A DNA stretch of 34,236 nucleotides, taken from contig JAGLMD010000022.1 of NCBI GenBank assembly GCA_023140175.1, forward strand, positions 1-34,236, in the 5' to 3' direction. The notes beneath the pieces were generated by a model. That model did not search any database. It was not told the DNA's origin and was given only the letters and a program-made list of their open reading frames with translations. The position numbers were made by a program, and so were the translations under genes. Of the stretch, positions 1 through 34,236 are shown one piece after another (the first letter of the stretch is position 1; the number at the start of each line of letters is the position of its first letter). Origin of the DNA: Nanobdellota archaeon (lineage in GTDB: Archaea > Nanobdellota > Nanobdellia > Woesearchaeales > WJIZ01).

Positions 1-2
1 AG

Positions 3-671
3 TTGTCCGCAAAAATCGGACAACTGAAATTAATGTCTCCTGATGGAAAATCCTACTTAACTGACTGCGTAAATACGAAAAACGCATTTAGGATAATTCA
101 ATCTATTCCATCTAAAAAAGCAGAACCTTTCAAGCAATGGTTAGCCCAAGTTGGATATGATAGAATAAAGGAAATAGAGAATCCTGAACTTGCCCAAAAA
201 CGAATGAAAGAGATTTACAAGCAAAAAGGATATTCTGAGGATTGGATTGAGAAAAGGGTGAGAGGTATTGCTATAAGAGATGAGCTCACAGACGAATGGG
301 AAAAAAGAGGTGTAGAAGAAAAAAGAGAATATGCAATTCTAACTGCAGAGATAACCAAAGCTACATTTGACATGACTCCAGGTGAATACAAAAAATTCAA
401 AGGATTGAAAAGAGAAAGCCTGCAGGATCATATGAACGATTTAGAATTGATTTTCTCAATGTTGGGTGAAAGAGTCTCTACTGAAATCACAAGAAAAGAG
501 GATGCACAAGGATATAAAGAAGCTGAAGATGCTGCTAAAATGAGAGGAAGAGTAGCAGGCAACGCAAGAAAAGAAACAGAAAAAGAATTAGATCGTTCAG
601 TAACATCGAGAGAAAACTATCTTTCTGAACCGGAAAAAAAGAAGAAACTCCAGGATAAAAGCAAGAAGTAA
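3..671 (+). CDS. BRO-family (Bro-N/DinD-like) protein, 3' part only
   Basis: The frame is open at the left edge, so the true start lies outside the window and the N-terminal Bro-N DNA-binding part is mostly missing. What is seen begins with the block LKLMSPDGKSYLTD and QSIPSKKAEPFKQWLAQVG, a hallmark of the widespread BRO/phage-antirepressor-like family often found near type I restriction-modification genes. The C-terminal two thirds (ELTDEWEKRGV, YAILTAEITKATF, LGERVSTEIT) also follow that family and end in a Lys-rich tail. No frameshift is visible in the 222 residues present. A second, broken relative lies at 16378-16815. The molecular role of the family is not settled; DNA binding is inferred from the Bro-N domain. 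Confidence 0.8.
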   Translation: MSAKIGQLKLMSPDGKSYLTDCVNTKNAFRIIQSIPSKKAEPFKQWLAQVGYDRIKEIENPELAQKRMKEIYKQKGYSEDWIEKRVRGIAIRDELTDEWEKRGVEEKREYAILTAEITKATFDMTPGEYKKFKGLKRESLQDHMNDLELIFSMLGERVSTEITRKEDAQGYKEAEDAAKMRGRVAGNARKETEKELDRSVTSRENYLSEPEKKKKLQDKSKK

Positions 672-780
672 GGAACTCCACTATCTATTTTAAAATTGTC
701 CCCTTCTATTTTTTATCCTATCAAAATTATTGAAACACACTTCCCCAAAATATAAACACACAACTTCATTAAACCCTATT

Positions 781-1596
781 TCACTTCAAAATCCTCTGAG
801 CCTTCTCATACTTCAACCCTAATTTTTCCAATAACCCTACTATTCCTTGCTTATACTGCCCCATTCCTTTCCAATCTAAAACAACAATCTCTGGCCTGGG
901 AACAGTCCTCTCAATAGCCTTCTTTAACATCTCCTCATTCAAGAACTCAAGCGCATACTTAGGGCATATATGCCCAATAGCATAATCAGTTCTTGCCATT
1001 AACTTATTTCCAATCTGATTATAATGCCCCCCTCCCAAAAGAATACAAGACTTATAACTATCATTCTTTGGCTCAACTAATTTAATGATAGTATGCGCAA
1101 TTATTTCCCCAGCTTTCCTGTTCCCCCAATGTTCATCTGTTGAGCCAATCTCAATAAACATAACGGGCTTTTCAATAAAAGGCCCATGATGCGTTACCTC
1201 CATCGTAATCTGATGGTCAGGCACTAACTCAGAACATTTCTCTAACTCTAAATAAGCTCTTTTAAGCATAAAAGCAGGAGCAGCACATAACTCTTTATCC
1301 ACCCCTCCAAATTCAGCTTTAGACCAATTTCCAGGAGCATGACAGCTCAAAGAATGTATCCCTTCTTTGCTTTGATGCCTTGTCGCAAAAATGAAAAAAT
1401 CCGCATCAATCCTTTTATCAATCTTTTCAGCAAAAACAGAATATCCCTCAATCGAATAAAGCTTTACATTATTATAAGTATGAACAGGATGATTCTCAAA
1501 AGAACTTTCTTCCTTAAAACCATAAAGCTCAAGCAGGCATTCCTTTATATTCATACTTGCAGGATCCTGCTCCGAAACTATGATTGCATAATCCAT
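781..1596 (-). CDS. dtdA: D-aminoacyl-tRNA deacylase, archaeal/plant DTD2 type
   Basis: This enzyme hydrolyses D-amino acids from mischarged tRNAs, a cytoplasmic proofreading step of translation. The 271-residue length is typical of the archaeal DtdA/DTD2 family, which is unrelated to bacterial DTD. Diagnostic blocks are the N-terminal SEQDPASMNIK, the central THHGPFIEKPVMFIEIGST and the metal-site-like GGGHYNQIG followed by GHICPKYAL. The ATG at 1596 sits about 25 nt from an ATTTAAAT box on the minus strand, so the message is probably leaderless. The gene converges on the BRO gene and diverges from the small gene at 1705. It looks intact. Confidence 0.95.
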   Translation of the reverse strand: MDYAIIVSEQDPASMNIKECLLELYGFKEESSFENHPVHTYNNVKLYSIEGYSVFAEKIDKRIDADFFIFATRHQSKEGIHSLSCHAPGNWSKAEFGGVDKELCAAPAFMLKRAYLELEKCSELVPDHQITMEVTHHGPFIEKPVMFIEIGSTDEHWGNRKAGEIIAHTIIKLVEPKNDSYKSCILLGGGHYNQIGNKLMARTDYAIGHICPKYALEFLNEEMLKKAIERTVPRPEIVVLDWKGMGQYKQGIVGLLEKLGLKYEKAQRILK

Positions 1597-1618
1597 AAGG
1601 CAGGTATCTAAAGAGATA

Positions 1619-1626
1619 ATTTAAAT
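1619..1626 (-). promoter_or_regulatory. TATA box of dtdA
   Basis: An ATTTAAAT box on the minus strand lies 23-30 nt before the dtdA ATG, the spacing expected for a leaderless archaeal transcript. It is inferred from sequence only. Confidence 0.55.
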
Positions 1627-1674
1627 AATTACTCCAAAATATATTGACACTTAATAGTAGTAAAAAAAGAAAGA

Positions 1675-1682
1675 TTTAAATA
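1675..1682 (+). promoter_or_regulatory. TATA box of the gene at 1705
   Basis: TTTAAATA begins 30 nt before the ATG at 1705, which places transcription start at or next to the start codon. Confidence 0.6.
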
Positions 1683-1704
1683 TGCCATATTTATCCCAAA
1701 AGAT

Positions 1705-2043
1705 ATGGCTTATTATTCATTCGACAGATGCTCAGAAGTTATTTTAGACAAGATAGAAAAAATAGCTTCAGAGATAGGTTTAAGAAAAAAGGAATACACG
1801 CACAAAAGAAGATATTGGGAAGCCCCAAAAAGTTTAGCACACAAAAATCACAATACCGATGTATTGATTCTAAGATATGATCCATTTAATATCGTGCCTT
1901 TGCTCCTACAGACACCAGCCAAAAGAACCCATAAAGAGTCTCCAGAAATAGGGCAACTAGTAATGAAACTCTTTGAAATTTCAAGGTCAACTAAAGTCAT
2001 GGATATTCTTCTCTCGCCGTATGATTTAAGCGAATTCTATTAA
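1705..2043 (+). CDS. Small protein of unknown function, 112 aa
   Basis: I do not recognise this protein. It is soluble, with no signal peptide or membrane segment, and contains a basic stretch around residues 28-36 (KEYTHKRRY) followed by a mixed alpha/beta-looking region with LILRYDPFN and a C-terminal helix (PEIGQLVMKLFEI). A clear TATA box 30 nt upstream supports the ATG and shows that it has its own promoter. It ends 7 nt from the convergent MarC-family gene. No Cys or obvious catalytic motif is present. It may be a lineage-specific archaeal protein. Confidence 0.65.
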   Translation: MAYYSFDRCSEVILDKIEKIASEIGLRKKEYTHKRRYWEAPKSLAHKNHNTDVLILRYDPFNIVPLLLQTPAKRTHKESPEIGQLVMKLFEISRSTKVMDILLSPYDLSEFY

Positions 2044-2050
2044 TAAAAAA

Positions 2051-2626
2051 TCAAATTCCTATCCAGCCTACTTTTATGAACTCTACAGCCAAAGCAACCA
2101 ATATTAGCCCCATTACCCTGCTCATCACATCTGCTCCCTGCCTGCCCAGGAACTTATAGATATAGTCAGAAAAACTGAGAGATACCCAGACAAGAAGAAG
2201 ATTCAGTACAGAAGCTAAGAAAGTGATCCATATTCCAACCGAATGCACTAACAATATAACAGTAGTTATCACTCCCGGTCCGGTTATCAATGGCGTAGCT
2301 AATGGCACAATTGCAAATTCATATTTCTCATATTTTCTCTCCCTGAATCTTAATCCAAGAACCATCTGTATACCAACAAGAAGGATTATAATACCGCCTG
2401 CAACCTTAAAGCTGCTTATACTCACTCCAAAAAAACGAAGAATGCCTTCTCCAAAGAAAAGGAAAAGCATCAACAATATTGCTGCAATAGTCAATGCCTT
2501 ATTTATGCTCTTTATTTTTTCCTTCTTCTTCAATTTCTTCGAGAGTACAAGAAACAAAGGCACATTCCCAAGTACATCCATTATTACAAATATCGCCAAA
2601 AATGCTCTAAAAAACTCATCTATCAT
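2051..2626 (-). CDS. MarC/SnatA-family integral membrane protein
   Basis: The 191-residue, six-helix membrane protein fits the MarC (UPF0056/SnatA) family. Family signatures are the N-terminal NVPLFLVLSKK, the third-helix region FKVAGGIIILLVGIQM and the re-entrant-like VPLATPLITGPGVITT with conserved Pro and Gly. Some members are neutral amino-acid transporters (SnatA in Thermococcales) and others were historically tied to antibiotic resistance loci, so substrate and direction are unknown here. The gene is monocistronic and convergent with the gene before it. About 430 bp of structured non-coding DNA lies upstream of its start. Confidence 0.93.
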   Translation of the reverse strand: MIDEFFRAFLAIFVIMDVLGNVPLFLVLSKKLKKKEKIKSINKALTIAAILLMLFLFFGEGILRFFGVSISSFKVAGGIIILLVGIQMVLGLRFRERKYEKYEFAIVPLATPLITGPGVITTVILLVHSVGIWITFLASVLNLLLVWVSLSFSDYIYKFLGRQGADVMSRVMGLILVALAVEFIKVGWIGI

Positions 2627-2682
2627 TTTAACCTCTTTTTTAGATTTTCCGGCAATACTAGTATATATTAGTTTTTATTTTG

Positions 2683-2889
2683 TTATCGAAAATTCGTGGC
2701 CAATATTATATGCTTTAGCCTGTAAATACAGCCCCGAATTTTGGATTCCAAAAATTGGCTAACTATAATAGCGAGCTGTAATACATCAGCCTTTAGGCTA
2801 AAGATAAGCGAGCATTATATGCTCAAAAATCGAAGATTTTTGGCATCTTAGAAATCTTTGATTTCAAAGAAATGATTAGCCAATTTTTG
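2683..2889. other. Structured non-coding region with nested inverted repeats
   Basis: No gene is seen between the MarC gene and the AbrB-like gene. This part carries a perfect 14-bp inverted repeat, CAAAAATTGGCTAA (2749-2762) and TTAGCCAATTTTTG (2876-2889). Inside it are GAGCAT-TAT-ATGCTC (2810-2824), CAAAAATC-GAA-GATTTTTG starting near 2824, and TCTTTG-ATTT-CAAAGA near 2854-2869. CTTTAGCC near 2713 pairs with GGCTAAAG near 2797. It could be a miniature transposon-like unit or a structured RNA, and the sequence alone does not decide. Confidence 0.6.
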
Positions 2890-2935
2890 TTATTTTCAAT
2901 ATTGAAATATAAAAACCATTAAAATAGTTAATTTT

Positions 2936-3060
2936 AAATATAAGTATTTTTATAATAGAATATAGAAGTAAAAATATAAGTATTTTGTATACTAGTATAA
3001 AAAAAACCAAAAAGAAACCTTTAAATATAAGTATTTTTATAATGAAATATATAAGTATTC
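2936..3060 (+). promoter_or_regulatory. Four-copy operator-like repeat and promoter of the AbrB-like gene
   Basis: The core ATAAGTATT occurs four times: 2940-2948, 2976-2984, 3027-3035 and 3051-3059. The first three sit in a longer AAATATAAGTATTTT unit, which is itself nearly palindromic. The third copy overlaps the probable TATA box (TTTAAATA near 3022) and the fourth sits immediately before the ATG at 3064. The layout suggests autoregulation by the AbrB-like product, which is an inference. Confidence 0.6.
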
Positions 3061-3063
3061 AAA

Positions 3064-3258
3064 ATGACACTAGCAGAATTCCGAAGAAAGCTATACAAAA
3101 GAGGCTCTAGTTATGAGACAACTATCCCCATGCCCCTTCTTTTCGCTCTTGATAAAAACAAAAAGCACAATGTTGTATTCTCTTTCGATTCTGATGCAAA
3201 TAAATGGTTCCTGAAATTTGAGGAAAATGAAAAGAAAAGTACAGAAGAGAGGATATGA
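3064..3258 (+). CDS. AbrB/SpoVT-like (swapped-hairpin) DNA-binding protein
   Basis: This 64-residue protein has the AbrB/MazE-type pattern: a short N-terminal strand, KRGSSYETTIPMPLLFALD as the looped-hinge helix region, then VVFSFDSDANKWFLKFEE as the closing hairpin. Such proteins dimerise by swapping hairpins and bind DNA, either as antitoxins or as general regulators. No toxin of a known family is next to it; the following genes are a Cys-rich protein and another small unknown. Repeated palindrome-like sites directly upstream suggest that it controls its own promoter. The Lys/Glu-rich C-terminal tail is probably disordered. Confidence 0.75.
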   Translation: MTLAEFRRKLYKRGSSYETTIPMPLLFALDKNKKHNVVFSFDSDANKWFLKFEENEKKSTEERI

Positions 3259-3297
3259 GCAAAAAAAGAGGCTTTAATCAAAAAAAGGTGAAAAAAA

Positions 3298-3606
3298 ATG
3301 AAATACAAGCTTAGAGAAATAATAGATTCACTCGAAACTGATGAGCTTCTTAAGATGAGAAGAGACATTGAAGCAGGCGGCTTCCATCTGAAAAGGTTCA
3401 TCGATGTCAAGATAAAAGACCAGCAAAAGAAGCATGAAAAATACTGTACAACATGCTCCTCTGAATTAGACCCGAACAACACTAATAATTTTACATTGAT
3501 TTTCGGCCCTGATGACTTCAGGAAAAAAGCTTCATTCTGCGGCCTTGATTGTCTTGGATATTTCCTAAAAGAATTAAAACAAATAAAAAAGGTGAGGCAC
3601 GTATGA
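3298..3606 (+). CDS. Small protein with a four-cysteine zinc-binding motif, function unknown
   Basis: The 102-residue protein has an alpha-helical N-terminal half and a C-terminal half with two cysteine pairs, YCTTC and FCGLDC, separated by about 30 residues. This arrangement predicts a zinc ribbon. I do not recognise the family. A GGTG ribosome binding site precedes the ATG, and its stop overlaps the next start (ATGA at 3603-3606), so it is translationally coupled to the following gene and probably co-transcribed with the AbrB-like gene. A nucleic-acid or protein-interaction role is possible but not shown. Confidence 0.65.
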   Translation: MKYKLREIIDSLETDELLKMRRDIEAGGFHLKRFIDVKIKDQQKKHEKYCTTCSSELDPNNTNNFTLIFGPDDFRKKASFCGLDCLGYFLKELKQIKKVRHV

Positions 3607-3794
3607 ATGAGATTATTGCAAGGAAAAAGATTGATGAAAACGGTGATGAGATTATTGAGCTTGACTTAAACAAGCCATGGCCAAAAAGGGCATCCAGTAC
3701 ATATACAAACTATAAGGATGACTTAGAAAAGATGGTGCTATCAGAAAGGAACTCTAGAAGAAAACCAAAAGAATTCATCACGCTTTTAAATTAG
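3603..3794 (+). CDS. Small unknown protein, 63 aa, coupled to the zinc-ribbon gene
   Basis: I chose the ATG at 3603 because it overlaps the previous stop (ATGA) and follows a GGTGAGG ribosome binding site; a longer upstream extension in this frame would run inside the previous gene. The product is small, charged and without membrane segments. Visible landmarks are ENGDEIIELDLNKPWPKRAS and a basic C-terminal part (SERNSRRKPK). It belongs to the three-gene cluster AbrB-like, zinc protein, this gene. I do not recognise a family. It could be a partner subunit of the zinc protein, since the two are translationally coupled. Confidence 0.55.
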   Translation: MNEIIARKKIDENGDEIIELDLNKPWPKRASSTYTNYKDDLEKMVLSERNSRRKPKEFITLLN

Positions 3795-3798
3795 TTTG

Positions 3799-3820
3799 AT
3801 ATACATTTATAAATGTATAT
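3799..3820 (+). promoter_or_regulatory. 22-bp perfect palindrome centred on the elp3 TATA box
   Basis: Positions 3799-3820 form a perfect palindrome whose centre is TTTATAAA (3807-3814), about 30 nt before the ATG at 3837. A dimeric regulator bound here would cover the TATA box and block TBP. The leader would be very short or absent. Confidence 0.65.
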
Positions 3821-3836
3821 TTACTATGCTAGTTCT

Positions 3837-5519
3837 ATGTCCTATTATAAAGAGCTAATTTCAATAATCAAAAAGGAGCATCCTTCAAAAGATACTTTGT
3901 CTAAGATAAAGACAAGACTATGCAAGAAGCATTCTTTAAAAAAAATACCAACAGATATAGAAATCCTCCTCAATACCCCAAAAAAAGATATTCCTAAAAT
4001 AAAAAAATATATCCTTACCAAGCCAACAAGAAGCATCTCAGGAGTTGCTGTTATAGCTATAATGTCACAGCCATCAAAATGCCCTCATGGAAAATGCGCA
4101 ATTTGCCCAGGCGGATTAAACTCTGCTTTCGGAGATGTTCCTCAATCATACACTGGAAAAGAGCCTGCAACTAGGAGAGCAATAAGAAATGATTATGATC
4201 CATATCTGCAGGTCATGAATAGGCTGGAGCAGTATATAGTGCAGGGCCATACACCAGAAAAAGTAGAATTGATTGTTATGGGCGGCACATTTCCAGCATT
4301 AGAGAAAAAATACCAGGAAAACTTCATAAGATACTCACTAAAAGCAATGAATGATTTCTCAGCACTCTTTTTCAGGAAAAATATATTTGATATGGAGAAA
4401 TTCAAAGCTTTCTTTGAGCTTCCCAGAAAGATAGGAGATAAGGCAGATGAAAAAAGGATAAAGAAAAAACTCCTTAAAGAGAAAAAGAGTAAAAAAACCT
4501 CACTATTAAAAGAGCAAACTAAAAACGAGAAATCAAATATTAGATGTATCGGCTTAACAATGGAGACTAGGCCGGATTATGCAAAGATAAAACAAGCCAA
4601 TGAGATGCTAAGACTAGGCTGCACAAGAGTTGAACTAGGCATACAGACAGTATATGATAAAGTACTTGAAAAAATAGAAAGAGGCCATTCAGTAAAAGAC
4701 TCAATAGAATCTACCAGAATACTAAAAGATCTCGGCTTCAAGATAAACTATCATGTCATGCCAGGCCTGCCCTTAGTCACATTGAAGCAGGATTTAGCTG
4801 CCCTTAAGAAACTCTTTGAAGATGAAAATTTCCGCCCGGACATGCTGAAGATCTACCCTTGTATGGTCTTGAAAGGCACTAAACTGTTTGAAGATTGGAA
4901 AAAAGGTAATTTCTCACCATTAACAACAGAAAAAGCAGCTTCATTAATAACAGAATTCAAGAGATATGTTCCAGAATATGTAAGGATAATGCGCGTCCAA
5001 AGAGATATTCCGACATTCATGACAGAAGCTGGCGTAGATAAGACAAACCTAAGGCAGTACATAGAAAAAGAACTAAAGAAAAAAGGGATAAGATGCAGAT
5101 GCATAAGATGCAGAGAAATCGGAAGAACAAACGAAGAGATAAAAGATTATAAGATAAAGATAATAAGATATAAAGCTTCCAAAGGCAGGGAATTTTTTAT
5201 AGCAGCAGAAAAAAATGATAGTATAGTCGGCTTTTGTAGACTAAGATTTCCTTCGCAGCAATTAAGGAAAGAGATAACAAAGGAATCTGTTCTGATAAGG
5301 GAATTGCATGTCTATGGTGAATCAACTGAGTTAGGGAAAAAAGGAAAAGTACAGCATAAGGGCATAGGAAAAGAATTGCTGAAACATGCTGAAAACATCT
5401 CCAAAAAAAACAATTACAAGAAGATTGTTGTTATCTCAGGTATAGGCGCAAGAGATTATTACAGAAAACTCGGCTATAAGAAAGAAGGTGTTTATATGGT
5501 TAAGACAGCAAAACAGTAG
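3837..5519 (+). CDS. elp3: Elp3-type tRNA U34 carboxymethyl-modifying radical SAM/acetyltransferase
   Basis: Archaeal Elp3 uses a radical-SAM cluster and acetyl-CoA to install the carboxymethyl group at C5 of wobble uridine in tRNA. The cluster ligands C82, C87 and C90 lie in CPHGKCAICPGG (an Elp3-type CX4CX2C spacing). RLGCTRVELGIQT and HVMPGLP mark the radical SAM barrel, and the C-terminal GNAT domain shows ELHVYG, QHKGIGKELL for acetyl-CoA binding, and ARDYYRKLGY. A Lys-rich linker of about 40 residues lies in the barrel region. I chose the ATG at 3837, 30 nt from the TATA box, over an in-frame ATG 24 nt upstream that lies inside the promoter. The protein is 560 residues and complete. Confidence 0.95.
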   Translation: MSYYKELISIIKKEHPSKDTLSKIKTRLCKKHSLKKIPTDIEILLNTPKKDIPKIKKYILTKPTRSISGVAVIAIMSQPSKCPHGKCAICPGGLNSAFGDVPQSYTGKEPATRRAIRNDYDPYLQVMNRLEQYIVQGHTPEKVELIVMGGTFPALEKKYQENFIRYSLKAMNDFSALFFRKNIFDMEKFKAFFELPRKIGDKADEKRIKKKLLKEKKSKKTSLLKEQTKNEKSNIRCIGLTMETRPDYAKIKQANEMLRLGCTRVELGIQTVYDKVLEKIERGHSVKDSIESTRILKDLGFKINYHVMPGLPLVTLKQDLAALKKLFEDENFRPDMLKIYPCMVLKGTKLFEDWKKGNFSPLTTEKAASLITEFKRYVPEYVRIMRVQRDIPTFMTEAGVDKTNLRQYIEKELKKKGIRCRCIRCREIGRTNEEIKDYKIKIIRYKASKGREFFIAAEKNDSIVGFCRLRFPSQQLRKEITKESVLIRELHVYGESTELGKKGKVQHKGIGKELLKHAENISKKNNYKKIVVISGIGARDYYRKLGYKKEGVYMVKTAKQ

Positions 5520-5757
5520 GATTACTGCCTGCTGACAAATAGTTCTATGCAATATCCCATATAGATATTATGGATTCTTCCTTGAATTTCCATGCGATAT
5601 AAATTTACCATGCCATAAGTTCTATTCTCACCTTAGAAAACTATCCTTTGTCATCCTGTTCACAGGTTTTTCTGATAAAAGTAAGACTCGGCCATATTTC
5701 AAGGATACCACTCAAATTCGTTATATTACCACTAATTAAGAGTAACAGATAGTAAGA
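5520..5757. other. Intergenic region without a recognised gene
   Basis: Between elp3 and the promoter of the large gene I find no tRNA-like fold, no convincing reading frame and no long repeat. Several short T- and A-rich tracts could end transcription of elp3. Confidence 0.4.
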
Positions 5758-5765
5758 TTTATAAA
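5758..5765 (+). promoter_or_regulatory. TATA box upstream of the 1312-aa gene
   Basis: TTTATAAA here predicts transcription start near 5785-5790. That is the ATG of a seven-codon frame rather than the main ATG at 5818. Confidence 0.55.
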
Positions 5766-5789
5766 GGGACATACTTTTATTATTCATAC

Positions 5790-5813
5790 ATGAACTTTTC
5801 ATTATTTATCTAA
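5790..5813 (+). CDS. Possible upstream micro-ORF MNFSLFI
   Basis: A seven-codon frame begins 32 nt after the start of the TATA box, exactly where a leaderless transcript would begin, and stops 4 nt before the main ATG. If translated it would control entry of ribosomes to the large gene. It may equally be chance in AT-rich sequence. Confidence 0.3.
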   Translation: MNFSLFI

Positions 5814-5817
5814 GAAC

Positions 5818-8800
5818 ATGACGAGTAAAAATAAAAACAATCGGAAAAAGGAGCCAAGATCAGTAGATTTAGATATCTCTAACTTACCCCTCTCCTCAGT
5901 GGAAAAACTGGTTGAATTAGGCGACCTTGAAGAAGAGACAGGAGAAGAAAGTGATGCAGAACACGAGGAAACAATATCTGAATTTCTTGATCTGGATAAC
6001 CTAAAAAATGAGTTGTTGGGTGATGGAATAGAAGAATTCTATATAATTAAAGAAGAATCTATTGAAAACTTGGCAAAAAAAGTCATTCCGGAAAAAGATG
6101 TTGTGAATGAGCTTACAGGCATTGAAGATATAGATTACAGGGGATTCAAAGCAGAACTGCCCAGAATGGGTATCTCCGGATTTAATCTCATCTCCATACC
6201 TAATCAGGGAAGCGGAAAAGAAAAAAGATATTATTCAAAAGAACAGATAAATGAAGTGAAGGGCTCTTTCAGAAAAGATGATCTGAAAAAAGCTGCATTA
6301 GGGCACCTCATCAAAGCTGAAGCAAAAGCGCATAGTAAAATCACTGCAAAAGGAAAGACGATTGAGGAAGTCATAAATCACCTGAGCCTGCCATTGGATG
6401 AATCAAGCAGAGAAAGGATAGGAGAATACAATGCAAATGGCGCTTTGCATCTCGAAGAATTAGGAATATCAAAGATTATAGCTTCAGAAAGAAGAGGGAT
6501 TAAAGAAGAAGATATTCGTTCTCTCTATCTTGAGCATTACGGCCTTGACTTTCCTGGATTGAACAATGAGCTTAAATCCAAATATGGCCATGTGATCAAA
6601 TTAGATAAAGACGGACAAAGCATGAGATTGAGGCTTACAGAAGAAAAGGTAAGGGAACTATCAGGAAAAGATGGCAAGGATTCAGTTTCTGTTTACAGAT
6701 ATAAAAGAAAGGAGTTTATACTTGGAGGAATAAAACTGCGCGCTTCTGATAAGAAGATCAAGGCATTCATGGATAGCCTGATTACAGCTGAAAGCTTCGC
6801 ATCTCAGATTTTCCCAGAGCATAGGGAATATTTCACAAATCTGCACGACTTAGATCTTGAAGAATTCCTGAAAAAAGAAGCAGGCATCTACCAGGCAGAA
6901 AAAGGATTAGAATTACTGCCCGCAATAAAAGGAAAGTATCATGAATTGGATAAAGGCCAGTTCATAGGATTGATGGGAAAAGACAGGCATGATATTATCC
7001 AAAAAGGATTGAAACTAAGGATAGCTTTAGCATCCTACGAAAAAAAGGACTCTGAGAATTTTACAATAGGGGCTATAGCAAAGCTCTTCTCAACTTCTTC
7101 TGAAAAAATGATGAGCTTGGACATAGCAGAAGATATGGGGCTTATAAAGCAGATTTCAGAATCAGGGCAGGATTATCATGCACTCAACAATGTCTATCTT
7201 ATGCATCTTAAAGGCAGGCAAAGCTCGATTGATGGAAAAGTAGAGTTCAATGACAGCAATATCAGGGATTGGAGAATAAGGCCTGAAGTGATGTCAGAGT
7301 TCACTAGCAAAAAATTTGAGAATTCTGTGTTAGATGTGAAAAAAGCAAATGAAGAGCTGAAAAGGCAGTATGAGATCGATGGGATTGATAGAAATAAAAG
7401 AAGATATATTCCGGAAATTTTTATGCCATTCAGGATTGGGAAAAAACTTGTGAATACTGCACAGCATAACAGAGAGATAAAAAAGATTCTTGAAAAAAAG
7501 GACATCAGAAAAAGGATTGAATGGGCAGAAAATATATCTTATTACCAGGAAGATCCTGGAGAAAGATATGTAAAGCTGGAAAAAGTAAAAGATGAGCTTG
7601 GCCTCAATGATAAAGACTGGGAAAAAGTCAAAAAATCAATAAGAACTATAGTGCCTGGTGTTGAAGAGATAAAAAGGATAGAAAGCACACTGAAGAACAA
7701 GAATATGAAAAAGCCTACAAAAGACCCGGAAGTATTCTACAAAAAATATTATAGGCATATAGCAAGCTATGACAATGAATATATCACAAAAGCCCGGTTT
7801 GACAGGATAAGAGACAACCTTGTAAGCAGGGATAATCTCTCAAAAAAGCTCACAGGCATTGATGCTGATTACCCCTTATTGCAGAAAGAGATGGAAATAA
7901 GAGGATACAGCCTTGAAGGATTATTGCATACTGTCTCGATTTCTGAAAAGAATGAAGATTCGGCTATGCAGAAAGAAGAAAGAACCGGTTTCTACATTAG
8001 ATCAAATATAGAGTTAGTCAAAAAGAATCTTGAAAAGAGTTCAGATTACAGGAAGATTCAGATAGGGCTTGCTTTAAGAAATGCATGGAATGAGGCAGAA
8101 GAAGAGATAAGCCGGATTAAATATTCCAGTCCTGAACAGGCAGCAGATGTTCTGGGCTCAAAAAACATAGGCATATTGATAGAGAAAGAATTGCTGAAAA
8201 AGAAAGACATAAGCATAGCCCCGATACTCAAAAAGATTATAGAACAGAAATATAGCATAAGAATGAAGGAAGAAGAGATAAGAGAATTCTACCAGGAAGA
8301 TGGAAGATATGAATTCAAGCTTGTGAAAGCTATAACCAACCTTGATGAGTTCCTCGCAAAAACAGTCCCTATAAGTGCAGTAAGAACTAAATTAGGCTCA
8401 AACTGGCTTGGAGACATATTTTATACCCATTTCCTGGAACAGAATAATCCAGTTGTGCTTCACATTGAAAATGAGTATAAGTATCATGAATCTAACATTT
8501 CCAGGCTTCAGAACATAAAGCTGCCAAGATCTATGTTGAGAAAGGCTGTGGCAAATGAGCTTAAGATAGAAGGTGCTCCAAAGAGAGACTATACAATATT
8601 CTCAGATTTGCCACGGGAAATAACTATTGAACATATAAAGAGCATAGAAGACAGTGTTGAAATGTTTAAGTCAGGATGTTTAAGCCAAAAACAGATATTG
8701 CAGAAGATAGGAACAACAATAAACAGCTTGGTAATAAACAAACTTATGCAGGAAGTTTTGCCAGGAAGCACCACTTTCCTCAATGGAAAGTATCATGCAC

Positions 8801-9756
8801 AGGACATATCTGATCTAAAAAATATTATTGATTCTTCAGCAGCGAAGCTTAAAATAGATAATAAATCATTTATATCGATGTACTCAAAAGATTATTTCCA
8901 GCTTAAGCAGACTGGATTAGAAAATTCCGAGATTAAGAAGCTCTTGAGCAGCTCATATAGCATCGACAAGCTGGATACATATTCTTCTTCCCTTGCAAAA
9001 TGGGCTAAGGCAAAAGCTACGACATTTACTTTAGAAGAAAAAACATATGTTCACCAGGATGACCTGCCTGTTTCGGAGATAAAACCAGAAGATATAACCT
9101 TAAAGGGTATCAATGGCCTGATTAGTACAGGCAGGTGGATAAGATATATGCAGGAAGAATTTAAGCACCAGAGAAACAGCCACCAAAAGAATTCAAAAGA
9201 GATAGCAAAACTTGAAAAGGATTATATCTCATACCTGATGAAAAGCGATGGCATTAATCCAAATGAAGAGTTCTATGACTTCAACCAGTTTATACAGGTT
9301 AATGATATAACAGAAACACTTATGGACAACAATATACACAACATAAACAGGATTACACTTAAAGATGAAAGGAAAAGGGAGGTTGACAGCCAGAATACAT
9401 ACTACACATCAAGAGAGGCAAAAGCAATACTTGGGATTAATTCAAAGAGAATTGCCAGAACTGGAATTCCCAATATAGGCGGACCGCAGTCAGGATTATA
9501 CAGGCTGGCTGACATAGCAGATTACATAAGAAAAACAAGCATACAGGACAAGCAGCATATAAAGAACATACGCATGGAACTGAAAAGTGATATAGACCTT
9601 ATCATGGCAAAAACGATGTTGTCACAGGGATATCATAATGAAGATATAAAGAAAATACTAAAGCTTCCTTCTGATATCTATAATGCCTCGAGAAAGAGAG
9701 TCGACGAAATGATAATAAAAAATTCAATGGATATTCTAAAACATTTATACCCATAA
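5818..9756 (+). CDS. Very large unknown protein with repeated HTH/MerR-like modules, 1312 aa
   Basis: I do not recognise the protein as a whole. It is soluble, highly charged and mostly helical, with an acidic N-terminus (residues 25-60). A recurrent pattern is visible: a helical segment, then a turn, then a Y-[HY]-x3-[IV] block resembling the end of winged or MerR-type HTH domains. Examples are RYYSKEQINEVK (137-148), GKYHELDKGQF (about 372-382), DYHALNNVYL (about 452-461), EYKYHESNISRL (about 886-897), GKYHAQDISDL (about 990-1000) and GLYRLADIADYI (about 1226-1237). The last follows TYYTSREAKAILGI, a good MerR-like helix-turn-helix near residue 1195. LEEFL/LDEFLAK-type segments precede several modules. 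No ATPase, nuclease or membrane motif is seen. It has its own promoter and no operon partner. A large multivalent DNA-binding or scaffold protein is my inference. Confidence 0.75.
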   Translation: MTSKNKNNRKKEPRSVDLDISNLPLSSVEKLVELGDLEEETGEESDAEHEETISEFLDLDNLKNELLGDGIEEFYIIKEESIENLAKKVIPEKDVVNELTGIEDIDYRGFKAELPRMGISGFNLISIPNQGSGKEKRYYSKEQINEVKGSFRKDDLKKAALGHLIKAEAKAHSKITAKGKTIEEVINHLSLPLDESSRERIGEYNANGALHLEELGISKIIASERRGIKEEDIRSLYLEHYGLDFPGLNNELKSKYGHVIKLDKDGQSMRLRLTEEKVRELSGKDGKDSVSVYRYKRKEFILGGIKLRASDKKIKAFMDSLITAESFASQIFPEHREYFTNLHDLDLEEFLKKEAGIYQAEKGLELLPAIKGKYHELDKGQFIGLMGKDRHDIIQKGLKLRIALASYEKKDSENFTIGAIAKLFSTSSEKMMSLDIAEDMGLIKQISESGQDYHALNNVYLMHLKGRQSSIDGKVEFNDSNIRDWRIRPEVMSEFTSKKFENSVLDVKKANEELKRQYEIDGIDRNKRRYIPEIFMPFRIGKKLVNTAQHNREIKKILEKKDIRKRIEWAENISYYQEDPGERYVKLEKVKDELGLNDKDWEKVKKSIRTIVPGVEEIKRIESTLKNKNMKKPTKDPEVFYKKYYRHIASYDNEYITKARFDRIRDNLVSRDNLSKKLTGIDADYPLLQKEMEIRGYSLEGLLHTVSISEKNEDSAMQKEERTGFYIRSNIELVKKNLEKSSDYRKIQIGLALRNAWNEAEEEISRIKYSSPEQAADVLGSKNIGILIEKELLKKKDISIAPILKKIIEQKYSIRMKEEEIREFYQEDGRYEFKLVKAITNLDEFLAKTVPISAVRTKLGSNWLGDIFYTHFLEQNNPVVLHIENEYKYHESNISRLQNIKLPRSMLRKAVANELKIEGAPKRDYTIFSDLPREITIEHIKSIEDSVEMFKSGCLSQKQILQKIGTTINSLVINKLMQEVLPGSTTFLNGKYHAQDISDLKNIIDSSAAKLKIDNKSFISMYSKDYFQLKQTGLENSEIKKLLSSSYSIDKLDTYSSSLAKWAKAKATTFTLEEKTYVHQDDLPVSEIKPEDITLKGINGLISTGRWIRYMQEEFKHQRNSHQKNSKEIAKLEKDYISYLMKSDGINPNEEFYDFNQFIQVNDITETLMDNNIHNINRITLKDERKREVDSQNTYYTSREAKAILGINSKRIARTGIPNIGGPQSGLYRLADIADYIRKTSIQDKQHIKNIRMELKSDIDLIMAKTMLSQGYHNEDIKKILKLPSDIYNASRKRVDEMIIKNSMDILKHLYP

Positions 9757-9805
9757 TTAAGAAAGATAAAAAATATTCCATTCTATATTATATCTAGACA
9801 TTACA

Positions 9806-9813
9806 TTTAAATA
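9806..9813 (+). promoter_or_regulatory. TATA box of the m5C methyltransferase gene
   Basis: TTTAAATA begins 30 nt before the ATG at 9836, consistent with a leaderless message. Confidence 0.55.
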
Positions 9814-9835
9814 ATATTCTTCAATCTTCTCCTTC

Positions 9836-10798
9836 ATGCTTAATCCAATCCCTAACACAGAAGAAATAGAGATAAAACAAGGCTTCGAAGAACGCTATTC
9901 TAAATTAACAGACTGGGATGAATTCAAGAAATACTCACTATCCTTTCTAAGAAGAAGTATAAGAGTCAACACATTAAAGATGGCTGTAGAAGAATTGAAA
10001 GAAAGGATGCAAAAAGATTGGTCATTGACACAAATCCCCTGGTGCAAGCAAGGCTTCTGGATTGACCACAAAGGAAAAGGAGAAGATTATAGGAGAGACA
10101 TAGGCAACACAATAGAGCACCAGCTAGGATATATCTACATCCAGGAAGCTGCATCTATGATCCCCCCATTAGTCCTTGACCCGAAACCAGGAGAAATCAT
10201 CCTGGATATGTGCGCAGCTCCAGGCTCAAAATCCACTCAAATATCACAATATATGCAGAACAAAGGAATCCTTATAGCAAACGACTTCCTCGGAAAAAGA
10301 TTAGCTCCGTTAGGAATAAATATCCAAAGAACATCTGCATTAAACACATTGATAACATTGATGAAAGGAGACTGGTTTGCAAAATCAGGGATAAAATTTG
10401 ACAAAGTCCTTGTAGATGCTCCCTGCTCAGGCACAGGAACAATAAGGAAAAGCCTGAAAACACTGAGGATATGGAATCCTAACATGGTAAAGAAAATCGC
10501 AAATGAACAGAAAAGACTTATCGAGACTGGCTTTAATATACTAAAAGAAAACGGCATTTTAGTCTATTCAACCTGCTCATTAGAGCCAGAAGAAGATGAA
10601 GCAATAATAGATTTCCTTATTAAAAAATATGATAACGCAAGAATAGAAGAGATAAATTTAGAAGGATTGAAAAAAGGCAGCATAATAACTGAATTTGAAG
10701 GAAACAGATACTCTGAAGAGATAAAAAAATGCCTAAGGATCTGGCCGCAGGATAATGACACCGAGGGCTTCTTCGTAGCTAAAATAAAGAAATTATAA
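9836..10798 (+). CDS. NOL1/NOP2/Sun-family RNA (cytosine-C5) methyltransferase
   Basis: This enzyme methylates C5 of cytosine in tRNA or rRNA with S-adenosylmethionine. The SAM-binding motif DMCAAPGSKS, motif IV VDAPCSGTGT (Cys197) and motif VI YSTCSLEPEEDE (nucleophilic Cys247) are all intact, which is the two-cysteine arrangement of Rsm/NSUN enzymes. The 320-residue length matches archaeal tRNA m5C methyltransferases that lack extra RNA-binding domains. The start follows a TATA box by 30 nt. The target base cannot be told from sequence; tRNA is the usual substrate of short archaeal members. Confidence 0.92.
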   Translation: MLNPIPNTEEIEIKQGFEERYSKLTDWDEFKKYSLSFLRRSIRVNTLKMAVEELKERMQKDWSLTQIPWCKQGFWIDHKGKGEDYRRDIGNTIEHQLGYIYIQEAASMIPPLVLDPKPGEIILDMCAAPGSKSTQISQYMQNKGILIANDFLGKRLAPLGINIQRTSALNTLITLMKGDWFAKSGIKFDKVLVDAPCSGTGTIRKSLKTLRIWNPNMVKKIANEQKRLIETGFNILKENGILVYSTCSLEPEEDEAIIDFLIKKYDNARIEEINLEGLKKGSIITEFEGNRYSEEIKKCLRIWPQDNDTEGFFVAKIKKL

Positions 10799-10823
10799 AA
10801 AAGATATCAGATTAATAACAAAA

Positions 10824-11288
10824 ATGCATAAATACAATTTAATCTCAATCTTAGTCCCTGTTTTTTCTGTACTTATAATGGTCTCAGCTGTAATCTTTCT
10901 CAAGCCCGATGTTACAGGCCTTGTCATCCATGAGCCTGGAGCCATACCTCAAAATGTCAACGCAGATGTCACACTAAAAACAAAATCAAACGAAGTCATA
11001 CCGCCAAATGCAATAATAGAAGTTCAGCTAGATGAAAACAAGGCAGGAATGTATATAAAAGAATTCATAGAAAAGACAGGAAAAGATTATAAGATAGAAA
11101 CAGGCGCATTAGAAGAATTCGGTTTCTACGGCCCTGGGTACACCGGAGATTATATATATAGCATGGAATTATCAGAATTTGATATTGACAGGGAAATTGG
11201 TGTAGGAGAGCATATATTCACAACAAGGATAATCTATCGCAACCAGATATTATACGAAAAAGAAAACAGGATTATGATAGCAGAATAA
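10824..11288 (+). CDS. Membrane-anchored exported protein with TG-V motif, unknown function
   Basis: The 154-residue protein has an N-terminal hydrophobic segment (about residues 7-26, ISILVPVFSVLIMVSAVIFL) followed by KPDVTGLVIHEPG. A transmembrane helix followed by a TG-[LNYF]-V stretch is common in surface proteins of Woesearchaeota and relatives, which is why I take it as exported and anchored. The rest is predicted beta-rich (DVTLKTKSNEVIPPNAIIEV) with a short aromatic, Gly-rich segment (FYGPGYTGDYIY). No Cys or enzyme motif is present. It lies between the RNA methyltransferase and thioredoxin on the same strand with short gaps. Confidence 0.65.
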   Translation: MHKYNLISILVPVFSVLIMVSAVIFLKPDVTGLVIHEPGAIPQNVNADVTLKTKSNEVIPPNAIIEVQLDENKAGMYIKEFIEKTGKDYKIETGALEEFGFYGPGYTGDYIYSMELSEFDIDREIGVGEHIFTTRIIYRNQILYEKENRIMIAE

Positions 11289-11313
11289 AAGAATAAAAAC
11301 AAGGTGATAAAAA

Positions 11314-11637
11314 ATGTTAGAACTAACAAAAAATAATTTTGACAAAGAAGTATTAAAATCAGACATCCCTATAATAATCGATTTCGGAGCAAGTTGGTGC
11401 GGCCCTTGCCAGATGATGGGCCCAGTTTTTGAAAAACTAAGCAAAGAATATGAAGGAAAGCTAAAATTTGCAAAAGCAAGTACAGAAGAACAGCCTGATT
11501 TAGCTAATAAGTACGAAATAAGAAGCATCCCTTGTCTAATTGTTCTCAACAAAGGAAAAGAAGTAGAAAGATTGATAGGTTTTAAAGCAGAAAATGAGTT
11601 GAAAACAGACATCAATAACGCATTAAAGAATCTCTAA
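11314..11637 (+). CDS. trxA: Thioredoxin
   Basis: This is a 107-residue classical thioredoxin with active site ASWCGPCQMMGP (Cys29, Cys32), the cis-proline region RSIPCLIVLNKGK and a C-terminal amphipathic helix. An extra Cys sits directly after the cis-Pro (IPC), a position usually held by Thr or Ser. It acts as a cytoplasmic dithiol reductant. An AAGGTGA ribosome binding site precedes the ATG. No thioredoxin reductase lies nearby; the FNR-like protein at 29357 is a different family. The stop codon overlaps the stop of the convergent gene by 3 nt. Confidence 0.95.
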   Translation: MLELTKNNFDKEVLKSDIPIIIDFGASWCGPCQMMGPVFEKLSKEYEGKLKFAKASTEEQPDLANKYEIRSIPCLIVLNKGKEVERLIGFKAENELKTDINNALKNL

Positions 11638-12182
11638 GCAGAAATCTTTCTTTTAGCAGCATGCGCTCCAAAAGCAACTATTCCCCCTAAGATTGCAGTA
11701 TAAATCTGGAACATACCCATAGTTGTAAGGAACAGGACAGGCAGGACACTTAATTTTACTAAGACAAACGCAGCTATAAAAAGGAATGCTGCCTTTAATA
11801 AAGAGCCCAATAATAATGCAGCCCATTTATTCATCCCCTTATTAAGATTAAACTCCTTGAAAGCATAAACCAGGATTGCATTCCCAACCCATATAAACGG
11901 AATCATGTAAACCAAAAATATTGTATAAGGCCCAAAAATCAATCCCCTTGACAAAACCCCCAGGCTTGGAAGTAAGATAACAGGCAATAATTTATATCCC
12001 CTCACATTCAATGCTGCCATAATCAATGCTGCATTTACCAAAACTCCGACAATAATCTGCGGATGGCCCACAAAGAACGGAATAAAGAACGCCGCAGCTG
12101 AATAAACAACCATTTCTACATTCTCCTGCAGAAAACTGATAGCATATTCCTGCTTTTTCCAGAAACTATATGCATAACCCAT
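11634..12182 (-). CDS. Six-helix membrane protein next to the hydrogenase operon
   Basis: The 182-residue protein is almost entirely hydrophobic with about six membrane helices. Conserved-looking loops are FLQENVEMVVYSAAAFF, NVRGYKLLPVILLPSLGVLSRG, GPYTIFLVYMIPF and FLTTMGMFQIYTAILGG. I recall similar small membrane proteins in DPANN and candidate-phylum genomes, some carrying the label 'iron hydrogenase', but no iron or cluster ligand is visible here. It diverges from the hydrogenase operon and shares the intergenic promoter region with it (the gap is 107 nt). A transport or membrane-tethering role linked to the hydrogenase is only inferred. Confidence 0.6.
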   Translation of the reverse strand: MGYAYSFWKKQEYAISFLQENVEMVVYSAAAFFIPFFVGHPQIIVGVLVNAALIMAALNVRGYKLLPVILLPSLGVLSRGLIFGPYTIFLVYMIPFIWVGNAILVYAFKEFNLNKGMNKWAALLLGSLLKAAFLFIAAFVLVKLSVLPVLFLTTMGMFQIYTAILGGIVAFGAHAAKRKISA

Positions 12183-12258
12183 ACTGATTTAAAGCGAATG
12201 AAACATTTAAAAACTTTTTGCTTTGACATTCTAACGCTAATAACACAACCCCGAAACT

Positions 12259-12266
12259 TTTATATA
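12259..12266 (+). promoter_or_regulatory. TATA box of the hydrogenase operon
   Basis: TTTATATA begins 31 nt before the ATG at 12290, predicting a leaderless first cistron for the three-gene hydrogenase operon. Confidence 0.6.
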
Positions 12267-12289
12267 TAGTCTATATTTTATCAGATTAG

Positions 12290-12730
12290 ATGAATACAAA
12301 AAATAAGATTGGTGATATGCCTGCTTCTAGCCTCTTACTTCCAAGACTTACCAAAATCCAGAAAGAAGAAGGTTATCTCTCCGAAGAGAGGCTAAAGGAA
12401 CTAGCTAAAGAGATAAGCATACCAATAACAAGAATCTATGAAGTAGCCACATTTTACTCATTTATCACTATTGATAAAAAAGGGAAGTATGTGATAAGAG
12501 TATGTGCAAGCCCATCATGCCATATCAATGGCTCTGATGATATTCTTGAGATATTTGAAAGATTACTAGAGATAAAAGTTGGTGGAACAACTAAAGATAA
12601 TAAATTCACATTAGAAAAGACATCATGCATCGGCTGCTGCGATGAAGCACCTGCAGCGTTGATCAATGATGAAGCATACACAAAACTAAATGATGAAAAG
12701 ATCAGGGAAATACTGGCAAAATGCAAATAA
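12290..12730 (+). CDS. NuoE-like [2Fe-2S] subunit of an [FeFe]-hydrogenase complex (HydC/HndA type)
   Basis: This is a thioredoxin-fold [2Fe-2S] electron carrier subunit of 146 residues. The four ligands are C72 and C77 (CASPSCHING) and C113 and C117 (TSCIGCCDEAP), the NuoE C-X4-C and C-X3-C arrangement. The N-terminal helical bundle (LPRLTKIQKEEGYLSEE, ITRIYEVATFYSF) is also typical. It is first in the operon, and its last codons overlap the NuoF-like gene by 10 nt, which implies coupled translation and fixed stoichiometry. In trimeric NAD-linked hydrogenases this subunit sits next to the flavin subunit. The neighbouring HydA supports that reading over respiratory complex I. Confidence 0.93.
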   Translation: MNTKNKIGDMPASSLLLPRLTKIQKEEGYLSEERLKELAKEISIPITRIYEVATFYSFITIDKKGKYVIRVCASPSCHINGSDDILEIFERLLEIKVGGTTKDNKFTLEKTSCIGCCDEAPAALINDEAYTKLNDEKIREILAKCK

Positions 12731-13824
12731 CCCAGAAAACAGAATTCAAAGCTTTTGAAAAAGCAGTATCCATGAAGCCTGAAGAAGTTATCAGGATAGT
12801 TAAGGATTCGGGCCTGAAAGGGAGAGGGGGTGCTAATTTCCCCGCAGCATTGAAATGGCAGGCTGCAAGAAATTCACACAATCCGATGAAGATAGTCATA
12901 TGCAACGCTGATGAAGGTGAACCCGGGACATTCAAAGACAAATTCATCATAAAGAATAATCCCGGCGCATTGATAGAAGGTATTGCAATAGCATCATATG
13001 CTGTGGGTGCTAACCTTGCATACATCTATCTAAGGGGAGAATATGAATACTTAAGAAAGAGCCTGGAAGAAGTTATAAAAAAATATTCTGATCGACTATC
13101 AAAGATAGATCTTAAGATAGAGATAGTGATGGGTGCCGGAGCATATATCTGCGGAGACGAAACAGCGATAATGAATTCTATCCAGGAGCTCAGAGGTGAG
13201 CCTTGCGCAAAACCTCCTTATCCGGTCGAGAAAGGATTATGTGATTTCCCTACATCTATCAACAATGTTGAAACACTGGCAAACGTTCCCCTTATAATCA
13301 ATGGAAACTGGAAGGATATGAGATTATTCTCCCTATCAGGAGATGTAGAAAATCCGGGTATCTATGAACTGCCGTTAGGGATAACAGGAAAGGAACTGAT
13401 CGGGAAAGCCGGTCCAAAAAAAGATATAAAAGCATTATTCTTTGGCTGCGCTGGAGGCTGCGTTCCCTACAGCCCGGATATGATCCTCGATACAGATAAT
13501 ATGAAACAGATGGGTGCAATGCTTGGATCATGTACAGTCATCGCCATTAACTCAGACAAGAGTATTCCAAAGATATGCAAAAACATTGCAGAGTTCTTTG
13601 TCCATGAAAGCTGCGGCAAATGCACTCCCTGCAGAGAAGGTAATTTTAGGGTATTGCAGATATTAAATAAGATCATATCCAAAACTGCCACTAAAAAAGA
13701 TATGGAATGCCTGGAAGACCTTGCTAATTTCATCAATAAAACATCCCTTTGCGGCCTTGGCCAGGCTTCAAATATACACATTAAGACAGCACTCCAATAT
13801 TTTAAACAGGAGTTTACACAATGA
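12721..13824 (+). CDS. Shortened NuoF/HydB-like NAD(P)H- and FMN-binding [4Fe-4S] subunit
   Basis: The 367-residue protein carries the NuoF core: GLKGRGGANFPAALKW and CNADEGEPGTFKDKF for FMN/NADH, GAGAYICGDETAIMNSIQ, and the [4Fe-4S] ligands C298, C301, C304 (ESCGKCTPCREG) and C344 (SLCGLGQ). It begins directly at the flavin domain. The N-terminal thioredoxin-like [2Fe-2S] domain and the C-terminal ferredoxin domain present in many HydB/HndC proteins of about 600 residues are absent. It would oxidise or reduce NAD(P)(H) and pass electrons to HydA. The loss of extra clusters makes classical electron bifurcation with ferredoxin uncertain. It overlaps both neighbours (10 nt and 4 nt). Confidence 0.93.
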   Translation: MQITQKTEFKAFEKAVSMKPEEVIRIVKDSGLKGRGGANFPAALKWQAARNSHNPMKIVICNADEGEPGTFKDKFIIKNNPGALIEGIAIASYAVGANLAYIYLRGEYEYLRKSLEEVIKKYSDRLSKIDLKIEIVMGAGAYICGDETAIMNSIQELRGEPCAKPPYPVEKGLCDFPTSINNVETLANVPLIINGNWKDMRLFSLSGDVENPGIYELPLGITGKELIGKAGPKKDIKALFFGCAGGCVPYSPDMILDTDNMKQMGAMLGSCTVIAINSDKSIPKICKNIAEFFVHESCGKCTPCREGNFRVLQILNKIISKTATKKDMECLEDLANFINKTSLCGLGQASNIHIKTALQYFKQEFTQ

Positions 13825-15518
13825 TAAATATAGCAATTAACGGAATACAGATGCAGGTAGAAGAAGGAAAGACAATTTTAGAGACATGCCTAAAACATAA
13901 TATAGATGTTCCGTATCTTTGTTGGCACCCAGACCTGGCTGCCCAGGCAAGATGCAGGATCTGCATTGTTGAAGCCAATGGAAAAATGATCACATCCTGC
14001 AATACAAAAGTGCAGGAAGACATGAATATAGTGACAGAAAATGAAGAGATAATCAAAGCAAGAAAACTCAATCTTGAATTACTGATCGCCAATCATGATA
14101 TAATCAATGAAAATAATGAAGTTGCTGAACTTGCAAAAAAACTTGGAATAACTGAAAGCAGGTTTGATAAGCTGCATGACAAATCAGTTGATTCGACAAG
14201 TGCTGCTATTTATCGTGATAATAATAAGTGCATCCTATGCGGCAGATGTGTCCAGAAATGCCAGGAGATACAGTCGGTCTATGCTCTTGGATTCGCAAAC
14301 AGGGGGCATTACACAGAAGTAACCTCCTGGTTTGATCATGGGTTAGGAGAAGTTGCTTGTACCCAGTGCGGCCAGTGCAGCAATATATGCCCATCAGGGG
14401 CAATAACTGAAGTAGGCAGCATAAAAGAAGTGATGGATGCTGTCAAAGATCCTGACAAGGTTGTCATTGTACAGACTGCGCCGTCTATAAGGGGCACGCT
14501 GGGCGAGACACAGGGAATGCCTCCCGGAAGTTTAGTCACAGGAAAGATGGTATCTGCGCTAAGAAGAATCGGCTTTGACAAGGTACTCGACACAGACTTC
14601 ACAGCTGATCTTACTATCGTAGAAGAAGGGACTGAATTGATACATAGAATAAAGAACAAAGGGATTCTGCCTATGATCACTTCATGCAGCCCTGGCTGGA
14701 TTAAGTTCATCGAGCACTTCTTTCCAGAATTGCTGCCCAACCTAAGTACTTGTAAATCACCTCAGCAGATGTTCGGCACACTAGCAAAAACATACTACGC
14801 TGAAAAAAATAATATGGATCCTTCAAAGATAATCTCAGTCAGCATAATGCCCTGCACTGCTAAAAAGTTTGAATGTGCCAGACCGGAGATGGATGATTCA
14901 GGATTCAGGGATGTTGACTATGTCCTCACAACAAGAGAAACAGGAAAGATAATCAGCGCTGAAGGAATTGACTTTAAGAATCTGCCTGATGAATCCTTTG
15001 ACCCCATCATGGGCTCTTCTTCAGGAGCAGCAGCTATCTTCGGAGCAACTGGCGGAGTTATGGAAGCTGCATTAAGGACAGCTGCAGATATCCTTGAAGG
15101 GAAAGACCTGGAAAAATTTGAATACACCGCTGTAAGGGGCCAGGAAGGGATCAAAGAAGCTGCTGTAGAAGTTGCGGGCATGAAAATTAATGTTGCCATT
15201 GCCCATGGGCTTGAAAATGCAAGAAGATTGATGGAAACTGTCAAAGAAAATCCATCAAAATACCATTTTATCGAGATCATGGCCTGCGTAGGTGGATGCG
15301 TAGGGGGAGGGGGCCAGCCCATGCCCACTAATAGCGAAGTCATCAGGAAAAGATCAGGGGCGCTCTATAACCAGGATAAAAACCTGGAATTGAGAAAATC
15401 GCATAAGAACCCTGAGATAATCCAGTTATATAAAGATTTTTTAGGAGAAGCTGGAGGGCATAAAGCACACGAGTTATTGCATACAAAGTATACTAAAAGA
15501 AATGTGTTTGGAGATTAA
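13821..15518 (+). CDS. hydA: [FeFe]-hydrogenase catalytic subunit, group A, lacking the His-Cys3 cluster
   Basis: This subunit catalyses H2 evolution or uptake at the H-cluster, whose four ligands are intact: C289 (TSCSPGW), C345 (MPCTAKKFE), and C489 and C493 (MACVGGCVGGGGQP). The N-terminal [2Fe-2S] domain has C34, C45, C48 and C60. Two [4Fe-4S] motifs follow (KCILCGRCVQKC and CTQCGQCSNICPSG). Between them, the segment that normally ligates a [4Fe-4S] cluster through H-X3-C-X2-C-X5-C keeps its length and H92, but the three Cys positions are N96, N99 and A105. The 565-residue length matches M3-type enzymes. It overlaps the NuoF-like stop by 4 nt. Its maturases (HydE, HydF, HydG) are not in the window. 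Confidence 0.97.
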   Translation: MINIAINGIQMQVEEGKTILETCLKHNIDVPYLCWHPDLAAQARCRICIVEANGKMITSCNTKVQEDMNIVTENEEIIKARKLNLELLIANHDIINENNEVAELAKKLGITESRFDKLHDKSVDSTSAAIYRDNNKCILCGRCVQKCQEIQSVYALGFANRGHYTEVTSWFDHGLGEVACTQCGQCSNICPSGAITEVGSIKEVMDAVKDPDKVVIVQTAPSIRGTLGETQGMPPGSLVTGKMVSALRRIGFDKVLDTDFTADLTIVEEGTELIHRIKNKGILPMITSCSPGWIKFIEHFFPELLPNLSTCKSPQQMFGTLAKTYYAEKNNMDPSKIISVSIMPCTAKKFECARPEMDDSGFRDVDYVLTTRETGKIISAEGIDFKNLPDESFDPIMGSSSGAAAIFGATGGVMEAALRTAADILEGKDLEKFEYTAVRGQEGIKEAAVEVAGMKINVAIAHGLENARRLMETVKENPSKYHFIEIMACVGGCVGGGGQPMPTNSEVIRKRSGALYNQDKNLELRKSHKNPEIIQLYKDFLGEAGGHKAHELLHTKYTKRNVFGD

Positions 15519-15653
15519 TAAAAACACCTGAATTACTAAAAGGGATCGGATGATGTGCATGGATTATAGAAAAACTAATTCTTTCTTTCAAAAGTTTTTA
15601 ATACCTATATGATTCCCAACAGCAGTTGTAAAGCTAAAGGGAGGAAGATAAAT

Positions 15654-16199
15654 ATGTCAAAAACTGAAGAAAACCTAAAAGCTGCATTTGCCGGTGAATC
15701 TCAAGCCAGAAACAAATACACTTATTTTGCTAAAGTAGCTTATAAAGAAGGCTATAATTATATTGGCAAAATATTTGAAGAGACAGCTGATAACGAAAAA
15801 CAGCATGCTAAAGATGAATTTAAATTATTAAAAGGCATAGGAGACACAAAAGCAAACCTTAAAGCAGCCATGGATGGCGAACATTACGAGACAACAGAAA
15901 TGTATCCTGCATTTGCAAAAGATGCCCAGGAAGAAGGCAACATAGAAGCCGCTGACCTTTTCAAGCAGATTGCCAAAGTAGAGGCTGAACATGAAGCAAG
16001 ATATAAGAAACTCCTGGAGATAGTCGAAAAAGGCACTGTTTTCAAAAGAGAAAAGCCGATAAGATGGAAATGCTCTAAATGCGGCTATATCCATGAAGGC
16101 ACATCCCCGCCAGAGAAATGCCCATCATGCAGGCATCCAAAAGAATACTATGAGCCTGAATGCTTATGTTTTGGCGAAAATTGTGAGAAATGTAATTGA
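15654..16199 (+). CDS. rbr: Rubrerythrin
   Basis: This peroxide-reducing non-haem diiron protein has 181 residues. The ferritin-like four-helix domain contributes the Glu/His ligands in AFAGESQARNKY, EETADNEKQHAKDE, DGEHYETTEMYP and KVEAEHEARY. The C-terminal rubredoxin domain holds CSKCGYIH and CPSCRHP. I chose the ATG at 15654 because it follows a GGGAGGA ribosome binding site; an in-frame ATG 45 nt upstream adds a non-homologous leader. An unusual Cys-rich tail (ECLCFGENCEKCN) extends past the rubredoxin domain. Its place after the hydrogenase operon fits protection of an oxygen-sensitive enzyme. Confidence 0.95.
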   Translation: MSKTEENLKAAFAGESQARNKYTYFAKVAYKEGYNYIGKIFEETADNEKQHAKDEFKLLKGIGDTKANLKAAMDGEHYETTEMYPAFAKDAQEEGNIEAADLFKQIAKVEAEHEARYKKLLEIVEKGTVFKREKPIRWKCSKCGYIHEGTSPPEKCPSCRHPKEYYEPECLCFGENCEKCN

Positions 16200-16338
16200 T
16201 GAACGAGATTTTGCTTCACTTGAAACTAATCCAGTTTTTTCTATGAAAGAATTAGAAGAATTAAATGGTTGGACTGATGATTTAATCAATTATGTAAGAG
16301 ATTATGTAAATTTAAATGTATTTGCAGGGGTAGCTTAA
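16183..16338 (+). pseudogene. C-terminal gene fragment, possibly from restriction-modification debris
   Basis: Immediately at the end of rubrerythrin, in a different frame, the sequence reads IDERDFASLETNPVFSMKEL and continues ELNGWTDDLINYVRDYVNLN to a stop. It looks like the tail of a larger protein with its beginning replaced by the rubrerythrin gene. I cannot name the family with certainty; its position next to BRO and hsdM debris suggests the same former locus. No promoter or ribosome binding site fits an independent start. Confidence 0.4.
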
Positions 16339-16377
16339 TTATGGCGAATTTGCCGCAATTAAATTAATGGTACTAAT

Positions 16378-16815
16378 ATGAAACATGCCATAAAATTATT
16401 CAATGATAAGAAACTTCGTGTTGAATGGGATCCAGATGATGAGAAATGGTACTTTTCAATAGTTGATGTTGTGGCTGTTTTAACAGATAATAATTTTCAA
16501 GGAGCCAGAAATTACTGGAAAGTTCTAAAACATTGATTAAAGGAGGAAGGGAATGAAACGGTTACAAATTGTAACCAGTTGAAATTATTAGCTCCAGATG
16601 GTAAGAAAAGACTTACTGATGTAGCTAATACTGAACAATTACTTCGTTTGATTCAGTCAATCCCTTCTAAAAAGGCAGAGCCGTTTAAGATTTGGCTTGC
16701 TCGAATTGGTAGGGAAAGAACAGATGAAACGGAAAATCCTGAATTAATCATAGATAGAGCAATGAAAACTTACTTACAAAAGGGATATTTTCAAGAATGC
16801 ATATCTTCCTTATAG
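16378..16815 (+). pseudogene. Broken BRO-family gene
   Basis: The frame starts at an ATG with the Bro-N pattern KLFNDKKLRVEWDPDDEKWY, SIVDVVAVLTD and NYWKVLKH. It then meets an in-frame TGA at 16534, exactly where relatives have Arg (KHR-LKEEGNETVTNCNQL), and continues without shift through LKLLAPDGKKRLTD, LIRLIQ-type and QSIPSKKAEPFKIWLARIG blocks. It is cut after YLQKGY, where hsdM-like sequence follows. A CGA-to-TGA change explains the stop. It is a diverged relative of the BRO fragment at the left edge of the window. Confidence 0.85.
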
Positions 16816-17098
16816 AGATCCAGAAACATTAAGGGCATTTTTAAGAATAATTGATGATTTTAAGTATGACCATTCTGAAAGACTAGGGGATGCATTTGAA
16901 TATTTACTTTCTGTTATTGGTTCTCAAGGTGATGCAGGACAATTTAGAACCCCTAGACATATTATTGAATTTATTGTTGATGTTGTTGATTCAACTGTAA
17001 ATGATACAATATTAGATCCTGCCTGCGGAACTGCTGGTTTCTTGATTTCTGCATATAAGCATATTGTTGAGAAAAATATGAAAGAGGGAAAAGTTTAA
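16799..17098 (+). pseudogene. Fragment of type I restriction-modification methyltransferase HsdM
   Basis: The frame reads AYLPYRDPETLRAFLRIIDD, then LGDAFEYLLSVIGSQGDAGQ, FRTPRHIIEFIVDVV and LDPACGTAGFLISAYKHIV. These are the region before and including SAM motif I (DPACGTAGF) of HsdM. Both ends are missing: it joins the broken BRO gene on the left and stops inside the 86-bp repeat on the right. The NPPY catalytic motif is not present, so no activity is expected. Confidence 0.85.
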
Positions 17099-17164
17099 GC
17101 TGTTAGTTCTGCGTGAGAAACCCTCATCTTCAGATAGATGTATTTTTGGAGTATGTTATTTTTT
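17079..17164 (+). repeat. Left copy of an 86-bp direct repeat
   Basis: It matches 24232-24317 at 83 of 86 positions without gaps, 7153 bp apart in the same orientation. It contains small stems, TGAG-AAACC-CTCA and CATCT-TCAGAT-AGATG, and ends in T6. The hairpin with a TTCAG-like loop after GAAACCC recalls right ends of IS200/IS605-type elements, but no tnpA or tnpB is present. The repeat ends exactly at the stop codon of the convergent winged-helix gene. Confidence 0.85.
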
Positions 17165-17447
17165 ATAATTCAAATTCAGTAATAAATCCTTTTATCATCT
17201 TATATTTTTCAAGATACTTAAAGCCTTTATCTGTTAAGGTTAGGTGTTTTCTGCCTTTTTTATCAAGTATTTCTTTAATAAGCCCTTTTCCCAATAACTC
17301 TTCACTATATTCAGAATAGCTGTTGCTGGAAAGATTGGATTTCCTAAGCAAGGGAGTGGGCTTAATAGAATTATTATTATCCTGGATTATCTTCAAAATA
17401 TCATAAATTACTTCCAAGCGATCTCTTTTTCTGGTCATTTTGTCCAT
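17163..17447 (-). CDS. Winged-helix DNA-binding protein
   Basis: The 94-residue archaeal winged-helix protein (HTH_45-like) has a first helix RDRLEVIYDILKII, a recognition region PTPLLRKSNLSSNSYSEYSEE, and a wing LLGKGLIKEILDKKGRKHLTLTD split by a short turn, then a C-terminal dimerisation helix. It overlaps the upstream membrane-protein gene by 13 nt, so the two are translationally coupled. Winged-helix proteins of this kind often act as dimeric local repressors. A shared element upstream of this operon and of the ABC operon at 19037 makes it a candidate regulator of both. Confidence 0.8.
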   Translation of the reverse strand: MDKMTRKRDRLEVIYDILKIIQDNNNSIKPTPLLRKSNLSSNSYSEYSEELLGKGLIKEILDKKGRKHLTLTDKGFKYLEKYKMIKGFITEFEL

Positions 17448-18088
17448 TTAGAAACTTTGTGATGAATTATTAGAAACACAATTATAGAAATTAACTGAAA
17501 AATTACCTTAACCTCGAAAGGAAGTAATCTTCTATGGCCTATAGTGAATAGATTAAAGAGCCAAAAAATTAATATTAAGACATAAAGAGTTCTCACATTA
17601 GATAATTTCTTTGTTTTCTTTGCAAAACTTAAGATTACTGCACATATCATAAGAACAAGCTGCAAAGAAATAAGAATCATATGAGACCTTGTCAAGAATG
17701 CAGCAATAGATAATAGGACAGCTACAATATTAGAGAACAATATGAAATGCTTTGCGTTAATCCTCTTCCAGATGTTAGTATAAACTAATGAAAAGATTGC
17801 CATAGTGCTAAAATATCCTGTTAAAACCAATACTGGCAAATGAATTAATCTCATTGGAATATCCGCGGAAATTGTTGAGATTAGCCTTAGATGAAGTATA
17901 AATCTAGTGAGATATGCCAGGCCAAAAAACAAGAATGCATATCGGAAGTACTTAATGCCTTTATGTTTAGTCAGATCATACAAAACTTTGGTTCGAAAGT
18001 ATATCACAAAACAGAAAATTAAGATGATTAACGTATAAGCTAATTCTGTTCCAAACCTCATAGGGTCAAAAAAATTATGCAATGGCAT
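17435..18088 (-). CDS. Multi-pass membrane protein paired with the winged-helix gene
   Basis: The 217-residue protein has about seven membrane helices with short basic loops (DLTKHKGIKYFRYAF, AKKTKKLSNVRTLY, TIGHRRLLPFEVKV). I do not recognise a characterised family. I chose the ATG at 18088 because GGTGAG lies just before it; a TTG 12 nt further upstream is less likely. The coupling to a winged-helix protein suggests a membrane sensor and DNA-binding partner, an inference from gene order. The promoter has a TATAAAGG box and an AAGTCCAC element directly upstream of it. Confidence 0.65.
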   Translation of the reverse strand: MPLHNFFDPMRFGTELAYTLIILIFCFVIYFRTKVLYDLTKHKGIKYFRYAFLFFGLAYLTRFILHLRLISTISADIPMRLIHLPVLVLTGYFSTMAIFSLVYTNIWKRINAKHFILFSNIVAVLLSIAAFLTRSHMILISLQLVLMICAVILSFAKKTKKLSNVRTLYVLILIFWLFNLFTIGHRRLLPFEVKVIFQLISIIVFLIIHHKVSKWTK

Positions 18089-18119
18089 AGTACTCACCAA
18101 TTGGTTAATTCTATTTAAG

Positions 18120-18151
18120 CCTTTATAAAAAATGTGGACTTAAAGTGTACA
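18120..18151 (-). promoter_or_regulatory. Promoter of the winged-helix/membrane operon with AAGTCCAC element
   Basis: On the minus strand, AAGTCCAC is followed after six bases by TATAAAGG (18120-18141). The element is half of an imperfect palindrome at 18133-18151 (TGTGGACTT-A-AAGTGTACA, 7 of 9 arm positions paired). The other half faces the divergent genes at 18199 onward. It matches the promoter at 18965-18986 in 20 of 22 positions. Confidence 0.7.
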
Positions 18152-18167
18152 TTTTAACTTCTTCCTG

Positions 18168-18175
18168 TTTAAATA
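18168..18175 (+). promoter_or_regulatory. TATA box for the 18199-18840 genes
   Basis: TTTAAATA begins 31 nt before an ATG at 18199, suggesting a leaderless first cistron for the small genes and the exported protein that follow. Confidence 0.5.
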
Positions 18176-18198
18176 TCACCTTGATTATTCTATATTCC

Positions 18199-18297
18199 AT
18201 GGCAACAATAAACATCGGTGAGATTTATCATGAACTGATCAAACAAATATTTTTTGAATGTGTAAGAGGCGAAAAAAATGAAATCAATAATAAATAG
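18199..18297 (+). CDS. Possible small protein, 32 aa
   Basis: The frame begins 31 nt after a TATA box and reads MATINIGEIYHELIKQIFFE followed by CVRGEKNEINNK. It overlaps the next small frame by 20 nt. The start position is well supported by the promoter, but the peptide has no recognised family. It may also be the remnant of a longer gene. Confidence 0.35.
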   Translation: MATINIGEIYHELIKQIFFECVRGEKNEINNK

Positions 18298-18376
18298 AGT
18301 ATTTGAAGAATTGCTTTCTAGATTTGACAGGTATGGGTTTATCCATATACAAAATCAAGGAGGTACAAGAAAATGA
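18278..18376 (+). CDS. Possible small protein, 32 aa, coupled to the exported protein gene
   Basis: The frame reads MKSIINRVFEELLSRFDRYG then FIHIQNQGGTRK, and its TGA overlaps the ATG of the next gene (ATGA). A strong GGAGGT for the next gene lies inside it. Overlap at both ends suggests either a coupled leader peptide or chance. The peptide is basic and helical. Confidence 0.35.
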   Translation: MKSIINRVFEELLSRFDRYGFIHIQNQGGTRK

Positions 18377-18840
18377 AAAAGGTAGCAAAACTGGGAATAG
18401 TAGCGTTGCTTTTGGTAAGCATAATTGGCAGTGCCTTTGCCTTTTCTGGCAGAGGATTTGGCAATGAAGCTGCAAGAGAAGCGCCGGAAGCGGGGGACTT
18501 TGCAAAATGGAAAGAAGCCAAAAACACAGAGTTGACCGAAGGGAGGTTCAACCAGTTAAGAGAAAGGCATGGCCAGATGGCAGAAAAAAGAGCAGAAATT
18601 GAGGAAACAATGGAAAAAGGATATGAAGCATGGAAAGAAGCTGTTGCTGATTCTCCAAGAGGAGAAGAACTGACAGATTCTATCAATGAAGAAAACTTCG
18701 ACAGCTTTGTTGAGATGCATAACTTAAGGGAAGATGGAGACTTTGAAGCTGCACAAGAAATTGCAGAGGAGCTAGGTATTGGATATGGCAAAAGAGGCCA
18801 TGAAAGATGCGGTTTTAGCAATAGAATACCAAGCGAATAG
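18373..18840 (+). CDS. Exported helical protein with signal peptide
   Basis: The 155-residue product starts with a clear signal peptide (KKVAKLGIVALLLVSIIGS then AFA before FSGRG). The mature part is alpha-helical and charged, with repeated W-K/E segments (FAKWKEAKNTELTEGRF, YEAWKEAVADSPRGEE) and an end block FVEMHNLREDGDFEAAQEIA. This organisation resembles small stress-type envelope proteins in DPANN and candidate-phylum genomes; I cannot assign a named family. GGAGGT lies 7 nt before the ATG, the strongest Shine-Dalgarno in the window, and an intrinsic-terminator-like hairpin follows the gene. It sits between two promoters that share an element, so it may belong to the same envelope-related regulon. 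Confidence 0.7.
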   Translation: MKKVAKLGIVALLLVSIIGSAFAFSGRGFGNEAAREAPEAGDFAKWKEAKNTELTEGRFNQLRERHGQMAEKRAEIEETMEKGYEAWKEAVADSPRGEELTDSINEENFDSFVEMHNLREDGDFEAAQEIAEELGIGYGKRGHERCGFSNRIPSE

Positions 18841-18842
18841 AC

Positions 18843-18876
18843 AGGAAGAGGGAACTCTTCCTTATTTTTTATTTTA
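18843..18876 (+). terminator. Hairpin plus T-rich tract after the exported protein gene
   Basis: The stem AGGAAGAG (18843-18850) pairs perfectly with CTCTTCCT (18855-18862) around a GGAA loop. It is followed by TTATTTTTTATTTT, the form of an intrinsic terminator. Confidence 0.75.
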
Positions 18877-18889
18877 GGGGTGAGTTAGA

Positions 18890-18946
18890 ATGAACATAAA
18901 AACAGTCAATCATAATGATTTAATGGAAGATTTCATAGATAAATAA
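18890..18946 (+). CDS. Very short frame with good ribosome binding site
   Basis: GGGGTGAG precedes an ATG that opens an 18-codon frame, MNIKTVNHNDLMEDFIDK. It follows the terminator and precedes the ABC operon promoter. It may be the stump of a lost gene rather than a functional peptide. Confidence 0.2.
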   Translation: MNIKTVNHNDLMEDFIDK

Positions 18947-18953
18947 ACTACAT

Positions 18954-18986
18954 AAGTGGATTATAAGTCCACTTTATTTATAAAGG
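18954..18986 (+). promoter_or_regulatory. Promoter of the ABC export operon with AAGTCCAC palindrome
   Basis: A palindrome with arms AAGTGGA (18954-18960) and TCCACTT (18968-18974) lies directly upstream of TTTATAAAGG (18977-18986). AAGTCCAC and TATAAAGG have the same spacing as in the promoter at 18120-18141 on the other strand. A regulator bound here would contact the BRE/TATA region. Confidence 0.7.
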
Positions 18987-19036
18987 AACATAGAAGGATT
19001 ATTATATATATCAAACAGAGGGAATTAGAACAGAGA

Positions 19037-19726
19037 ATGAACCAAACCCTTTTACATTTGGAGAATGTCTGGAAGATTTATAAGATGGGAGAAGTTGAAG
19101 TGCCTGCTTTAAAGGGAGTAACTGTTGAAATAAAGAAAGGAGACTTTGTTGCAATTATTGGAGCCTCAGGCTCTGGAAAGTCAACCATGATGAACCTTAT
19201 CGGTTGTTTAGACATGCCCTCAAAAGGAAGCATATTTCTAAAAAATAAAGATATTACAAAATTATCAGAATCTAACCTGGCTACATTGAGGGGAGAAACA
19301 ATCGGCTTTATCTTTCAGCAATATAACCTAATCCATTCAATAACTGCTTTTGATAATGTTATGCTTCCCCTGGAATTTCTAGAGATTGATGATAAGACTG
19401 CTTATGAAAGAGCAAAAAAGATATTAGATATGGTAGGCTTGAGTGATAAGACCCATCATTTGCCTACACAGCTTTCAGGCGGCCAGCAGCAAAGAGTTTC
19501 GATTGCAAGAAGCTTAGCTGCAGACCCCGAGATCATATTAGCAGATGAGCCTACAGGCAATCTAGACAGCGTAACAGGAAAAAGCATTATGGAAATGTTT
19601 CATAGGCTTTGGAAGGAAGAAGGAAAGACAATAATTATGGTTACACATGATTTGAAATTAGCAAAATATGCTCATACAACCATCGAATTAAAGGATGGTG
19701 AGATTATAAGAATTGATAAAAATTAA
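19037..19726 (+). CDS. ABC transporter ATP-binding protein, MacB/LolD type
   Basis: The 229-residue ATPase has Walker A GASGSGKST, Q-loop FIFQQYNLI, signature LSGGQQQR, Walker B IILADEPTGNLDS and the switch MVTHD. PTGNLDS and the overall length place it in the MacB/LolD/FtsE group that drives mechanotransmission rather than substrate pumping. I chose the ATG at 19037 (MNQTLLHLENVWKIYKMG) because family members begin close to LENV; an upstream in-frame extension would lie partly in the promoter. It is first of a four-gene operon with the exported CARDB-like protein and the permease. Confidence 0.95.
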   Translation: MNQTLLHLENVWKIYKMGEVEVPALKGVTVEIKKGDFVAIIGASGSGKSTMMNLIGCLDMPSKGSIFLKNKDITKLSESNLATLRGETIGFIFQQYNLIHSITAFDNVMLPLEFLEIDDKTAYERAKKILDMVGLSDKTHHLPTQLSGGQQQRVSIARSLAADPEIILADEPTGNLDSVTGKSIMEMFHRLWKEEGKTIIMVTHDLKLAKYAHTTIELKDGEIIRIDKN

Positions 19727-19740
19727 CAGGGTGATGAAGA

Positions 19741-21132
19741 ATGAAAAAAATAAGTATTTTGGTTGTATTGTTTTGTATTATGATATTTTCTGTATATGCA
19801 GCAGCATTAAATGATGCATCAGCTATTACTGCATTATCTGTAAGCCTTGTTAACCAAGACCCTGATCCAGCCACAGCAGGAGATGTTGTAGAAATAAGAT
19901 TAGGACTAGAGAATATGGGAGGAAACGCTGCCGAAAATCTAGTGTTCGAGCTTATGCCAAGCTATCCTTTTGAAATTATATCCGGAGAAGATACAGTCAA
20001 GAAAGTTGGGACTATAGGCGCTTATCAATATAGTGATAATATGAAGATTATCAAATATAAAATAAGAGTAAATAAGGATGCCACAGCAGGAGCCTATGAG
20101 CTTAAGATAAAATACTATAAAGAAGGCTCAACCTCAACTATAACAAAAAGTCTCTCTGTTGATATAGAGAATAAAGAAAGCGCCGAAGTCATTTATATTG
20201 ACCAGGTTGAATTGGTTCCTGGAAAAATAACACCCATGAAATTTACCATCAATAATGTTGGTTCTGCTCCATTAAGGGATTTAACCTTTCAATGGGAAAA
20301 CGAAGATGATATTGTCCTCCCAGTAGGATCAGATAATACAAAATATATCAAATATATTGACATTGGTGACAGCGCAGACCTTAAATTTAATGTTATTGCA
20401 AGTGCAAACGCAGATCCGGATTTATATAAGCTTGATTTAACTTTGACTTATTCTAATCCATCGACAGGAGAAGACACAGAGATTAACACAAAAGCAGGAA
20501 TATATGTAGGGGGAGCAACTGATTTTGATGTTGCTTTCTCAGGAAGTTCTAATGGTGAGTATTCTTTTGCGATATCAAATATAGGTTCTGTCTCAGCTAG
20601 TTCCGTAACTGTAAGAATACTTAATCAGGAAGGGTGGAAAGTAAGAGGAAGTAATTCTGTGATCATAGGCAATCTGAATAAAGGTGATTATACTATTGCC
20701 AGCTTTAACATGCAGCAGACAGGACAATTCACACCAGGACAAAGATCAACTAGAGACACTAGCATCCCAAGAGATACAAGCACTGCTCAACAAGCAATGC
20801 AGGATTCACCAATCAAACTTGAGATAGTGTATACAGATTCAAGAGGAAACAGAAATACGATTGAAAAGGAAGTTCCTGTTGATGTTTCATCATTTATGGC
20901 AGGAACAGAGGGAGATATAGCTTCAATGATTGCTGCAAGAAGAGCTCGACAAAATCCCTGGTCACAAGTATGGAACACAGGAAAATGGATCATACTTGGA
21001 ATAGTATTATTAGTAATACTGGTGCTAGCTAGAAAGAAACACAAAAAAGGGAAACTTAAAGACCCGGACTATACATATGCAGATACATTAAAGGATGTTT
21101 TTGCAAAGTTCAAGAAAAAGCCAAAGAAATAA
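19741..21132 (+). CDS. Exported, membrane-anchored CARDB/S-layer-like protein of the ABC operon
   Basis: The 463-residue protein has a signal peptide (residues 1-20, ending SVYA), then three beta-sandwich regions of the COG1361/CARDB kind. Markers are VVEIRLGLENMGGNAAENL (about 48-66), MKFTINNVGSAPLRDL (about 165-180) and GEYSFAISNIGSVSASSV (about 270-287). A C-terminal membrane helix (GKWIILGIVLLVILVLA) is followed by a Lys-rich cytoplasmic tail. The place between ATPase and permease genes resembles MacA in bacterial MacAB, and in archaea such proteins accompany MacB-like systems. It likely guides or binds the exported substrate at the cell surface. A GGTGATGA ribosome binding site overlaps the intergenic gap. 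Confidence 0.85.
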   Translation: MKKISILVVLFCIMIFSVYAAALNDASAITALSVSLVNQDPDPATAGDVVEIRLGLENMGGNAAENLVFELMPSYPFEIISGEDTVKKVGTIGAYQYSDNMKIIKYKIRVNKDATAGAYELKIKYYKEGSTSTITKSLSVDIENKESAEVIYIDQVELVPGKITPMKFTINNVGSAPLRDLTFQWENEDDIVLPVGSDNTKYIKYIDIGDSADLKFNVIASANADPDLYKLDLTLTYSNPSTGEDTEINTKAGIYVGGATDFDVAFSGSSNGEYSFAISNIGSVSASSVTVRILNQEGWKVRGSNSVIIGNLNKGDYTIASFNMQQTGQFTPGQRSTRDTSIPRDTSTAQQAMQDSPIKLEIVYTDSRGNRNTIEKEVPVDVSSFMAGTEGDIASMIAARRARQNPWSQVWNTGKWIILGIVLLVILVLARKKHKKGKLKDPDYTYADTLKDVFAKFKKKPKK

Positions 21133-21142
21133 GGAAACATAG

Positions 21143-22390
21143 ATGAAATTCAGGAAATCCTTTAAGCATGCATTAAATATGGTGCTGCATGCAAAACTAA
21201 GAAGCTGGCTCACAATACTTGGTATTGTGATTGGGGTAGCTGCAGTAATAGCTATTGTTTCATTAGGAGAGGCATTACAACAGGATATGACTTCCCAATT
21301 GGGTGATTTAGGAGGAGATATTTTAACACTGACAGCAGGACGTTCCAGAGCCCTATTTTTTAGTCATAACAGGATGAAAGACAGCAGAGGCAGTTCTTCA
21401 GCAAGTGAAGAAGAAATTGTAATTGACAGGACAGATTTACAGGCTTTAAAAGGCATAAGTGATATTAAGCTTATGGACACCCAAATAAGAGGAGATGCGG
21501 AGATATACTATGTAGCTGAAAAAGGCTCAGTTACAGTTTATGGTGTTGATCCTGCGACTTGGAGCCAGATTACAACTTCTGAGATTGGAGAAGGAAGGAT
21601 GCTTGGACCTGCCGATTCCAATGTTATTGTGGTTGGTGGCAGGATTGCAGATGGGTTCTTTGATAAGCAATTAGGTGTGAATCAACTGTTAACGATTGAA
21701 GAAAGATTGTTCAGGATTGTTGGCATATTAGATGATAATAGCAACTCTATTTATATGCCCATAGATAAGGCATATGAAATTCTTGAAGATAAAGAAAAAG
21801 GAGTTTATGATTCAATAGTCATTCAAGTAAAAAATGAAGACGAACTCGATCAAACTATTGAAAATATTGAACATAAATTGATGATAATCAGGCATGTGAC
21901 AGAATCTACTAAGGATTTTACAATATCATCTAACCAGCAATCAAATGATGCAAGGGCTGAGATGATGGGTTCAATGACAATGTTCTTGACAGCAATTGCT
22001 GCAGTAGCTTTGCTTGTTGGTGCTGTTGGAATAGCAAACACTATGTTTACATCTGTTCTCGAGAAAACCAAAGAGATAGGCATAATGAAGTCTATTGGTG
22101 CAAGGAATAAGGATATTTTGATAATATTCCTTCTTAACGCTGCACTGATCGGGTTTATTGGCGGACTTCTTGGGGTAATTTTTGGAATATTATTGTCCGG
22201 CCTTTTGCCTGCTTTGATGGGAACAGGCGGAGGGGTAATGAGCAGGATGGGCTCTGCCGGCTCTGTTGTAAGTATCTCAAGTATTATAATAGCTTTAGGA
22301 GCGTCAGTATTTATTGGGATGGCATCCGGGGTCATCCCTGCATATCAGGCAAGTAAGCTAAAGCCAGTCGACGCTTTAAGATATGAATAA
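21143..22390 (+). CDS. MacB-like ABC transporter permease (MacB_PCD and FtsX domains)
   Basis: The 415-residue permease has one N-terminal membrane helix (LRSWLTILGIVIGVAAVIAI), a large extracytoplasmic domain (about residues 45-270, with VYGVDPATWSQITTSEIGEG) and three C-terminal helices of the FtsX domain (TMFLTAIAAVALLVGAVGIA, IIFLLNAALIGFIGGLLGVI, and a final IIALGASVFIGMASGVIPAY). The coupling helix region EIGIMKSIGARNKDI and the end QASKLKPVDALRYE are classic MacB. Together with the ATPase at 19037 it forms a type VII ABC system for export or surface quality control; its substrate is unknown. Confidence 0.95.
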   Translation: MKFRKSFKHALNMVLHAKLRSWLTILGIVIGVAAVIAIVSLGEALQQDMTSQLGDLGGDILTLTAGRSRALFFSHNRMKDSRGSSSASEEEIVIDRTDLQALKGISDIKLMDTQIRGDAEIYYVAEKGSVTVYGVDPATWSQITTSEIGEGRMLGPADSNVIVVGGRIADGFFDKQLGVNQLLTIEERLFRIVGILDDNSNSIYMPIDKAYEILEDKEKGVYDSIVIQVKNEDELDQTIENIEHKLMIIRHVTESTKDFTISSNQQSNDARAEMMGSMTMFLTAIAAVALLVGAVGIANTMFTSVLEKTKEIGIMKSIGARNKDILIIFLLNAALIGFIGGLLGVIFGILLSGLLPALMGTGGGVMSRMGSAGSVVSISSIIIALGASVFIGMASGVIPAYQASKLKPVDALRYE

Positions 22391-22393
22391 AAT

Positions 22394-22783
22394 TTGGCAA
22401 TAAAAATTAATCTTGGAGAAGCAATCCAAAAATATGGGGTAATAACCAGCCTTGATGCTCCTGTTGAAAAGAAAACAACATCAGATGAGGATATGTTAAG
22501 GTTTTATATGGGTTCAGTAGAAAAAATGAACCGATACTGGGATGAAATCAATAGATTAAGGAGAAGCTCTGATGAGCTTGAAGCAGCCTATTATCAGGAA
22601 TGGGCAAAGAATGCTTCAAAAGCAATGAAAAAAAGCCTCAAGCGAAATAAAATAAAAGGGTACTTTGCAGTACTGGATGAATCTGTTGTTGCAAGTGGAA
22701 AAAAGCCCCAAGAGATGGAAGACCAAATTAAAGCTATTGTTCCAGAAGATAAACTAAACTGGGTTTACAGATTTAAAACATAG
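22394..22783 (+). CDS. Small cytoplasmic protein with DUF5678-like C-terminus
   Basis: The frame starts with TTG 4 nt after the permease stop and encodes 129 residues. The C-terminal part GYFAVLDESVVASGKKPQEM with the following WVYRF resembles the DUF5678 domain, a short beta-rich domain common in archaea. The middle is helical (SVEKMNRYWDEINRLRRSSD). No ATG exists near the beginning, so the TTG start is supported by spacing only and the gene could be slightly shorter. It is probably the last cistron of the ABC operon. Confidence 0.55.
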   Translation: MAIKINLGEAIQKYGVITSLDAPVEKKTTSDEDMLRFYMGSVEKMNRYWDEINRLRRSSDELEAAYYQEWAKNASKAMKKSLKRNKIKGYFAVLDESVVASGKKPQEMEDQIKAIVPEDKLNWVYRFKT

Positions 22784-22806
22784 GTTTTGCCAAATCATCA
22801 GAAACC

Positions 22807-22835
22807 TTTATAAATAAGTTATTACTTATATAAGT
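22807..22835 (+). promoter_or_regulatory. Promoter of the MNT/HEPN pair with nested palindromes
   Basis: TTTATAAA (22807-22814) lies 32 nt before the ATG at 22839. Between them are ATAAGT-TATT-ACTTAT (22814-22829) and the perfect palindrome ACTTATATAAGT (22824-22835), which share an arm. Binding of the winged-helix nucleotidyltransferase would repress its own operon, as expected of a toxin-antitoxin-like pair. Confidence 0.6.
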
Positions 22836-22838
22836 AAA

Positions 22839-23399
22839 ATGTTACTAAATAACCAAATACAGATATTTGAAGAGTTTTTAAGAGATTTCAATGCAAAACT
22901 GACTGGAAGTTTTATAGCTAAAAAAAAGAAGCTAAACCAAAAAACAGTTTCAAATTATCTAAACAGATTAGAAAAAGAGCATATCTTAAAGAGCAGAACA
23001 CAGGGAAGAAATAAACTATACTCATTAAACCTAAACAATAAAGAAATCGCAAAGAATTTTATAATAGCAGTCGAGCATCTAAGAACAATTAACTTCTACA
23101 GAAAGAATATCCTAATAAAAGAAATCGCAGAGAAAATAAACAATCACATTAAAGGAACAGCCATCGTATTCGGAAGTTATGCAAAAAATACCCAAAAGAA
23201 AGATTCTGATTTAGATATTTTAATAATTGGCAAATGTAATGAAAAAGAGATAAATAACATCTCAAAGATCTACAGGATAGAGATTAACCTGAAGATATAT
23301 CCAAAATTGGAACAAGACATTTTAACAAAAGAAGTTATTAAGAATCATATAATAATAAAGAATACAGAACAATTTATTGAGGAAATAATAAATGAATAA
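22839..23399 (+). CDS. Winged-helix plus MNT-type nucleotidyltransferase protein
   Basis: Residues 1-70 form a winged-helix domain (LNQKTVSNYLNRLEKEHILK with RTQGRNKLYSL as the wing). Residues about 105-135 carry the minimal nucleotidyltransferase motif GSYAKNTQKKDSDLDILII, with Gly-Ser and the two catalytic Asp residues. Proteins of this design are the antitoxin partner in MNT/HEPN pairs, and known MntA enzymes AMPylate their HEPN partner. The stop overlaps the next gene by 8 nt, so the two are co-translated. Its DNA-binding half makes it the likely autoregulator through the palindromes in its promoter. Confidence 0.85.
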   Translation: MLLNNQIQIFEEFLRDFNAKLTGSFIAKKKKLNQKTVSNYLNRLEKEHILKSRTQGRNKLYSLNLNNKEIAKNFIIAVEHLRTINFYRKNILIKEIAEKINNHIKGTAIVFGSYAKNTQKKDSDLDILIIGKCNEKEINNISKIYRIEINLKIYPKLEQDILTKEVIKNHIIIKNTEQFIEEIINE

Positions 23400-23862
23400 A
23401 ATCAAATGGTGCTTAAAAGCAAAAAACGGGCTTGAACTGATTAAGCCTAATGAAGATCTGACAAAAGCATACTTAAAAAAAGCAGAAAATTCATTAAGAG
23501 CAGCAGCAACATTAAAGGATAATAAAGACTGGGAAATTTCATCATCATATTATACAATGTATTTCTCGCTTTATGCAATATTAATGAAAATTGGAATCAA
23601 ATGCGAAATTCACTCCTGCACAATCAGTTTTATGCACCATTTTCTTAACAAATATTTCACAGATGAAGAAATTGAGCTAATTGAAAAATCGCAAAAAGCA
23701 AGGATAGACACCCAATATTATTCAGATAGGAATATATCTGATGAGTTATATAAAAGAATGATAAATAATACTGCTTTGTTTTTAGCAAAATGCAAGGAAA
23801 TATTAAATAAAATAAATGAAGATTCTATTCAGAAGATAAGGGATGATTTAGAAAAGGTATAA
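23392..23862 (+). CDS. HEPN-domain protein partner of the nucleotidyltransferase
   Basis: The 156-residue all-helical protein has the HEPN pattern: YLKKAENSLRAAATL, SSSYYTMYFSLYAILMKIGI and SQKARIDTQYY. In RNase-type HEPN toxins the R-X4-6-H motif follows the corresponding Arg (here R104), but this protein has Y109 and Y110 and no His in that interval. RNase activity is therefore doubtful, and it may belong to the substrate- or nucleotide-binding HEPN group. The start overlaps the MNT gene. A role as toxin, or as a regulatory partner of the transferase, is inferred from the pairing. Confidence 0.8.
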   Translation: MNKIKWCLKAKNGLELIKPNEDLTKAYLKKAENSLRAAATLKDNKDWEISSSYYTMYFSLYAILMKIGIKCEIHSCTISFMHHFLNKYFTDEEIELIEKSQKARIDTQYYSDRNISDELYKRMINNTALFLAKCKEILNKINEDSIQKIRDDLEKV

Positions 23863-23864
23863 GC

Positions 23865-24149
23865 ATGACCAAAGAATATACAGAAGATGAACTCATTGAA
23901 AAAACTGCAATTGAATTAATGCAGGAGGAATTAGATTATGATTATGAATATTGCTTTAATGAGTGGGATTCTGGTCAAAGTCTGTTCGGCAGGGAAACCA
24001 AATCAGATGTTGTTCTTGTTGAAAGATTAAGTAAGGCAATAGACAAACTCAATAATAATCTACCAAAAGAAGCAAAAAAGCAGGCTATTCAGGAATTAAC
24101 TAAAGATCGGAGCAGATTAAGCCCTGTAAAAGCAAATCAAGAAGTTTAG
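23865..24149 (+). pseudogene. 5' fragment of type I restriction subunit HsdR
   Basis: The 94 codons read DELIEKTAIELMQEELDYDY, ETKSDVVLVERLSKAIDKLN and LPKEAKKQAIQELTK followed by SPVKANQEV, the start of HsdR. It ends at a TAG where relatives have Tyr (ANQEVY), and the frame past the stop still reads RLIKDDCS as expected of HsdR before homology fades near 24175. The nuclease and helicase parts are absent. It starts 3 nt after the HEPN gene, so its expression may follow that operon, but no restriction function can remain. Confidence 0.8.
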
Positions 24150-24231
24150 AGGCTAATTAAAGATGATTGCAGTTCTGGGAAGTTTCTCGTCAAAGCAGAA
24201 CTACTCTTATACTTTTAATGTGAATCACCTC

Positions 24232-24317
24232 TGAAAGAGGAAAAAGTTTAAGCTGTTAGTTCTGCGTGAGAAACCCTCATCTTCAGATAGATGTATTTTG
24301 GAAGTATGTTATTTTTT
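24232..24317 (+). repeat. Right copy of the 86-bp direct repeat
   Basis: It differs from the copy at 17079-17164 at three positions. In this copy the beginning also forms CCTCT-GAA-AGAGG (24228-24240), which the left copy lacks. It follows hsdR debris and precedes the promoter of the methyltransferase gene. Confidence 0.85.
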
Positions 24318-24324
24318 CACAAAT

Positions 24325-24332
24325 TTTATAAA
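24325..24332 (+). promoter_or_regulatory. TATA box of the methyltransferase gene at 24355
   Basis: TTTATAAA begins 30 nt before the ATG, consistent with a leaderless message, and lies just past the 86-bp repeat. Confidence 0.55.
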
Positions 24333-24354
24333 AAAATAATCTCATTTTAAACAT

Positions 24355-25104
24355 ATGAATGAAAAGCAATGGGACAGATTAGCAGAAAACTACCATGATG
24401 AAGTCATAAGCCCTTTCTTAGGTGATGTAGAGAATCCCATACAAGATGAACTTAAAAAAATAAAAAACAAGAAATCAAAATCAGTTGCAGAGTTTGGATG
24501 CGGGTTGTTCTATCTGGGCAAAAAGCTCTCAGGATATTTTAAAGATGTTCATGCAAGCGATTTCTCAAAAAAGATGGTAGAAAAAGCAAAGAAAAGAAAT
24601 AAGCAGTATAAGAACATAAACATTATAAGAGAAGACATCACAAATATATTATACAAAAACAGGTTTGACATCATAATATCAGTAAACTCGCTATTGATGC
24701 CTTCACTGAATGACATAAAGTTATCATTGAAAAATATAAGAGATGCACTAAAAAAAGACGGCTTATGCTTCCTTATCCTTCCATCGATGGAATCCATCCT
24801 TTATCATGGCATGCTTCTTTATCATAAAGACCTGAAAAACAAAAAAGAGCATATAGCAAAAAGAACATCAAAGATTAAGTTCGAAAACAAAAAGTATGAT
24901 CATTTTTTAGGACATTATAAAGACGGCTCAGAAATACAAAAATTCTATTATAAGCATGAAATAACCTATCTTATGAAAAAGACAGGATTCAAAAACATAG
25001 AAATCAAAAAAGTTCTTTACCCCTGGGGCAAGGATATAAGTGATCATGAAGATTTTCCCAAAGAAGATAAGCTTTGGGATTGGTTTGTAAAAGCAGAAAA
25101 ATAA
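24355..25104 (+). CDS. Class I SAM-dependent methyltransferase, substrate unknown
   Basis: The 249-residue protein has SAM motif I VAEFGCGLFYLG, an acidic motif II (DVHASDFSKKMVEKAKKR), motif III NIIREDI and motif IV FDIIISVNSLL followed by LKKDGLCFLILPS. A Lys-rich insert (about residues 155-190) and an aromatic C-terminus (YPWGKDI, LWDWF) are not diagnostic. The fold is that of UbiE/small-molecule methyltransferases, so lipid, quinone or small-metabolite substrates are possible. It has its own TATA box and no operon partner. Confidence 0.85.
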   Translation: MNEKQWDRLAENYHDEVISPFLGDVENPIQDELKKIKNKKSKSVAEFGCGLFYLGKKLSGYFKDVHASDFSKKMVEKAKKRNKQYKNINIIREDITNILYKNRFDIIISVNSLLMPSLNDIKLSLKNIRDALKKDGLCFLILPSMESILYHGMLLYHKDLKNKKEHIAKRTSKIKFENKKYDHFLGHYKDGSEIQKFYYKHEITYLMKKTGFKNIEIKKVLYPWGKDISDHEDFPKEDKLWDWFVKAEK

Positions 25105-25109
25105 ATATT

Positions 25110-25299
25110 CCTTCTTTCACCCCTATGCCTTTGTCAAACAGCTTAAACCTGCCCTTTCCTTTCAAAACCTGCACACACTCATTTTTAATCAAAGTATCTG
25201 TATTGATATCCATGCCGGAAGAAAGCGCATCAGAGTATAACTATAATCATCAGGCTTAGTTAATATTATACCAAATGTTCCTTCCTTTGGAAACTGCAT
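25110..25299 (-). pseudogene. Remnant of a small cupin-like gene
   Basis: On the minus strand an ATG at 25299 opens MQFPKEGTFGIILTKPDDYS followed by YTL, and the continuation lies in another frame as SSGMDINTDTLIKNECVQVL and KGKGRFKLFDKGIGVKEG. Joined, they read like a cupin, with an alternating beta pattern and the GKGRF turn. The frame shift near 25215-25240 and the run into the end of the convergent methyltransferase gene indicate decay. Family assignment is tentative. Confidence 0.35.
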
Positions 25300-25387
25300 G
25301 AGCCAGCTAGATTTAAGAAAAAATAACAGAAACTTTAAAAATTAAGGCATTTCCTGTCATCCAGGGGGTTAACCTACTAATAATAAG

Positions 25388-27223
25388 GTGATTCAAATAA
25401 CAAAGATAGAAGAACTTGCAAAATTGATAAGACATAATATATTGGTTTCTACAACCGAAGCCGGCTCAGGACATCCGACATCCTCTTTGTCAGCCGCTGA
25501 TATAATGACAACATTATTTTTCGGAGGATACTTCAAAGCTGACTTAGAGAACATAAAGAATCCGAACAATGACCGTGTAATTTTTTCTAAAGGCCATGCT
25601 TCTCCTTTGTTCTATTCTCTTTATGCAGCTGCAGGCAAGGTGAGCCAGGAGGAATTGAAAACACTTAGGAAATTCACAAGCAATCTTGAAGGCCACCCCA
25701 CTCCTTTATTCAAATATACTGAATGTGCATCCGGAAGTCTTGGACAAGGTTTGTCTGTAGGGGTTGGAATGGCTATTAATGCTAAATATCTGGATAAGCT
25801 TCCATACAAGACATATGTCCTGATGGGGGACTCTGAAGCTGCAGAAGGATCTGTATGGGAAGCGATGGAGATTGCATCTTATTATAAGCTTGATAATCTG
25901 ATTGGCATACTTGATGTAAATAGGCTGGGCCAGAGGGGAGAGACAATGTATGGCCATAATGTCTCTGTATATGAACAGAAAGTTAAGGCATTTGGCTGGG
26001 AGACAATTGTAATAGATGGACATTCTTATGATGAGATAAATGATGCATTTGAGAAGGCTCTGAAAGTAAAAGACAAGCCTGTAATGATCATTGCAAAGAC
26101 CCTCAAAGGAAAAGGTGTATCTCTGCTCGAAGACAAAGACGGATGGCACGGAAAAGCAGTTCCTAAAGATAAGCTGGATGAAGTATTAAAGGAGCTTGGA
26201 AATGTAGATCTTTCTTTAATCGGAGAGATTGCAAAACCAGAAAATAAAAATCCCGATGTTCCTAATATTGAAAAGAAGGAATTGGCAAAGTATTCTATTG
26301 GAGATTCAGTACCCACAAGAAAAGCATATGGCAACGCATTAGTTAAGATAAAGAGCAGATTCCCTGAATTGGTTGTGCTTGACGCAGAAACATCAAACTC
26401 TACATATGCTGAGATATTCAGGAATGAGTATCCTGAGCATTTCTTTGAGATGTTTATAGCAGAGCAGAATATGGCAGGAACTGCATTAGGATTGTCATTG
26501 AGAGGAAAGATCCCTTTTATGTCAAGTTTTTCAGCTTTTCTGACAAGGGCATATGATCAGGTCAGGATGAGCCAATATTCCAATTCAAACGTCAAGGTTG
26601 TTGGAAGCCATGCTGGTGTCTCCATAGGAGAGGATGGCGGCTCGCAGATGGGCCTTGAAGATTTGGCAATGTTCAGGACATTGCACAATTCGGTCGTGCT
26701 TTATCCTTCAGATGCTGTCTCTACAGAAAAACTGGTTGAAGCAGCAGCAAAACATGATGGCAATGTCTATATGAGAACAACAAGGATGGCTACAGAAGTA
26801 ATTTATGACAGCAAAGAAGAGTTCCACATAGGCAAATGCAAAGTTATTAGAGAAAGCAAAGATGATGTTGTGACTGTTATAGGAGCTGGTGTGACCCTCC
26901 ACGAAGCCTTGAAAGCATATGATGAATTGAATAAAGAAGGGATATCAATAAGGATAATCGACCTTTACAGCATAAAACCCATTGATTCTATAACCCTAAA
27001 AAAAGCCGCTGAAGATACAGGGAAGATAATCACAGTTGAAGACCATTATCCTGAAGGAGGCATAGGTGAAGCAGTCATGGAAGCACTTTCCAAAGAGGAT
27101 GTTAAAGTATATTCGCTTGCTGTAAGGAAAATGCCAAGAAGTGGAAAGCCAGCAGAATTACTGGACTATGAAGGGATATCAAGTAAAGGCATCATAAAAA
27201 AAGTAAAAGAGATTTCAGGGTGA
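25388..27223 (+). CDS. tkt: Transketolase, single-chain
   Basis: This enzyme transfers two-carbon ketol units between sugar phosphates in the non-oxidative pentose phosphate pathway, using thiamine diphosphate. The 611 residues cover all three domains on one chain, whereas many archaea split the enzyme. Landmarks are GSGHPTSSLSAADI, SKGHASPLFYSL, the ThDP motif GDSEAAEGSVWEAMEIASYY, DVNRLGQ, and in the Pyr domain MFIAEQNMAGTALGL with the catalytic Glu. The start is a GTG inside AAGGTG, and no ATG lies nearby. It heads an operon with transaldolase (4-nt gap) and glucokinase (4-nt gap). Confidence 0.95.
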   Translation: MIQITKIEELAKLIRHNILVSTTEAGSGHPTSSLSAADIMTTLFFGGYFKADLENIKNPNNDRVIFSKGHASPLFYSLYAAAGKVSQEELKTLRKFTSNLEGHPTPLFKYTECASGSLGQGLSVGVGMAINAKYLDKLPYKTYVLMGDSEAAEGSVWEAMEIASYYKLDNLIGILDVNRLGQRGETMYGHNVSVYEQKVKAFGWETIVIDGHSYDEINDAFEKALKVKDKPVMIIAKTLKGKGVSLLEDKDGWHGKAVPKDKLDEVLKELGNVDLSLIGEIAKPENKNPDVPNIEKKELAKYSIGDSVPTRKAYGNALVKIKSRFPELVVLDAETSNSTYAEIFRNEYPEHFFEMFIAEQNMAGTALGLSLRGKIPFMSSFSAFLTRAYDQVRMSQYSNSNVKVVGSHAGVSIGEDGGSQMGLEDLAMFRTLHNSVVLYPSDAVSTEKLVEAAAKHDGNVYMRTTRMATEVIYDSKEEFHIGKCKVIRESKDDVVTVIGAGVTLHEALKAYDELNKEGISIRIIDLYSIKPIDSITLKKAAEDTGKIITVEDHYPEGGIGEAVMEALSKEDVKVYSLAVRKMPRSGKPAELLDYEGISSKGIIKKVKEISG

Positions 27224-27227
27224 AACA

Positions 27228-28043
27228 ATGAAGATATTTATAGATTCAGCTGATATTGAAGAGATAGAAAAAGCCAAAGCTTATGGATTATTAGACGGAG
27301 TAACAACAAATCCCTCCCTTATAAAAAAAGCTGTTGATAAGCTGAAAAAGAAAGGGGAAAACATTGACATGGAAGCATATATAACTAAGATATTGACTGT
27401 TGCTAAAGGGCTGCCTGTAAGCCTGGAAGTGATCGGAACCAGTTATGATGATATGGTAAAAGAAGGAAAAAGAATATTCGAAAAGTTTAATCATGTTGCG
27501 AATAATGTTTATGTAAAAATTCCAATAGATCCTGCCCTTGCAATAGATTCTGGCAGCCATTTTGCCGGCCTTAATGCTATCAAGGAATTATCAAGCCAGG
27601 GAATTCCAATTAACTGCACTTTAATCTTTACACCAGAACAGGCTTTATTAGCTGCAAAAGCAGGTGCTGCTTTTGTCAGCCCTTTTGCAGGCAGGATTGA
27701 TGATTATATCAAAAAGAAAAATAACATCAGTTCTGAAAAAACTGATTATTTTCCTGCTGATGGCCTTGAAGATGATATTGAAGATAACGGCATTGTTTCT
27801 GGTATAGACCTCATCGAGCAATGCGTCATTATTCTCAGGAAATATGGCCTGAAGACAAAAGTATTGGCAGCAAGCATAAGAAATCCGAGACAAGTCAGAG
27901 AATCAGCTTTAGTTGGGGCTGATATTGCTACATTGCCATTTGGTGTTATAGAAAAATTGCTTATACATGAGAAAACAATAGAAGGAATGAATAAGTTTGC
28001 TGAAGATACGGTTGATGAATATGCTGGATTGTTAAAGGGGTGA
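27228..28043 (+). CDS. tal: Transaldolase (TalC-like, with insert)
   Basis: This enzyme transfers dihydroxyacetone units between sugar phosphates. FIDSADIEEIEKA and DGVTTNPSLIKKA open the barrel, and the Schiff-base lysine is K97 in NVYVKIP. NCTLIFTPEQALLAAKAGA, SPFAGRIDDY and KVLAASIRNPRQV complete the pattern. At 271 residues it is about 50 longer than minimal TalC/FSA proteins. The extra length is a charged insert after GRIDDY (about residues 165-190, rich in Lys, Asp and Glu), seen also in other archaeal relatives. It sits between transketolase and glucokinase, each gap 4 nt. Confidence 0.95.
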   Translation: MKIFIDSADIEEIEKAKAYGLLDGVTTNPSLIKKAVDKLKKKGENIDMEAYITKILTVAKGLPVSLEVIGTSYDDMVKEGKRIFEKFNHVANNVYVKIPIDPALAIDSGSHFAGLNAIKELSSQGIPINCTLIFTPEQALLAAKAGAAFVSPFAGRIDDYIKKKNNISSEKTDYFPADGLEDDIEDNGIVSGIDLIEQCVIILRKYGLKTKVLAASIRNPRQVRESALVGADIATLPFGVIEKLLIHEKTIEGMNKFAEDTVDEYAGLLKG

Positions 28044-28047
28044 AATA

Positions 28048-29034
28048 ATGAGCAGGGATATTTACCTCAGTGCAGATATTGGCGGGACCAATGCTAATTT
28101 TAGCATTGTAGAGTTCAGACAGGGAAAGCCTTCTATCCTGCTAAAAGGCAGGGAATCTTCTTCATCAGCAGATCATTTTCCCGACTTAGTCAAGAATTTT
28201 TTAGTAAAGGCAAAAGAGCAGGGCTATGAACCAGAAAAAGCCTGCTTTGCTGTCGCCGGCGCTGTAAAGGATCAGAGATCTGAACTGACCAATGTTGACC
28301 TTATTGTTGATGCAAAAGAGATTATGGATGAAACCGGATTAAAATATGCACTTATCGTCAATGATTTTATTGCTGTATCTTATGGAAGCCTTGTTTTACA
28401 GGATGATGAATATGTCCTGTTAAAGAAAGGCAAACCATCCAGGAAAGGAACAAGGGCTGTGATTGGAGCTGGCACAGGCCTCGGAAAAAATATCCTTGTA
28501 TTCAGTGAGGCAGCCAATGACTATGTCGCTTACCCTTCAGAAGGAGGCCATATCAATTTTCCTTTTACTGATGAAGAAGAGATAGCTTTAAGTAAATACT
28601 TCAAAAGAAAACATAAGAAAGGAGTCATTTTAGAGGATGTTCTTTCAGGAAGAGGAATAGAGAATCTCTATAATGCCCTCAACAATATAAAGTACAAAGA
28701 TGCCCCGAAGAGCCTCTCAGCAAAGGAGATATCAGATTCAAGAAACAGTAATGAATGCAGCAAAGAAGCATTTGATTTATTCATAAAGTTTTATGCCAGG
28801 GGCTGCAGGAATTTTGCTTTAGATGTCCTGGCAACAGGCGGCTTGTATATCGGAGGCGGCATAGTTGCTAAAAATATAAGTGCTTTTGGCCAAAGCTTTA
28901 TCGATGAATTTATTGATAATGAAACATTTGGGAGATTGCTTGAAGACATCCCCATTTATCTGATAATAAATTATGATATCAGCCTGATTGGGGCAGCTTA
29001 TGCTATCAAAGAAGGTAATGCAGTAAAATGGTAG
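28048..29034 (+). CDS. glk: Glucokinase (Glk family)
   Basis: This ATP-dependent glucose kinase has 328 residues. The phosphate motif ADIGGTNANFSIVE, the sugar-binding segments ACFAVAGAV and ALIVNDFIAVSYG (with the catalytic-base Asp), the adenosine motif VIGAGTGLGKN, EGGHINF and VLSGRGIENLY are the bacterial-type Glk (COG0837) set, not ADP-dependent archaeal glucokinase. This type of kinase in a DPANN genome suggests ancient acquisition from bacteria, an inference. It is the last intact gene of the transketolase operon. Remnants of two further genes follow directly. Confidence 0.93.
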   Translation: MSRDIYLSADIGGTNANFSIVEFRQGKPSILLKGRESSSSADHFPDLVKNFLVKAKEQGYEPEKACFAVAGAVKDQRSELTNVDLIVDAKEIMDETGLKYALIVNDFIAVSYGSLVLQDDEYVLLKKGKPSRKGTRAVIGAGTGLGKNILVFSEAANDYVAYPSEGGHINFPFTDEEEIALSKYFKRKHKKGVILEDVLSGRGIENLYNALNNIKYKDAPKSLSAKEISDSRNSNECSKEAFDLFIKFYARGCRNFALDVLATGGLYIGGGIVAKNISAFGQSFIDEFIDNETFGRLLEDIPIYLIINYDISLIGAAYAIKEGNAVKW

Positions 29035-29158
29035 AGACAATATTTGAGAAGAATATTGAAGATTAGATAAAGGCAAAGCATATTCCTATAAGAAAGGAAG
29101 TTATCCTGATGCAGCCAGAAATCTCATAAAAAAAGACAAAAGAGAATGGCATATTTAA
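29028..29158 (+). pseudogene. Remnant of an unidentified gene after glk
   Basis: An ATG overlapping the glk stop opens MVETIFEKNIED and hits TAG at 29064. A second frame then runs DKGKAYSYKKGSYPDAARNL, IKKDKREWHI to a TAA at 29156. A start overlapping glk and an end just before the next ribosome binding site suggest one former operon gene with most of its middle deleted. I cannot name it. Confidence 0.4.
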
Positions 29159-29169
29159 AGAGGTGAAAT

Positions 29170-29353
29170 AAAATTATTGTTCCAGCTATAAAAGCTTAGA
29201 GAATTTAATGTTCCTATTGAGGTTGATGGCTGCATTACCCCGGACACGATTGACATGGTGAGAAAAGCTGGCGCATCCTTATTTGTCTCAGGCTCATATC
29301 TGCAAAAGAGTGATGATGTCAAAAAGGCGATTGCAGTTTTAGAAAAAACATAG
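29170..29353 (+). pseudogene. Ribulose-phosphate 3-epimerase remnant with internal deletion
   Basis: After AGAGGTGA the sequence reads KIIVPAI, the normal beginning of this enzyme without a start codon. It then shifts frame into LREFNVPIEVDGCITPDTID followed by VSGSYLQKSDDVKKAI and a TAG, the C-terminal part with the phosphate-binding VDG-I and GS motifs. About 140 central codons with the metal ligands are missing. In the intact state it would have completed the pentose phosphate set of this operon. Confidence 0.65.
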
Positions 29354-29356
29354 GTT

Positions 29357-30079
29357 ATGAAAATAGAAGAAGTAATTAAGATAATAAAAATAATAGATGA
29401 AACCCCTGATGTAAAGACATTTAGGCTTAAATCAGAAAATAACATAGATTTCATTCCAGGACAGTATTGCATGGTTTCTTTTCCGGATGATGAAGATAAT
29501 AAAAGGCCTTTTACATTCTCTAGCTCACCGACTGAAAAAGGATACATTGACCTGACTGTCAAAAAGATGGGCGTATTCACCACTAAACTATATTCATTAG
29601 GCATAGGAGACAAGCTGAAGATAATAGGCCCAAATGGAGAATCGCTAAATTTTGATGGATCTGTAAAAGAAGATATTGTTTTTATTGCTGGCGGGTCTGG
29701 AATTACCCCATTTATATCTGCCTTAAGGTATGCAGCCATAAAGAATCTTCCTAACAGTATTACATTATTGTTCAGCAGCAAGACAGAGAAAGATATAATC
29801 TACAAAGATGAAATGGTGGAGATGGACAGGAAAGACAATATTAAAGTTATAAATACTCTATCCGATAAATCTCCTGATGGCTGGTATGGTGAGAAAGGAA
29901 GGATAGATAAAAACATGATTGAAAAACATGTTGATAATCCAAAAGAGAAGATATGGTATGTATGCGCTCCTCCGCCGATGGTCAAGGCAATGAGAGAAAT
30001 ATTAAATAGCATGGGCATCCCGGAAGAAAATCTAAGGATAGAAGATTGGGAAATCCCCGGCAAGCATGATAAGGAATAA
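29357..30079 (+). CDS. FNR-family flavin oxidoreductase
   Basis: The 240-residue protein combines an FAD domain (IPGQYCMVSFP, KRPFTFSSSP, KKMGVFTTKL) with an NAD(P) domain (FIAGGSGITPFISALRYA, LLFSSKTEKDIIY, WYVCAPPPMVKAMRE). No C-terminal ferredoxin [2Fe-2S] domain or dihydroorotate-type Cys cluster is present. It is first in an operon with superoxide reductase and rubredoxin, so it most plausibly supplies electrons from NAD(P)H to rubredoxin. Other partners are possible, since the family is versatile. The start ATG lies 3 nt after the stop of the epimerase remnant. Confidence 0.9.
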   Translation: MKIEEVIKIIKIIDETPDVKTFRLKSENNIDFIPGQYCMVSFPDDEDNKRPFTFSSSPTEKGYIDLTVKKMGVFTTKLYSLGIGDKLKIIGPNGESLNFDGSVKEDIVFIAGGSGITPFISALRYAAIKNLPNSITLLFSSKTEKDIIYKDEMVEMDRKDNIKVINTLSDKSPDGWYGEKGRIDKNMIEKHVDNPKEKIWYVCAPPPMVKAMREILNSMGIPEENLRIEDWEIPGKHDKE

Positions 30080-30146
30080 TTTTATAAGATATCCGTATTA
30101 AAATTTTGAAGGGGACTATCAAGTATCTTTTATTGAGGTGAGAAAA

Positions 30147-30512
30147 ATGGCTGAAGAAAATTGGTTTTTGCAGATAAATAAAGCTAAGGATATGGACAAC
30201 CTGGAAGATATAGAAAAGAAGCATCTTCCCATCATAGATTGTCAGGATAGTGTAAAGAAAGGCGAACCTTTCGAGGTTACAATTTCTGTAGGAAAATTGT
30301 TGAAGCACCCAAATGAGAACTCCCATTATATCGAATGGATTGAATTGTTCGCAGAGGATCTCTTCATAAGCAAAGTAGACCTTATTCCAGTAGTGGGAAA
30401 TCCAAAAGTGACATTAACAGTATCTTTACATGAGAGCCACAAATTGACAGCAAAGGCAAGATGCAGCCTACATGGCATTTGGGAATACAGCAAGGAAGTT
30501 AAGGTTGAATAG
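30147..30512 (+). CDS. sor: Superoxide reductase (neelaredoxin type)
   Basis: This protein reduces superoxide to peroxide at a mononuclear iron site without making oxygen. The 121 residues lack a desulforedoxin domain, so it is the one-iron class. Fe ligands are H26 (KKHLP), H54 (KHPN), H60 (SHYIEW), C106 and H109 (CSLHGIW). The Glu two residues before the first His in the common E-K-H-x-P motif is replaced by Lys (E-K-K-H). A GAGGTGAG ribosome binding site defines the ATG at 30147. Rubredoxin, its usual electron donor, is the next gene. Confidence 0.95.
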   Translation: MAEENWFLQINKAKDMDNLEDIEKKHLPIIDCQDSVKKGEPFEVTISVGKLLKHPNENSHYIEWIELFAEDLFISKVDLIPVVGNPKVTLTVSLHESHKLTAKARCSLHGIWEYSKEVKVE

Positions 30513-30523
30513 GGGTGAGAAAA

Positions 30524-30667
30524 ATGGCTAAGAAATTCTGGAAATGTAAAGTATGTGCAGATATTCACTTTGGAAATACCTATCCTAAGATATGCCCTAC
30601 ATGCGAGACAAAGGATGCTTTCTATGAGATAACAAAAGAAGAAACAAAGGAAGCGATGGAGATATAG
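30524..30667 (+). CDS. Rubredoxin-like protein, 47 aa
   Basis: The short frame encodes a one-iron zinc-ribbon-like electron carrier with C8, C11 (KCKVC) and C24, C27 (CPTC). The spacing between the pairs is shorter than in classical rubredoxin (about 30 residues), and the sequence resembles the rubredoxin domain of rubrerythrin. A GGGGTGAG site lies before the ATG, and the gene sits 11 nt after superoxide reductase and 1 nt before the glycosylase. It most likely passes electrons from the FNR-like protein to superoxide reductase. Confidence 0.85.
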   Translation: MAKKFWKCKVCADIHFGNTYPKICPTCETKDAFYEITKEETKEAMEI

Positions 30668-30668
30668 G

Positions 30669-31301
30669 ATGATTGTCTTGCATGATGAGATGATCAAAAA
30701 GATAAATAAGCTAAAAAAATCCCCTATTTCTAAAGTAGTAAAAAGAAGATTAAGTGAATTCAGGCAATTAAACAAAAAAGGAAATGATGAATGGTTCTCT
30801 GAATTATGTTTCTGTATCCTCACAGCAAATTCAAGAGCAGCCACAGCAATAGATATACAGGAAGATTTAAAATGCCGAGGCTTTTTGAACAACTCCCGAT
30901 CAGAGATAAGAGACTGTATAAAAAAGAACAAGCACAGGTTTCATAACAACAAAGCAAGGTTTATACTTGAAGCAAGGAAATACAAGAACATAAAAGATAT
31001 CTTAAAAAAAGAGAAAGAGCCAAGAGAATGGCTGGTTAAGAACATAAAAGGCATCGGATGGAAAGAAAGCAGCCATTTCTTAAGAAATGTGGGCTGCTTT
31101 AATTATGCAATTCTTGATAGGCATATTATCAGATTGATGTATGAACACAATTATATCAAACAAACACCTAAAAGCTTATCAAAAAATACTTATTTGGCAA
31201 TTGAGGAGAAATTCAAAGATATTGCTAACAAGCTGGATATGGATCCTGCTGAGCTTGACTTATATATGTGGTATATCAAAACTGGAAGGGTGTTAAAGTA
31301 A
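30669..31301 (+). CDS. ogg: 8-oxoguanine DNA glycosylase/lyase, archaeal Ogg2 type
   Basis: This enzyme removes oxidised guanine and nicks the strand. The 210-residue length and the helix-hairpin-helix block VKNIKGIGWKESSHFLRNVG with K132, followed by D150 in AILDRHI, match archaeal Ogg2 such as the Methanocaldococcus jannaschii enzyme. The ATG follows the rubredoxin stop by 1 nt, so it is the last gene of the superoxide-defence operon. Repair and detoxification are thus expressed together. A 54-bp inverted repeat lies just downstream. Confidence 0.92.
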   Translation: MIVLHDEMIKKINKLKKSPISKVVKRRLSEFRQLNKKGNDEWFSELCFCILTANSRAATAIDIQEDLKCRGFLNNSRSEIRDCIKKNKHRFHNNKARFILEARKYKNIKDILKKEKEPREWLVKNIKGIGWKESSHFLRNVGCFNYAILDRHIIRLMYEHNYIKQTPKSLSKNTYLAIEEKFKDIANKLDMDPAELDLYMWYIKTGRVLK

Positions 31302-31334
31302 CAAATGCCCCGCGAATGTCTCAATTTAACACAT

Positions 31335-31388
31335 ATTAAGCCAAAATACTTTCAGCCAAAGACAAGGCGAGCTAAAAGTAGGCTTAAT
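31335..31388. repeat. Long inverted repeat between ogg and the IS630 element
   Basis: ATTAAGCC (31335-31342) pairs with GGCTTAAT (31381-31388). Inside it, after a four-base AAAA bulge, TACTTTCAGC (31347-31356) pairs with GCTAAAAGTA (31371-31380) at 9 of 10 positions. It could be a bidirectional terminator, since the flanking genes converge, or part of the insertion sequence end. Confidence 0.7.
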
Positions 31389-31392
31389 TACC

Positions 31393-31926
31393 TCAATTCT
31401 GAAAGCTTAGTTCTTTTTTAAAGTAATTAGCAATTCTATTCATTGCTTCTCTAACAGTTTGAAAATTACTGTTCTGTAAAATATCCGCATCAAATTTTGA
31501 AAATACTCTTTCGATCATATTCATCCAACTTGAATTTGTTGGAAGATAGACAATATGCAGTCTGGGATGAAAGAATTTCCATATTCTTATTGCATAAGAA
31601 GTATGAGCACTCCAACAATCAGCAATAACATAGATTTCTTTGTCAGGATATTTTTTTAGTAAGTCTTCAAAACATTCTATTACAATAAAACTATTTTTCC
31701 AGTCATAGAACCAGTGTATGATTTCGCCAGAATGCACATTAATGCAGGCAGGCATCTCTAAAAGTCCCCTAACTTTTTGTTTTGCAGGATGTTTTACAAT
31801 CTTTTCTTTTGTATAAACATGGCCGGCATATTGCTTGACGGCTATCTTTGCTTTCTCATCAAAACTAAAAACAATACTGTTTTCTGGAGGGTTCAGTATG
31901 AGCCCATCTATAATAAGTTTTTTTTT
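31393..31926 (-). CDS. IS630 transposase, second frame (DDE catalytic part)
   Basis: This frame is open from the A9 run and reads LIIDGLILNPPENSIVFSFD, EKAKIAVKQYAGHVYTKEK, then IYVIADCWSAHTSYAI and LPTNSSWMNMIERVF. The Asp in FSFDEKA, the Asp in IADCWSAH and the Glu in NMIERVF are the DDE triad of IS630. The first ATG is internal, so translation most likely depends on frameshifting or slippage at the A9 run. No stop or deletion damages the domain, so the element may still be active. Confidence 0.8.
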   Translation of the reverse strand, partial: KKKLIIDGLILNPPENSIVFSFDEKAKIAVKQYAGHVYTKEKIVKHPAKQKVRGLLEMPACINVHSGEIIHWFYDWKNSFIVIECFEDLLKKYPDKEIYVIADCWSAHTSYAIRIWKFFHPRLHIVYLPTNSSWMNMIERVFSKFDADILQNSNFQTVREAMNRIANYFKKELSFQN

Positions 31927-32555
31927 GCAAAGTTTGGATCATTGCTGTAAAGCCAAGAAGTTTTCTTCTTGTATTTAATCTCATCTTGTTTGATAATTCT
32001 TCCAAGTTGGGAAGGACTGACTTCAATCCCTTGTTTTTTTGCATAATCAGATAATTTTTTATGTCTCCAATTATTGAAGTGTAATCCTAATTTTTCCGGT
32101 TCTGTATTCAAATACTGAAGTATCTGAGCTCTCTCTTCGTTAGTTATTCTTCTTGGCTTGCCAAGACTTTTACCACGCTCAAAAATTTTTAGTTTTCCCC
32201 CATTAAATTGTTTAATAATTTTTTCAATTTTGGGCCTATGAAAACCGAGCTTTTGGCATGTTTGTTTCACCGTATTTCCTTCGCTAGATAAATGAATTAT
32301 TCTTGCTCTGTCTTTGATAAAGCTTTTACTATTCTTGAGATTTTTCTGGATAAAATCTCTTCCTTTTTTTGTTAGCTCTTTTACTTTCAGTCTTGGTTTC
32401 CTGCCGGCATTAGGATTTCTACGTTTATTGACAGGCTCTACAGCCCCAATATACTTTATTACTTGATGTCTCACTTTGCCTTTTTTGTCTCTATATCCTC
32501 GAACTAATGATTTGTATTTTCTTCCCTTGACTATGCTTATTTTTTCAAAAACCAT
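31908..32555 (-). CDS. IS630 transposase, first frame (DNA-binding part)
   Basis: The frame encodes 215 residues. Residues 1-42 (MVFEKISIVKGRKYKSLVRG then YRDKKGKVRHQVIKYIG) resemble the N-terminal beta segment of IS1634/IS4-like transposases. They are followed by two helix-turn-helix units (GNTVKQTCQKLGFHRPKIEK and LSDYAKKQGIEVSPSQLGRI) of the IS630/Tc1 kind. The frame ends at TAG just past the A9 run. GAGGTGA lies 6 nt before the ATG at 32555, so I prefer it over a GTG 9 nt upstream. A -1 shift at the A run would fuse it to the catalytic frame. Confidence 0.8.
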   Translation of the reverse strand: MVFEKISIVKGRKYKSLVRGYRDKKGKVRHQVIKYIGAVEPVNKRRNPNAGRKPRLKVKELTKKGRDFIQKNLKNSKSFIKDRARIIHLSSEGNTVKQTCQKLGFHRPKIEKIIKQFNGGKLKIFERGKSLGKPRRITNEERAQILQYLNTEPEKLGLHFNNWRHKKLSDYAKKQGIEVSPSQLGRIIKQDEIKYKKKTSWLYSNDPNFAKKNLL

Positions 32556-32678
32556 AGAAATCACCTCTCTAAGTAGTTAGCGACAACAAATATATAAATA
32601 TTTCGTCATAAAATGGTGTTTGTTGTAACAAACAAATAAAGAAACAACATTATAGAATTAGTCTACTTAAATGTGCAA

Positions 32679-32741
32679 ATGACTGATAAAACAAAATTTT
32701 CAAAAGAAGAAATAAAGAAAATTGAGATATTCATGGATTAA
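32679..32741 (+). CDS. Very short frame, possible gene stump
   Basis: The 20-codon frame MTDKTKFSKEEIKKIEIFMD lies between the insertion sequence and the convergent winged-helix gene. It resembles the beginning of a longer helical protein, but no continuation is found in another frame. It is probably a remnant or chance. Confidence 0.2.
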   Translation: MTDKTKFSKEEIKKIEIFMD

Positions 32742-32750
32742 ATAGAGTTC

Positions 32751-33077
32751 TTATACAACAACTTCCACTTTTCTAGAGAAATACTTTTCAGTTTCCTGAT
32801 AAAGTAATGTGTCATATACTTTAATCAACTCTTTTACTGCTAGGTTTGCTTCATTCAATTTAAACAACTTAGCTCTTCCTATTTCTCTTGTTGGAACAAC
32901 TATTCTAAGCTCTAGCAATTTGTCCCATATTCTGTGCAAAGTAGTCCATCCTATATTGGAATTTTCTGCTATATCTGAAAGTGAATAGTCCAATCCTCTT
33001 CCTTCTATTAAGAAGTTTAAAACCCTGATTACTGGTGAATCTCCTAAAGCTTCCCTAAATATGGTTGTTTCTTTCAT
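32751..33077 (-). CDS. Winged-helix transcriptional regulator
   Basis: The 108-residue protein begins EALGDSPVIRVLNFLIEG, has the recognition part YSLSDIAENSNIGWTTLHRI and the wing RIVVPTREIGRAKLFKLNEA, then a C-terminal helix (AVKELIKVYDTLLYQETEKYF) likely used for dimerisation. This is a common archaeal winged-helix pattern. It diverges from the 33259 gene and may regulate the shared 181-bp region, which holds an 18-bp palindrome and two 18-bp direct repeats. Confidence 0.85.
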   Translation of the reverse strand: MKETTIFREALGDSPVIRVLNFLIEGRGLDYSLSDIAENSNIGWTTLHRIWDKLLELRIVVPTREIGRAKLFKLNEANLAVKELIKVYDTLLYQETEKYFSRKVEVVV

Positions 33078-33113
33078 TTTGATATTTAAATGCCCCCTAG
33101 CTAGGAGGCAAAT

Positions 33114-33161
33114 TTTATTTCTATTATAGTAATTAGATGCTCCTTTATTTCTATTATAGTA
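33114..33161. repeat. Two perfect 18-bp direct repeats
   Basis: TTTATTTCTATTATAGTA occurs at 33114-33131 and 33144-33161, 30 bp apart (about three helical turns). Both lie upstream of the winged-helix gene, close to the palindrome CCTAGCTAGG (33096-33105). They are candidate binding sites. Confidence 0.75.
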
Positions 33162-33191
33162 TACGCTTCAACTATTTAAAACTTTCTATTT

Positions 33192-33209
33192 TGGTATATT
33201 AATATACCA
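33192..33209. promoter_or_regulatory. 18-bp perfect palindrome upstream of the 33259 gene
   Basis: TGGTATATTAATATACCA is a perfect palindrome 16 bp before the probable TATA box TTTATATA (33225-33232), which starts 34 nt before the ATG at 33259. It is a candidate operator between the divergent genes. Confidence 0.65.
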
Positions 33210-33258
33210 GAATTTTAGATAATATTTATATACTAATTCTTTCGATCTTAAAAGTATT

Positions 33259-33585
33259 ATGGAAAAGAAACTAATCCAAGAAAAAATCTTAAGAAAGTTA
33301 ATGTCTATAAAACCACCTAAATGGGGAAACTCCCACACTGAAGAGAGGAATTTAGTCAGGGGATTGCCGTCTCATTTGAGGGGATCAAAGGTTGTTGATA
33401 AAGCCGTAAAAGAGTTATTTCAATTAGAGTTTCTTACAAGATTAAAGAAAACGGGTGAATGGCATGTTTCTTTAAATCCAAGAAAAAAAGAAGAGATATA
33501 TAGATTCTTAGGATTACCACCAGAACATGATAAAGAATTTTATTCAAGAACTTGTTATGAAAAAATCAATACAGAAAGCATATAG
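33259..33585 (+). CDS. Small unknown protein, possibly winged-helix-like
   Basis: The 108-residue protein is basic, with IQEKILRKLMSIKPPKWGNS, GLPSHLRGSKVVDKAVKEL and FLTRLKKTGEWHVSLNPRKK. The order helix, helix, beta wing (LKKTGEWHVSLN) suggests a small winged-helix fold, but I do not recognise a family. Its end overlaps the methyltransferase start by 29 nt, so the two are made together. A DNA- or RNA-binding partner for the methyltransferase is possible but not shown. Confidence 0.6.
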   Translation: MEKKLIQEKILRKLMSIKPPKWGNSHTEERNLVRGLPSHLRGSKVVDKAVKELFQLEFLTRLKKTGEWHVSLNPRKKEEIYRFLGLPPEHDKEFYSRTCYEKINTESI

Positions 33586-34228
33586 GAAATGGGCACTTAC
33601 TTATGATGATGAAATAAATCCATCAATAGATTTAGAACAAGATAAGGTAATGAAATTAATGACTGTGAAGAAGAATGACCTTATCCTTGATGTTGGATGC
33701 GGCACTGGAAGATATACAAAGATATTGGCAGATATGGGTGAGAGTGTTGCAGGTATTGATTTTTCTAGAAATATGCTTAAACAAGCAAAGAAAAAAGTAA
33801 AAAATGCAGAATTTAAGCAGGCAGATATCACTAAGAGACTTCCTTTTCCCGATGGATCCTTCAATAAGATAGTTTGTAGCTTAGTTATCTCTCATGTCAA
33901 GAAGCTAGTACCTATTTTTAAGGAGATGAAGAGGGTTTTGAAAGATGATGGATTTATAGTCATTACCACACTTCATCCAGATACTGATTTTGAAGGCTAT
34001 GAACTTACAAAATTTGATTTTCCCCTTTCTAAATATGACTGCAGTATTTTGCATACTTTTTCTGATTTTGAACTTGCTTTTAAGAAAGCCAAACTTAAAG
34101 AATTAAAAATGATAGAGTTGAAGATCAATAGTTCTGTTAAACGTTGTTTTACAACCAAATCTTTCAACATTGTTAAAGGAAAACCACTTGGCGTGATATT
34201 CAAGCTGATAAAGGCTGATTTTAATTGA
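33557..34228 (+). CDS. Class I SAM-dependent methyltransferase (UbiE/COQ5-like)
   Basis: The 223-residue enzyme has motif I LILDVGCGTGRYTKIL, motif II SVAGIDFSRNML, motif III EFKQADITKRLPFPDGSFN, motif IV IVCSLVISHV and the following MKRVLKDDGFIVITTLHPD. This is the standard Methyltransf_11 layout. I chose the ATG at 33557 (MKKSIQKAYRKWALTYDDE), since family members start close to the AYRKWA segment; an ATG 30 nt upstream is an alternative. The substrate is unknown. Its translation is coupled to the small preceding gene. Confidence 0.88.
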   Translation: MKKSIQKAYRKWALTYDDEINPSIDLEQDKVMKLMTVKKNDLILDVGCGTGRYTKILADMGESVAGIDFSRNMLKQAKKKVKNAEFKQADITKRLPFPDGSFNKIVCSLVISHVKKLVPIFKEMKRVLKDDGFIVITTLHPDTDFEGYELTKFDFPLSKYDCSILHTFSDFELAFKKAKLKELKMIELKINSSVKRCFTTKSFNIVKGKPLGVIFKLIKADFN

Positions 34229-34236
34229 ACTTAGTC

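Follow-up and report, generated by a model that had tools for sequence, protein, structure and literature searches.

The largest gene in the window, by which we mean the whole 34,236-nt stretch of archaeal DNA analysed here, encodes a 1312-residue protein that lies directly behind an ELP3 gene and contains at least two helix-turn-helix (HTH)-type modules. A relative of this protein occupies the same locus in another genome of the order, and short three-module proteins are encoded directly behind ELP3 in several more. Tentatively, we read the 1312-residue product (the giant) as an expanded, fast-evolving array of MerR-like modules that belongs to an ELP3-linked family and acts as a DNA-binding regulator, a reading that we hold to be possible but somewhat short of probable.

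The giant gene and its locus

The giant is encoded by a single unbroken frame (5818-9756, + strand), as the original prediction stated. Its surroundings in the genome of the window (G000) are as follows.

3813..5519, + strand: ELP3-type radical SAM tRNA-modification enzyme, the upstream neighbour (Pfam Radical_SAM_C, ELP3_N and GNAT)
5758..5765, + strand: archaeal TATA-like box TTTATAAA, 53 bp before the giant ATG, supported by its position only
5818..5997, + strand: N-terminal tail of the giant, residues 1-60, strongly charged (net charge -16 over residues 1-100)
9806-9813: TATA-like box before the m5C RNA methyltransferase gene
9836..10798, + strand: RsmB/F (NSUN)-type m5C RNA methyltransferase, the downstream neighbour (Pfam Methyltr_RsmB-F, E=1.6e-50)

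Residues 1-60 are probably disordered. A promoter of its own had been proposed for the gene, and this is plausible given the box in the 298-bp upstream gap, although TATA-like matches across the window are no more numerous than chance would give. Searches of Pfam, NCBIfam, PHROGs, PADLOC and PDB sequences returned nothing above cut-off for the giant or for its relative, which agrees with the earlier statement that the protein has no recognised catalytic domain; weak matches of the two to RepB_primase_C and DUF families were taken as chance. The genome of the window holds no paralogue. A 707-aa HTH_17-like ORF on another of its contigs (C142) was examined and is not a multi-module array.

Among the 353 genomes of the order, the giant has a relative in just one besides G000, namely G240, which belongs to another family. 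The two proteins align over giant residues 301-1215 with 26% identity (E=5.9e-62), and the N-terminal part is 30% identical. The G240 copy is split by an IS200/IS605-like element. Its N-terminal part, 257 aa in length, begins 28 bp after ELP3 at the edge of a contig and leads into the end of the element, and its C-terminal part (1077 aa) lies on another contig, after an IS200-like transposase and directly before the m5C methyltransferase gene. Both contigs share the end sequence of the element (L050:8030-8123 and L049:10780-11353). Beside the C-terminal part, L049:14660-15436 shows by eye caspase-like NGHG and DSCYS motifs, with no Pfam match (E 0.01). Order and strand are thus common to both genomes (ELP3, giant, m5C RNA methyltransferase), and the giant lies directly behind ELP3 on the same strand, with a gap of 298 bp in G000 and 28 bp in G240.

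The giant was absent from the other 59 genomes searched as nearest relatives, from all other examined members of the G000 family and from G239, which at this locus is closest to G240, shares its family and has ELP3 and NSUN directly adjacent. In G001, of the same genus as G000, ELP3 and the methyltransferase gene adjoin at a distance of 47 bp; the giant gene therefore sits in an extra 4.3 kb in G000. GTDB genome and viral collections yielded no relative, and sampled class- and phylum-wide searches found G000 and G240 only, beyond weak chance-level matches. Weak matches in G162 (a methionine synthase-like ORF), G204 (an ATP-grasp-like ORF) and G039 (where none of the ORFs read was a relative) were dismissed on reading. 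Carriage by 2 of 353 genomes indicates that the protein is dispensable. Our literature search found no description of such a protein and, with the database searches matching no described family, the prediction of an undescribed family holds. The label of orphan must be qualified by the one distant full-length relative and by probable short cousins, described below.

In the ELP3 and NSUN trees, G000 and G240 each fall within their own family and not together, which gives no sign that the whole locus was transferred between them. Either the giant gene is old and often lost, or it was acquired twice at one place. Its patchy presence, together with a divergence (26% identity) far beyond that of ELP3 and NSUN (67-69% between the same genomes), would suit a selfish or conflict gene, that is, mobile cargo, defence or counter-defence lodged in a gap that often receives foreign genes; the ELP3-NSUN gap does host many different genes across the order. 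We consider this explanation unlikely. The giant matches no PHROG or PADLOC family and has no viral relative, neither terminal repeats nor a recombinase lie beside it in G000, its codon use resembles that of its neighbours, and its recurrence in two distinct families, with place and strand unchanged, speaks against random insertion.

Across the order we inspected the surroundings of ELP3 in some 60 genomes. Neither the giant nor a short HTH protein occupies this site in the majority of genomes that carry ELP3 and NSUN. In several families the gap holds, on the opposite strand, a divergent family of multi-winged-helix proteins of 320-390 aa (L060:9159-10328, L088:1799-2836, L091:1792-2784 and L094:1770-2801; also L059:4461-5429), with weaker candidates at L035, L036, L038, L087 and L092. 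Like the giant, those of L060, L088, L091 and L094 occupy the ELP3-NSUN gap and evolve fast, and at least one (L060, with AbiEi_4, HTH_24 and TrmB-like matches) has several winged helices. They differ in being of the MarR/TrmB rather than the MerR type and in their length, and no sequence link to the giant was found. Several genomes of one family carry, by reading, patatin-like proteins between ELP3 and NSUN (L109:3410-4687, L115:1185-2477 and L116:1083-2231). Other large ORFs near ELP3 proved unrelated to the giant: a 1456-aa ORF of G018 encodes an acidic, secreted protein, and same-strand ORFs behind ELP3 in G277, G046, G130 and G159 look, by reading, to be of UvrA, protease or lipase type.

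Elsewhere in the window, a Bro-N protein at the edge (3-671) matches the PADLOC candidate defence family PDC-S13 (E=4e-90). Genes for a thioredoxin-like [2Fe-2S] protein, Nuo51 and an [FeFe]-hydrogenase are consecutive at 12290-15518 and resemble those of a trimeric bifurcating hydrogenase, a surprising find in an archaeon with a small genome. At 22839-24149, genes of nucleotidyltransferase, HEPN and HSDR_N-like type stand in a row, much like an MNT-HEPN toxin-antitoxin pair plus one adjacent gene. A transposase at 31393-32564 is in two pieces, with DDE_3 and HTH parts on separate ORFs, and has probably decayed.

HTH-type modules along the chain

The assigned modules of the giant, all on the + strand, are distributed along the chain, the C-terminus included.

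6091..6261, + strand: possible module 1, residues 92-148, with wing KRYYSKEQINEVKG; residues 90-236 match G240 residues 645-780
6847..6978, + strand: possible module, residues 344-387 (KYHELD...), with an aligned motif in G240 (RYHATDVLEI)
7057..7218, + strand: HTH module, residues 414-467, whose G240 counterpart is matched by HTH families
8119..8301, + strand: probable HTH module, residues 768-828 (SSPEQAADVLG; in G240 TLNEAARTLGITLNDL)
8338..8520, + strand: possible module, residues 841-901 (KYHESNISRLQNI), with a YH motif and an hhalign match to the next module over 13 columns
8653..8832, + strand: predicted MerR-like winged helix, residues 946-1005 (AlphaFold2 pLDDT 69.9, pTM 0.59), assigned by TM-scores
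9394..9540, + strand: C-terminal MerR-like HTH, residues 1193-1241 (YYTSREAKAILG...LYRLADIADYI), with weak HTH_17/MerR and short-family profile matches

Modelled alone with AlphaFold2, residues 936-1032 reached a pLDDT of 70, and the predicted module at 946-1005 has the layout H-E-H-H-wing-E-H, which corresponds to winged-helix topology (strand-helix-turn-helix-wing-helix). The PDB structures with the highest TM-scores were MerR-type winged helices: RacA (TMt 0.61, rmsd 2.6), CbpM, MtaN and GlnR/TnrA. Foldseek gave no significant E-value for this module against the PDB; by E-value EF-hands outranked the MerR types, yet their TM-scores were 0.25-0.35. No further good copy of the module was found in G000, G240 or five relatives. 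Several HTH families match the same 20 residues in the G240 counterpart of 414-467, among them Sigma70_r4 (E=0.0011) and Rv2175c_wHTH (E=0.011). The giant thus has at least two HTH-type modules, one by its predicted fold and one through its relative.

At the C-terminus, where a MerR-like HTH had been predicted, HTH_17 matches residues ~1195-1214 with E=0.11 (13.2 bits vs a cut-off of 27), the MerR-like phrog_2474 matches the G240 equivalent with E=0.21, and the profile of the short ELP3-linked family matches as well, all of which support the assignment. That HTH_17 match is the best of any giant module to a curated family, and none reaches a cut-off. The original prediction of several DNA-binding-like modules in one chain therefore stands for at least two of HTH type, whereas most of the others are weaker candidates assigned by motif and position. 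The G240 counterpart of 768-828, for instance, is weakly matched by the HMM of the short-family N-module at a score not above that of unrelated proteins, and for module 1 the short-family HMM gives a weak wing match at residues 136-146. Pfam and NCBIfam searches found no effector domain, so that the classical MerR plan (N-terminal HTH, coiled coil, effector domain) does not describe this protein.

The modules had been recognised by a Y-[HY]-x3-[IV] signature said to occur in at least six segments. In its strict form the signature occurs only three times (at 889, 992 and 1272), against a mean of 0.46 in shuffled sequences (P=0.01). A looser MerR-wing form, Y[HYKR]x2-4[DN][IVLAF], occurs six times (453, 887, 889, 992, 1228 and 1272) vs a shuffle mean of 1.37, with a P of 0.0035 that flatters the pattern, as it was picked after the sequence had been seen and the matches at 887 and 889 overlap. 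The match at 1272 falls outside the assigned modules. Repeats within the giant are weak at the sequence level: cross-matching of its module HMMs did not rise above shuffles, and hhalign of giant windows against each other was slightly above null. The match of residues 90-236 to G240 residues 645-780 scored 29.6 bits, and 1 of 500 shuffles scored higher.

This low similarity between modules, a composition rich in K, E, I and L, and a pLDDT of 33 for residues 301-1312 (AlphaFold2, two-row alignment) are what would be expected of an ordinary large helical or coiled-coil scaffold in which YH motifs and HTH look arose by chance. We regard that as improbable, since the motif is partly retained at aligned sites of a relative with 26-27% identity, one module is predicted to fold in isolation as a winged helix, and another is matched at one helix pair by several HTH families. 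Strand-helix-helix-strand-helix patterns appear even in the low-confidence model, at about 954-1000 and 1195-1230.

Short three-module proteins behind ELP3

Short three-module proteins of 225-256 aa (one cut at a contig end) are encoded on the same strand directly behind ELP3 in genomes of five taxonomic families (G276, G141, G015, G172, G321, G057 and G236), and this ELP3-linked family is first described here. The G276 protein (L089) matches Pfam HTH_17 above cut-off (E=2.1e-6) and MerR with E=4e-4; the modules of the giant, which would be of the same HTH_17/MerR kind (PF12728, PF00376), differ in that all fall below cut-off. Against the PDB, the N-module of the family matches Gp37, BldC, BrlR and RacA (E 0.0014-0.1). 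A locus-independent search of 82 genomes found good relatives in G015 (E=1e-13) and G057 (5e-9), both directly behind ELP3, and four further loci were inspected beyond that search.

The giant and the short family are likely to be kin, in our view, as position and module type agree. The short-family profile scored higher against three giant segments than did unrelated two-row profiles from the same loci, which formed small control sets (20.1 vs a best of 18.2 among 77; 21.0 vs 19.1 among 46; 22.9 vs 19.6 among 16), and a fourth segment gave P=0.05. These scores are suggestive of giant modules slightly nearer to the short-family profile than unrelated proteins are. By HMM score, the short-family HMM did not separate the giant from unrelated proteins, hhalign probabilities between giant and short family were <5%, and no single sequence link between them reached significance. 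The giant may have outgrown the other members of a regulator family that is as yet undescribed.

A proposed role at the ELP3 locus

We propose that the giant is a single chain that lacks an enzyme domain and strings together some six to eight MerR-like winged-helix modules by way of helical linkers, and that it would represent an extreme, fast-evolving expansion of the short proteins encoded behind ELP3. Several such winged helices and the lack of a catalytic domain make nucleic-acid binding the most likely activity. The modules would grip nucleic acid side by side, for example on long or repeated DNA, and the chain, with its avidity and tunable site length, would serve as a regulator. ELP3 is an enzyme of tRNA U34 modification (PMC13315578). 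Its constancy as a neighbour, together with that of the m5C methyltransferase, suggests a role tied to the locus, either as a regulator or as an RNA-binding partner; the giant would then work in connection with ELP3 and RNA modification, in the simplest case by regulating the ELP3 locus.

The second of these roles, in which the winged helices would bind tRNA or rRNA and pass it to ELP3 or the m5C methyltransferase, or serve the enzymes as a scaffold, is an outside prospect in our estimate. SelB, for comparison, binds RNA through winged helices in tandem. The giant lies between the two RNA-modification genes in both genomes and the short relatives directly behind ELP3, and reading frames overlap among ELP3, the short HTH gene and NSUN in G172, as in an operon-like arrangement, and between ELP3 and the HTH gene in G015. 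The near-zero charge of the giant (222 K+R vs 216 D+E) does not require DNA binding, and it counts against our own reading, since a chain whose task is to coat DNA would not usually be so close to neutral. Known members of the MerR/HTH_17 type bind DNA, however, and because the recognisable modules are of this type we prefer a DNA-binding regulator; the many ELP3- and NSUN-bearing genomes with no such protein at the site further indicate that it is not needed for modification. The same near-neutral charge, presence in 2 of 353 genomes and the fact that the constant neighbours are enzymes of RNA modification speak against the chromosome-organising role that had also been suggested.

Among known systems, BldC offers a close parallel to an array: its MerR-like subunits, each a single domain, assemble head to tail along direct repeats in DNA (PMC5859096). 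Like the proposed modules, BldC of Streptomyces (PDB 6amk, 6ama) is a small MerR-like winged helix without coiled coil or effector domain, and the short ELP3-linked family matches it with E=0.006. BldC has 68 aa and forms its array by oligomerisation, whereas the giant would hold its units fused within a single chain; descriptions of BldC-like proteins come from eubacteria, and the giant is archaeal. RacA, a MerR-like chromosome-anchoring protein of Bacillus (PDB 5i44, 5i41), has the best TM-score for module 946-1005 and is weakly matched by the short family with E=0.096, but it is built on one winged helix where the giant is a putative array. RacA also has a coiled-coil part.

A bolder form of our proposal, which we would call speculative, is that an undescribed archaeal family of ELP3-coupled MerR-like proteins exists in which two lineages grew from three modules to a covalent, BldC-type filament of 1300 residues on DNA. 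If this is right, archaea would couple the universal enzyme of tRNA wobble modification to a DNA- or RNA-binding partner that is dedicated to it and changes rapidly, and MerR-like modules would prove capable of being fused into a single very long chain. Because of their small size the short relatives could be expressed and assayed, which makes the question directly testable.
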